From the NCBI GenBank assembly GCA_030248195.1, contig JASAND010028444.1, positions 24,936 to 88,935 of the forward strand: a stretch of 64,000 nt of DNA. Direction: 5' to 3'. This DNA comes from Trissonchulus latispiculum (Eukaryota > Nematoda > Enoplea > Enoplida > Ironidae). Below, piece after piece: positions 1 through 64,000 of the stretch; the first letter of the stretch is position 1, and each line of letters begins with the position of its first letter. The notes under the pieces were generated by a model, which was not told the DNA's origin, searched no databases, and worked only from the letters and a program-made list of their open reading frames with translations. The translations under genes and the position numbers were made by a program.

Positions 1-255
1 GCTCAAAAATCAAGTTTTAGCACCAAAAACGGCGATTTTTGATCAAAAATTTCCGGCGAAGCCGGAAAAATTTTGACAATTTTGACCAAAAATCCTAAAA
101 ATTTGTTAATTTCTGGGCATCTTAGGGTGAGTGGGGGGAAGCCCAAAAAAGTGGGGGTGGGGCCGAGTGGGGGGGAGGTGCTCGAGTGGGGGGGGGATCA
201 CAAAAAGTGGGGGGGGGCGCCCCCCCGCCCCCCCCCCCCAGTAAAGTAAACCCAG
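1..255. mobile_element. Right end of a G-rich MITE (CTGGGTTTACTTTA type), cut by the window edge
   Basis: The stretch ends with the terminal motif CAGTAAAGTAAACCCAG at 239-255, the reverse complement of CTGGGTTTACTTTACTG. Inside are punctuated G-runs separated by short spacers (122-215), a C-run just before the end, and the palindromic core TCCGGCGAAGCCGGA near 50-66. The same order of parts recurs in the complete copy at 14901-15325. The left end lies outside the window, so a target duplication cannot be tested. Confidence 0.7.
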
Positions 256-369
256 AACAATATACCGCAGCGACAAATAAAATGCCGCAAAATGTATCAA
301 CTGTATCCTTGAAAGCCCACCAAAATTAAACCTAAGCATTTTACCACAAGTACTGCATCAAAAACTAAC

Positions 370-1259
370 CTTGAAGGTTATTTCAGCCAAGCAGCGTGTA
401 CAGCGAATATAAAATCTCCAAATGGCCAAGCCTAGGTAGGACTCATCCGTAACACGTTCACGTCTCGCATTAAACTTCTTGGCCTTATAAATAAATTCAC
501 CGCAGGTATTACATCTGAAAATGAAAATGATTACGATCAGAAAAATTATAAAATTAACAAGTCACTGGCGATATAAGTTTAGTAGTTCTACTAAATTCAA
601 TAAAAAAGTTAACTCTCTACCTTTGAGGAAAATTTTAAATAAACAGTAGTCGAAACAAAACGGAAGCATGGCTACACTGTCGCCAGTGAATCAATTTGTT
701 AGGATAGGATGTGCGTGGGTGTGTATAGGATTTGCCTGATCGACCACCTACGACGACGACGACGACGAATCAATTTGTTATCAAATAACATCAGAAGATA
801 TATAATCTAAAGAACATTAATAATTTGAAAAAACATCATTGTTTTATTTTACATTTCATTTCACTAATAAAGCATCAGTACATGCGTACGTACTTCATAT
901 TAAAGGGAGCCATAACTCGTTGAACCCATTTCCTTGTATAGCCCTCCGTACGAACTTTGCGCAATTTTCTAGGATCATAGTCCGGAGGATAGTATTTCTG
1001 AAATAAAAATTATGGTTTTGGATTAAACAGTTTTTGATTGTATTGAAAAGGTTCTTTACCGTAATTTGATTTTGCTTTCTCTGTGGATTTTAAAGCCACA
1101 TAAATTAATCTTCGAACTTTCAACAGCATTAATGCAATTGTCTATTCAGTGTTACAATAGTAACTGGGAAGTTTGACAATTCATTCACTACATATTCGTT
1201 GAAAACAAAAAGCAAACTCTATGCAGCCAGCTTACATTAAGAACTTTTCGTTCAGTCAT
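370..1259 (-). CDS. YJU2: YJU2/CWC16-family splicing factor, N-terminal exons (partial)
   Basis: YJU2 (CCDC94/CWC16) is a nuclear factor that joins the spliceosome around the first catalytic step and helps 5' splice-site/branch-point docking. Three coding exons join in frame to 91 codons: 1236-1259 (MTERKVLN, then donor GTAAG), 894-997 (begins KYYPPDYDP, ends MAPFNM, donor GTACGT) and 370-514 ([17 protein letters not shown] through [11 protein letters not shown], donor GTTAG). Acceptors are TTTCAG-type. The CxxC pair at CNTC and the second pair at CTRC form the zinc-binding site of this family, and the KYYPP and MAPFNM signatures are diagnostic. The remaining two-thirds of the protein would lie left of position 1. 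The start Met is family-typical, as human YJU2 begins with a similar ERKVLNKYYPPD-type segment. The paralogue CCDC130 is less likely given this start. Exon assignment is read directly; function is from the family. Confidence 0.9.
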
Positions 1260-2144
1260 CTTTGGCGAATATAATCAGAAGGATCTAAAAATAATTACAA
1301 GTCACTTGACAAGACAATAAAACAATGCAAAGAATTAGAATAAAATTATAATAAGGAAACTTAAAAGGCCATAAATTCTTTGAAGCGGTCTTCAGATACA
1401 GAAAGAGTGTCAAGGACCTAAAATTAGGTCTGGCTTATGTTTACTGGGGGTTGGGTGGGGGCACCACTTTGTCGATTGATCAACTCCCCATTCGAAGAAA
1501 GAAGAAGAAGAAGAAGAAAGATTTACTCCAAATGAATAAGGAACGGAATAACGACAATATAACATTACTACAACGAGCAAAGGCAATATATATATCTAAA
1601 AGTCATAGATACGTAGAAAGCGAACAAGAGTATCTTTACATTCATTAAGACCATTTTTAAATTCCATAGTATTCCATAGTATTCGAGGAACACCTCTCTC
1701 TCCGTAACCCAAAGAACGTCACATTTTACCGTTTTTACCCTAAATTTTCAGACAAGTAGCCCTGCTTCAACGGATGTGTTAAGTAATTTTCACTATTAAC
1801 TTGCAAATTCTTTTTACGAAAATTTGCTCTCCCAACATACCCTTATTTCGGACGAGTACCCACCCCATCGAGGGGGGTGGTAGCATGTTTCAGTCCCCCC
1901 AAAAAATCTGCCCTGAAAATTAGCCTGTAGGTTAGGACCAAAGCTGATACTACTAAAACAGGTTAAACTATCACTTTAGTTCAGAGTACACTTGGCCAAG
2001 TTGAAGTTCAACGTTCCCGATTTCATAAATATCGGAATAGTTACGGGTTCTTTTAAGGAAGAAAGACAAGCAAGCGTGCTAAAACAAAGAATTTGGATAT
2101 GCAACACTCAGTGCCGGAAATAGCATTGCCGAGAAAACTAAGCA
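1260..2144. other. Intergenic region upstream of YJU2
   Basis: Region between the YJU2 start codon and the 2.1-3.7 kb foldback element. It is AT-rich, with a GAA-rich microsatellite near 1496-1520 and a short G/C-run remnant near 1870-1905. It would include the YJU2 promoter, but I see no distinctive TATA or initiator arrangement that I can defend. Confidence 0.5.
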
Positions 2145-3655
2145 CTAAAGTCTGACCAAAAAATGTAGAAAGCGAAATTTTCTTTATATCTCAAAAACGC
2201 TTCAAGATTTGGTTGAACGCTGCCTTGTAAAATTTGGTTGAAAGTTGAAATTTGGTGTGTGGGATTTTCGGACAGCTATCTTGGGTAGCTATCTTGAAGT
2301 GCTTTCGAGATAAAAAGAAAACAATTTAGCTTTCTACATTTTTTGGTCGGACTTTCGCAAAAATTTTCATTCATTTACTCGCTAGGAATGAATAGAAGAA
2401 TTTGCCGTTTTGATTGCAGAGTTGCCTAGCTTCCCAGTTTCTAGTAAATGCTTTGAAAATTTCCAAACGTTAGCGGTGTGTTTAAATGTTTGGTTTGTTG
2501 TTTACAGCTTTCAGGGCCTACCCGAACGAGATGTTAAATTCACTGTGATAGCCAGACCAGCCATATGAAGCAAGTACAGATATGTGAGTGAGATGAAGCT
2601 TGCAAATTGCGTGAGTTATTCCATTTTTCGATTTTCAAAATCCTTTGATCTTTGCCGCTTTTTCGACTTGCTGGCTACTACTCGAGACTCGCACAGTGGA
2701 CAATTTTTTCGATTAGATTTTCAGGACCGCCTAGGCGTCAGGTTTGATCTGATATATGTGGTATTTCAAAAACTGAAAGCAGATTTTTTCGAAAAATAAC
2801 ACTTTTTGACCCAAAATTTCGGCATAGCGATTAGAGCAAAAGTCAGTAAAAATAGCATAATCATAAAGTTCAATCCGAGCTGTATCCAACGATATAAAGT
2901 TTTCGTGGCTACGACTTATATTGCCCTAGCAATGAATTTTTATACAATTTCCCTTATTTCAGCTGGTTTTTGGTAGTTGACACTAGCTTAGGAAATCAAG
3001 GCGGCACATCAAAGACAGCCACAAACCAGCTGAAATAAGGGAAATTGTTTAAAAATTCATTGCTGGCGCAATATAAGTCGTAGCCACGAAAACTTTAGGT
3101 CGTTGGATACAGCTCGGATTGAACTTTATAATTATGCTATTTTTACTGACTTTTGCTCGAATCACTATGCCGAAATTTTGGGTCAAAAAGTGGTATTTTT
3201 CAAAAAATCTACTTTCAAATTTTGAAATACCACATATATCAGATCAAAGCTGACGCCTAGGCGGTCCTGAAAATCTAATCGAAAAATTTGTCCACTGCGC
3301 GAGTCATGAGTAGTAGCCAGCAAGTCGAAAAAGCGGCAAAGATCAAAGGATTTTGAAAATCGAAAAATGGAATAACTCACGCAATTTGCAAGCAAAAAAG
3401 TTGAAATTTGCTGTGTAGGACTTTCAGGCAAGGGGAAAATTTTTCTGAAAAAATCGCGGTAGTACCATGTACCAATCTTTCTGGACATATAAAACCGGCG
3501 CCCTTTGAAATCGCACGGGAAATTTCGAAATTTTTTCACGAAAAGAAAGATCTCATGAGTCCGGTTCAGAAAATATATACTTTGTGGTAGCTATCTTGAA
3601 GCGGTTTTGAGATATAAAGAAAACAATTTCGCTTTCTACATTTTTTAGACTTTAG
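2145..3655. mobile_element. Large foldback element with a ~372 bp-arm palindrome inside TIRs
   Basis: Arms 2598-2969 and 3023-3393 are inverted copies of each other, separated by a loop of about 53 bp. The outer ends are also inverted repeats: 2145-2215 (CTAAAGTCT, then AAAAAATGTAGAAAGCGAAA) matches the reverse complement of 3590-3655. An extra inverted copy of the AATGTAGAAAGC motif lies near 2320-2345. The two short ORFs in the arms, on opposite strands, encode the same peptide and are shadows of the inversion. Left and right flanks share TAAGC near the ends, offset by one base, so a short target duplication is possible but not secure. Confidence 0.75.
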
Positions 3656-4737
3656 TATAAGCCAACATCACGCAGTATGTAAAAACTATTGTTGACCGGC
3701 CTGTTTTTCTGCTCGATCGTTCAGGCCTTTAGCTCTAGATTGAGCTCACGAAAAGCACCAGGAATCGAAAACAAAGCACTGGGTACACCTAGTAAACCCA
3801 AAAACTGATATTAGCGAAATAAAAAATGCCATACATATGTTGTAACGTTGGCAAAAACATTATTAATCATATTTTAACTTTTAGTTCGTTTGCTCATGTT
3901 TCGCGACTTCAGGGCGGCTTACATGAAAACGCATCTCTTGTTTTTCTCGGAAAATCTGCAAAGAACAGGATATAAAAATTCTAAACAGTAGCGCAAAAAT
4001 TTGAATCTAAAATTTGTTCTAAAACCTAAAGTTCTGCAGTTATTTCATTTTAGCAGTGGGATGGGCATGGGGATGGGATCCTATCAACACCCCATGCTTA
4101 CAAACACCAATGCTACTTATCAGTCAAGTTACAATTTGGTGTAGATATTCGACCACGCATTACAATCTAAAGTTGACTTAGCAAAATCCCAATCATCCAA
4201 TTTAAAAGAAGGAGCACGCACATTTTTCTTTGATAAAACGTTTCATAAGATATTCTGGAATGCTGGATCCAAATACCAAACTTTCGTAAAACGGGAAGGC
4301 AGGCGGGGGGGGGACCCGTAATCTTTATTCGTCTGAAAACCTCCTGCAGCAGGCCACAGCCCTCAGAGCTACATTTTTTGGAAATAATAAAATTGATAGA
4401 AACGGTTTGCAAGAGTTTGTCATCACAGTGTAACTGTGGAAGCGATTGCAATCGTACTGCCAACTGCCTTATCCAGCATCACTTATTCTGGGTTCCAAAT
4501 TATTTGAAAATTCTTAAGGGGCATGGCATTTTGGCATTTTCAGAATACTACTTCTGGCACACCTTCTGGATTTCGCGAATATGTAAAATACTCAATATTA
4601 AAGATATGCAACCGACTGATACATCGAAAAGACACCCAATCGTCCTTTCCAACTTCAAACCATAACACAATCGAATGAATGTTTACTCACATAAAAACAC
4701 AAAAATGCAAACAGTACAAATAACAATCAAAAACAAT
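3656..4737. other. Intergenic region between foldback and NUP54 3' end
   Basis: AT-rich sequence with no recognisable coding region on either strand. It should hold the NUP54 3' untranslated region immediately left of 4738, but I see no canonical AATAAA signal placed convincingly. A short G9 run occurs near 4305. Confidence 0.4.
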
Positions 4738-6294
4738 TTATTTTCTAATTCGACTAAAAGTGTCAGACACAGAAGTCTGAGATTGTCCTTGATTAACACC
4801 CAAAGTCTGTAGATCTGTATTTACCAAATCTACGACGCGCTCTAAGTTTTCTTGATATTTTTTCAGAAAAACGGAAATATCTTCAACAGCTTCACAAGAC
4901 AGCTGACTTTTGGACGGATCCGTTGCCGCCAGACGGTCGCCGATGCAACGAAGTTGAGAATGAAGTTCAGAAAGACGATCCTAAAAAAATAAAGACAGAA
5001 ATAATACATACTTTCCTGGCAACGCTACCTGGTGTGTTTTCGCATGAAGCTTTAAATATATACAACAAACTATGTGCGTAGAGCAAAAGTTTTGCATTAA
5101 AGACCAAGTGAAAATTTTTAAGCAAACATTTTACTTAGCAAAATTTCCTAACCTAAGGCTTAGACATGTATTTATCGATGCACACAGATATGACCGATCT
5201 CGAGGACGTGATATTGTTTTGCAAAATGTCATTTGTTGTCAAACATTAATTAGACAATAATTCAAATGTAACTAAGTTCGGCTTACTTTCAGTTTCAGCG
5301 GTGTGGAAATTTGCAGAACCAAATTATCAAGTCTCGTCTGAATAGCTTCCTCCAAAGGTTCAATGGCAAATCCACGCTTAGATAGAACTTGCTGTTTTGC
5401 CAAAACCTAAATACCCAATATAATGCCTACCAAAGATATACGCAAAAGTTTACAATATCATCAATACAACCAAATTCATATTATTCACAAGACAAAGCGA
5501 AAACAATTCAGAAGAGTTATTTATGGATGTACATAGCTTCCTTTTTGGCACTTATTTGATAGGATAAAACGTTAAGATTTTGAAATTACAAAGATATCTT
5601 CGCATCGTTTTAAGTTCGGATGATAGTTATATACATATTCAAAAAAGTAACATCTCGAAAGATGGCCCACAACAGCATGTTTTAGCTACCTTCAGCAATC
5701 TGTGAGAAATCTGATCTTGTCGACGTTGACACTGACGCAAGCGAGTCATAGTTGTACTCAGGGATTTGTCCAGCTCTGTAATCTTGTTATCCAAATTCTG
5801 AAAAATGCGGAAATAGAAAAGGTGATGCAAAATTATTCAAGACGCTTATCAGAAGTACAGCAATTTTTTATGTAAAGCAAACCGAAAGCAGAAAATAGTA
5901 ATAGAAAGATGGTAACCCTTGCAAATAAAATTAACCAAAACAGGTCTTGGTCTTTCCAACCTAGAACTTCCGTCATTTCTTTCAACTGAGTAATTTAGTT
6001 TGACGCCACATGTTAGAAATTGGGACATACGGGATTTAGAATCAGTTATAGCTAGCGAAATTAGGAATTGTAATTTTATTAACACTTCACCTGGCTACTG
6101 CTGTCACATTTAATAGTGAGTTACCGAGGAAGGTATTTCAGTATGTAACATTTCCCGGACTTTATACCAGACCTTTAAGACCCTGCTGTGCTGTTACCGT
6201 TTTTTTAAGTCAACCGTTTTGAAACTTCAACTTTGAAACAGTGTCCTAAGTCCATGTAGCATTATTACAGTACACACAGAGAAGACCTCTTAAC

Positions 6295-6382
<88 letters not shown>

Positions 6383-7972
6383 GTGCGTAAAATTAGGTTT
6401 ACGCAAAGAATTTTGCGTAAAACTAGGTTTACGCAAAGAGGTTGCGTAAAACTAGGTTTACGCAAATAAACTTGCGTAAAACTAGGTTTACGCAAAGCTG
6501 TTGCGTAAAACTAGGTTTACGCAACAAAATTTGCGTAATATTGTTTAAAATCAAATTTTTCCTAAGAAATTTATGAAAAGTAGCTGTATACTTCCCAGTT
6601 AATTATAATAACTGTTTTCAAATATTTTTGCAGTCTAAATTACAAATTTAGAAATACAAAATACACAACGATATTTATAAATTTAAGTTCAAATGGAAGT
6701 TTTAGCAGAAGCAGAAATTTAGAATTTAGCAGGAGTATGAATTTCGCATAAAATATTATTATTCCTCGATTATTATTATTATTCATTTCTCATAAATATT
6801 ATTTTTTAAGTCACTAGTTTTTCCAGAGATGGAACCGGGTCACCGGGTCAGTTCGGGTCACTTTTTGGACCGGGTCACCGGGTCAAGAGCTTCGACCCGG
6901 TCTTGACCCGGTTTTCTGAATTTACCCCAAATTTTAGAAATTTTTGGCTCACCAAGCTAAAATTTTAGCTTAAATTTTTGTTCAATGTCCAATATTAATT
7001 GGCATTTTTTCTATATTTTAGTCTTGAGCATTTTCGCAGCATGATGTTATTTGAATCTGTCTGTCTCTGGCAAATTATTGTCTAGCGTTTTAGCTTTAGC
7101 TTTATAAGTTTTATGATTATTGCATAACTCTATTCAGTAAAATATGGTTTGCAGATTATTTTCGCAACCAAGGTAAATGTCGAAGGTAAGTGAAAAATTT
7201 AATTTAATTTAACGCAATACATAATGAAAACCAAATTTTTAAAAATACTCCGTCTATTTGGACAAGTACTCATATTAGACCCTGCAAAATTTCGCAGACG
7301 GATAAATTATTGGTTTGCTATTAAAATCTGCATAAATTTAGAAAAAGTTACAGCTACCATCAAATGAATTTTAAAAAACTTAGAGCAAACATATACATAC
7401 GTCTTAGTTATTCTTTTCGGGGTGGTGATGGAACATGGAAGCCAAAAATTTAGCCTTCCCAGGCAAAATCAAAATTTTTTTGCAGATTTTGGAATTTTCT
7501 GGAAAACCGGGTCACCGGGTCACCGAGTCAAGCCTAAGTGACCCGGTTCCATCACTGAGTTTTTCCATATTTTTGGAAAATAATTACTATTATTTCGTAG
7601 TTCTTTTTCTATTTGCAGCAAAATTGTATAGACTAAAAACCGTTAAGTTTGTGGAAAAATTAGCTGTTTGACATTTTCCATTTGAAATTTGAAAATTTCA
7701 ATTTTCACTTTAATTCATAAATTTCGTTGTGTACAAATGTTATGCAAAAATTAGAAAAGTTAGAATTTAGACTGCAAAAATATTTGAAAACAGTTATTAT
7801 AATTAACTGGGAAGTATACAGCTACTTTCCATAAATTTCTTCGGAAAAATTTGATTTTAAACAATATTACGCAAATTCGTTGCGTAAACCTAGTTTTACG
7901 CAACAGCTTTGCGTAAACCTAGTTTTACGCAAGTTTATTTGCGTAAACCTAGTTTTACACAACCTCTTTGCG

Positions 7973-8037
<65 letters not shown>

Positions 8038-11000
8038 AGAGTTCGCCACCGGCCCGCTCAGTTTCAGAGCGAAAACAATGCTCTGAAACGTCTGGTCCCT
8101 CCCGCAAATGAGACCCTAAAGGAATGCATGCATACATACACAGAGACCACACCATGGGACGGAGATGAGCCCGGGGTCTGATTTGCGGCAAAGGGGGAAA
8201 GGCACAATGTTTTCCCGATAACTCGGATGATGTTTTAATTAATATTGAAAACTGAATTGCAAAAACTCATTTCTTTTGTTGAGATTTTGCTTATGAAGTT
8301 TATTAAACAGTGGAGTTATAATTGACTTTGACTAGACATTCATGTAACATATTATGCCACATAACAGATCTAACATCTCACATTTCTCCTAGGTTTACTT
8401 TAGTGGAGAGGGCGCTGGACTTATTGCAGGGAATTTTTCTTGGGGGGCCCTCGGGGGGGGCGAGTCATTTTGGGGGGGGGAGGGGCGAAAATTTTTCTAA
8501 AAACTTGCTAAAGCTTGCGTTATTTTTAATTCAGTAATCGCAAAAAACTTCTGTTTTAGTGCGAAAATAAGCGGATTTAGTGCTTAAAGACAAAAATCGA
8601 TTAAAAATCTCCGGCGACGCCGGAAAATTTGGCCTTCTGAGCGATTTTTTCGGAGACCCACTTTATTAGGGGGATTTATGGGAGGACGATTTTTTGGGGG
8701 AACGGTGTTTATGGGGGGGCACCACCCCTCCCCCCACTAGAATAAGCCCAGGGGTGGGTGCCCCAGGTTCTGCCCCCTCCACTCCGAGCACTCGGCCCCG
8801 TCTCCACTTTTTTGGGCTTCTTCCTCCTCTCACCTCGAGGTGCCTACAAATTGATAATTTCGAGGACTTCTGGCCAAAAATTTGAATTTCATTTTTGTAC
8901 TAAAATATATAGTTTATTTTCTACACCTGAATTTTTTGAGCACTTCTCAGCTTAGGTATTATAATATAATATGATGTAGAAAGTGTGTGCGCATGCACCT
9001 ACTGCGCCTCTACACTATTCACACAAGTCCTCCAAGGTTCTTTTTTGTTTAATTGCACTACAAAGACGTTCTTTCCGACTTGAATAAAGGAAGAAAATTC
9101 TTTTGATTGAACAGGAAGCAACGAAAGAAAGTTACGTGCGCATAATACTGTAACGTTCGTATTCTGTTCAAGGTATGCGTGCCCACACACAGGTATCCGC
9201 GCAAGGGTTTAGGACCATGTCTGCTTAGCTTTTCAGACAGCGTTCCAACTTATACTTACTTATACAGCGTTCCGCTTCCAACTTATATATACCATTTCCT
9301 GTGCCTGTCAATGGTTTAATCGATTAATTAAGATGTCATTTAAATGTAAAATTGCAGACACATTGAATGGATTACAATTTATGGGCCTATGGGCCTAACT
9401 AAGAATAAGCCGCCCTCCTAACGCCTCAAAACTGCTAAATCGGACCGTTTTAAATGTGCTACAAATTTCAAAAACGGTTGTTTTCAAATTGTCAAAAATT
9501 CATGCAACATAATATACAGTATAATAATGCACAAGTAGAAAAAGTAAGGTAAAAGTAGCCCTGGAGACATCTACGCCCTGTCACAAGACTAGGACTAGGA
9601 GTGCCGCAAATTTCCCCTGATTCACAGTCGTAGAACCAACAGTGTCAACCTTAATAATGGTATATATACCGCTGTTATCAGTGGTAGCATTATTTACCAA
9701 CCTGCTTACGGTTGAACAGTTGGACTGGCCATGACCATAACAACTTGTGGTCTCTGGAAATAGATCCACCGACAGAGAAAAATTCTATTCAGAATTTAAC
9801 AGTGTATACTATCGAGAAACTTTTAGGTGGTTTAGCAAAACAACAAAGGTCTACTCCCCCCCTCCCCTATAAAAATGCCGCATACGTCCTCGTCTCAGGC
9901 AGGATGTGTGGTTATAAATAACAAACAGTTTCAACGTTTCAACAGCTGATATCGCTTGAACGTTTGTTTATTTTAGAAATGACTGCATTTATACCATTTC
10001 TGATACTGATCGTTACAGTTGCCCTGACCTCAGTACGGGGGGAACAGGATTTTCCGTTGGATGGCAACTGGAGAGAGACTGTTACAGAGCCTATGATCAA
10101 GGTTGTTGGAAATCGTCTGTACATGTGCACTTTTACATGTGAACTGGTCACGCCTATAGACATCATTGTCGATCCACTGCGATCCCTTAGACAGTGCTGT
10201 CGGGTATTCAGAATAGTGCAAAACTGATATGTAGAATGAAGAAAATGCTTAATTCTCTTAAACCATTTGACTATTATGTTAAAATGTTGGTATAATGTGC
10301 TGAACGTAGAATCCGAAGGGGTGGGGAATGGGGATGGTAAATGTGCTCCAAATATGCCAAAAATAGATTACGGGTACAATTTTTTTAAAATTTGAGCTAA
10401 TCAGCAAATTTTCAGGACAAAGTTTAGTTCCAAGTGGACTCTCATTCGCTGTTGCTGAGGTGATTTTGGACGGCATTTATGGAAGGTTATTCATAACAGT
10501 ACTTTGTGCTGGAAACGAAATCCGCGAGCCAATTATACAATGGTGGCGATTGCCATACTGATTAGCAATATCAGGTAGAGGCGTCAGCGCACTACTTAGA
10601 ATAGGGATCACTTATTTGTAAAAACTAATTAATTGGAAAAGGGGGACATAAAACGAGTAGAATTGATGATATTGTTGGTATGATGAGAAAAACAAGCATA
10701 AGTGCAGGCAACAGTCAAAATTTCACAAAATTAAAACCCGTATGAACACAAAACTTGAAACCATGTATATTCGAACCGGTTAATAAATTATTTGAATTAA
10801 GTGAATTGATATAACTAATTAATTAATGAAATATAATTAATTCAATGTACATCACTTGCAAATTTGCAGGACATAAAAAGTGAAAACACTGGAGCAGAGT
10901 TCGGTTCTTGGGGCAAGAGAGAACCCACGAACGCGGTCGAGTTCGTGAGTGGGCGGAGAATCAGTCTAGCAGACAAGTAAAAATTTTGAATTTTAACCTT

Positions 11001-13026
11001 ATAATGCAAGTAAGAGGTACAGAATTTGCAAACTGCATTAAAGTATATGTAGATCACAATCTATAATCAAGAATGCCTTCGGAAACTTTCAAAACTTCAG
11101 AACGGTATCATCCATGATATTAATAATTTGTATGGACTCCTAAGACAGACCTTTTGGCGTAAACTCAACTGCATTCCCTATACAACAACCTGTGAACAAA
11201 CCTCAGCAATCTGCTTCTGCCACTGGGACTGCTGAACCTGTAAGGAGTGTCGAAGCTTCAGCTCAGGAAAGCCAAGCATCTGAACAGGAAGCATCTGTTT
11301 TGGGTCCGGATTCTCCTTGACTGCCTGAAACCACAGCAATGGATCCATGCCTAAACAACAAAATATCACAGATGTCACAGTAAATGCAAAAGTAAATGAT
11401 GTCAGATAATGTCACAGTAAACTTTAAAAAATATTAATTCCCTTTATTGTTTTGATACAGCTCCAAGTCAAGGCACTTGAATTTATGATGCCAATTATTG
11501 TCAATTACAAAATATATGTGAATGGTTAAGAGTAACATGTGGCTAAATTAAGTAAAGCAACACAAACCATAGGTTGCACACGCAGAAAGGGCATAGTATT
11601 CAGGGCTGCTTCAAACTTGCAGTTGCCGAAAGGTTTATGGCTGGCAGTGTAATATACATTCGCTGTGGAGATACTGTACTATCAATGCTATAACAACGTT
11701 AACTCGACATTGGAAATCTATACACTAACCAGAAGGTGGGTTATTAAGATAATTGTTAAGCGCCTCTTCACTGAGATCAACCTTCAGAAAGACATTGGCC
11801 ACTGCCAGCTGACTCTCCAGTTGAGGTTTGATCGCAGCTCCCATCAGGAAAGCCAACAGCTCAGAGGCGGGAACTCGTCGTTTTAAACCAGTGTTCAAGT
11901 CGGTCTCCGTAACAAACACTACAACTTCACACCTGAAAAGATGAATGACGTGTCCAACTAGGTCAGAAAATGATATCTTTCAGTATCTAAAGTCTAAGTA
12001 TTTATAGCATCGAGTGTATTCTAGCGGAAAGTTTTAAGTGTGGGCGGCGAAAATACACACATGAAGATTTTCTTTTAACGGTCATTACTAACTTTCAACG
12101 TAATTCGCATTTGGCCGCATAAAGAACATAAATTTTCATTGAATAAATCTAACATAGCGTATTATGCCAAACAGTGGCCCATGGGCGTTTTTCGGAATCA
12201 ACAATTTTGCATTTTATTTTTGTAATCCAAAAAAGCGCCCAAGGGCGATATTTTGGACACCAATGTCAGTTTCCAGCTGGCCTGCTCAAAGACCTATGGT
12301 ATGGCTTCTGAATCAGAAAACAGCTTAAAAACTCAATACTTTCTTCGGAAACTTGGTGTTGGTAAAGGGCATTGAATAATACAAAAAAGCGCCCACCGCC
12401 GAACAAACGCCCATGGGCGTTTTATTGGGTGGACCACTGTTTGGCACACTGTCTTTGTTGAATGTTAAAATTATCGTGGGACATGAAGACTCATTAATCA
12501 ATGCTTATTACAGTAATTCTGTATGTGCACGTACGCTGTACCTACTTGTTTTCGGGCAACGGCTTGATGCCATCCACATGGGCCAATACATTAGGTCTGC
12601 TGCCAAACAGTCGAAAAAGGCCATCCAACAGCAGCTGCTGGTTCCGACCCGTCTCATCAGCACTCTTCCTCACAATCAGACCCACACAGCCGTGATCATT
12701 TTTGTATCCAACCGTTTTACTATAGCCAACTGTCTGAAACAACAAAAACTACAACATAATATACGTACATTTATACAATGCATAATACGATATTAGCTCG
12801 GAAACCAGATTTTATGTTTCCCGAATAAAATACTAAAAAACAACCTGTCCTACAGCAACTGAGGCACAGCCTCAGATCAAAGCAGGAGAAAGACAATGGG
12901 TACAGTGGGTGCTCCTACACCTAGAGCCCAGTATCCAGTGAAACATGTATACGTCTGGATGTCGAAAACATGGAAACCAGGCTCGACTCTATCTGCGCCG
13001 TAAGCGTTCAAGAACAACAGAAATAC

Positions 13027-13073
<47 letters not shown>

Positions 13074-13626
13074 CACACACACACACAGAGACACACACAC
13101 ACACACACAGACACACACACACACACACACACAGAGAGACACACACACAGAGACACACACACAGAGACACACACACACACACAGACACACACACACACAC
13201 ACAGAGACACACACACAGAGACACACACAGACTGGCGTTTTTTAGTGGGGGGGCCCTCCCTCCACTTTTGGGCAAGCCCCCACCCACTTTTTTCGGGGTC
13301 GCCCAAAAGTGTCAAAAAATTAGGTTTTTGAGGTCAAATTTTCAAAAATTTTCTCAATTTTTAGCTAATTTATGGACTTATAAGCTCATTTTAAGCTTAA
13401 AAACAGCGATTTTTTGCTTTTTACCTTAAAAATGCTAATTTTTCGCTAAAAATTTCGGTATATTTTACATTTGGCTCGCCCCCCACTTTTCGGAAGCCCC
13501 CCACTTCCCCCTCCCTAGGGGGGGGCGAAGCCCCCCCTCCACTTTCAAAACCCTAAAAAAATGACAGACAGACAGACAGACACACACACACAGATACACA
13601 CACACAGACACACACACACACAGACA

Positions 13627-13675
<49 letters not shown>

Positions 13676-13697
13676 ACAGACAGACACACACAGACAG

Positions 13698-13746
<49 letters not shown>

Positions 13747-13758
13747 GACAGACACACA

Positions 13759-13792
<34 letters not shown>

Positions 13793-16700
13793 ATGTTGCA
13801 AAGAAGAGTATTCAGGATTTCCAATGTTGTGCATCAACAGAAAAATGTCTTCAACTTGCGGCTGCAGAGAAGCGGGAAATATTTATCTTGATGCTAAATA
13901 ACAAACCTTTAATCTACAAAACGGAGATTGAGCTGAAAATTCGGCTGGAGGTAGATTGGAAGCAAAATATCCCTTCCCCACGCCAACAAATGCCTGAAGT
14001 TGGTTGAATTTGGCCACAATTTCGTCTCGTTCATCTCCAAACAACAGTGGTCTTGAAATAGCAGCAGTCAGCTTAAGTAAATCTTCAGTTGCTCCTTGAG
14101 GCAAAGCAGGAGTGGCAGTAGCTAAAACAAATTAAGCACATACTAAAGCAAGGTGTTACTGCCCAGTAGATTTAATTAGACTAAATTAATATTAGTTAAT
14201 TTAAAAGCTAATTAGTCTGAAAAAAGCCTCGGTCACCAAAACAAGGCGAAAACTGTTAAATTTTAAATTCACTCAAATGACACTGAATGTTTAATAAACA
14301 AATTTAAAAATCATAAAAATAGCCTCAACTCAACAAAAATTTAGAACATTTAGCTAACTTTTAGCCACGGTCAGTCACGGACCTTCTTGGCTTGACCACT
14401 TATCACATTAGCCTCATGCATAAACTGTCGATGGGTGCCGTGACGGCCGAGTGGTTAAGGCGTTCGACTTTGGATCCAATAGCCCGAGGTTCTTATACCC
14501 GCTGCCACAAGGCTGTCACAAATCCCCTTGAGCAAGGGACTAAGCACATATAGGTTCGCCGTGGGCTCCAGCCAACCCAGCTATCCATCCTTAATTTGTC
14601 GCTAAATGGGAGTTTGTGTAGGGCGTAAAGCCTTGAATGGTCAGCCTCCCCTTCCACGGATGCAGGCATCCTTTGAGGTGACACTCCTGGCTCTACAGCT
14701 GTGTTTCCGGCCATGAGCACCGGCAACCGTTGTCCCTGAGGCAGGGATGGGGATATTCTCTATGGGTCCTCTTTACCTTTAACTTTATAAACTGTCGATT
14801 ATAAAATTCCTCAAAGTCAAATTTAAGCGAATACTAGGTGTTACGGCTCAGACACTGCGGCAAAGGTACGGAAGACTCCGGTCGTTCGTACATTACATAA
14901 CTGGGTTTACTTTAGGCAAAAATAAGTGGGGGGGGGGAGAGTGGGGGGGACGCCCCCCCACACTAGCAGGGGGGGAGGTCGAAAAGTGGGGGGGGGGGAA
15001 TAAAATGAGCCAAAAATGCTAAAAATGCTGTATAAATAGCCGGTTTTCCACATACACTGCTATAACTATGCTTAAAACTGCTCAAAAATCAAGTTTTAGC
15101 ACCAAAAAAAGCGATTTTCCATCAAAAATTTCCGGCGAAGCCGGAAAATTTTTGAAAATTTTGACCAAAAATCTTTAAAATTTGGCATTTTCTGGGCACC
15201 CTATAGTGAGTGGGGGGGGGAAGCCCAAAAAAGTGGGGGGGGGGGGAACGAGTGGGGGGAGGTGCTCGAGTGGGGGGAGGGACCCAAAAAGTGGGCCCCC
15301 CGCCCCCCCAGTAAAATAAACCCAGCATAAACGTACGTATAATACGATACCTGAAGCAGCAGGCGCACCAAACGAGAATGTTGTACCTGTGGTAGCAGAC
15401 GAACCAAATAAGCCACCAGATGTGGCGCCAAAGAAGCTAAAAATTAAATTTTGAACAAGCACCAGCATTGTATATATATACGTATGTTGTGGCAAGCGCG
15501 TATTACTCTGAAAAGAATGTACGTAGTATGTGGATAAAAAATAACAAAGGCACCACATCAAGGGTTTTAAGGTCATAGCTTAGGTCATGGCTTAAATTTA
15601 GGATGGCCTTGAGAACTCTGGCCGCTGAGACCTTTTGACCTAAGTTTTTCCATCGAAACCTAGTCAAATTTTGATTTTAAGTGAAATAGTGACGTTTCAA
15701 AAAGTTTCGAGTCGTCGGCGCAAGTCTGTGCATTTTCACTTAACTGCACCAAAAAGTTACATTCTCTGTTTGTATATATAGCCATGGGGGAAAAACCCAC
15801 ATTTTCGGATTTTGGCTGGAACTTTTTTATTATAAGGGCTATCTGAGAACTTTATATACCATCGTACTTGGCGTACTTAGAACTTTCTTTTAAGCCTATT
15901 TGCACTTCTCTAGATTGTGCCGTTAGAGCGGTATAATGCAAAAAGTAGCGGGGGGAAAAACCCAATGGGGGGAAAAACGTAAATGGGGGAAATAAACCCA
16001 CCCCTCACAGGTCTTAAAAATTGTTCTATCGCAATTCTGACACTTCCAATGTAAAATTCAACCCTTTTTTTAGTTAAGTTAGTATGAACCAAAAAACCCG
16101 ATCTAAGTAGCCTTTTTTGAGATCTCATGTGTCGTTGAAAATGCTGCATCAACTGGCCAGGTTTCATAAAGTTTAACACATAAACATAGGGCAATTTTTG
16201 AAAAATGCTAAAAATGATGTAATTTGATAAAACTTACTATTCTATCGTGTAGAGAATGGTTTTTTACGTAGATTTGGCTGTTAAAATCCACAATTGTACC
16301 TGTATTGGGTCCTCCAGCAGCGAAATGGCACTTTTAAGGTTTTTAGCCCCTAGCCAGCCAGGTAAGCAAAATTGTCCGAATCTGACCGCATAGGACGACG
16401 CAGCGCGCTCGATAGTACCGTGCTATAGTCTCTAATTGTTTCCGTGTCGAGTTGTTGAAAAATTTTTCAAAAAAATTTGGGTGGGTTTTTCCCCCCAAAG
16501 TTAGTTCCCCGCCATGTTTGGCAATGTGCCAGACTAACGGTACAGCGGATCGATCTAATTTTGGCTGTGTGCAAAGAGGAAGAGTTGCCATCATTGCAGA
16601 TATTTGCAAAACTTTTCTAGCCCAACCCAGTCAAAAGTTACATAGGTCCAAACTTTTGGTAAATTTTTGGATGGTTGAACCAAAAAGTAGTTGTCATTTT

Positions 16701-17379
16701 CAAAATGTCATAAAATGAGCAGGAGTGAACCAAATGACTTGATTTTTGCATATATACGTAGGTTAGAAAGAGTCGCGCTTCCTGCTGCTATGTTTTGGAG
16801 CTCATATCTCCAACCCATGACCCAGGAGGCGGGTGGGTTTTTCCCCCCAAAAAGGGGGTGGGTTTTCTTCACCCCATGGCTATACTTATGTATTCAAATT
16901 ATAATTGCGCTTCAATGTGTACAATTCTACGGATTTCAAAAATTTAAGCTATTTTAGATTTTAATAGAGTTCTAATAATAATCCAATCGCGTCTTATGCT
17001 ACTATCTTCCACCCTTACGAAAAGCCAGTCATAATATATATACGTATAGAAAGTTAAATGTCAGATGTACGTACATATAAAAGGTTGTAAAAGCAAGGGT
17101 GATTGCCAAATTCAAAACGCACCCAGTAGGTCGAGACTGACTACTGAAAAGCCCCGAAGCAGGCTGACTTGATCCAAATGGGGTCGGAACAAATGGAGAG
17201 CCAGAGGTCGTTGGCTGGGAACTGAAGGATACAGCAGGGCGAGGTGTGTTGAACAAACCACCAGATCCACCGCCGGTAGTTTGGCCAAAAGAAAAAGAAC
17301 TATTGAACGGCGAAGCTCCTGCAGCAGTTGCAGGAGTAACCGTTGATCCGAAACGAGTTGACGTTCCAAACAATGACAT
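4738..17379 (-). CDS. NUP54: Nucleoporin Nup54, complete nine-exon gene
   Basis: Nup54 is part of the Nup62-Nup58-Nup54 channel complex of the nuclear pore. Coding exons, 5' to 3' on the minus strand: 17123-17379, 15351-15436, 13907-14121, 12546-12733, 11730-11932, 11202-11350, 5690-5797, 5287-5406 and 4738-4980. They sum to 1569 nt, i.e. 522 codons plus TAA, and every junction is phase-consistent with GT...AG. Residues 1-114 are an FG/GLFG-type repeat region (SLFG, FSFG, GLFG motifs). Residues about 130-320 carry the conserved alpha/beta part (FNQLQAF, GKGYF, PFCRLK, RRVPA, NNPPSG). Residues about 340-500 are heptad-rich coiled coil ([14 protein letters not shown]). Human Nup54 is 507 residues, so this is full length. 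The initiator Met is followed by SLFGTS, and an acceptor-like TTTTAG sits just before it, suggesting a 5'UTR intron. The 5.4 kb intron 5798-11201 is packed with transposons. Exons show no breaks. Confidence 0.96.
6298..8030. mobile_element. Foldback element with palindromic GCGTAAA...TTTACGC repeats and (TA)n ends
   Basis: Left arm about 6380-6700 and right arm about 7670-7975 are inverted copies, outermost parts nearly identical. Each outer arm carries four or five tandem units of about 29 bp built on the near-palindrome GCGTAAAACTAGGTTTACGC. Both arms run outward into (TA)n tracts, 6298-6379 and 7976-8030. The centre is occupied by a separate hAT-type MITE (6824-7557), so the original element was about 1 kb. 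It sits in the large NUP54 intron. No transposase is encoded. Confidence 0.8.
6824..7557. mobile_element. Non-autonomous hAT-type MITE nested in the foldback
   Basis: Ends are CAGAGATGGAACCGGGTCAC (left) and the reverse complement of CAGTGATGGAACCGGGTCAC (right). The flanks are a perfect 8 bp duplication AGTTTTTC at 6816-6823 and 7558-7565. A CAGNG start and 8 bp duplication are the hallmarks of hAT elements. Repeats of CCGGGTCA lie just inside both ends. No long ORF is present, so mobility would have to be supplied in trans. Confidence 0.9.
8415..8751. mobile_element. G-rich MITE (CTGGRCTTATT type)
   Basis: Left end CTGGACTTATTGCAGGG and right end CACTAGAATAAGCCCAG are imperfect inverted repeats. 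Flanking pentamers GGGCG and GGGTG match at four of five positions. The interior has G-runs on the left, the core TCCGGCGACGCCGGA, and a C-run before the right end. Sequence on both sides (GGTTTACTTTAG at 8391-8402; a region similar to the interior of 15150-15320 after 8757) looks like an older CTGGGTTTACTTTA copy into which this one inserted. Confidence 0.7.
8900..9960. other. Intronic sequence without recognised features
   Basis: Part of the large NUP54 intron. Only short, unsupported ORFs are present on either strand. Some locally repeated phrases occur (for example GGGCCTATGGGCCTA near 9378-9395). I see no gene, RNA or clear element boundary here. Confidence 0.4.
9982..10227 (+). CDS. Hypothetical small secreted protein ORF (weak)
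   Basis: An 81-codon ORF beginning [19 protein letters not shown] has a strong hydrophobic N-terminal stretch followed by RGEQ, as in a signal peptide, then a short region with five cysteines (MCTFTC, QCC). A possible acceptor TTTATTTTAG lies just before the Met. It is on the strand opposite NUP54, inside its large intron. I do not recognise the family. A chance ORF is quite possible, since nearby sequence has no other coding evidence. Confidence 0.25.
   Translation, partial: TAFIPFLILIVTVALTSVRGEQDFPLDGNWRETVTEPMIKVVGNRLYMCTFTCELVTPIDIIVDPLRSLRQCCRVFRIVQN
10230..11200. other. Intronic sequence without recognised features
   Basis: AT-rich part of the large NUP54 intron. It contains short unsupported ORFs and an AATTAATTAATT-rich patch near 10810-10840. 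I see no exon, RNA gene or repeat with definable ends. Confidence 0.4.
12165..12446. mobile_element. Short MITE-like element with TGCCAAACAGTGG inverted ends
   Basis: TGCCAAACAGTGGCCCA at the left is matched by an inverted TGGACCACTGTTTGGCA at the right. Just inside both ends is the palindrome CGCCCATGGGCG or a close variant. It is 282 bp and lies in the NUP54 intron only about 100 bp from the exon 12546-12733. I could not identify a convincing target duplication. Confidence 0.6.
13021..13798. repeat. (CAGA)n/(CA)n microsatellite split by a MITE
   Basis: Tracts of CAGA and CA repeats with interspersed GAGA run 13021-13231 and 13568-13789. A G-rich MITE (13232-13567) separates them. Both flanks are the same repeat type, so this was one array of about 430 bp before the insertion. 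The long ORFs reading Cys-Val or Thr-His repeats through it are artefacts of the dinucleotide repeat. Confidence 0.9.
13232..13567. mobile_element. G-rich MITE inserted in the CA/CAGA microsatellite
   Basis: Left end CTGGCGTTTTTTAGTGGGG and right end CCCTAAAAAAATGACAG (inverted CTGTCATTTTTTTAGGG) are imperfect TIRs, each preceded or followed by ACAGA. Because the target is a repeat, the pentamer alone is weak proof of a duplication, but the clean interruption of the microsatellite defines both ends. The interior shows the usual G-run left half, AT-rich centre and C-run right half. Confidence 0.75.
14433..14786 (+). mobile_element. tRNA-derived SINE, full length with 13 bp target duplication
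   Basis: The head carries a tRNA-Ser-like pol III A box (GGCCGAGTGGTTAAGGCG at 14451-14468) and a degenerate B box (GAGGTTCTTATACCC). A unique body contains CCTTGAGCAAGGGACTAAGC, a phrase of the kind found in many animal SINE central domains. The 3' tail is CTTTA-like. A perfect 13 bp direct repeat ATAAACTGTCGAT flanks it at 14420-14432 and 14787-14799. It lies in the NUP54 intron between exons 13907-14121 and 15351-15436, on the strand opposite the gene. Confidence 0.92.
14901..15325. mobile_element. Complete G-rich MITE, CTGGGTTTACTTTA type, 5 bp duplication
   Basis: Ends CTGGGTTTACTTTAGG and CAGTAAAATAAACCCAG are inverted. The flanks are CATAA at 14896-14900 and 15326-15330. The interior has G-runs punctuated by short AGT/AGA spacers at both sides, an AT-rich centre with the palindrome TCCGGCGAAGCCGGA, and a C-run at the right end. 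It lies about 25 bp from the 3' end of NUP54 exon 15351-15436, close to that exon's splice donor, without disrupting it. Confidence 0.85.
15778..16890. mobile_element. Repeat with inverted TATAGCCATGGGG ends and GGGTTTTTCC motifs
   Basis: The left end TATAGCCATGGGGGAAAAAC is matched by an inverted CCCCATGGCTATA at the right. Blocks of GGGGGGAAAAACCC at 15950-16010 and GGGTGGGTTTTTCCCCCC at 16478-16497 and 16831-16850 recur inside in inverted sense. The size is about 1.1 kb. I found no matching target duplication. It occupies most of the NUP54 intron before exon 17123-17379. Confidence 0.55.
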
Positions 17380-18167
17380 GACTAAAACAAAATACGTACG
17401 TATATATATGTCGAATTTTCACTCGTGAAACTGGCAATAAGGGAGAAAGGTTAGATTTTCAAGGCTGACAACGTCAAACTAGTATTAGAAAAATTTAATG
17501 GGAATTATATAAACCAAATTACGTATATACAACATAATGGGTGTTAATGACATTGTATGAATTTTAAGTCAAGGTGCCTTCATGAACTTTGACCGTACAT
17601 TCGTCGTATGTTTACACCATGCTTGATTGGTGGCATGTTGAGGGCAACAACAACAACAACAACAACCATGCTTGATTAACATATCAGATCAGATATTATT
17701 CAATAATTTCGCATACGTATATTAAAGTAATCGAATCTAATAAAATAGGAGTAGTATCTATGTACGTATATAATTGATCTATATAATAGTAAATCCAATA
17801 ACATAATAGTTTCTCCTGAATGGTTCGAAATGCAAGAGGTTTTAAAACATTGTTTTCAATAAAATCAAATTTGCTTTACCTTACTTTACTCTTTAAAATA
17901 ATATTTTCTTTTTTTGAAGGAATAATGTGGGTTTTTAAGATGGGTGGTTGTTGGTAGGCGCACACCTTACAAAATTTTCAAGTTTCTCAAAGGCATATAT
18001 ATACTTCGGGATGTGCACACCCTTCAAATTACTGGGCATATTACTCAAAATAATTTCTGCTTTGGTTTCAGTCGACGAATTTTTGCATTTCCAGTTTCAG
18101 TTGCAGGCGTCAAACAATACTATTTTCAGTTTCATTTTCAGGTGCTGAGTCACTAGTGTATATATAT
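17380..18167. other. Region upstream of NUP54
   Basis: AT-rich sequence upstream of the NUP54 start codon, with a (CAA)n tract at about 17646-17664 and many TACGTA/TATATA motifs. It should contain the NUP54 promoter and any non-coding first exon, but nothing specific can be named with confidence. Confidence 0.4.
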
Positions 18168-18912
18168 ACAAGAACAAAAAGTGCTCCTTCGTCGCATGTA
18201 AAATACATATGAGTCTTCGTAGGCAGGTTGTACATAAGCAAAAACTAGCCTGTAAAATACATATGAGTTCCGTAGGGAGGTTGTAAATTAAGGAAAACAA
18301 GTTGCAACCGCTTAACATATGAGCCTGTCCTACAACGAGGCTCATATTGGCGTATGTCATAATACGAATAATTTGCAGATATATATTTTACTTTTATATA
18401 AATACATACTGCACAAAGCTTTCCATTACAAATTAGCCTTCATACAATGTTGATCAGTCACTATAGTGTGCATATGCTCAATACGGTACGCCATGAGGCG
18501 CTCTGACTCACAGCCAAGTGGGAACGCAATGTGAAAGTGTTTCGAGAATGCATTAGAGGTGTGCCATAGTGTTTCAGGAAACATCAGGTTGCATGTACAG
18601 TTCAGCTTGAGCAGTCGTAGTTCACTTTCTGTCTATTTCTTCTGAGCCCACAACGTCTATTCATTTTTCCGTAATGAGGATGAAGCTGAGGTTCTTTAAT
18701 GAGGCTTTAATGTGGAATGCACTGTGACGCCAATATGAGCCTCGTTGTAGGACAGGCTCACATGTTAAGCGGTTGCAACTTGTTTTCCTTAATTTACAAC
18801 CTCCCTACGGAACTCATATGAATTTTACAGGCTAGTTTTTGCTTATGTACAACCTGCCTACGAAGACTCATATGTATTTTACATGCGACGAAGGAGCACT
18901 TTTTGTTCTTGT
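18168..18912. mobile_element. Foldback MITE with ~188 bp inverted arms
   Basis: Arms 18168-18356 and 18723-18912 are inverted near-copies, starting ACAAGAACAAAAAGTGCTCC at both outer ends. Within each arm the phrase GTAAAATACATATGAGT occurs twice (or as a one-base variant), so the arm itself contains a short tandem duplication. The loop (18357-18722) has no ORF of note. No clear target duplication was identified. Confidence 0.8.
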
Positions 18913-19231
18913 TTTCTATTATTATACCGCCGGAGGCGGTATACTTGTAATGGGTTGACCCATCTGAATTCCTATGTTTTGCATGCAAATTGTTTGGCGC
19001 GGAGGATATCGGTCCTATCTTCAACACATGTCCCTAGTACGCAGGTTTTTTTGCCCAACAGTTTTTCTATGATTTTGTAATTTTTACAGCATTGTTATAG
19101 TCCATTTTCTTCAATTTCATTGTTCTGTAAATTGTTTTGCAAACGATCACTGTCTGCCTTTTATCATATTACCGAAAACCGGGCGTTATTTGCCTGTCAC
19201 TTGATTGGCAGAGGTTTAACCGATCAATAAA

Positions 19232-20510
19232 TATATAGCAAGCTTAACAAAAAAAAATCAAAATTCGGTTTTTTGGCTGGAACTTTCGCAAAACTAAACC
19301 AAATCGATTACTTTGAGGACCCATGGATAGGTCTTGGGCTAAGCTTTAAAACCACCCCAGTTTCGTTGCTCTACGACCTACCAGTAAGTAGCAGTAGATG
19401 AAAATGTGTGATTTTTTTTTGTTAAAGGTTTAACAAAAAAAAATCACCCGTTAACAAAAAAAATCAGTGGCGGATCGGATCCCAGAGAGCAGCTAGCAAC
19501 TTTTTCTCATCAGTTTTGGCTAGAGCGCACTAAATAACGTAGTTAGAACCCCAAACCGCTAGCCTAGTGCTCCAACTAAGGCAACTGACCCCGCCGAAGT
19601 CTTAGTGGTCACTGATGGCCCCCGACAGGGTCCAGTATGAAGTCTGGTGGCTCTAAAGTGCCGTTTTAAAGGCTAAAATGTTGTTTTTTCGTGTTTGTGA
19701 GTGATTATAACCTATTTCCAGGCATTTTGGCAGAGAAAATCAGAACTTCGTATGTTGGTGGGGTATGACCCACGGTCACGTGACCCCTGCCGGACCCTTC
19801 CTGACCCTCCTGGTACCAACTGGACAGTTCAAAGTGGCTATAAACATGTCCTAGGGGGTTTTCCAGGGCGCTGAATTCAAATCTGGCATTAGTTTTTAGG
19901 TAACTATGGGCTAATACTGACTTCTGGGATCACGTTTACCGTCGGACGGTCCAGCCCCGGCTGGTTACCAGGTTGGCCTCCCAAAAGTGTCAGGCAACCT
20001 CAAAAACAACGTATATAAGGGTTTTCGAGGTCGCTGAGCTCGAATTTGACGTTAGTTTTGCTCTAGCTGCTGTTCTGACATTAGTAACAAAATATAAAAA
20101 TGATTTTTTATTTGTTAAAATTTTAACAAAAAAAAAATCACCAACCCCAGGACGGCTCAGAGGTCCGACTGGGAACTTCTATATATGTATCGATAGCCCA
20201 CAGTCAGGACATGTCACATGCACAATATGGGTTGCCTAGGGTTTTCCCTTAGTAAATAGCAGCCGAAATTCGAACTTCGGTCATGAACGTTTTTGAGGTC
20301 ACGTTTGGGTACCCTCACTTAAAGGTCTGCCCTGAACGCATGGAGAGGGCCTAGGAGCTCAAACTCACAGGCTGTAATGTCGAGATGTGTGGCTATCACC
20401 ATGCAAAAATTTGGGTCTCTGCGACTTTCCTGTGAGTCAGGGTGGGGTGATTTTTTTTTTGTTAAAATTTCGGGTGATTTTTTTTTGTTAAGCTTGCTAT
20501 AGCTAATACT
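19232..20510. mobile_element. Element with TATAGCAAGCTTAAC ends and repeated AACAAAAAAAAATCA
   Basis: The left end TATAGCAAGCTTAACAAAAA is repeated, inverted, at the right (TTTTTGTTAAGCTTGCTATA). TTAACAAAAAAAAATCA or its complement also occurs near 19410-19465, 20100-20140 and 20450-20495, so this phrase is present at least seven times in both orientations. The interior is degenerate, GC-richer tandem-like sequence with no coding potential. Flanking TA dinucleotides are compatible with a TA target, but this is not provable in a TA-rich context. Confidence 0.6.
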
Positions 20511-20685
20511 GCCATTAAAATTTTCGTATGAAAAGATTGATTTTGCGCTTGCACTGTATTTCTTGCATTAGTGTCTACTTTGCTTTAGAATTTACATAGA
20601 ATAAATTGTTTAAAATAAACATAGATATAATTTAATCATAATTTTATTTCTAGCGGTTTAGTCAATAAATTAAATAGTCGTTAGT

Positions 20686-20762
20686 GCCAGAGTGGTGCAG
20701 TGGTTAGAGTGTCCGCTTTGCACTGGTCCGGACGCAGATCGAATCCTTCTTCCGGCAAAAAT
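20686..20762 (+). repeat. tRNA-like sequence, probably a SINE head or tRNA pseudogene
   Basis: GCCAGAG at the start pairs largely with TTCCGGC at the end. A-box-like GTGCAGTGGTTAGAG and B-box-like GATCGAATCC are at tRNA spacing. The anticodon arm is abnormal: GTCCG...CGGAC closes a 13-base loop instead of seven. A functional tRNA is therefore unlikely. No flanking duplication was found. Confidence 0.55.
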
Positions 20763-21060
20763 TTTACTTTCACAATTGAATACTTTCCAATAAATGCTTT
20801 CCAATAAAATACTGTCATTCTTTTGTCTCAGAAATCGCAAATGTTGGGGAGTTTAAACTAGTCAAATCCTAGCGTCACAATACAGTAGAACAATATGTTC
20901 TAAGCAAAACAAACAAAACATTGAACACATAATTTTCAAACACTACGGCGGTATTTATTCCCCTTTTAAGGGGTAACTTGTTTTATATATGTATGCTCCT
21001 GAAGGTATGTATATATATAGATATCTTTCAACAGTAGCAAGCAAGCCAACCACAGCACTC

Positions 21061-21450
21061 CACAACCACTTTGAGCATGCAGTTCTATGACAAAAGTTGC
21101 TCAGCTCGCTTAGGGCTTTCATTTGGTACCAAATTTGACCACTTTTGAAAAATTTCATTTTTGACCGAAAATCGCCAAGTCCCAACCCTACCCCACCCCA
21201 CCACAGCACTGTACAGCAACTTTGAGCATGCAGTTCTATGACAAAAGTTGCTCAGCTCGCTCAGGGCTTTCATTTGGTACCAAATTTGACCACTTTTGAA
21301 AAATTTCATTTTTGACCGAAAATCACCTAAGTCCCCACGCCACCCCACCACAGCACTTTGACCATGCAGTTCTATGACAAAAGTTGCTCCGCTCGCTTAT
21401 GGCTTTCATTTGGTACCAAACTTGACCACTTTTGAAAATTTCCATTTTTG
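21061..21450. repeat. Three tandem copies of a ~140-150 bp unit
   Basis: The phrases GCATGCAGTTCTATGACAAA, GCTTTCATTTGGTACCAAA and GACCACTTTTGAAAA recur in order starting near 21070, 21221 and 21357. The unit is related, in reverse complement, to the tandem array at 60985-61985. ORFs here simply read through the repeats. Confidence 0.8.
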
Positions 21451-21473
21451 ACCCCATGACCTCCCACCGACCT

Positions 21474-21900
21474 GACCCTCCAGATGGCAAAGTGGAACCA
21501 GCACAGCAAGATTGGTGGGTCAGACGGCAAAACGGATACCAGGAATGAGCTGGGCGCACCAGAAAACCCCTATAGACAATGTTTTGAGAGGCTATGTACA
21601 GTCCTATATGGTGTTCCCGGAAGTCGGTATATACCGACCGGACCCTCCAGACGGCAAAGTGGAACCAGCACAGCAAGATGGGTGGGTCAGACGGCAAAAC
21701 GGACACCGGAAATGAGCTGGGCGCACCAGAAAACCCCTATAGACAAAGTTTGGAGAGGCTTTGCAAAGCCTACTATGGACCTCCGGGAAGCGGTTCCCGA
21801 CCTGACCCATCAGACGGTCAACTGGAACCAACCCAGCAACTTGGGTTACTCGGGCAGCAAAACTGATAGCGGGAATCGATTCTCCGTCCCAAAAAACCTT
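21474..21900. repeat. About 2.5 tandem copies of a ~168 bp unit
   Basis: GACCCTCCAGAYGGCAAAGT followed by GGAACCAGCACAGCAAGAT and GAGCTGGGCGCACCAGAAAA repeats at about 21474 and 21643, with a more diverged copy from about 21795. The 195-codon plus-strand ORF across it is repeat read-through and not a recognised protein. Confidence 0.75.
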
Positions 21901-22521
21901 TGTATGCAAAATTTGAGCCATCCATGTAGCAAAATAAGCGAAAAATTTAAGTTCAAAGTTCAACCCAAGATTCACCAACTTTGGCCGGCCAGTACCGAAA
22001 AATTACGCACGGAGACGGAAAATCATATAGCATTTGAACGACCCCGATATGTATACTGTTTAACCACATAGTCAGTATTGCCCCATATATAGCCCAGTCT
22101 GACTTATTAAGGCGCCTTTGAACCATACTTTTTGGCCATTTTAGCGTTTTGGCCGACTTTGGCCCCCAGCCAAAAATTTTTCCGGCTCCGGGAGGCATAA
22201 AACTAGCTTATTTTCTTATTTTTGATTTGTACTACAAGAATATATATGGGTTTCATAGGCAAAAATTTTTCTATCTGTAGTTATTCAAGCTACAAAACCC
22301 CCTTATGAGACATCAAAAGCGACAAACCGGAAAAAAACATCACTCTCGTAAGCGATTTTTGGCATAACTTTTTAACGGAAAGTGGTACGGGGATGAAAAT
22401 TCAGGAACATACTAAACTCGACAAGTACAATTTTTTGCGCACATAATCTGCGCAGCTTCTGCGCAGCCTTGTTTTACACGGTCATTCGACCATTTTCACT
22501 CATATTATAGGGGTCGCTACC

Positions 22522-23062
22522 CATAGGTGTAATTAGGGGGGGGTTTGGGGGGGGGGGGTAACCACCCCCAGCCATTTTTTCAAACCCCCCCCCAGAAATT
22601 TTTGGGGGCCCCCGGCCCCCCCCAACTGGGGGGGGGTAGTCGCGCCGAAGGCGCGAAAATTGGGCCAAAAATGGGGCATTTTTAAGGTAAATTTGGCAAA
22701 ATTTTTTAAAAAAGTCCAAATTTTTGGCTTAACGTGTTTATTATCGCGAGAAATACACGTTTATAACGGTTTTATGGACTTCTAGACTCAATATTGACCT
22801 TATTCTGGACTCAGAAACATGTTGGCAATCAAGTTTTCGAGTTTAAAAATACTGTCTAATGTTAAAATTACTTAATGATGTCATGTTTTTCGGTATTAGC
22901 AATGGCTGAAAATGCGATTTTTGGCATAAAAATAGAAAAATTTTTTGGGGGAGGTTTGGGGGGGGTCGTGGGGGGGGGGGTTTGGGGGGGGTCTAAAAAG
23001 GGGGGCCCCCCAAAATTCCGGGGGAGGGGGCCCCCCCAACCCAAATCCCCGTTACACCTATA
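22522..23062. mobile_element. G-rich MITE, CATAGGTGTAA type, 8 bp duplication
   Basis: Begins CATAGGTGTAATTAGGGGGG and ends with inverted TATAGGTGTAACGGGG. A perfect 8 bp duplication TCGCTACC lies at 22514-22521 and 23063-23070. The centre (22730-22910) holds a conserved AT-rich segment that recurs at 32690-32940, 38510-38640 and 46210-46490. G-runs flank it on the right half and C-runs on the left. 541 bp, no ORF. Confidence 0.92.
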
Positions 23063-23550
23063 TCGCTACCGCGACCCCTATGATACTACTCTTATGGTAG
23101 TATATAATTGTAATAATTCTCCGCTTCAATAAATTTGAATGACTTTATGTAAATTGGTGTAGTGACACAATGTGCGAATACATTAAACAAATCTTTTCTA
23201 ATATATACTAGTTTGACGTTGTGAGCCTTGAAAATCTAGCGCTTCTCCCTTATTGCCGGTTTCACTAGTGAAAATGGCAATTGCCCGTTTCACAGGCAGC
23301 TACCAGTAAAATTGCTAATTTCACAGATACGACATAGATACGTATAAAGAATTCCATTCCGTGATTGTGTAAGAATACCAAACAGCCAGCAATGGTGAGA
23401 GAGCCACCGGTACGTATATAGCTAACAAAAAATAAAATCTATTGCTATTATTTTGCTAATGTTATGAACTAGGATTTAAAACAATGTAATGTAATGTACA
23501 AAGATGTAGCGGAGATTTGGGTTCCTCTTTTTTTGAAGGGGCCCCTCTCC

Positions 23551-23929
23551 CCTGGGCTTATTCTAGGGAATTTTTGTTGGGGGGGCTCTTTGGGGGGGGG
23601 CTCGGGCGGGAGGCGAGGCGAGTCATTCTTGGGGGGGGGGGGGCAAAAATTTTTCTAAAAACATGCTAAAAATAGCGTTATTTTTATAGTAATCGTCAAA
23701 AAGTTCGTTTTTAGTGCAAAAATAGTGCTTAAATAGGCAAAAATCGACTAAAAATCTCCGGCGAGGCCGGAAAATTTTTGATAATTGGGCCTTCTGAGCG
23801 ATTTTTTCCGGGCAAAAGTTGGTACCAAAAGGGGCACCCACTTTTGGGGGGGGGGATTTTTGGGGGGGGGACGATTTTGGGGGGGGGAAGGGTGGTTATG
23901 GGGGGGCCATCACACTAGAATAAGCCCAG
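23551..23929. mobile_element. G-rich MITE, CTGGGCTTATTCTAG type
   Basis: CTGGGCTTATTCTAGGG at the left is inverted as CACTAGAATAAGCCCAG at the right. TCTCC follows the right end (23930-23934) and also occurs at 23546-23550, one base outside the left end, so the duplication is probable. The interior repeats the G-run / CCGGCGAGGCCGG core / G-run / C-run plan. Confidence 0.8.
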
Positions 23930-24215
23930 TCTCCCTCTGGAGCGTCCCTAACCCTCCCCCAGAATTCGGACCACAGAAATGTCAAAAATGGACAAAAATA
24001 AAAATTTCTGTATTTTAACCTTTTCTTCAAAACAAGGCTTGTTTTTATCACAACCAACCAACCAATCCCCCAACTCACCTCCAAAATGTTTCTACTTTTG
24101 TTCCAAAAATCGCCTTTAAGCCGCATTTCCAAAGGCCAAAAAAGGTGGCGGTGAAGTAGATTTTGACAGCTCGCCCGAACTTTTTGGGGGCCTCCCCTCA
24201 GGAGCAGGACCCCCA

Positions 24216-24505
24216 ACGTTCGTCAAACTAGCAGAAGCCCAACAACTACAAATTATATGGCTGTATCTACATTACTTAACTCATCATGTAGTATTGCGTA
24301 GTTATCTTAGTTTTATTTGTAGTAAAAAGAATTGCGATAACAACAGCCACAAAAATCTTCTGCGTAATTGACGCTTAGCCAGTGTGTAGCTAACCTTTTA
24401 CACATAAATTTTCAGTAACCACTACAAACTATTTTACCGCTTTTAATGAATGCTATATTTAAAGCCAAGTATTACAAGCACAATTGTTTTATTTGTAGTT
24501 CTATA
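24216..24505 (+). repeat. Left terminal inverted repeat of the MULE
   Basis: About 290 bp alignable to the reverse complement of 32245-32536, with the outermost 87 bp nearly identical and the inner part diverged by substitutions and small indels. The decamer AACTACAAAT or its complement ATTTGTAGT(T) recurs several times within it, a plausible set of transposase-binding sites. Confidence 0.88.
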
Positions 24506-25747
24506 AATTTATAAATTTTACAATATCATTAAATTTATGCTTAGGTGTTGGCTTTTAGAACTGATGAGAGGAGACGGGGGAAGTATGAAACGACATTGAA
24601 TTGTGCAAAGTGGAAAAAGTGAAAACAGCCTCCCCATACGGGAAGAGCATGCGGAATCGCAGTAATGTAACAGGAACCTAGTCTCGCTGCATCGCATTAC
24701 ACACAGAAATTATACCTATGGAAATAGAAACCAAAGGATGACTGACGCTATAATGATGATTGCATGTCGGTGCAAAAAAAGTTAAAAAGTCGTTAAGAAC
24801 AATAATAGAAGTATTTGGGTTTGAGGGAGACTGGCACCTGCGAAAAATTTTGGACCCCTTTGAATATACATAAACGTCCTGAACACATATAAAAAATTCT
24901 TACAACGATAGTTCTTTCGGTAAGATTTCGACTTCAAATACTACAACAGTTTTCCTATTCTAAAAATTTGGCCATTTTGCCGCTCGTCTTCAGAGCGTAG
25001 CATACTCCCGAGTCCCGAGACTCTATCAACTTTTGCTGGAGGTTAAAAAATACGAGATCACCGCCAAGGTCCAGTTACACCTATGCATATGCGTTACGTA
25101 TATATACGTACATACCTACGTAGTTGGTAATGCAAAAGTCTGAACTAATCTGTACTCGTTGGAAAACACCACTAAATTTAATTTCCCGTATCATTACAAA
25201 CTATACGTATACCGTACCGTTGTAGGAAACAATAAATTCAACCGACAACAAATTGAATACACACGTAAGTACGTACATATAGACAGTATAGATCTGGCTA
25301 AGTATTAAGGAAGTAGTAAGTATTAACCGTACTCGGGAAGGGGGGCATCCCCCCCACCTATTCGACTAACTCAGCGGCCCCCCTTTCCAGGACCCCCCTA
25401 AAATGCCATCCTCCCATAACCCAAAAAGTTACCAAAGTACCATTTTTACCCTGAATTTTCAAAAAGCTTCTAGCTTAAAACACTAGTCATTTTTAGTGAG
25501 TAAAAGTTCAGTTCAGCAAAAGTAAAGTAAAAGTACAAGTAAAAACGTAAACATTTGGAAATGTTTCCAAAAATGTCCCCTCCATTTCGGGCAAGCCCCA
25601 AATACAAATTGCCAAGAAATTAGGCCAGTATAAATTCTACCGTTTAATCAGACCAGGGCTATGCTATGCACCGAGAAAAGCACCGAGTAAAATTTTTGAA
25701 CTTGAAAAAAATATACATGGAGCATCTTTATCCATCAAGATCCAACA

Positions 25748-28700
25748 TTATATGGTGTACAAAAGGACATGAGCGTTCACAGTTAGAGAACCCTTAACTG
25801 AAACTGGTCGATCCGCAAAGTCATCAAGACATTCCCATCTACAGTTGGAGCGACGGCTGTAGGCAACATAATGTCCGATTCCTTTACCTACAGGGGGCGA
25901 GAAATGGATAACTGCTCTGAGATACATTGTTTTCCCAACATCTAACTCCATAGGAAAATTCTCAAGGGCTTTCAGATTAGTGGGATCGTGGTAGTCATCA
26001 GGTGCCTCAGTATCAAGCGGAATAACACCACCAACCTCAATGAAGACGTGATCAACAAATTTGCGCGTCTTCTGGACAAATCCGTTGCATAGACGATTTT
26101 TGGAAACTGCTGGATTAAACTTATAAAATCCACCTGGCACTGCTAACTCTTTCGAAATAATTCTGTCGCAGCTGGTATTCTGCAAGATACCAAGAATTTC
26201 TTGTTCTAGCAATTGCTTATTTTCGACAGTTTCGAATGGAGCTGACACAACAGGAACATTTACGACCAGACTTCGTCTAGGACAGTATGCTGAGGAACAT
26301 TTCTTTTCCTCAACAGCAACTGGAAATTCCTTAAAGACATCGTAGAGAAGGCCTCCAACATTAACTGTGCAATCAACGGAGGTGATTCCATACAAACCTT
26401 CTGTAGCAGTGTATGCTTCTGAAAGAGTTTTTGCTCGCAAAGCATACACTCGAGCTGAAAGCTGCCCAGAGCTGAGCTGCGTGCAAATCTGTAGAGGGAC
26501 ACAACGGGATTCAGTTTCTTTAACCGAAGTCATGAATTTTTCACTGTCAGAACAAGCCGCAGAAAGACCATGAACAATAGCATCAAAAGCACAAGTCGAA
26601 CTAAGATGAATATTTTTAGGACCGACTCTCACACATCGTAGGGTGCTTCCGTTTTTCATCAGTTTCAATTCTGTAGGGCCCCTAGCAGTGGCATAATCGT
26701 AGGAAGCAAGGTTGGGGTTAGTTTCTAAGTACGACCGCCGTTTCCGTTTGGAAGCAGTGCCCAGGTTTCTCCAATTCTCGAATTCGCGAAAATCTTGAAT
26801 CGTATTTGACATTTCTGAATCGCGGTGACATCCTGAGCACACCCTTTTCTGACCGTACCCTTCGTCTTCACCAGACAATTCATAAGAACAGAAGGGTAAA
26901 ACATGAACTGGTCGGCCGCACTTAAAACATACGTGAGCCTCCCCACTTGGAAAATTCCCAACACTACAGGCTAGGCACACCTCCTGAACTTTTTCTGGAT
27001 CAGGACCCTGTTTTTCACATGGACCGGGACGTCTCTCCATTTGTTTCCCACAGGCAAGTTTGACACCACCATCAAGTAACTCTATGTGGTCAAACACAAA
27101 ATCATCAATTCTTAATGGCAATCGTTGACGAAAATCGTTCTTTTTCAGATCTTTGAAGTATGACTCTACTACGGCACTACTTGCTGTGGGATGTCCACTA
27201 GGATAGTATGGGGACATGATAGCCGACCACAATGGATACAGTTTGAAACTCTTAATGATGCGAATCACAATATCTGGCAGATAAAGGATGTTATCTCTGT
27301 CTCCGTCATCAGCTTCGTCCACCTTTTCTTTAGCTCGTGAATGGGCCATATGGGCTATTTCGACAAACGGATTGTCTGCCACCTCAATTTCTTCGACTGC
27401 CAATTCGCGCACATTTTCTTCCGTGAGCACGTCATCGATAATCGTCTGATCATTGGCTGAAATCAGCTTCTTCAGCTCTTTCTTTTTGCTTTCACAGGCA
27501 ACAGCAGTTCCAAGGGATAAGCTGTTTCCTTCCGTTTCTGAAAGAGCAGTGACGAAAACAGCTTCGAGCAGATTATCTACTGCTGTTAAAGATGTAGCTA
27601 GGACAAGCTGGCCAATACAGCGCAAATAAAATTCTTTGATTTTGAAAGATTTATCACGAAGTTCTGGCCATGAGGAAACACTTTTCATTAAATGAGCCAG
27701 GTCAACCCGAAGAAAACAATCAGAAATGTCTGCAGTTCCAGCTAATACGTTCCATTGATTGTTTATGTAAGCATTCACATCCGGAAAAAGCGTGAAGGCG
27801 CGGACACATGCCATCAGAAGCGCCTGTGACATATCGCAAACAACATTCTTTGGAGTTGGAGCACCTGCACTTACCCACTCAGTTAGCCAGTAAGCAAGAT
27901 AATTAGCTCTGTGAATTTCTGATAGTGTTTGCACAACAGGAAAAGAGCAGCCACTTTTCTGGAAAACACCCACACCCGCATACAGATAAATAACTCCACT
28001 TTTCCCACCATTTGGACGGGCTAAATCACGTACAACTTGGCCCGTGGCATCAATGCACAATGTTACTTCTTCTTTTTGAGAAAGTAAGCGGTAAAAATTC
28101 ATCTGAGAATCTGTCCAATAGTGAACATAAAACCGATCGCAAGAAATATCCCTGATTCCCTTGGTCCCACCAGCTGATGTCTTAGCAATACATAAGGCTT
28201 CAATTGGATCTTGGGACAAATGCTTAGCTTTTTTAGCCTGCCACTTGGCAGTGCGTAAAACAGGGGCCGAGTAGATATGCCGATGGGTGGGGTCGCCATA
28301 CGTAATGTCCGTAGCTGCCTTTCGTTTTCTCCAAGTGGAAGCGGAAGTGTTGCAAAGAACGAGTTCCTCAGCTAGCTTGCGCCTTTCGGTTCCCTTCAAA
28401 GGGCGCCGGTTTTCCCCAGAATGCAACTCGTCGTTGCAGTTGCTAAATTCGCAAGAAATGTGAACAGGAGTCTCCGGAGTGGGCTCGTTACTAATCCAAA
28501 ATGATATATCACCCCCGCATTCTCGGCAGGTTGCAGCTGCAGAAAAGTAATTAGCACCTGCAGGAGTAATACAATGCCACCGAAAAGTTAGAATACAGTT
28601 TTTCCGCGTACATTCCCAAATTCGTTTGCTGAAAATGTTAGTCCAGCCGTCCCTCAACCGCAAGCACTTGTTTCCGTTATAGTCCTTAACCTCAGGTTGA

Positions 28701-29086
28701 ATTTGCAGCCATTCGTTGAAAGATAAGGTTAGTACATAAGTCGAACCCGGAACAGACAGTGCATCTTCTGAACATTCAATTTCAGTTTCAGAGTAAAAAT
28801 GATGCTCATCTGCAGGTCTCAAAGGGGTGATCTCGTTTTCTAAAGAATTTGGAGGAGAGGTATCATTAGAAAGAGTCGGTATATTGCGTTTGGCAAACAG
28901 GTATACTGCTTCTTTAGAAAAGTTAGATTCGCTGTTTTCAGAAATAGAACAGCGAAGCTGTTCCCAAATTGGGGATCCGAATGGAGCCAGAGACAGATTC
29001 TCAGTAAAGACCTCCCCTTTTTTCTGCAACATAAGGGCCAGCAGATCATCCTTAGGAAGACTGCACTTTTTCCCAATCCCAACCAT
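25748..29086 (-). CDS. DDE transposase fused to a USP-like (C19) cysteine-protease domain
   Basis: A single uninterrupted 1112-codon ORF. Residues 158-220 have paired cysteines (CRECGGD and others) like an N-terminal DNA-binding zinc region. The catalytic-type acidic residues fall in CIDATG (D346), NVVCDMSQAL (D418) and AVVESYFKDL (E641), and VDLAHLM gives a D462-x2-H465 signature seen in Mutator/hAT-like transposases. A Cys-rich zinc-finger-like segment follows at 704-753 (CLAC, CFKC, CSGC). Residues about 826-1112 resemble a ubiquitin-specific protease: Cys box SSTCAFDAIVHG (C832), His box GIGHYVAYSRR (H1072), then WECLDD (D1088/D1089) and an AHVLLYTI end. The predicted role is cut-and-paste transposition of the surrounding element; the protease role is unknown. 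I chose the Met at 29086 because an acceptor-like TATTTTAG lies 17 bases before it and upstream frames are closed. Domain calls are from motifs by eye. Confidence 0.85.
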   Translation of the reverse strand: MVGIGKKCSLPKDDLLALMLQKKGEVFTENLSLAPFGSPIWEQLRCSISENSESNFSKEAVYLFAKRNIPTLSNDTSPPNSLENEITPLRPADEHHFYSETEIECSEDALSVPGSTYVLTLSFNEWLQIQPEVKDYNGNKCLRLRDGWTNIFSKRIWECTRKNCILTFRWHCITPAGANYFSAAATCRECGGDISFWISNEPTPETPVHISCEFSNCNDELHSGENRRPLKGTERRKLAEELVLCNTSASTWRKRKAATDITYGDPTHRHIYSAPVLRTAKWQAKKAKHLSQDPIEALCIAKTSAGGTKGIRDISCDRFYVHYWTDSQMNFYRLLSQKEEVTLCIDATGQVVRDLARPNGGKSGVIYLYAGVGVFQKSGCSFPVVQTLSEIHRANYLAYWLTEWVSAGAPTPKNVVCDMSQALLMACVRAFTLFPDVNAYINNQWNVLAGTADISDCFLRVDLAHLMKSVSSWPELRDKSFKIKEFYLRCIGQLVLATSLTAVDNLLEAVFVTALSETEGNSLSLGTAVACESKKKELKKLISANDQTIIDDVLTEENVRELAVEEIEVADNPFVEIAHMAHSRAKEKVDEADDGDRDNILYLPDIVIRIIKSFKLYPLWSAIMSPYYPSGHPTASSAVVESYFKDLKKNDFRQRLPLRIDDFVFDHIELLDGGVKLACGKQMERRPGPCEKQGPDPEKVQEVCLACSVGNFPSGEAHVCFKCGRPVHVLPFCSYELSGEDEGYGQKRVCSGCHRDSEMSNTIQDFREFENWRNLGTASKRKRRSYLETNPNLASYDYATARGPTELKLMKNGSTLRCVRVGPKNIHLSSTCAFDAIVHGLSAACSDSEKFMTSVKETESRCVPLQICTQLSSGQLSARVYALRAKTLSEAYTATEGLYGITSVDCTVNVGGLLYDVFKEFPVAVEEKKCSSAYCPRRSLVVNVPVVSAPFETVENKQLLEQEILGILQNTSCDRIISKELAVPGGFYKFNPAVSKNRLCNGFVQKTRKFVDHVFIEVGGVIPLDTEAPDDYHDPTNLKALENFPMELDVGKTMYLRAVIHFSPPVGKGIGHYVAYSRRSNCRWECLDDFADRPVSVKGSLTVNAHVLLYTI

Positions 29087-29434
29087 GAAGTTTAACCAAG
29101 CGTCTAAAATACAATGAATCTATCAACAGGTTGCGCACGAATACTTACCCAGTTTGCTGCATCTGGATAGTGTATAATGTCGATTGAAGTCATCACTTTA
29201 GTGTTCCGTTTTGATCAGCAAGAGCAACTAATTCAGTTTGGGAATGTGCTACATTTAAATAATAAAGACATCTGCTTTTGCAGAAGAATGTAGCACCAGA
29301 CAGCCAAACTTTATTGAAATGCCCTTGTTCCATATATACAGTAAATGCAAATGTGCATTTCAAATATATATATACGTATATACTGCATGATCAGCTGCTA
29401 TTATACCTAAACTAAACACAATATTACCAGCATG

Positions 29435-29793
29435 CAGTAGCGGAGCCAGGATTTTTTGAACGAGGGGACCGAACCCAACATCAGGCGACCTTTTTTGGGA
29501 AACCCAAAATTTTTGTCCAAATTCCCCTAAAATTTTTAAATTCAACAAATTTAACTCAATGGGAGGGGCTCTAAATGAAAGGAGGGACCCTATGTAGAGT
29601 GAAAATTTACACACTTTGTCCCATTTTGGGATGATAAAACGGGCAAATAATAGTTAAAATCGGCAAATTTGCTAAACATAAAAATGTTTGGGAAATTTCG
29701 TAAAAATCGCTGACATTGATTTTTGGATTTTCCAAAGAAAGGTCGACACATTTTAGGGTCGGCCCTCTCCAAATAGTCCTAGCGCCGCCACTG
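29435..29793. mobile_element. MITE of the CAGTRGCGG type inside the MULE
   Basis: Left end CAGTAGCGGAGCCAGGATTT and right end inverted CAGTGGCGGCGCTAGGA. The interior is AT-rich with short G-runs and resembles the copies at 30969-31288 and 45465-46190. No exact flanking duplication could be seen. Confidence 0.7.
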
Positions 29794-30162
29794 TACATGT
29801 ACAAGAATATATATACATTAAAAGCGGAATTTTTGGCATTTCAGAAAAGATGCCCCCACCGGAAATTTATATATATACTTCTTCCCCAGAGTATGAAATC
29901 CTCCGGGGTAAACAAAAAATGGTTAAATTAAAAAAAACAAACTAAATATGCACCTCCAAGGAGATCACAATTGAAAGCAGTGCATAAGAAACCGAGGAGA
30001 AACAAAGGAGATGGTGGGTGGCTCAAAGACTAAAAAAGAAATCACAATTCTTGTGATAGATGTCTGGATAAACTAGGTTATTGTATTCTACTGGGGGGAC
30101 CTATCATAGGTGTACCTTGAGAAAAAGTTGGGGGTGGAGGACGGAGGTAGCCAAAATGAAGG

Positions 30163-30512
30163 CTGGGCTTATTCTAGTGGGGGTGGGTGCTCCCCCCCCT
30201 TCAAAAAAGTGCCCCTAATGGTACCAAACTTTGCCCTGGAAAAGTCGCTCAGAAGGCCAAACTTTCAAAAATTTTCCGGCTTCACCGGAAATTTTCATTC
30301 AATTTTTCCCTTTTCAACACTAAATCTGCTTATTTTTGCGATAAAAATCAACTTTTATAGTATATATATGCCAGAAAAATAGTGCTATTTTAGCATATTT
30401 TACGAAACATTTCGTCCCCCCCCCAAAAAAATTTCTTGCCCCTCGGACTTTTGGGGGCACCCCTCCAAAAGGAGCCCCCACCCCCAAGAAAAAATCCCCA
30501 GAATAAGCCCAG
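30163..30512. mobile_element. G-rich MITE, CTGGGCTTATTCTAG type, nested in a CATAGGTGTACC copy
   Basis: The ends CTGGGCTTATTCTAGTGGGG and CCCCAGAATAAGCCCAG are inverted. The flanking sequence (CATAGGTGTACCTTGAGAAA from 30107, and GGGTGGGG-rich sequence after 30513) matches the interior of the CATAGGTGT-type MITE at 47663-48109, so this copy appears to have landed in an older MITE within the MULE. No exact 5 bp duplication is left. Confidence 0.7.
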
Positions 30513-30968
30513 GTGGCGGGGTGGAGTAGGCCAATTTTGGGTGGGGTGGGTCAGAAAAAATCTAATTGGGCTTCGTGAGTTTAGGGGCGGTTCCCCGCAG
30601 TGCATAAGGTCGTCGAAAAATGGCCAAAAATTGGGTATTTGTAGTGTAATTTTATATAAATTTCTAATTCTTGGCTTAAAGAGTTTATTATTGCGAAAAA
30701 TACACGTTTTTAACTGTATTATGAACTTTCTGACTCAATATTGACGTTATTTTAGACTTGGAAAATACTGGCAATCAAGTTTTCAAGTTTAAAACCACTG
30801 TCTGACGTTAAAATTACTTTATGGTAATAGAGATGTTTTAATTAGAAACGGATGAAACTGCGATTTTTGGCACACGTGAAAAAATTTTTTGGGGAGGGTT
30901 GAATTGAAAGGTCTCCAGCGGAGCGGGGGCCCCCCAAAAATGATGTTGGGGAGAGCCAACAGCTTCCT

Positions 30969-31288
30969 CAGTGGCGGGGCCAGGGGGGGGGGAGGGGGTC
31001 CCGCCCCCCCCCTTTGCGATTTGGGTCCCTCATTTTGGGGTGTCGGCCCTCCCTTTTAAAAATTTTTCAGCAGTTTATATGCATAGTTTGGGTGTTTTTA
31101 GAAGTTTGTTTTAAAAAGTCGGCACATTTTTGCTAAAAATCGAAAAATTTATAATCAAATTTGAGAAATTTTTTGGAAAATGAAGGTAAAATTTGCTAAA
31201 ATTTGGCAAAATTTAGGATTTCTCAATAAAAGGTCGCCGGATTTTTGGGTCGGGCCCCCCCTTTCAAAAAATCCTGGCGCCGCTACTG
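30969..31288. mobile_element. MITE of the CAGTGGCGG type inside the MULE
   Basis: Begins CAGTGGCGGGGCCAGGGGGG and ends ATCCTGGCGCCGCTACTG, which are inverted. The interior has a conserved AT-rich stretch (near 31080-31230) shared with 29435-29793 and 45880-46180. The flanking octamers differ. Confidence 0.75.
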
Positions 31289-32244
31289 AGTATCCCTAGC
31301 ACTTTTTCTAATTTCGGCCATTTTTCAAAGGGCTGGGGGGGCAACCCCCCCCCCGCCTTACACCTATGGGTAAATCTGGAATTTTGGTGGTCGACCTCGA
31401 AATGTGATGGGGGTACCCCCAAGGCCCCAACCCCCTCCCAAAATTCGTATATACCTCAGAAATTTCTAAAAATGGTCAAAAAATTTTCTGTAATTTAGCC
31501 CTTTTTCTTCAAAATAAGGCTTGTTTTTAGCGTTTTAGGCGTTTTTGCACCGTTTTAAAGCGATTTTAAGCCAAAATTTGAGAAAAATTACCATTTTTAG
31601 CCAAAAGTAGCCAAAACTTTTGGGTCCAAAAATCGGTGGGGGGGTAACCGAAAATTGGGGGATGGTAAGTCAAAAAATATGGGGGTACAACAGTTGGATG
31701 TAAATTTTGGGGAGGGATACCCCGCCCCCACGCCCCCCCCCCCAAAAAAACTATGGGGGGGCCCTCCACCCCTAAATCTTGGTTACACTTGTATATATAT
31801 ATGCGATGCCCCCGGGGACAAACTTCCAATTTTTGCGTGGGCGAGGTCTCGGATCTGGGATTTGGCCATTCGGGAGCGGGGTCAGCCTCCAAAATTTCGA
31901 GGGTTGGCTCGAGACTTGTCCCATAGGCTGTGGCTGGGCTAAAGATCTGGGGGGAGGGCCGATGGAGGAAAGGGGGGTCAGCCAAAATTGCCAAAAACTT
32001 CTAAATTGTTTTGGCATTTAGGCCAATTTTGGCCAATAATGGGGGGGGGGCAAATATGGGGGAGGATCGCGGAATTTTGTCATTTTGGTGGGGGTCCCCC
32101 AACCCCTGCCCAGACCCCAGCCCGACGTACACCTATGCTCCAACCCATTCATCGACCCCCCCCCCCCCATTCAACACAGTGGTAGTCAGGATTAACACTG
32201 TTCCGCAAATTTGGCACAACACAAATGTAATGAGTTGTTGAAGA
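31289..32244. other. MULE 3'-side interior filled with G/C-run repeat fragments
   Basis: Several fragments with ACACCTATG ends, G8-11 and C8-11 runs, and the recurrent phrase TTTTAGGCGTTTTTGCACCG near 31535-31560. That phrase is also present, forward or inverted, near 44875, 46630, 46985 and 50660. The boundaries of individual copies are not clear. No coding sequence. Confidence 0.5.
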
Positions 32245-32536
32245 AAGTGATTAACTACAAATTATGTAAACTTCATGTTATAAACGCTGTAATATAGCAA
32301 TCATGTTGAGTGCTCAATTATATTTGTAGTTGTAACCGAAAAGTTATATGTAAAATAGTAGCTACAACCTGGCTTGACGTCAAACATGCAGAAGATTTTG
32401 GTTAAGCTTATATTAAGTTTTTCCTTCAACTACAAATTAAATAAAAGGTACTACGTAATACTACATGATGAGTTATGTAATGTAGATACAGCCATATAAT
32501 TTGTAGTTGTTGGGCTTCTGCTAGTTTGACGAACGT
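32245..32536 (-). repeat. Right terminal inverted repeat of the MULE
   Basis: Reverse-complement partner of 24216-24505. It ends with the TIR terminus at 32536, followed directly by the 9 bp duplication GGACCCCCA. ATTTGTAGTT-like decamers recur in it as in the left copy. Confidence 0.88.
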
Positions 32537-32949
32537 GGACCCCCACCCCATAGGGTGTAACGGGGATTTGGGTTGGGGGGGGCCTCCCCGGAATTTTGGT
32601 GGGCCCCTCCCCCGGAATTTTGGGGGGCCCTACCCCGGAATTTTTGGGGGGGGGCCTTTTTTCGACACCGCCAAACCTCCCCCCAAAAAATTTTTCTATT
32701 TTTATGTTAAAAATCGCATTTTCAGCCATTGCTAATGCCAAAAAACATTCAACTATGAAGTAATTTTGACATTAGACAAGGGTTTTAAACTCGAAAACTT
32801 GATTGGCAACATGTTTCTAAGTCTAGAATAAGGTCAATATTAAGCCAGAAAGTCCATAAAACCGTTAAAAACGCGTATTTCTAGCAATAATAAACACTTT
32901 AAGCCCAAAATTTTGACTTTTTTGAAAAATTTTGCAGAATTTACCCTAA

Positions 32950-34115
32950 TGTAAAGTTGGAAGGGTATGGACAACCAAACTTTACGGGTGGAAACTGTGC
33001 GCGTATGGAAACGACGAACCTGGAGGAGACTTATGTTCCAGTCGACCTGGGTAGGATCTCGCCAAAAATAATTAGATCTAACCGACGACTAAATGAAGCT
33101 CACTATTAAGGGACGAATAACTACCTAACTATCAACTGTAGAAAGAACTTTGTATAAATTAAATACACACTCAGAGAATAATTAACCTACCTAAGATTGG
33201 AACAACTCAGAATCCTACCTACCGACTATACAATTCTAACAAAACCTAAACTAAGAACACCCTAACGGCTCAGTGACTGAGACCGCATTTAATAAAAGAT
33301 AAACAAGGGGAGCGACTCCCGAAAAAGCACGGAACAGTGAACGAAATTTTTGACAAAGGAACATTCATGATAAAATTACAGAGAAATAGAAATTCAGACA
33401 GGAACAAACTCTAAGAACTAATACAGTTAAAAGGGACACAAATAAATTTCAGGCATAAATAAAGAACCACATTACTCAACACAGATTTAACCCTCAATGT
33501 ATATAGTCCCTTTCCCTAAGCCGTCGCGGCTGTCTACAATTTAGAACATAACATACTAAACCCTTTTCTAAAAACACAGAGCAAATATTAGTTACCAATT
33601 AAAACAATAGAAAACACAATAACACACCTCTAATAAATTTAGGCTGACCCTCGAGGTCGCCTCGGAGTCTGAAGGAAGAAAATAAAATAAATCAATATCT
33701 TACGAATACCCAAAGTTGGACTCCAAATTAAAAGGCAATAGCCAGGCACACAATAGAAAAATAACGACGGGTTGAAAAAGACAAGACTGACTAGTTTTAA
33801 AGTGAAGGCTGAGAAAGATGCCTAGGGAATTTTGATTGGTCCATTTTGAGACCCCCTTTGCAGACGGGATGCTCAGCGCGCATCCAGAGAATTTTCAAAA
33901 AACAAGCAGCGCCACCTAGCAGCTAAGTGGGCTGAATAAAACACAACGCATTTTAACATAGAAAATATCAAATTTCAAACTAATTTCAATACAAATTTAC
34001 ACAACACATATTTGTCACCAAAAATACCTCTCTTGCTAAAATCTCACATTAAAATACCCTCACTAAAAATACACACAACTCACAAGAGGGACAGACGCAA
34101 CGTCTCCCTATTACA
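32950..34115 (-). repeat. 3' LTR of the first LTR element
   Basis: 1166 bp, TG...CA. It is nearly identical to the other LTR except for about 253 bp present here and absent there, mainly around 33520-33775. The rest differs by few substitutions (for example AAGGAAC versus AAAGAAC), suggesting modest age. Confidence 0.88.
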
Positions 34116-36014
34116 TCTCCCCAGGGCTTACCGCCCGAGCTCCTGCGAGGGACACATAAACCAAAAGAAGGAAGAAATTTACCCAATAATGAAAATTTGT
34201 GACTGAATTTTGGTAAATGGGTCTCAGCACATAAGTCAGAATACAAAAAGAAATACGAAAATACAAGACTAAACTAAACTTGACTAAGTAAGAAACATAA
34301 TAAAAATGACATGGCGACAAAAGACTAGTGAAGACCAGCCATAAAAACACGCATGGGAAACTGCCATTGTAATGCCACGGGACGGTGCGTGAATGGGCGA
34401 CCCATGATCCTCCAGCCGCAGCGGCGGGGATCTCGTACCTGTATAAAAAGTAAACCAAATGAACAAAATGAGAACCCAAATGTCAGCTTCGTCTGGGTCT
34501 TTTCAAGCTAGGGTACGGAGGTAACCAACCTCCCGCCAAATTTAGGGTGTGCCAACTCCGGCTGGGTGGGTGGGGGGCCTAGCCTCGCATCGCTAACTCA
34601 GTTCCCTTCGGATCTCCTGCAAAATTAAAAAGACGAAATGTAATTAATAGAGTAATTTAGGGGAATGGGTAATGAAATTAAGTTAATCCCAGTGTTTCGC
34701 GTGTGAGGAGGAGTAAGTTTGTGGAGTCTTTAAGTAAAATATAAGTAAATTAAAAGAGTTACAAAGTAACCCTACACATGCTTAAGCACGTATAAAAAGG
34801 ACCAAAAGGGTACGGAGAGTCCCCAAGTACCCTCGTGGTACTTATAAAAATAAAGTAAATTAAATTAGGAAGGGGTTAGAATGGAGTCTTAGAGTTACTA
34901 AAAACGCGAAACACTGGTTAAAATATTAGTAGAAAGTCCCTTAAAAATGATAATTTTGGAGAAGATCCTCCTAACCGCGCATGCAGGCCTTACAGTGGAA
35001 TAGGGGCATATAATTCGGGATACTTTGGCGCTCTGGAGTGGGAAACGAAACTGACATTTTACCAAGAAAATTTTTACGAGAATCAAATGACAGGTACAAA
35101 TATGGACAAGGAATCGTTGGGACAACTAAAAGACATACGTACTAAAATAATTTTGATAAAAATGTGGCGGCAGTAAAGGACATAAATTGGGACATGGCTG
35201 GTGCGTCACACATCTTCTGACGTTGCGTCAGGTTACAAAATACGAATTAAAAGACACAAAACCCGCAATCAAACCCGTTAATAAAAATGCGAAAATGAAA
35301 CTTTCAAGAAAAGAATAAACCCTGTTTAGTAAAACTTTTGAAACAGAACTTTGGTTATATGATTAAAGCAAACACAATACTGACATGGCATATAAAACTG
35401 TACATCAAATCACATATAAAAACAACATTATGCATGGAACACAGACAAAAATCACTACAAAATACGCAAAATTTTGGTTAATTTGTAAGATAAAACTCCA
35501 GGAAAATGATAAAAAGTTAAAAAATTGGTTAGAAATTCTAATGTTTTAAATAAGAAAGCTCAAGAAAATGGTAAAATGTAAGTAGATAAATAAAGAGACT
35601 CTAACATTTGGAATAAAGTTCCGAAAAAGGTTAAATTTTAGATGTTAAGGGCATCACAAAATACGGCACAAAAAGTAAAATACGTAGATCTATATTTAAA
35701 GCACAAAATAAACTAGGTTCAAGTCACCAATTAGGAATCGTCTTCATTAGGAATTGGATCTATATATAGTGAAGCGTCTGTATCGCTGGAATGGCACAAA
35801 TCAGGGAAGAAGGCATAGATTGAGCAAATAGTCTTCATCGGGTCGTCACAATCGGGGATTAAAATTCTGGAAAAAGTCATCGTAAGGCAGTCTTCATAAT
35901 TGAGCAATCAAATCAGGAATAGTAGTCCAAGTAGAGGTAGTCAGTAATTGAGATTCAGGTCAATAGGAATGGCAATGATGGAAAAAGGCAATGAAATAGG
36001 ATAACATAGTAAAT

Positions 36015-36155
36015 AGCACCGCCGCTGGATTGATGGAATAATAGAATGATATGATAGAATACAAGACCTCCGCCGTTAGTATGATACCTCCGCCGTCGTA
36101 ATGAAACCTCCGCCGTCATAATGATACCTCCGCCGTAAAAGATGTTACATCCGCC
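36015..36155. repeat. Minisatellite of CCTCCGCCGT units in the LTR element
   Basis: The decamer CCTCCGCCGT (or TCCGCCGTC) recurs about every 20 bases, separated by TAATGATA-like spacers, between roughly 36065 and 36155. It lies directly downstream of the short minus-strand ORF of the element. Confidence 0.75.
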
Positions 36156-36156
36156 G

Positions 36157-36516
36157 TCAGTGACAGGAAAGGGAAATCCTTCTCATCTCATCATCGAAAC
36201 CATCCTCATGTTGGTCATCATGACCCTGCTCCGTAAATTCCTCCTGAAGTTCCTCCTTTTTGGAGGCTTTATTTTTGGCCGAATCCGATCGCAGGAACGG
36301 TCTACTAAGCGTAGCGCTCGTAGAAGCTGGGCCAGCCGGTGCTTTGCTTGTCGAGGACTGGGTAGAGGAATGCTTGCTCAGGCCCGGTTGAGGAAATAAC
36401 CGCCCAAAGCCGTCTGGAATCACGGGCCCGTTGTCCATAGCGTTACTTGAGGTGGCCGTATCAGCCGGCCTAGTCGAAGCCTTAGTCGTTTTCACTGGTG
36501 AATGTTGTACCGACAT
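36157..36516 (-). CDS. Short ORF of the first LTR element, unknown product
   Basis: 119 codons starting MSVQHSPVKTTKAST, about 270 bp inside the 5' LTR, i.e. where a gag-like ORF would start. It is rich in Ser, Thr, Ala and Pro, then becomes charged (KKEELQEEF, DDQHEDGFDDE). No zinc knuckle or other known motif is visible. It may be a gag remnant or an element-specific peptide. Confidence 0.4.
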   Translation of the reverse strand: MSVQHSPVKTTKASTRPADTATSSNAMDNGPVIPDGFGRLFPQPGLSKHSSTQSSTSKAPAGPASTSATLSRPFLRSDSAKNKASKKEELQEEFTEQGHDDQHEDGFDDEMRRISLSCH

Positions 36517-36784
36517 TTATAAAATTTTCTAGGAAAAGTTACGCAAAAGATAAGGCTGAAAATTATACACGTACAATTAGTTAAAATAGAAAGTCAAGTT
36601 AAAACAAAACACTTAAAAGAACAGCTGAATTACCCAAGAAAAATACCAGGAGATCAGATCCGAGGAACAAAAGGAAAAACAAATGAATACCACTACACAA
36701 AGGGAAAAGGCAAAAATACAAGCAGTAAAAATCAAACCAAACTAAGGAAAGACAAGAAAAGAAGGTCGAGGACTGGCAGCCTAA

Positions 36785-37697
36785 TGTAAAGTTGGAAGGG
36801 TATGGACAACCAAACTTTACGGGTGGAAACTGTGCGCGTATGGAAACGACGAACCTGGAGGAGACATGTTCCAGTCGACCTGGGCAGGATCTCGCCAAAA
36901 ATAATTAGATCTTACCGACGACTAAATGAAGCTCACTAAGGGACGAATAACTACCTAACTATCAACTGTAGAAAGAACTTTGTATAAATTAAATACACAC
37001 TCAGAGAATAATTAACCTACCTAAGATTGGAACAACTCAGAATCCTACCTACCGACTATACAATTCAAACAAAACCTAAACTAAGAACACCCTAACGGCT
37101 CAGTGACTGAGACCGCATTTAATAAAAGATAAACAAGGGGAGCGACTCCCGAAAAAGCACGGAACAGTGAACGAAATTTTTGACAAAAGAACATTCATGA
37201 TAAAATTACAAAGAAATAGAAATTCAGACAGGAACAAACTCTAAGAACTAATACAGTTAAAAGGGACACAAATAAATTTCAGGCATAAATAAAGAACCAC
37301 ATTACTCAACACAGATTTAACCCTCAATGTATATAGTCCCTTTCCCTACGCCGTTGAAAAAGACAAGACTGACTAGTTTTAAAGTGAAGGCTGAGAAAGA
37401 TGCCTAGTGAATTTTGATTGGTCCATTTTGAGACCCCCTTTGCAGACGGGATGCTCAGCGCGCATCCAGAGAATTTTCAAAAAACAAGCAGCGCCACCTA
37501 GCAGCTAAGTGGGCTGAATAAAACACAACGCATTTTAACATAGAAAATATCAAATTTCAAACTAATTTCAATACAAATTTACACAACACATATTTCTCAC
37601 CAAAAATACCTCTCTAACTAAAATCTCACATTAAAATACCCTCACTAAAAATACACACAACTCACAAGAGGGACAGACGCAACGTCTCCCTATTACA
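36785..37697 (-). repeat. 5' LTR of the first LTR element (internally deleted)
   Basis: 913 bp copy of the 1166 bp LTR with TG...CA ends. A block present at about 33520-33775 of the partner is missing near 37350, where CCCTACGCCG joins directly to TTGAAAAAGAC. Confidence 0.88.
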
Positions 37698-37836
37698 CTA
37701 AAAATACCCAATTTGTGGCCAATTCGCGACTCCCCCCCCCCCCAACTCCCCGAAAATTTTTGGGGGGTTGCAAAAATGGCTGGGGGGGTTACCCCCGCCC
37801 AACCCCCCCCACCCCAATTACACCTATGCCCCACCC

Positions 37837-38640
37837 TATAGGTGTGCAAAAATTCAGGTTGGGGGTTGAAAAGTTTAGGGGGGGGGGTCGGCCGATTTGG
37901 GGGGAGGGGTCCCCCCTAACACACCTGTGCCCCCCATAGGTGTACCACCTGTTTGGGTTGGGGGGGGGAGTAGAAGGTCCAAATTTGGCTCGGGGGACCC
38001 CACCCAAATCCGAAATTTGGGGGGGAGGGGAGGACCCCCCTAAACTGTACCCAAGTTTTTTTAGCTAAAAATGCTCCTTTTTCGATGTACAGTACTTTAA
38101 ACGTACTCAAAAGCTTCTGTCAATAGTTTTCGTATGCGGAAATAGGGCTTGAAAATTGACAAATTTGTACCAAAATATCCCTAAATTAGCCCAGATTGTG
38201 GTTTATAATTGCGTATATTACCTTTTAATTGCTATAAATAACCATCTTTAGCTGTTTATAGGTGATTTGCAGCCTATTTTTCTAATTTTTTTCCAAAATT
38301 TTCAGAATTGCAAAAAATTTTTCAAACATTTTGCATTTTTTTTCTAGGTTTCGAGTTTGGACACAATTTTAGGGGGGGAGGGGGGTTTGAGCTCGGTTTG
38401 GGGGGGGGAGTAGTTGAGGTTGGGAAGGGTTGAGGGGGTCTCTGGCCTCTCCGTGGGGGAGTCTCACAGGGGGTAAACTGTAGCCTGGTACACCTATGCC
38501 CCCCCAATTTTTATATTTTGATGCCAAAGATCTCATTTTCAGCCGTTTCCAATGCCAAAAAACATTCAACCATGAAGTGCATAATTTTATCATTAGACAG
38601 GAGTTCTAAACTGGAAAACTTGATTCCCCAAATTTTCGAC
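37837..38640. other. Cluster of G/C-run MITE fragments
   Basis: At least two incomplete CATAGGTGT-type copies. TATAGGTGTG at 37837 runs to CACACCTGTG near 37928, and CATAGGTGTACC at 37935 runs to GGTACACCTATG near 38500. They are followed by the conserved AT-rich centre of the 22522-type MITE. The copies overlap or truncate each other and clean duplications are not visible. Confidence 0.55.
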
Positions 38641-38679
38641 CCCCTTTGCCCCTCCCCCCAAGAATTTTGACTTATCCTT

Positions 38680-39455
38680 GTAGCGGTACCAGAGTGAAAC
38701 TAGCCTAACACAAAAGTACCGTTACCCCGCGAGAGCAACTCAAGCGAGGAGACCGTGGCACAAGTGAATAACACACCAACCGCGCAGGAGCCGGCCGGGG
38801 AAGCCTCGCCAAATAAATAGCCCTAGTGAGTGGGTGACACCCGCTCACCTCAGAAATAACACTAAACTAACCTAGGAGCTCAGTAATGACCTACCAAAAG
38901 TACACACAGCTAGTGGAGATATTTAATAAAGTACAACAAGTATTTATGGAAATATAGCAGAAATAGAAATAACAAGTATATAAATTTAGGGGGGACAAAG
39001 CCCAACAAATACGTATAGTTATAAAGTAAATAAACACACACACAGACTCACCTATAATTTATGAAAGGGCGAAGCCCCGCTAACGTACCAATGTATAGGC
39101 CCACTGAAGTTATACAGGGGGAGAAACTGTACACAGGAGATAGGGAGAGAATAGAGAGAGAACACGACTAGACTGTACAAGGGAAAACCCACAACTGAAA
39201 GGGGGAGAAGTTTGACGGAGAAACCCCCTCCCAAGAGAAGCGCCCTCTAGCTGGGGTGTCCCAATCATGTAGCTCCAAGGGGGGACCCCACCCATCCAAA
39301 CCTATCCTATAGGTGGAGCTACATGACACGTGGAGGAATGCTTGCTGACTAGGCAAGCCAACCATTAGCTAAGTAGATTGATTTCGTAATAATTGTAATA
39401 ACAAAAAGGTTGACCGTTACAGTCAGCCTCTTACGTTACATCCTCATAGGTTACA
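38680..39455 (-). repeat. 3' LTR of a second LTR retrotransposon
   Basis: Starts TGTAGCGGTACC and ends AGGTTACA. It is followed by TCTCCCCAGGGCTCGCCGTC, the same inverted polypurine tract and neighbouring sequence as after the LTR at 34115. No second copy of this LTR is present in the window, so ends are set by TG/CA and by the shared tract. Confidence 0.75.
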
Positions 39456-40754
39456 TCTCCCCAGGGCTCGCCGTCCGAACTCCTGAGAGGACTGACCGTA
39501 CGGCGCTTGGTACGTGAGCGTCGCTCCCACAAACAAATTTAAAAAGCACTTTACGCTGAAAACACTATTGCAAATGTATACGTACACAAAACAAATAAAT
39601 ATACTAGAAATGCTAGTAACAGTAGAAAAAACTCAAGTACATACGTACGTAAAGCAATTCAAAAATACACGTAGTTGGTAGAAACCGTAAAAAATACCCA
39701 TACTAAGAGTAGAAAATTGAAGAAACTAAATATGAAAATACCCAAGAAAATTTCTCAAGGGAAGAGGGCTCACCCTCCTGATGGAAATAAATTCAAACAG
39801 TGTGTATATGATAAATGAATCGCTAGGAAAATTAATATAAGTTAAATTTATACTTGACATACCAAGGGTTAGCGCTTATCACACGATCACCCTGGATGCA
39901 AGTTACGTATATAATTAACAAGTAACTATAAAAGGACACACTGTAGGGTGATGCCCTATGTAGGTGTAACCCATCCTATTGGACAAGTTGGTATTTTCAT
40001 ATAAATTTTTGCATGGCAGAGCCATGATGGCAACTAATATATGATACGTATATAAAATAAAGCTGCATAGGGTTGTACCCTGCAAAAACGAATGGCAGTA
40101 TATATTGGAATGACAAAATACACAACAAAAATAAGTAGCACAAATTAAGTAAGGCTATATATAAAGCACACAGATTATGAGCAAATATTATGCATTGGCA
40201 AAGAAAAACTCGAACAAGTATGCAAAATTAACGAATATAGAAAAAATAACAAAATATGGACTGTAGCAAAAATTCTAAGTAAACCTAGACTAAATGTACT
40301 AACAAGACTACGAATTTACATTACACTAGTATATACGAGATTACTAAAGCTCAACAAAACCAACAGGCAAATTCCAAGTTCAAATAACCAGTACAGAATA
40401 CTATACGCATTACTAGAAAACACAGAAGAAAATACAGGTTCGCTATCGACTAGTCAAAGACACGAGTGATAAAACAAAATAACATAATATACGTATACTG
40501 AAGCGTCACTTTCGCAAAACACATACAAAATATCAAAAATGAGGTAAAACAAAGATCTATATATGGATCAGGATCATATGATCAAGTGAAAATTGTCACA
40601 TCCGAGAATTGGAATTCGGCGTCGCCGGTCCATTTGGGGTGGAATGGGACGAAGGCTAGACCAAATCCAATGAAAAAGTCATAATGATGGTAGGATCAGG
40701 AAATTAGGTCCAAAACAGTCCGGGAAAGGCCGGGTCGAATCGGGCAAAGCCCCC
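39456..40754 (-). other. 3' non-coding interior of the second LTR element
   Basis: About 1.3 kb of AT-rich sequence with many TACGTA motifs between the protease ORF and the LTR. There is no RT, RNase H or integrase motif on either strand. Some phrases (CTGAAGCGTC, GATCTATATATGGATC) resemble the interior of the first LTR element near 35755-35790. Confidence 0.6.
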
Positions 40755-42677
40755 TCAGTATTCGACCATAATAATGTCGTCAGGGCGATGGTCATCCCGT
40801 GGATGGGGTTCCAATGGATTGGAAATCAGGATGTAAGCCGCCGGAGAATAGACGTTCTTCTCCTGGCCTTCAGGCGCGCATCCCATGATATGGATCCCGT
40901 GACGATTGGGACCAAGGTCAATCGGCTGGTTCCGAAGCACAGCCGGCGCGTCCTTGCGATGGAAAGGCGGCGCGGGCTTTCCTTGACGATAATTCTCGGC
41001 TGCTGCCTGGATGCGTTGACGGACGACCTTGCGATAGGCCTCCATCTCATCGTCCGGCAGGGGTTGTCGGTTGTACCGGTCAACCCAAAGCTCATCCGGA
41101 CCGGCTTGCATGAACCACAAGCCCATTTCCGTGTAGAGACAGCCTTGGATATTCCGACCATCCCATCGATCCGGGTCGAAGATCCAATTTTCTCGCCCAT
41201 AGGTACGGATATCATCCGGCCTCAGGTCCTGGCGGAGCCGGGCGCCGATGCCCCACCATGGATCCTGTGAAGCTTTCCCATACAAGCAACCGATCGTTTC
41301 GACCAGCTCGTCCTGCATTTCCGGAGAATTGTAGAGGGCGTGATACATGATCAAGCGCTGGGTCAACTGATCGGCCCCAGATTGCCACATCTGAAGGCGA
41401 CACGGATGGTAGGCAGCCATCAGTCGATCCGTCTCGCGCTTTATGGTGTAACCATCCGCCTGGCTTTCTCGCCACACCAGCTCACAGACGTCCTCGGCAT
41501 TGCAGTGCCAGCCCTTTCGGCCCTGGTACAAATGTTCCTTTGTACGGACGTACTGGCCCTGGAACTGCTCGACAGGCAATGACAAGAAACGCGGGCAGGC
41601 TTCTCCCATCAAAGCACCTTTGGGGAGATCAACAATCCGGTCACTTCCATTGTAGACACGAATGTAAGCGACTTTTTGGGTCACAACGAGGACCCCAGCC
41701 TGCGGGAACACTCCGTGAGTTTCCATAACCTCGGGTTCAGCCTCAAAAAGCATGAATTGGCGTTCTGGGACGGTGACACCGCCCGGCATGACAGCCTTTA
41801 CAGGGACATCCTTTTCCCTGTTCGGGAGTACACGGACTCGCTCCCGAATACACAAATTGACAGACGCAGCAAGAGGAATATTGTAAACACAAGCTATCCC
41901 CTGCAGCTCGGCACTGTTCAAAAACAGTATACGTCCACCACTGTAATCCATAAAACCGCGTTTTGGATTCAGTGAGAAGCCCAAATCATGCAAGAAATCA
42001 AATCCAATCAACATTTCTTGCAACAGCTCAGAAACAACATAGAATCGGTGTGTCAGGTTTTCCGGAACATAGCCATAACCGGATACAAAACGCATTGACA
42101 GCTCACATTGACCGAGAATGGTAAGGGTGTTACCCTCACCCGCTGCAGCAATAGACGGCATAGGAGCTTCTGTCATCGGTGTCACCGCATGACCCTTTAC
42201 TCGCTCGTAAAATTCCTTGGAGACCAAGGAGATAGAGGCTCCAGTGTCGACAAGGCCAAGGGCAGTGACCTCATTTATACGTACCAGCACATATGGTGTA
42301 TGCTTCAAAGAAACAGAGGCTCCATTGGACACAAAGAAAACACACTCACCCTCCATAACCTCGCGGACCGTGTCACGGATACCGCCTTTCGCGACCTTAG
42401 CCGAAGCATCCGACTCATCGGGGTCGCTAACCTCTTTGGAGGTCGACGGTTGATCCAACCTGTCCATAGATTCGGCGGCTGCAGATGCCTGTTCGACAAG
42501 CATCGCCGCATCTTCCGAGCGATATTTCTTCGTGAAAGCTCTCAGAACCTCCTCAAAGTCCTCCATTTTCTCGACGACTCTCTTCGCCGACGAAGCCACC
42601 TTCGTTGTGAATGTGTTAGAAGGGAGCATAGGTGTGTTTGGGGTGGGGTGGGCGCCCCTTCCCCCAAATGGAGTCAT
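40755..42677 (-). CDS. Retropepsin-containing retroelement protein with an unrecognised C-terminal half
   Basis: A 640-codon ORF. The first ~18 codons come from adjoining MITE sequence; native coding seems to start near 42626 (residue ~19, SNTFTTKVAS). Residues 127-235 form a retroviral-type aspartyl protease: active site ALGLVDTGASISLV (D144), then MLIGFDFLHDLGF at 222-234, matching the ILG motif and flanking helix. Residues about 260-640 are Trp/Arg/Asp-rich (QDPWWGIGARLRQDLRP, WIFDPDRWDGRN) and I do not recognise them. There is no RT motif such as YxDD. The codon use is more GC-rich than the surroundings. The element reads towards the LTR at 38680. Upstream gag-like sequence and the 5' LTR are missing. 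Confidence 0.75.
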   Translation of the reverse strand: MTPFGGRGAHPTPNTPMLPSNTFTTKVASSAKRVVEKMEDFEEVLRAFTKKYRSEDAAMLVEQASAAAESMDRLDQPSTSKEVSDPDESDASAKVAKGGIRDTVREVMEGECVFFVSNGASVSLKHTPYVLVRINEVTALGLVDTGASISLVSKEFYERVKGHAVTPMTEAPMPSIAAAGEGNTLTILGQCELSMRFVSGYGYVPENLTHRFYVVSELLQEMLIGFDFLHDLGFSLNPKRGFMDYSGGRILFLNSAELQGIACVYNIPLAASVNLCIRERVRVLPNREKDVPVKAVMPGGVTVPERQFMLFEAEPEVMETHGVFPQAGVLVVTQKVAYIRVYNGSDRIVDLPKGALMGEACPRFLSLPVEQFQGQYVRTKEHLYQGRKGWHCNAEDVCELVWRESQADGYTIKRETDRLMAAYHPCRLQMWQSGADQLTQRLIMYHALYNSPEMQDELVETIGCLYGKASQDPWWGIGARLRQDLRPDDIRTYGRENWIFDPDRWDGRNIQGCLYTEMGLWFMQAGPDELWVDRYNRQPLPDDEMEAYRKVVRQRIQAAAENYRQGKPAPPFHRKDAPAVLRNQPIDLGPNRHGIHIMGCAPEGQEKNVYSPAAYILISNPLEPHPRDDHRPDDIIMVEY

Positions 42678-43083
42678 AGGTGTACCTAGAGAAAACGTTG
42701 GGGGAGGGGTAGCCGAAATTAAGGTGGGTGGGGTCAGCCGTTTTCAGGTGGGGTGGGGTCCGGAAAACTCGAATTTGGGGGGGTAAAATTTTTTGGTGTA
42801 AAATTTAGAAAAAATCCACAAATTTGCTAAAAAAGCGTTATTTTCAACTAAAAATCAACAATATTTCTTCATTTTTGCTCATTTATTAGAAAAAACTTGA
42901 TTTTTGCTAATTTTGAGGCAAAATTTTCAAAATTTTGAGGGTGGGGTCTGGCAAATTTGGGTGGGTGGGGTCTCTGATTTGGCCATTTGGGGGTGGGGTC
43001 TGCCTCCGAAATTTCGAGGGTGGGGTCGGCACTTTTCCATTTGGGGGGAGGGGTTCCCCCCACCCTCCCCAGGTACACCTATG
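42675..43083. mobile_element. G-rich MITE, CATAGGTGTACC type, 8 bp duplication
   Basis: CATAGGTGTACCTAGAGAAA at the left and inverted CATAGGTGTACCTGGGG at the right. A perfect 8 bp duplication AATGGAGT lies at 42667-42674 and 43084-43091. It is a close relative of 47663-48109. It sits in a further CATAGGTGTG-type copy (42627 on, continuing after 43091), which itself cuts into the retroelement ORF. Confidence 0.92.
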
Positions 43084-43263
43084 AATGGAGTGGTCGCCTC
43101 GCCACCCCCACCCCCAATTTTTTCCTACCCCTCCCCCCAAATCGATTTTTTCAGACCCCTCCCGCTTAAAAATTTTCAAACCCCTACCTAAATTTTTCAA
43201 AATTAACCACCATAGACTGGAAAGATGGGTGGTCAATAGTCAACGGCAAATGCATGAGCAGCA

Positions 43264-43266
<3 letters not shown>

Positions 43267-43329
<63 letters not shown>

Positions 43330-43330
43330 C
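43267..43330. repeat. (TA)n microsatellite
   Basis: Uninterrupted TA repeats except for a single G near 43317. Similar tracts occur at 6298-6379, 7976-8030 and 44620-44642. Confidence 0.95.
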
Positions 43331-45350
43331 GATTTGTAGAGTCATTTTGACACTAGATAATGAAAGGGCGAATTTTTGGCCCTGTATTTTTTCGACCCCG
43401 CGTATTTTTTTCGATTTGGGTCCGAAAAAATAGTCAATTTTCAAAATTTTTCTGAAAGCACAGCCGTTGCCCGGGAACTTTGGGCATGGGAAGAAACTAG
43501 ACCCCACCCCACACATGCTGGGCCATATGCGGGATCTCTACTCTACGGCAATCCTATAAAAAGTTATCCAAAAAGTTGCCAAATCGTATTTTTTTCGAAC
43601 CTTTACTATACTGTATATGTATCTTTTCTGTGCGTTTCAGGTTGTATACAGGCTCTGGCATATATATACTTCGTTTGTGAGATGGAACATTCTCCATGCA
43701 TTGTTGTTTTCTAAGCCTGCAAAGGTGCATACTTGCACCCAGCATTAAAAGTTGCAGCTTAGAGAATTCCTGTTGCATGAGCAAGTTATTCACATACGTA
43801 CGGACATGATGTATATGCATACAACCGGATTGCCCTTCTCCAATTATCAGTATCCTCCAATATGTAGCAATGATTTCGTTGGGTAAGTTGAGTATCTACA
43901 TACATTTTGTCGTTTTTTGATTTGAACTATTTTGATTTTTTAGTTAATTTCTAAATGTAAATGTAACCTGGTCATACAGAACAGATGTATATACCAGGTA
44001 GTACGGTATATATATCTTTTACAGGGGAGTAACCCCACCCGAAATCGCCCCCCGGGATTTTTTTGGGGGCACAAATTTTTGCCCAAAAAACGCAAATTTT
44101 CAAAAATCTTCCGGGTTCTTCGCAAATTTATAGGTAAAAATGGCTACTTTTAGCTTAAATCCTGGGATTTTTGAAATCTTTTGCGTTTGTACAGCAAAAC
44201 ACGCTAAAAATACCACTTGTTGGCTCATTTTTGCATTCCCAACCGGAAAAAACAAAAATACCCTGTCAAAGCACTTACGTATTATACACTTATTATATAC
44301 GTGTATACGTATAATATACACACATATTAGCAACCACACATATGTACACATTATCAACCATACATACCCAAAGTTCCAAATGAGGAGAGAAAATTAGCTT
44401 ATAATCAGATTAAATCATAGCAGGATCAATCCAATATATAATGGAAATGAAGAAATATTGAGAATAAAAAATAACGCACAAAATGTGTGTGAATATAAAC
44501 ATAGCAGAGCAAGTGGTCCAAATATTTCGATGCATGATCTCAACAATTCCACGATCTCTGCAGTAAATAAATGACCTCTGCTCAAGTCTTCAATCAGTAA
44601 ATAATAATTAGCAACTACGTATATATATATATATATATATATAACGTGCGTTCGTACGTTGTAACGTACTTCCAGTTGAAAGCTAAAACAAAAAATACGT
44701 AGATAAGTAGGAGGGGTTTCCTCAAATTGTTGGGTTGTTAGGGGGGCGGGGGCCCTATTAAATTTTTGAGGTTGGTTTGGAAAATTATCAGGGCGGGTAA
44801 CCCCCCTAAACCTCCCCCAATTATATACACCTATGATTGAGTCTTAAAGACCATAAGGCTTGTTCTTAATATTTTAGGCGTTTTTACACCGTATTACAGC
44901 CATTTTAGGTTAAACTTTGAGAAAACTTTGTTAAAAATGATCCATTTTTAGACAAACAGTTAATTTTTGGGTCTAAAATCGTGTATTTCTCATAATAATA
45001 AACAGTGTAAGCCAACAATTTGGACAGTTTTGAAAATTTATCCTAAAAATACCCAATTTTTGGCCATTCTTCGCGCCCTGGGCGCGACTTCCAACCAATT
45101 GGGGGGACGTCCCCCCCAACCCCCCACCTTACACCTATGCTATATACCCAGGGTGTTTTCCAGGGGAGGAGGTCCTAGGTGTGGCTGGCGAAAAAAGTGG
45201 GGTGGGGGTTTGAAAAATTAGGCAGGGGGTCTAGCAAAAAAGGGAGGGGGAGGAGGAGGGGGGGGTCGAAAAAAGTAGATTTGGGTGGTGGGGTTAGAAA
45301 AATTCTTTTCTTCTAAATATAAGGCCTGTTTTTAATGTTTTAGGCGTTTT
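43331..45350. other. Repeat-rich region with no gene
   Basis: AT-rich sequence with TACGTA-type motifs and several diffuse G/C-run MITE fragments (44710-44835 and 45085-45300, with ACACCTATG ends at 44829-44837 and 45131-45139). The segment 45035-45075 is a paralogue of the site into which the first LTR element inserted. No coding exon was recognised. Confidence 0.45.
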
Positions 45351-45464
45351 GTCAAAGGTGTAACGGAGATTTCGGGAAGGGGCCCCCTCCCCCAGAATTT
45401 GGGGGGGCCTTTTTAGACCTTTTAGCCTTTTTAGACCCCCCCACGAACCCCCAACAGTGGCGGC

Positions 45465-46190
45465 CATAGGTGTGGTTGGCGAAAAAAATGGGGGTGGGGG
45501 TTTGAAAAAAGGTAGGGTGGGGGGTTTGGCAAAAAAGGGGGAGTGGGGGGGTCGAGAAAATGTCGATTTGGGGGGGAGGGGTAAGAAAAATTTTCGAGGG
45601 GGGTGTCGGCGAAAAAATGGGTTTTTCGCTAAAAAAACTGAAAATTTTTCTCAATTTTCAGCAAGTTTTAGCGATTTTTAAGGTAATAAGGCGAATTTTA
45701 GCAATGTTTCGCTAATTTTTTGAGAATTTTCGAATTTTTGGATAAAAACTTCAAAATTCAAGTAGGGGGGTTGACAGTTTTTAGGGGGGGGGGGTCGGCC
45801 GAAGGCCGATTTGGGGGGAGGAGGGGTCCCCCCACCCCTCCCCCTCCTAACACACCTATGGTGGCGGCGCCAGGGGTGGCCGGGGGCCCCGGGCTCCTTC
45901 CTTGGCGATTTGGGCCACTCCCTTTGGGGTGTCGGCTCGGCCCCCCTAGAAATTTTTTTCAGCTGTTTTTATATATATGTATATATATATATATATCTAT
46001 GTATAGTTTGAGTGTGTTAAGAAATTTTTAAAAAAATCGGCAAATTTTTGATAAAAATCGTAAAATCTATGCTAACATTTGAGAAATTTTTGGAACCTAA
46101 AATTTGCTGAAATTTGGCAAAAATTTAGGATTTCCCAAAAAAAGATTTTTGGGTCGCCCCCTCCATCAACAAATCCTGGCGCCGCTACTG
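45465..46190. mobile_element. CAGTGGCGG-type MITE containing another MITE
   Basis: Outer ends are CAGTGGCGGC at 45465 and inverted CAGTAGCGGCGCCAGGAT at 46173-46190. It is interrupted almost at its left end by the MITE 45475-45860. The flanking octamers ACCCCCAA and CACCCCAA agree at six of eight positions. It is itself inserted in a 22522-type MITE whose AT-rich centre resumes at about 46205. Confidence 0.75.
45475..45860. mobile_element. G-rich MITE, CATAGGTGTGG type, 8 bp duplication
   Basis: CATAGGTGTGGTTGGCGAAA at the left and inverted CATAGGTGTGTTAGGAGGGG at the right. A perfect 8 bp duplication GTGGCGGC lies at 45467-45474 and 45861-45868. It is closely similar to 48792-49236. It is the innermost layer of a three-deep nest. 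Confidence 0.92.
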
Positions 46191-47660
46191 CACCCCAAAC
46201 CTTTACCAAATAAATTTTTCGATTTTTATGCCAATAGTCGCATTTTCAGCCATTGCTGTTGCCAAAAACATTCAACCATGAAGTAATTTTGACAATAGAC
46301 AAAGACAGGGGTTTTAAACTCGAAAACTTGATTGGGCAACGTGTTTCTAAGTCTAAAATAAGGTCAATATTGAGTCAGAAAGTCCATAAAACCGTTAAAA
46401 AAGTGTATATATATATATTTCTAAAACAAAAAATAAATTTATTATAAAGACTTAAGCCAAAAATTTGGATTTTTTTGAAAAATTTTGCAGAATTTACCAT
46501 TGAAATACCCAATTCCAAAATTTTCTCGCCTTCCGCGTAACTACCCCCCCCCCCCTCAGACCCCACTTGGGGAGGCCGGATGCCCCCAAAATCGTTGGGG
46601 GGGGGGGGTTTGGAAAAATGGCACCTATGGTTTTTGCACCGTTTTAAAGCGATTTTAAGCACCTCAAAAGTTTTTCCGTATTCTCAAAATTCCCTCCCCC
46701 CCAACAAAATTCCGGGCGAGGGGGTTCTCCAGGTCCCCAAGCAAAATTCCCGGGGGGGGGTCTTCAGGACTTCCGTCCCGTCCCACCACCTCTGATGTCA
46801 CACCCATAGTTTCCTTTTGGGGGGGGATATCCCCCCAAAATTTTCGACCAACTTTAGCCCCCTCCAGATTTTTTGACTTAGCCTCCCCAACTTTTGGCTA
46901 CCACCCCCCCCCAACGATTTTGGACCCAGTTACCTAAACTTGGCCGAAAATGGTCATTTTTTCTAAAATTTTAACTTAAAGCACTTTAAAACGGTGCTAA
47001 AACGACTAAAACGTTAAAAACATGCCTTAGTTTTATAAAAAAGGCCAAATTACAGAAAATTTTGCATTTTCTGGCCATTTTTCGAAATTTCTGAGGTCCG
47101 AATATTGGGGGGGGGGGAGGGTTGGGGGGTCCCCCTCATCACATTTCGGAGGTCGGCCAAGATTTACCCTCCCCCTAGACCCAAAGTTCCAGGGAAACTA
47201 TGGTCACCGATGCCTCATTCATTCCTCCAAAGTTTATAAACCTCCTGATCATAGGTGTGGCTGGGCAAAAAATCTGGGGGGGGGGGGGGGTTCCTATTGA
47301 GGGTGGGGGGGGCATCCAAAAAACCCCTAAATTTTCGATTTTTTTGCCATTTTTGGCCACTTTTTGGCCAAAAATCGGGGGGCTAGCTACAAGTCTGAAA
47401 AATCTGGGGGGGGGGGGGGAAAGGAGTGGTCACGTGATGGTGACACTGTGAATCTAGCAGCCAAAAGCGGCAGCTGCGTACCTGGTATTTTTGAAAGGTA
47501 CGCGAAAAATAAAGTGTGGTACGCGAAAGTACGCGGAATTTTGTATAGGTACACGAGCATTTGCAGTCGCGTACCTCTTGCTTGGCTGCTAAGTGCACGC
47601 GCGTTCACATTTTGCGGGGCGAGGAGTGGAGGACTACCAAATTTCCAGAGCTTATATACC
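46191..47660. other. Remains of older G/C-run MITEs
   Basis: Contains the right part of the outer MITE of the nest (to about 46550). Further fragments follow with long C- and G-runs, CACCTATGG near 46622, an inverted GTTTTAGGCG-type centre near 46985, and ATAGGTGTGGCTGGGC at 47249. Copies are truncated and overlapping. No gene seen. Confidence 0.45.
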
Positions 47661-47662
47661 CC

Positions 47663-48109
47663 CATAGGTGTACCTTGAGAAATCGTTGGAGGAGGGTGTA
47701 GCCGAAATTAGGGTGGGTGGGGTCAGCCGTTTTGATTTGAGGGGGGGGGGGGTCCAGGCTAATTCGAATTTGGGGGGGAATTGTTTTGTCAAAAATTTAG
47801 AAAAAATTCGCAAACTTGCTAAAAAAGCGTTATTTCCAACTAAAAATCAAAAATATTTCTTCATTCTTGCTCATTTATTCGAAAAAACTTGGATTTTTTG
47901 CAAAAATTTCGAATTTTTCCAAAAAATTTAGAATTTTTACTAATTTTGAGGCAAAATTTTCAAAATTTTGAGGGTGGGGTCTGGCAAATTTGGGTGGGTG
48001 GGGTCTGGGATTTGGCCATTTGGGGGTGGGGTCTGCCTCCAAAATTTCGAGGGTGGGGTCGGCACTTTTCCATTTGGGGGGGAGGGGCTCCCCCCCAGGT
48101 ACACCTATG
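47663..48109. mobile_element. G-rich MITE, CATAGGTGTACC type, 8 bp duplication
   Basis: CATAGGTGTACCTTGAGAAA at the left, inverted CATAGGTGTACCTGGGGGGG at the right. A perfect 8 bp duplication TATACCCC lies at 47655-47662 and 48110-48117. The interior is nearly collinear with 42675-43083. Confidence 0.92.
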
Positions 48110-48783
48110 TATACCCCTCCCCCAACCAAATTTTTATTCCTGCTGGAGCAGGAATGTATAAAATTAGTTTTCGCTATGTTTATCGTGTATTTGCTCTACT
48201 TCACCACACTGGGGCCCTATCTTTAACACAGGGCTAGTATAGGGCACGTTTTTGAACACGTAATTTATGCAAATTAGGTTAGCAGCTATTTAAGCGACCG
48301 ATTTTGCTGTCCTCTCGCAATTGTCAACTGCCAGCAATCTAAAAGGTTGCACTTTTTTGGGCGCAAGAGTGTAGCTTGAGAGCTCACTCAGGCGTTAGGG
48401 ACACAAACAATACTCAGTTGCAGCTCAACAGACCTGAACTGAAAAAGTGAAAACATTTTTCTTGGACATTGCCAACGAAATAAGAAACCCCACAACGAAT
48501 TAAAGATCATTGTTTATGATCATATGGAATTATTTCTTTGTCTCATCATAAAAAGTTAGACAGGCTAGAAATGGATGACCTGTAATTATCACCGTACTGT
48601 ACCAATACAGTAGTTCACAGAAATTTCATAACACTGAACTTTGTGTCTTCTACATAAACTTGACACTAAACTAGAATGTGTTCTCGTCCAGGATTAATCG
48701 CTAAGTAACTAGGTGACCTTTGCTATACAAATGTAATCAAGTGAGTGCTGGAAGAGTAGCAGTCTGAGTTGTCACGTTCTATG
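48110..48783. other. Unique-looking sequence between two MITEs
   Basis: A rare stretch without G/C runs. I looked for exons and found no convincing coding signal on either strand. Confidence 0.4.
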
Positions 48784-48791
48784 TTTGTGAC

Positions 48792-49236
48792 CATAGGTGT
48801 GGCTGGCGAAAAAAGTGGGGGTGGGGGTTTGAAAAAAGTAGGGTGGGGGTTTGGCAAAAAAGGGAGGGGGGGTCGCGAAAAAGTCGATTTGGGGGGAGGG
48901 GTAAGAAAAATTTTCGAGGGGGGGGGTCGGCGAAAAATCGGTTTTTCGCTAAAAAACTGAACATTTTTCTCAATTTTCAGCAATTTTTAGCGATTCTTAA
49001 GGTAAAAAGGAGAATTTTAGCAATTTTTCGCTAATTTTTTGAAAATTTTCGAATTTTTGGCTAAAAACTTGCAAAAATCCGGGTAGGGGGTTGAAAATTT
49101 TTAGGGGGGGGGGTCGGCCGAAGGCCGATTTGGGGGGAGGGGTAGAAAAATTTTTTAGGGGGGGGGGGTCTGCGACCCCTCCATTTTGGGGGGGGGTGGG
49201 GTCCCCCCCCCCACCCCCCCCCCTAACACACCTATG
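48792..49236. mobile_element. G-rich MITE, CATAGGTGTGG type, 8 bp duplication
   Basis: CATAGGTGTGGCTGGCGAAA at the left, inverted CATAGGTGTGTTAGGGGGGG at the right. A perfect 8 bp duplication TTTGTGAC lies at 48784-48791 and 49237-49244. The target is otherwise non-repetitive, so the ends are unambiguous. Multiple G5-G11 runs lie on the plus strand and a long C-run just inside the right end. Confidence 0.94.
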
Positions 49237-49244
49237 TTTGTGAC

Positions 49245-51637
49245 ATGTACAAAAATGGAAGCAATTGGAAAACTTAATACGTATATATATTAGGGCGGTT
49301 TATAAACAGTTGAAGACAATTTACAGCATTTCCTATAGAAATTCATAAAGGTCAACAAAGGAATATTGCCCCTTTTGGGGCTAACTTGTTGAAACTATGG
49401 GTACCCCCTCCATAATTTGGACCTCAGAAATTTCAAAACTGCAAAATTTTCTGAATTTTAACACTTTCTCCTTCAAAATAAGGTTTGTTTTTAAGGTTTT
49501 ATGCGTTTTATATCATTTTACAGCGATTCAAACCAAAATTTGTGAACATTTTTCAAAAATAACTAACTTTTTGGTCCAAAAATTGGGGGGGCGGTGGTTG
49601 CCGAAGGTTGGGGGAGGGTAAGTCAAAAAATCTCAGGGCAGGCAAAACCTGGATGGGTGGGGCAGCCGGTTTAGACTTTCAAGGTGGAATGGGGTCCTAC
49701 TCCTGGAAATCTGATTTTGGGGGAAATATATATTTCGTCAAAAATTTAGACAACAGCGAATTTGATAAAAATATAATATTTACAACTAAAAATCAACAAG
49801 TTTTGTGCATAATGGCAATGGGCATTCGAAAGATTGGACGTTTCGCCAATTTTCCAATTTTTTAGCCAAAGTTAATTTTGAGGGTGGGCGTCTGGCAAAT
49901 TTCAGTGGGTGAGGAGGGCATACGTATGCAGGCTTGCTTGGAAGGGCCCTCCCATGGGACTGGCCGGGTTTGGAATGGGTTCTGGTATGAGTTTGGAACG
50001 CCAAAAATGAGTGCTAAATACCCTTATTGGATGTGGTTCGCCCAGTTTATGCATCTTTTGCGTGCACGAAAACGTATTGAGCCTCATTTCGCTTCTTTAA
50101 TTCAAAGAACGCTTTGAAAAAATTCCTCAGGCGTTACAAATTTGAAAAATTTTTCAACTCCCCACCAAATTTTAGCATTCTCCCCCCGAAAATTTTTTCT
50201 GGCTACGCTAGTGGGTCTGGCCAAAAATGATTCGGAACGCCTGAATTACCCTATAGGCAACTTATAGGCGAATAGGAGACAAAATTTTTTTGATCAATCA
50301 GTTTTATTGATCGGATGGATCTCTCGGTTCGATTTTTGAAATAAATTCATTTAATTTCATCAGCCATAAGAGACCCTTAGGGCACTTTTTCAGCCAGATC
50401 GGAGTCAAAAAATTTGTTTACCTAGTTTTGGTAATTTTTGGAGGACCTCCCTCTCCCAGCCTTTTTTGGATGTGGGGCGTCCCGTTCCCACTTCCATAGT
50501 TTCTCTGGAACTTTGGGTCTGGGGGCGTAAACCTTGGCCTACCTCCGAAATGTGATGGGAGGTACCCTCCCCAGAAATTTCGAAAAATGGCCAAAAAATG
50601 CAAAATTTTCAGTAATTTTGCACTTTTTTCATCAAAATAAGGAAAGTTTTTAACGTTTTAGGCGTTTGTGCACCGTTTTAAAGCGATTTTTGGTAAAAAT
50701 TTTAGAAAAATTTTACAAAAAATGACCATTTTTCGGCCACTTTGGGTCCAAAAATCGTTGGGGGGGGGGTGTCGGGGGCACTAGCGTAGCCAGAAAAAAA
50801 TTTCGGGGGGGGGGTGCAAAATATTGTCTGGGGGGCGCGGCCCCCCAGAAGCAGAGAAATTTTTCTATTTCGTGACCTTCGTGGAATTTTTACTGAGCAT
50901 TCGTTGAAATTACAATAATTTTAAGGCGCAGTGCGTGTTCATGCACCCAAATGATGCAAAGGTGGTCAAAGTGTACCAGATAGGGAAATTGGTACTCATT
51001 TTTAAGCGCTAAACACGTATTATACGTAACGGAACAATGCAGCGCCGAAGGCGCGAAAATTTTTGAAAAATGGGCGTTTTACACACGACAGGAAAAACCT
51101 AGCCAGTTTATGCTGCAAACTAAAAAGTTTTTTAGTGCTTTACGAAGGCAATTTGTGCGTCGGTAAACAACAAGCCTAGGCTAAATAAGCGATGCTGAAC
51201 ATGATGGAACGCTCAGAATTGGTCTACGCCTTCAGGATGTGCTTCGACCAAAGTGTTTTTTCCCGATGACTGGCTTTTTTCCCGATTTTGGCTTTTTCCC
51301 CAGGAAATTAATCACAAAGTGCTCTCTATATATAGCTACGGTCCAGAGAAGTCATTAATACATGAAAATAATCCGTAGGGGTTGCCATTCTTCAAACTAC
51401 AAGAATTTTCCCATAATTCCAAAAAATGAGTTCTACACGTCCAAAAGTCTGAAAAAATGGCGTTTTTCCCGATTGACTATAAATGCTAACAACTGAAGCT
51501 GATAAGAATGTGATACACCTATAAGCGAAACCCCAAATATATATATATATATACGTACTTGCACTCTTCTTGTGGAGCATTTGTGTTAGTTGTAAACCCT
51601 TCTAAATTTCTGTTTAGACAACTCGTGTTTCTTTAAC
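49245..51637. other. Repeat-rich region upstream of MON1
   Basis: Fragments of G/C-run MITEs. Inverted copies of CACTAGCGTAGCCAGAAAAA occur at about 50188-50210 (right end of one element) and 50779-50800 (left end of another). There is an unrelated AT-rich stretch at 50860-51600 with a (TA)n tract at 51538-51552. MON1's promoter should lie close to 51600; no distinctive motif is evident. Confidence 0.45.
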
Positions 51638-53272
51638 ATGAGTGCTGCTGTTTCTTGTGAAAAGAATGATCATAGAAAGGAAAACACCGGCTGCTCTGAA
51701 AACAATGTTGGGGAGGAAGAAGAGGTGGAGGACGTTGATCTGTCCAGTGACTCCATTGCCCCCGGCGTCTGTTCAGGGGAGTCTCTGTTTCCTCCACCTG
51801 TTGACAAGGCGCGTCATCGTGTGTCAACCATTGCGGAAATCTGTGGAGCCGCTGGATTCCTGCCGCCCTCTGGTTCCAGTGGGACTGATCTGGAATCGCT
51901 GTCAAACGGGATGTCTGGTTCCGGCTCTGAAGAGTTAGAAACAGAATCAGGGACCCGAGGACTTCTTGACTCTGCTGAACCCTCTTGTTCGGGTGTCAGT
52001 GGAAGGAGTAATGACGATGACTCATCGTCTTCGACTGCCGATGCTGCCGCTGTCATACAGCGACAGCGGTCCGAAGACCATAAGCGAGCTGAAGAGGATC
52101 CCTGGCTGATGATTCAAAAATCTGACACGCATATTTTTGTTCTTTCTGAGGCGGGAAAGCCAATCTATTCCAGGTTTGTAGCTTTTGCTTTGGTTCATAG
52201 TTTCTGTTTTGCACTCAGCGTTACAGCTGGTAAATTGTTGTATGGTTTTTACTTTTTAACTGGGTTTCCCCACTGCTTTTGGTTTCCCCCACTTTTTGGC
52301 CTTTCCCCAACTCACTAAAAGATGAACAGAAAATAAAGAAGTTTTTATGTTTTTCAACGTGTTCATTACTCGCCGGATTTGTTTGATTAAAATCGTCTAT
52401 GTTAGTACTAAAACTAAATTATTTGAGCATTATTCTGCTTTGTTAATTAATAAGTGAACTTACGTGAAAACGTAGTTAATTTTTTGTTGTTAGCTATTTA
52501 TATCTATCATTCCACCATTTTTGATCCAGTGAGGAAGGACTGTGTGCCCCACGCTACTTTTACTTCTAGACAAAGTAAACTCAGTATACGTGTCTGGCTT
52601 TTTCCTAGGCAAAAATTTCTGGGGGGGGGGAAGTCGGGGGGGGGGGCTGGGATTTCTGGGGGGGGAAGAAAAATTTTTCAAAAAAATGCCTAAAAATAGC
52701 TATTTTTTGCTGCTAAGCTAAAAAATTAACTGTTTTTAACTTAAATTTAAGCTTAAAATAGCTTAAAAATGCTTAAAAACGGGTTAAAATCCGGCGAAGC
52801 CGGAAAATTTTTTCAAAATTTACCCTCAAAACCCTATTTTTCCGGGCATTTTGGAGTTCTGGGGGGGAAGGCCCGAATCCTGGGGGGGCGACCCAAGTCT
52901 AGGGGGGGAACGAAATTCTGGGGGGGGGGTGGCCCCCCCCCCCACCCCGTAGGAAAAAGCCAGCGTGTATTGTACAATGACATTTGCTGTCTTAGTTCTT
53001 GAGACAGTGTATATATACGTATTCGTACATATGCTTATTTTCTTGGTTACAGAAGAGGCAGTGAAGAGCTGTTGTCGTCAGTGATGTCTGTTGCTCAAGC
53101 CTTGTATTCAGTGATAGCCAGTAACAGTGATAAGCTGTTAAGCATACAGGCTGGTCGCTCAACTCGCTTAGTCTTTCTGTATAGATCGCCATTGCTACTG
53201 GTAGCCAGTTCTAGATATCACTTTGAAACTATTTCCCACATGAGATTACAACTTGAGTATGTTTATCAGGCG
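51638..53272 (+). CDS. MON1: MON1 (vacuolar fusion protein), first two coding exons (partial)
   Basis: MON1 with CCZ1 forms the GEF that loads GTP on Rab7 during endosome maturation and vacuole/lysosome fusion. Exon 1 is 51638-52173 (donor GTTTGT), exon 2 is 53053-53272 (acceptor TTACAG, donor GTGAGT). They join in phase 2 to give 252 codons. Residues 1-160 are an acidic, Ser-rich, presumably disordered tail (GEEEEVEDVD, DDDSSSS). Longin domain 1 begins with HIFVLSEAGKPIYSRRGSEE, the family signature, and continues through RLVFLYRSPLLLVASS. Vertebrate and fly MON1 exceed 500 residues, so about half is missing; I found no further exon up to 64000. The intron contains a G-rich MITE. The start Met gives the usual disordered N-terminus but could differ by upstream exons. 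Confidence 0.9.
52594..52963. mobile_element. G-rich MITE, CTGGCTTTTTCCTA type, 5 bp duplication, in MON1 intron
   Basis: CTGGCTTTTTCCTAGGCAAA at the left and inverted CTGGCTTTTTCCTACGGGG at the right. A perfect 5 bp duplication CGTGT lies at 52589-52593 and 52964-52968. The interior has G8-G10 runs on both sides of an AT-rich centre holding CCGGCGAAGCCGG. It ends about 90 bp before MON1 exon 2 without touching the splice site. Confidence 0.9.
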
Positions 53273-53585
53273 GTGAGTGTTGTTTATGTGAGAAGATGAG
53301 ATATCGTCACCCATGGCTCTGTTTTGTATTGCATTTATCACTATTTGATGTGTACAAATATGGCAAAACAATTGAATACATTTCCATGGTAGGTAATCAT
53401 CAGGAACCAGGGGTGGTATTTTTACAGGGAGCCCCCGAAATTGCCCTCCCCCCGAAACTGGTCGCTCACCGGGATTTTGGGCTCCCCCTTAATGAGGTCT
53501 ACATTTTCGTTCTGAATGGGTACGTAAATTTTCAAAAATTTTCCGGTTTTGTCGGGGATTTTTTCGTAAAATGGCTATTTTTAGC

Positions 53586-53629
53586 CTAAATTATGTAGGG
53601 GCGCGATAGCGCCCCTCCCCTACATAATA
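53586..53629. other. Short perfect-stem hairpin
   Basis: ATTATGTAGGGGCGCGATAG followed by CGCCCCTCCCCTACATAAT folds into a stem of about 17 bp with a small internal asymmetry and loop. It lies at the edge of a G/C-run repeat fragment (53410-53590) just after MON1 exon 2. Confidence 0.6.
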
Positions 53630-54061
53630 TGGGTGTAAAGGCGTCTGCGCGGCCCTCTGGAGACCGTGTTGGCCTGGTGCCAGCTAATTAGAGGTCCGGG
53701 AGGGATAAAAATGTTACCATCGTAAAGTACTCGAGTAGTACTACAAGTACCACCATACTTTTGGTTAAAATTAGGAACTTCGAAATTTTGCACTAGGCGA
53801 GAGTTACCGTGCGGTTGTTTTTTTCTCGGTTAATAACGCTTATTGGAAGTGCATTTTCTAGCGAAGTGTTGGAACGATGTGGGCATTTTGGTCCAATGCT
53901 ACTATGATAGACAAGACAAGACAAGACAAGAGTTTACTTGAAAGAAATTGAAAATTTATTAGTACAAATACAGGTTACACACAAAGAAAATATTATATTC
54001 GCACTATAATTAACAAATTTTACAAATCAATCAAGAAGGACGGGAAAAAGACCGGCGCCGG

Positions 54062-54277
54062 TCACCTTAGCCCCCGCCCTCTTAAAAATTTACTAAGATC
54101 AACTGTAGCAAGTTTCAACTTAAGAGTACTCACTGAATTAGAATTTACAACATCGGCTGGTAATTCATTCCACACGTTAACCACACGCCAACTAAAAAAG
54201 TTTTTGGTTATCGAAAGTTTAGCCCTAGATACTGGTCTAATTCGCAAATTATGCCCTCTAGTCCCACTATCTTGACA
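54062..54277 (-). pseudogene. ORF2 C-terminal tail, separated by an in-frame stop
   Basis: After the TAA at 54278-54280 the same frame continues without interruption for about 70 codons to another stop. It contains NFFSWRVVNVWNELP, the conserved C-terminal motif of CR1/L2-type ORF2 proteins. The TAA therefore looks like a single inactivating substitution or an early stop peculiar to this copy. Confidence 0.8.
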
Positions 54278-56803
54278 TTATTCAAAATAATCGGAAAAAT
54301 CAAGATTTATCAGGTTCTTAACAATTCTAAAACATAATACAATATCATTTATAATTCTACGGTATTCCAAGCTTTCTAAGTTCAATACAGACAACCTTTC
54401 TGGATAAGTACAATTATTGCATCCACGTAAACGCTTCGTAAACGACCTTTGGACCCTCTCCACTTTATCTATATCTTTCAATAAGTAAGGAGACCATTTC
54501 GGTGTAATATATTCTAGCAGCGGCCTAACAAAGGTTTTAAACAGATCTATAAGGAATTCAGGTTTTGTTGTTTCAAATACTCTTAAAATTCTAGAGGAGA
54601 GTATATGAGCGTTTCTACAAATCTTATTACAATAATCAGCCACTTTCTGATCCCCAGACAACAACAACCCTAAATCAGAGACGCTATTGACTTGGTCGAG
54701 TGCTTTTCCCATCAAATTTAGGTTTAAAAACTCTGTGCTACCGATAGTTAGGGCCAAACATTTATGTGTAGCTAGGTTTAACTGCCATTTTTGCGCCCAC
54801 TCCCCAACTTTGTTTAGATCTAACTGTAAATTATTACACTGGCAAGACTTCGTACAAACAGTATACACTTTGGCATCATCAGCAAATAACTCTACGGAAC
54901 TATACTGTACAACTTCAGGCAAGTCATTTATGTACAACAAAAAAAGAACTGGACCCAAGACCGATCCTTGTGGTATGCCACTTGTAACTGGCAAGCTTTC
55001 AGAATACTCCCCGTTTACAATTACTTTATGGGATCGATCTCTTAAAAAGCATCTTATCCAGTCTAGTACCAAACCCGAAATTCCATATCTTTCAAGTTTA
55101 AAAATTAGCTTTTCGTGAGGTACAGAGTCAAAAGCACGAGCAAAATCTAAGTAAACACAATCAACTCGTTTACCCTGATCCCTAGCTATACACCACGAAT
55201 GCATGCACGACAGCAAGTTTGTCAGCGTTGACTTGCTTTTACGGAAACCATGCTGATTCTTATTAATTAGTTTATATTTTATAAAGAAATTCCAGAGATC
55301 TTCCACTATAATGGTTTCCAGTATCTTGCAAACCACTACTGTCAAACTAACTGGTCTATAGTTAGCAGGATCAGTACTACGTCCTTTCCTTTTATAAATA
55401 GGCACAACTGTTGCAGTTTTCCACTGGTCAGGCAGAGTACCGGTTTGCAGAGATGCACTAAATAACATGCACAACACATCACATACAGACGGCAAAATTT
55501 TCTTTAGTACATAACAAGATAAACCATCAGGTCCACAAGATTTTTTATTGTTCATTTTCTTTAAAGCTTTCTCAATTCGAGGTGGTGTAATATCAATATT
55601 TTCTAATTTATGTACTGTGCGGTAAGGAAATTCCGGTAATTCTCCGTTATCCAACTGGTACACAGAGGCAAATACAGAGTTCAACATATTTGCTTTTTCA
55701 ACATCTGTTACAGCTGACACATTCTCCCTTGTAAGTACACCAATTCCATCAATTCCTTTTAATTTTGAGTTGACGTAAGTATATAATCGCTTTTTATCCC
55801 CAGAACGTACAATGGATTCCTCTTTTCGTCGAACAGTCATTCTTATTGCGTTTCGAGCATTTTTTGCTGCTTGCCTATAACAATTTCTGTTTTCAAAATT
55901 TGGGTTTTCTCTAAATCTGTGCCATGCACGACGTTTTTTAACCAAGGCTTTGTTGACTTCCCGTGGCCACTTTGACTTGTGCTTATTTACAGAAACAGTA
56001 GGTACATAACAATGCATTGCATAATTGACAATTTGCACAAAAGAAGACCAATCACTGTTTAAGTCTCCAGACAAAATAGTTTCCCAATCAACACTGAACA
56101 AAAATTCATTCATACCATCGAAATTCCCATTTTTTACATCGAATTTTTCGGATCTAGGCACACTTTTATTAATTTTATTGATTAAAATTTCAAAATCAAC
56201 CGTATTATGATCGCTAGTGGAGAAGGGTAACGATATGTCAACATTATTGATAATATCTTCATTATTTGATAAAACTAAATCTAATATATTGCTCTCCCTG
56301 GTTGGTGAATTCACATGTTGAAATAAACCAATTTCATTGAAAAGATTCAGAAATTCCGTTTCAATTCCGCTTGAACTTCTATATTCCTCCCAGTTTACGC
56401 CAGGAAGGTTAAAGTCCCCCACTAACAAAGTATTACTTAATTGACATTGAGTACGTAAGCATTCAATCAATTCGTTATCAGCCTGCATAGAAGAAGTAGG
56501 TGATCGATATACCACAACACAATGTAATTTTAACCTTCCCAAGTAAACTTTAACAATCAATATTTCACAAAAACCCATAAAACTACAAGCAAAAACTGGC
56601 TCAGTAGGTAAGTTATGGCGCACTAGCATACAACATCCTCCGTGACCCCTTTCTGCTCTATCACTTCTATAAATTTTGTAATTGGGAAGTCCACATAATT
56701 CTGAGTCTACAATTTCCTCCTTTGCCCATGTTTCAGTAATAAAGACAATATCTGGATTTTTTGAGTTAATTTCCAGTTCCAATTCACTCCTTTTGTTCGT
56801 CAA
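54278..56803 (-). CDS. LINE ORF2: AP endonuclease and reverse transcriptase (broken at the C-terminus)
   Basis: Residues 1-210 are an APE-type endonuclease (FITETW, VVYRSP, LLVGDFNLPGVNW, ILDLVLSN, TSDHN). Residues about 415-680 are a reverse transcriptase (CGPDGL, ANYRPVSL, QHGFRKSKST, YLDFARAFDSVPH with D553, SGIPQGSVLGPVLF, and the catalytic ELFADD at 638-643). In life it nicks the target and primes cDNA synthesis. No ATG is seen near the N-terminus. The frame stays open upstream through LLNAQ, the start of the endonuclease fold, to about the ORF1 stop, so translation probably depends on reinitiation or frameshifting from ORF1. The frame is stopped at 54278, before the usual end. Confidence 0.9.
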   Translation of the reverse strand: MTNKRSELELEINSKNPDIVFITETWAKEEIVDSELCGLPNYKIYRSDRAERGHGGCCMLVRHNLPTEPVFACSFMGFCEILIVKVYLGRLKLHCVVVYRSPTSSMQADNELIECLRTQCQLSNTLLVGDFNLPGVNWEEYRSSSGIETEFLNLFNEIGLFQHVNSPTRESNILDLVLSNNEDIINNVDISLPFSTSDHNTVDFEILINKINKSVPRSEKFDVKNGNFDGMNEFLFSVDWETILSGDLNSDWSSFVQIVNYAMHCYVPTVSVNKHKSKWPREVNKALVKKRRAWHRFRENPNFENRNCYRQAAKNARNAIRMTVRRKEESIVRSGDKKRLYTYVNSKLKGIDGIGVLTRENVSAVTDVEKANMLNSVFASVYQLDNGELPEFPYRTVHKLENIDITPPRIEKALKKMNNKKSCGPDGLSCYVLKKILPSVCDVLCMLFSASLQTGTLPDQWKTATVVPIYKRKGRSTDPANYRPVSLTVVVCKILETIIVEDLWNFFIKYKLINKNQHGFRKSKSTLTNLLSCMHSWCIARDQGKRVDCVYLDFARAFDSVPHEKLIFKLERYGISGLVLDWIRCFLRDRSHKVIVNGEYSESLPVTSGIPQGSVLGPVLFLLYINDLPEVVQYSSVELFADDAKVYTVCTKSCQCNNLQLDLNKVGEWAQKWQLNLATHKCLALTIGSTEFLNLNLMGKALDQVNSVSDLGLLLSGDQKVADYCNKICRNAHILSSRILRVFETTKPEFLIDLFKTFVRPLLEYITPKWSPYLLKDIDKVERVQRSFTKRLRGCNNCTYPERLSVLNLESLEYRRIINDIVLCFRIVKNLINLDFSDYFE

Positions 56804-56883
56804 GCACTGTGCATTCAGCAGCGTGCAGTTTAAAATCTCTATACTATTAACTTGGCTTTGTGGGGGGCGAGGACCAGCGCGCC

Positions 56884-57744
56884 TTAGTTTACCTGTACAA
56901 CATGACCAGTCACCTTATCAATAATACATCCATTCCTAATCACTGCATTTCCATTTGATTCTCTGGCTTTCTCCAACATCTGACGAAGCTTCCGGTCATC
57001 CTCCCGTTGTCTAAATGTCAAGTCGGCCCGGGACCAGATTTTGTCCCAGTGATCCTTTTCAGTCCGGAGATTCTTCACATTGGCAATGAAAGTCGATCTG
57101 GCTTCGTTATGGCTGAATTTGAGCTTCATAATTCTGGGTTTGCCATCTTTCCTCTTGGAACCGTCACGGTACACGTCCAGGAGACAGGAATCGTCTATAT
57201 CTAAACACTGAAGAATATCTTTCACTTCGGATAGATCAGCCTCCCGGGCTTCCGCCATCGTCAATACCTTACCCTCAGCACCTACTTGCTCAGGCAAGCC
57301 GAACAGAACCGCTTTATCCTTTTTCTCTTGCTGTTCCATAACATCACACATCTCAGCCCGAACCTGAGAAGTAGTTATGGAGGGAGGCTGGGCCTCCAGC
57401 TTGGCAATTCGACTGATCACATCCGACATTTGGGTTTCCAGGGCTACAACCCGGTCAGATGTCAGGCTCGGCTCAGAATTCCGTGCTAAAGTTTGCCCAG
57501 CCAACAAGTTCGTAAGCTTGGAAACACATTCATCACAGTTATAAGTTAAAACGGCCAAAACTCCCTGATCAATCTTTTTGAAAACATTGTCCGAAATACC
57601 GACACAGGCCGGATGAAAATCGGATGCACAAAATTTGCAGGTGATTCGGTGGTCCATGGACCCGATCTTGGCGGTTTTATTGCGGCAAATTGCAGCAGCA
57701 CATAACAAATCGGTAGCCATAGCACAAAAAGGGCCAATCTCCAA
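56884..57744 (-). CDS. LINE ORF1: PHD-like zinc finger and RRM-like RNA-binding protein
   Basis: 286 codons. Residues 15-73 have spaced cysteines and a histidine (CKFC, HPAC, CDEC) typical of a PHD finger. A helical, probably coiled-coil region follows (residues ~95-140, VVALETQMSDVISRIAKLEA). The region ~145-250 has the ORF1 RRM-like pattern (AVLFGLPEQ, KPRIMKLKF, LTFRQREDD). It probably binds the element RNA as a chaperone. The stop at 56884-56886 lies within the open frame of ORF2's extreme 5' part. Confidence 0.85.
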   Translation of the reverse strand: MEIGPFCAMATDLLCAAAICRNKTAKIGSMDHRITCKFCASDFHPACVGISDNVFKKIDQGVLAVLTYNCDECVSKLTNLLAGQTLARNSEPSLTSDRVVALETQMSDVISRIAKLEAQPPSITTSQVRAEMCDVMEQQEKKDKAVLFGLPEQVGAEGKVLTMAEAREADLSEVKDILQCLDIDDSCLLDVYRDGSKRKDGKPRIMKLKFSHNEARSTFIANVKNLRTEKDHWDKIWSRADLTFRQREDDRKLRQMLEKARESNGNAVIRNGCIIDKVTGHVVQVN

Positions 57745-58139
57745 TAAATATATTCAACCAGTAAGTACTCCTGAATCAAATGGGTTAAAACCATTTAAAA
57801 ATGTATGTTGGTAGACAGTATCCCCCCATGCTACCAAACGAAGGTCATTTTGGCACTCGGCCAACTTTGGCTCTGTGCCAAGGCCCCAAAGTCGGACTTT
57901 CGCTATTTTGGCACTTCGGTTGAAATCAACTTTTTTTCACAGGCTAGTAGCTAGATCGGTTTGGTTTATTTTATTTGAATATTTCGGACTATGCGCACAA
58001 AGTAACGAGGGGGATTTTTTAATTTCGCTCTGCAGCTTTCAGGAGATGGGCCCAAACTTTGCTTCTTTTGGCCTGTTCAGGAGATGGGCCCAAACTTTGC
58101 TTCTTTTGGCCTGGTCCCACTTTTACGAGAAATGGCCTA

Positions 58140-59180
58140 AAAGTCACTAAAAATGGCGTTTTTCGGCCTTGGGGTGGTATCCATATATAGTAAATCGGGG
58201 TCGCTGAAAACGATGAGCATACTGCCGATACCGCCCGAAGTGACCACTGGTCAGCATGGCTCCCGTGGTTCCTCGCCCAGGGTCAAAGTTGGGAAAACTC
58301 ACTATAAACAGCGTTTTTCGGCGTTTTGGTTGGAGGCATATATAGTAAACCGACTACGCTCGTTTCAATGGGCACATTGCCGAAACCGGTGGGAGTGACC
58401 AGTGGTCACTACGGCCTATGGTGTCCATTGACCACTGGTCAAACCCCCTAAAACTGCGTTTTTCAGCGTTTTGTTTGGGAGCATATATAGTAAAACGACT
58501 ACGCACGTTTCAATGAGCATATTTTCAGAACCGGTGCAAGTGACCACTGGTCACTACGGGCTTGGTGACCTATTGACCAATTGTGAATCCCCCAAAAACA
58601 GCGTTTTTCGGGGTTTTGGTTGAGGGCATACATAGTAAATCGACTATGCTCGTTTCAATAAGCATATTTTCGGACCCGGCGGAAGTGACCACTGGCCACT
58701 ACAGGCTAGGTGGCCTATTGACCAGTGGTCAAATCCCTAAGACAGCTTTTTTTCGGAGTTTTGGTTGTGGGCATATATAGTAAATCGACTATGCTCGTTT
58801 CAATGAGCATATTTTCGGAACCGGCGGAAGTGACCACTGGCCACTACAGGCTAGTTGGCCTATTGACCAGTGGTCAAATCCCCTAAGACAGCGTTTTTCG
58901 GCGTTTTGGTTGGGGCATATATAGTAAATCGACTATACGCTCGTTTCAATGAGCATATTTTCAGAACCGGCGGAATTGACCAGTGGTCACTACGGGCTAT
59001 GTGACCAGTGGTCACTACGGGCTGTGTGACCCATTGACCACCGGTCCCCTAAACCATCGTTTTTCATCATTTTGATTAGGGGCATACGTATATATATAGT
59101 AATCGACTACGATCCTTTCATTGGGCATATTACCGAAACCGATGTATGTGACCGGTGGTGTGTCTGGTGGCCGGTGGGGG
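58140..59180. repeat. Tandem array, about seven ~145 bp units containing GACCACTGGTC
   Basis: GCGTTTTTCGGCGTTTTGGTT, CATATATAGTAAATCGACTA, CGTTTCAATGAGCATATT and the palindrome GACCACTGGTC or variants recur in fixed order from about 58157, 58310, 58455, 58600, 58745, 58888 and 59058. One unit has an internal duplication of the GACCAGTGGTCACTACGGGC block. Not coding. Confidence 0.85.
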
Positions 59181-59312
59181 GTCATAAATGAAAGTATTCA
59201 AAGTGGTCAAGTTCGGTATCACTTTTCACTTTTCTGCCCTACCTGTGGCACTGTTCAAGCTCCTTATATCAATTAACTCAGTGTTAGAAAGGGACCCTTT
59301 AAAATGACAGAA

Positions 59313-60138
59313 GGACAAGTAATAAAAATGCTCCTCTGGAGCATGAAAAAGTAATATGGATGAGGGTGAGGTTGCAAAATCAAGAGAGTACTAGTCTTAA
59401 AAATGCTTAATATGGGGGCTAGGTTCAAAAACAGAAGAGGACTAGGTTGTGAGCGAATTAATATGGGCACAGCTTCGCCGAACAACCCATATTCGCGGAC
59501 TTTCACGCTTCGCCTTATGGATTGTCGCATACAGAGCGAACAATGTCAACTGTCAAGTCTAGTAAAAAATTAATTTAAACGTTCAAAAAATCGTTGAAGA
59601 TGTTGTTTACGTAGTCGGTTAGACTAGCTAGGTTATACGTATACGTAAATTAACATTATTTCGTTGTGTTGGACTACGGCAAGCAACGAGAAAAGACCTA
59701 AGGATATGATACCAAGGTTATTGGTTCAATCCGGGAGGAAACAGAACATCGTCGGAATGATTCGTTCAGTTATGCTTGATATGTATATAAATTTCCATAG
59801 AAATGGAAAATGCACAGTAACTATCAAGAGATTCTTAATAGAAAAATTTGTCCTCGTCAATGCTCGAATATCAGAGCTGTAAATTATTTGTGCACTATAA
59901 AGTATATTTATAAATCGAAACATTGGTACGTATGCATGTATAATTTCGCTATCCGCGAATATGGGTTGTTCGGCGAAGCTGTGCCCATATTAATTCGCTC
60001 ACAACCTAGTCCTCTTCTGTTTTTGAACCTAGCCCCCATATTAAGCATTTTTAAGACTAGTCCTCTCTTGATTTTGCAACCTCACCCTCACCCATATTAC
60101 TTTTTCATGCTCCAGAGGAGCATTTTTATTACTTGTCC
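59313..60138. mobile_element. Young foldback element with 187 bp arms
   Basis: Arms 59313-59499 and 59952-60138 are inverted copies that differ at only about two positions by eye. Both start GGACAAGTAATAAAAATGCT from the outside. The arm contains the hairpin GCTCCTCTGGAGC. The loop of about 450 bp has no recognised gene. The near-identity of arms points to recent origin or arm homogenisation. Flanks show no clear duplication. Confidence 0.85.
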
Positions 60139-60984
60139 AAGTATATATCAGGTAGTGCGCCTTAGCGCACTACCTAGACTAGGGAAATTAAGGGAGTTTG
60201 CGGCTTTTTGGAATCTGTTTTTTAATAAGTCACGGAGGAGTGGACCGATCGGGCTCAAACTCGGTGTGTGAAGAGCCTGTGGGCAGGGGTACATGCTGTG
60301 AAAATTTGAGCCGAATCGGTCGAGCCAATCTCGAGATAGGCAAATTAGGTGCTTTGGCCGCTTGACAGTTCTCTCCACTTTTTTTGTACCCTCACCCTAG
60401 GCTTGAAGTTCCTATAAAGTTTTGATGTTTTTGTGGATAGAATCCCCCGCAATTCAGGGCGATTTTTCTTTTCGCCGTAGGACTCCCCATAGGTCTGTGT
60501 ACTCCTAGGATTTTGCGATTTTTGACCCCCCCGGAAAAAAACTAAGTCCCTAAATTTATTAGCCACTCTACAGAGAGGAAGGCTCAAAGCCAGGTACTCA
60601 TGTTGGTTTTATAGCATCACCCTAACGTGAACATGTGACCGAAGCGAGGTTTTGCTGCTAGACCTTTTGTGGCGCCCTGGCCAGGGGTCACTAGTTTACG
60701 TGTAAAAGGGGGGTCTGGGCCTACGGAGTAGGCAGCCCTATACATAAGAGCTGCTGGGCTGAGGTTTCGTATTCGAAAGTAACCCCTATATGGTGAATCT
60801 AAATGGCCCATTAGTTTTGCTCTAGCACCTATCCGTGGGGCTGGGGGGCACCCTGATGGAGGTGGGCCCCTACCGTGTCGCAGGTCCAACTTTAACCTCT
60901 TCCATAGAAAGATCCGCTGTAGGTAGAGTGTTCGTATTGGGCGTTTGGGGTGGGCTGCGGGGGCGCTACATCATAGGCTATACT
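60139..60984. other. Unannotated sequence with a small hairpin
   Basis: Contains the hairpin AGGTAGTGCGCCTTAGCGCA followed by CTACCT (60151-60176) and otherwise nondescript, slightly GC-richer sequence. No coding or RNA features recognised. Confidence 0.4.
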
Positions 60985-61985
60985 ATGTTTCGACCGGACC
61001 CCTGTGGCACCCTGGCCAGGGGTCCGGACCGTGGACCATGTCCAAAATGGCCAAAAATCGATTTTTCCAAAAGTGGCCAAGTTTGGTATCAAATGAAAGC
61101 TCTTGGTGAGGCGAACATTTTTTATCATTGGTGGACCCCTCCAAAGTGGTCCCAGCGGTCTGTGGCGCCCTGACCAGGGTCCGGACCGGTCCAAAATGGT
61201 CAAAAATCGATTTTTCCAAAAGTGGCCAAGTTTGGTATCAAATGAAAGCCCTTGGCGAGGCGAACATTTTTGTCATTGGAGGACCCTCTAAAGCGGCCCC
61301 AGCGGTCTGTGGCGCCCTGACCAGGGTCCGGACCGGTCCAAAATGGTCAAAGATCGATTTTTCATAAGTGGCCAAGTTTGGTATCAAATGGAAGTCCTTG
61401 GTGAGGCGAACATTTTTTCTCATTGGAGGACCGCTCCAAAGTGGACCCAGCCGCCTGTGGCGCACTAACCAGGGTCCGGACTGGTCAAAAATGAATTTTT
61501 TGAAAAGTTTTGAAGTTTGGTATCAAATGAAAGCCCTTGGTCAGGCGAACGTTTTTTCTCATTGGAGGACCGCTCCAAAGTGGACCCAGCCGCCTGTGGC
61601 GCACTAACCAGGGTCCGGACTGGTCAAAAATCGATTTTTTAAAAATTTCCAAGTTTGATATCAAATGAAAGCCCTTGGTGAGACGAACATTTTTTGTCAT
61701 TGGAGGACCCTCTAAAGCGGCCCCAGCGGTCTGTGGCGCCCTGACCAGGGTCCGGACCGGTCCAAAATGGTCAAAGATCGATTTTTCATAAGTGGCCAAG
61801 TTTGGTATCAAATGGAAGTCCTTGGTGAGACGAACATTTTTTGTCATTGGAGGACCCCTCCAAAGTGGACCCAATGGCCTGTGGCGTCTGGACCAGGGTC
61901 CGGACCGGTCCAAAATAGCTTTTTAAAAAGTTTTCAACTTTGGCATCAGATGAAAGCCCTTGGTACTGAGACGAACATTTTTTGC
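60985..61985. repeat. Tandem array, about seven ~145 bp units with CCAGGGTCCGGACC
   Basis: Each unit carries GTTTGGTATCAAATGAAAGC, CTTGGTGAGGCGAACATTTT, CATTGGAGGACC, CTGTGGCGCCCTGACCAGGG and AATCGATTTTT. Copies begin near 61075, 61223, 61370, 61515, 61655, 61797 and 61935. Related units in opposite orientation occur at 21061-21450. ORFs on both strands are repeat artefacts. Confidence 0.85.
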
Positions 61986-61989
61986 CATT

Positions 61990-62760
61990 ATCCGCTCAGA
62001 AAGCTGGGTTACACACACACTTTTACTGACTCAAATTCGCATAAAAGAGTCTGCTGTTTTAATTTCAATCTAACCCCACGCAGCGCCACTACCCCCCCCT
62101 CAAACATCGGTAATCGTTCAGAAAACTGGGTTAAACGCACACTTTTACTGGCTCAAATTTGCATAAAAGAGTCTGCTATTTTAAATTCCTTCCCTCCCCG
62201 CTTCGCCGCTACACACCCCTCCCCCGATGGATATCCGCTCAGAAAACTGGGTTAAACACACACTTGATGGCTCAAATTCGCATAAAAGTCTGCCATTCAA
62301 AATTCTATCCCTCCCCACGCGCCGCCGCTACCGCCTCCCCGTCCTCTGATGGATATCAGCTCAGAAACTCAGTTCCACACTTTTTACTGGCTCAAATTCG
62401 CATAGTCTGCTATTTCAATGTCTGTCCTTCCCCAAGCGACGTCGTACCCCCCCGCCCCACAGATGGATGTATATATATCCGCTCATAAAACTGGGTTAAA
62501 CACAGTTTTACTGGCTCATATTCGCATAAAGGTCTGCTATTTTAATTTCTTCTAACCCCACACAACGCCACTATATACGTACTTCCCACCCAAACATCGG
62601 TAATCGTGCAGAAAACTGAGTTAAACGCACACTTTTACTGGCTCAAATTCGCATAAAAGAGTCTGCTATTTAAAATTCCAATGTCTATCCTTCGCCAAGC
62701 GGCGTTATTTTAATGTCTATCCTTCGCCAAGCGTCGCCGCTACCCCCCGCCCCCGGACAT
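61990..62760. repeat. Tandem array, six to seven ~118 bp units
   Basis: CGCTCAGAAAACTGGGTTAA, CACACTTTTACTGGCTCAAA and TTCGCATAAAAGAGTCTGC recur from about 62000, 62115, 62230, 62355, 62480 and 62600, separated by short GC-rich, C-run-containing spacers. Not coding. Confidence 0.82.
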
Positions 62761-62787
62761 TACCTGAAAACCAGAACACACCTTTTC

Positions 62788-63183
62788 CTGGCTAAAATTC
62801 GCTAGGGAAGTCTGGGGGGGCCATTTAACTCCCCCCCAGGTCTGGGGGCACGGATTTCTGGGGGGATCAAAGTTCTTCAAAAATCCGCTCAAAATAGCTA
62901 TGTTTTGCTGCTGAGCTTAAAAATTAACTATTTTTAGCCAAAAGTTCTTAAAATAGCTTAAAAATGCCTAAAAATCCGGCTGAGGTCGGAAAATTTTATT
63001 ATTTAAAATAGCTCAAACCCTATTTTTGGCCATGCCTAGGCTTCCGGGGAGCCCGAAAATTTTCCAAAATTTACACTCAAAACCCTATTTTTCCGGGCAC
63101 TTTAGGGTTCTTGGGGGGAAGGCCCGAATCCTGGTAGGAGGGTCGGGGGGGGCCCCACCCCCCCCCCTTTAGGAAAAAGCCAG
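62788..63183. mobile_element. Degenerate G-rich MITE of the CTGGCTTTTTCCTA type
   Basis: The right end TTTAGGAAAAAGCCAG matches the CTGGCTTTTTCCTA terminus. The left end CTGGCTAAAATTCGCTAGGG is diverged. The interior shares the AT-rich centre and CCGGGCA-type sequences with 52594-52963. The flanking pentamers do not match. Confidence 0.6.
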
Positions 63184-63369
63184 ATTGCTGTATTTCTTTT
63201 TGCTTGACCGTGAAAACGCCGGTTGCTGAGTGAAGTCGAAAGAAATGTACATATGATCTATAGCGGAAAAACGCAAGAAACTAGTAGCAAAAATGCCCTA
63301 ACGATCATTGGTAAAGGGGAGAATAGTTGAAATGGCTAATGCGGAAAAATGCCAATAGCTGTGTGGAGT

Positions 63370-63710
63370 CAGGTTTTTAGTCAGCACCTAAAATGGTTGA
63401 CACCAGCTGTTTGGTACAGAATAGGGAATCTAGTCAGCGCCTAAAATGAGTCTGCGCCTAAAATGATTGAAACCAGCTTTTCGGAGTAGAATAGGAAATC
63501 TAGTGAGCCTAAAATAATTGAAACCAGATTTTCGGAGTAGAATAGGAAATCTAGTCAGCGCCTAAAATAATTGAAACCAGCTTTTTGATGCAGAATAGGG
63601 AATCTAGTCAGCGCCTAAAATGATGGACACCAGCGTCTGTGGCAGAATAGAAAATCCAGTCAGCGCCTAAAATGATTGAAACCAGCGTCTGGGGCAGAAT
63701 AGGCGCCTCT
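63370..63710. repeat. Minisatellite, about six ~55-60 bp units
   Basis: AATCTAGTCAGCGCCTAAAA followed by TGATTGAAACCAGC and GCAGAATAGG recurs between about 63385 and 63705 with small length changes. The last 290 bases of the window (63710-64000) contain a short (GT)n tract near 63797-63812 and nothing else recognisable. Confidence 0.82.
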
Positions 63711-64000
63711 CGCCATCCACCCTATTCGCGTGAACTCGAAGAATTCTCGTGGAATGATCTGAGCAAATAAGTAGTTGACATTTGCGTGGATGTACCTGTG
63801 TGTGTGTGCGTGTAAGTGTGCATCAGCAGCTCCTCGTGGATTACGAATAACCAGTGTGCTTTAGGTAGAGTGATGATGCGTTATTACAAACTTGATGCAT
63901 TAAACTAATGATGGCCAGCTGAATGCATGAAATCACGCGTAATGGTAACCTTAGTTGCAGATGAGGTTGGGCCGCAATTTATCTTCTTGCAATCTACATG

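Follow-up and report, generated by a model that had tools for sequence, protein, structure and literature searches.

What kind of mobile element joins a transposase and a ubiquitin-specific protease (USP) in a single polypeptide, and is the protease a working part of that element or a passenger in it? The question is raised by a locus of the nematode Trissonchulus latispiculum that lies in a window of 64,000 nucleotides (the whole stretch of DNA analysed) on contig JASAND010028444.1. The answer that we favour, at a probability of about 0.65, is that the locus is a Mutator/IS256-like cut-and-paste transposon with an in-cis deubiquitinase.

A complete element with a single gene

The transposon occupies window positions 24216-32536 (8,321 bp) between perfect 9-bp direct repeats, GGACCCCCA, with the following features.

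24207..24215, no strand: left 9-bp target-site duplication GGACCCCCA (repeat search and mismatched-pair control)
24216..24500, plus strand: left terminal inverted repeat (TIR) of about 285 bp, lying 3' of the ORF, with terminus ACGTTCGTCAA
25748..29086, minus strand: single intact ORF of 1112 aa, with N-terminal region, DDE transposase core, zinc finger and predicted USP-fold protease
25751..26785, minus strand: modelled C-terminal stretch, residues 768-1112, linker and USP-fold protease (about 802-1112)
26804..26941, minus strand: zinc finger, residues 716-761 (Pfam Znf_SCAND3)
26987..28393, minus strand: transposase core, residues 232-700, RNase H-like, with acidic D346, D418 and E641
29087..32252, minus strand: 5' interior, with sequences that recur at other places in the genome
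32253..32536, minus strand: right TIR, starting inward from 32536 (TIR alignment)
32537..32545, no strand: right 9-bp target-site duplication GGACCCCCA (repeat search)

A first-pass annotation had described a perfect 9-bp repeat around two long inverted repeats, the outer 87 bp of which differ at two positions, with one long intact gene inside, and all of this was borne out. Local alignment paired 285 nt of one TIR with 284 nt of the other; the two outer differences fall at positions 61 and 81, and the ungapped arms comprise 116 nt at 90% and 80 nt at 79% identity. The ORF at 25748-29086 is the sole one of more than 142 aa between the TIRs, none being found in the 5' interior (29087-32252). 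Taken by itself, the GGACCCCCA repeat is weak support, since C runs abound in the flanks and 0.59 chance matches are expected per window; on the minus strand it occurs a third time, at 32089-32097.

Sister copies and target-site duplications

When the genome (733.8 Mb, 21,732 contigs) was queried with the outermost 116 nt of the TIR, five places were found: both ends of the window element, both ends of a copy on contig C10191 and one end of a copy on C6397. The 11-nt terminus ACGTTCGTCAA is common to the window copy, the C10191 copy and a further copy on C2085. The C10191 copy is flanked by a perfect 9-bp duplication, CTTCTCCGC, different from that of the window, and the C2085 copy by another, GAAAAAATG, with an inverted pair of 205 nt that is 100% complementary. 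It had been proposed that copies bounded by the same TIR and carrying a different transposase would mark the ORF as an unrelated passenger; both of these copies were found to carry the same fusion, the C2085 transposase being 47% identical to that of the window, and both genes are broken. About 1.06 kb is deleted from the C10191 copy, including the ORF start (residues 1-167 absent), the reading frame of C2085 is split, and the match of the C6397 copy is confined to the part between window position 30442 and the right end. In four copies, the window's among them, the frame is open across residues 5-1112 or more, the other intact ORFs being without proven ends. Thus, among the copies seen, only that of the window combines an intact gene with two proven ends.

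At 21 loci we then looked for 18-nt inverted termini directly flanked by a 9-bp duplication, using mismatched left/right pairs as the control. Four of the 21 real loci matched, three of them with zero mismatch, whereas among 420 mismatched pairs there were 5 matches, all with at least 2 mismatches; no match was obtained at the remaining 17 loci, some of which extend past the end of their contigs. For duplications of 8 and 10 bp the 420 mismatched pairs gave 32 and 13 matches respectively, and no further terminus of this type came to light at the 21 real loci. Each of the three perfect cases has its own duplication (GGACCCCCA, CTTCTCCGC and GAAAAAATG in the window, C10191 and C2085 respectively), and together they represent three independent insertions. 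Because sister copies carry different perfect 9-bp duplications, the element stands beyond chance, and we regard it as almost certain that the transposon is complete and encodes a transposase-USP fusion. A distant member, L017, has a 9-bp duplication and TIRs (TTTCCCGTC, 3/18 mismatches) that are plausible and indistinguishable from the control rate, and it was set aside.

The transposase core

The window protein alone gave no Pfam transposase or C19 match even at E 10; both domain assignments depend on profiles of the family and on fold prediction. DDE-like acidic motifs had been noted at first pass, and the acidic residues of the predicted RNase H-like core are D346, D418 and E641. The solved structure closest to this core is ISCth4 (PDB 6xgx), which ranked first in both aligners at 9% identity. 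ISCth4 is a bacterial transposase of the IS256 family and is not known to have a zinc finger or protease module of the present kind. A PDB sequence search with the core as query returned weak unrelated matches only (best E 0.03). Among viral predicted structures, the closest to the core was BFVD O92526 (E 1.1e-8), a bracovirus protein whose function is not known.

The label 'Mutator-like' given earlier stood in part. Duplications of ~9 bp, a Mutator/MULE trait, were found in three elements, and the TIRs are long, as in that group (about 285 bp in the window; the 205-nt inverted pair in C2085), but membership of the canonical MULE family is not supported by sequence. At E up to 10, the PF10551 (MULE) profile failed to match any of the 15 long rows or 17 core rows of the family, while as a positive control it matched 86 other places in the same genome. 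None of these canonical MULE transposases lies on any of the 36 USP-family contigs. When the core (row L013 left out) was compared with 10 of the 86 MULE places, some of them near-identical, the score was 20.9 (P 0.0099), yet the probability was only 4%; none of 100 column shuffles scored as high, the highest being 19.2. The full-length profile comparison with 10 of the 86 places was not significant (P 0.29).

Downstream of the core, residues 716-761 match Znf_SCAND3 (E 6.6e-8), as do 14 of the 15 alignment rows. By eye, the Cys/His pattern of this zinc finger is like C4HC3, as in a PHD finger; no PHD profile was among the profile matches of the 15 rows.

The C-terminal USP-fold domain

A USP fold had been proposed for residues 826-1112, and a fold search with the predicted structure found one, spanning about 802-1112. 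The catalytic residues of the window protein are C832, H1072 and D1088, placed from the usual Cys-box and His-box positions together with PDB profile alignments. Across 18 members, which have 24-52% identity to the window copy (the near-identical C10191 copy apart), C832 and H1072 are kept in all, and position 1088 is Asp in 12 and Asn in 6. Judging from the modelled fold and these residues, the domain is probably a catalytically active protease. The HMM search suggested for the ORF had a mixed outcome: the window sequence itself was unmatched, and Pfam UCH (PF00443) matched 7 of the 18 members (best E 8.5e-5). Transglut_core3, another cysteine-protease-like fold, also matched 2 of the 18 C-terminal domains (best E 0.013). 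The PDB profile matches of the domain were USP14, USP2, USP4, USP8/Ubp8, USP15 and USP36.

The USP domain is old and maintained

Three alignments were used (A1, 15 rows, some partial; A2, 18 rows; A3, 17 rows). The family scan gave 48 matches on 36 contigs with 41 of 281 candidates scored, so that 36 contigs is a lower bound. USP sequence (Cys box included, or beyond) is present on 34 of the 36 related contigs: 28 from the first scan, then 5, then 1. Eight contigs had at first appeared to be USP-less, and six of these carry USP sequence downstream (C14230 only to profile position 92), with C9093 having the linker only and C14476 stopping near the contig edge. Even in members with as little as 27-31% identity, the domain keeps its position within the protein. 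Transposase and USP distances were closely correlated (Mantel r 0.973 for 13 members, rows L013 and L014 left out; 0/10000 permutations as high), and the trees of the two domains, compared by eye, differ at weakly supported nodes only.

Constraint was estimated by Nei-Gojobori dN/dS with bootstrap on one copy pair, the window and C10191, over 940 aligned codons, C10191 being without residues 1-167. The USP domain gave 0.064 (0-0.19) and the transposase 0.41 (0.21-0.84), a contrast that rests on 17 and 33 changes and has a Fisher p of 0.006-0.008 with S/N counts rounded both ways; for the zinc-finger stretch the value was 1.06 (0.08-1.87; five changes, 1 S and 4 N), and constraint was not seen. 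Thus presence on 34 of 36 contigs, co-divergence and constraint together identify the USP domain as an old, maintained part of the transposase. The kept pairing suggests that the protease helps the element to move or survive. In IMG/VR viral contigs, alignment A1 used as one peptide pattern matched four stretches, none of which encoded a relative.

Alternative explanations

The C19 type assigned to the protease at first pass must be weighed against a reading in which the domain is an isopeptidase for SUMO or another ubiquitin-like modifier (C98/USPL1-like), which would make the element a USP-fold counterpart of the Ulp1-carrying Mutators. The VIA Z for USPL1, 14.7, falls inside the range of many true USPs, Peptidase_C98 matches 4 of the 18 members (best E 0.044), and three residues past the catalytic Cys 18/18 have Asp, as does USPL1, whereas C19 enzymes usually have Asn there. 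The UCH matches, however, are both more numerous and stronger, and the PDB profile matches listed are USPs, with USPL1 absent among them. By sequence C19 is favoured over C98, short of proof; the target modifier is likely to be ubiquitin rather than SUMO or another modifier, and the C98-like reading appears somewhat unlikely. That the domain is a ubiquitin-binding or scaffold module devoid of protease activity, like the pseudo-enzyme Pan2, is improbable: the Cys, His and Asp/Asn are kept in all 18 members despite their divergence, and a scaffold need not keep them.

The same evidence of maintenance bears on whether a deubiquitinase belongs to the element at all. Mutator elements acquire host gene fragments, as PMC6446971 describes, and a captured fragment of this kind is what a passenger would be. 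The shared place in the protein down to 27-31% identity, the 34/36 presence, the co-divergence with the transposase and the strong constraint all disfavour it, leaving capture extremely improbable. As for the core, it could derive from another DDE superfamily (hAT- or P-like, or unnamed), with the 9-bp duplications convergent. This we consider unlikely, given that all three perfect cases have duplications of 9 rather than 8 bp, that the TIRs are long and that ISCth4 came top in both aligners. A Mutator/IS256-like type is probable.

Candidate binding sites at the ends

A short motif, TTTGTAGT/ACTACAAA, is arrayed in both TIRs.

24245..24499: left-TIR motif TTTGTAGT/ACTACAAA, four copies, starting at 24245 (minus), 24316 (plus), 24421 (minus) and 24492 (plus)
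Right TIR: motif copies TTTGTAGT/ACTACAAA, starting at 32254 (minus), 32323 (plus), 32429 (minus) and 32500 (plus)

Eight of the 11 occurrences of TTTGTAGT in the window lie inside the two TIRs, with spacings, from the end inward, of 71, 105 and 71 on the left and 71, 106 and 69 on the right; at C2085, all 12 occurrences of the locus are near its two ends. Counted from the end, the first ACTACAAA begins at nt 30 in four elements, those of the window, C10191, C2085 and C12124. The end of C6080 was placed from the motif distance, and the sequence there was then found to be similar (ACGCGTGTCAA). The motifs are the leading candidates for the sites to which the transposase would bind.

Proposed mechanism

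The element is intact and probably an autonomous cut-and-paste DNA transposon. We propose that its single protein binds the ACTACAAA array in the long TIRs and cuts the ends of its own element, with D346, D418 and E641 of the predicted RNase H-like core presumably responsible for cutting and joining. Insertion would be staggered by 9 bp, and the three different perfect duplications show such insertions. The C-terminal domain, most likely an active deubiquitinase in view of its predicted fold and conserved catalytic residues, may act in cis inside the transposition complex, where it would strip ubiquitin off the transposase (stability) or off chromatin or repair proteins at the donor and target sites; the strong USP constraint fits either substrate, and we make no choice between them. 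Ubiquitin removal would in this way serve mobility, and on balance we lean towards the protease being needed for efficient mobility. A wider proposal is more tentative, namely that throughout a Mutator/IS256-type lineage missed by Pfam transposase profiles the USP is an obligatory part of the transposase, that mobility needs ubiquitin removal at the transposition complex, and that the protease is constrained above the DNA-cutting core.

Other features of the window and genome

40755-42677, minus strand: 640-aa ORF with a gag-asp_proteas match (E 2.1e-4) and, further along, a NADAR match (E 0.001), both below curated cut-offs; the pairing of aspartyl protease and NADAR is unusual
51638-52318, plus strand: ORF lacking a Pfam match at E 0.01, with a stretch that we take to resemble MON1 (vacuolar fusion protein)
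54278-57744, minus strand: LINE-type retrotransposon whose reverse transcriptase (E 1.5e-32) and endonuclease ORF follows another ORF, the latter matching PHD weakly (E 7e-4, below cut-off)

Elsewhere in the genome, L052/L053 (C17523:28493-29676) is COX1-like, and long pieces of it are readable in the invertebrate mitochondrial code (AGR Ser, TGA Trp), as would fit a host among the invertebrates.

Comparison with known systems

The fusion had not been recognised at first pass as a described arrangement, but transposase-C19, transposase-OTU and transposase-Ulp1 combinations are already known (PMC2836005 and PMC6446971). One of these is Trichomonas vaginalis XP_001314237.1, in which transposase_11 (pfam01609) is joined to Peptidase C19 (PMC2836005). 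A transposase is fused to a C19-type deubiquitinase in both cases; there, however, the core is transposase_11, and the available part of PMC2836005 names one protein without element anatomy. Ginger1 transposases have a C-terminal OTU or Ulp1 domain and TIRs of about 40 to 270 bp (PMC2836005). They share with the present protein a DDE transposase followed by a C-terminal deubiquitinase or deSUMOylase, and differ in a Gypsy-integrase-type core and CCGG/CCGT duplications, as against the IS256-like core and 9-bp duplications here. Among Mutator-type elements, Ulp1 is found in those of hydra, lancelet and plants (PMC2836005), and MuDR-6_HM has OTU (PMC6446971, Table 1). These are likewise Mutator-type elements with a ubiquitin/SUMO-pathway protease, but of the Ulp1 (C48) or OTU type, whereas the fold predicted here is USP. 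Bao and colleagues proposed a possible role for OTU and Ulp1 domains in activating repair factors, in the course of transposition or afterwards (PMC2836005).

Rehavkus, listed as an outgroup or sister of MULEs (PMC6446971, Table 1), is described in the same source with a 9-bp duplication, a TIR of 26-400 bp, one ORF, a PHD finger and a minisatellite before the 3' TIR. The window element agrees in duplication length, TIR length and single ORF, and also, compared by description, in a transposase zinc finger (PHD there, C4HC3-like Znf_SCAND3 here), but the available text of PMC6446971 mentions no USP domain for Rehavkus. A minisatellite of that type was not found between the ORF and the 3' TIR, where the best tandem array was 27 bp (score 47), and Rehavkus membership is thus not claimed. 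In the main text of PMC13359780, the words ubiquitin, protease and peptidase have 0 occurrences.

With Ulp1, OTU and now USP with full anatomy, three ubiquitin/SUMO-pathway protease folds are joined to transposases of different superfamilies, a convergence which points to ubiquitin signalling as a genuine control point in transposition. Since the present element is intact, has a single ORF, low copy number, defined ends and candidate binding sites, this idea is open to direct test via one cysteine. As far as these few papers show in the text available, what is new relative to PMC2836005 and PMC6446971 is a USP joined to a Mutator/IS256-like core, in a complete element and in a lineage that keeps it.
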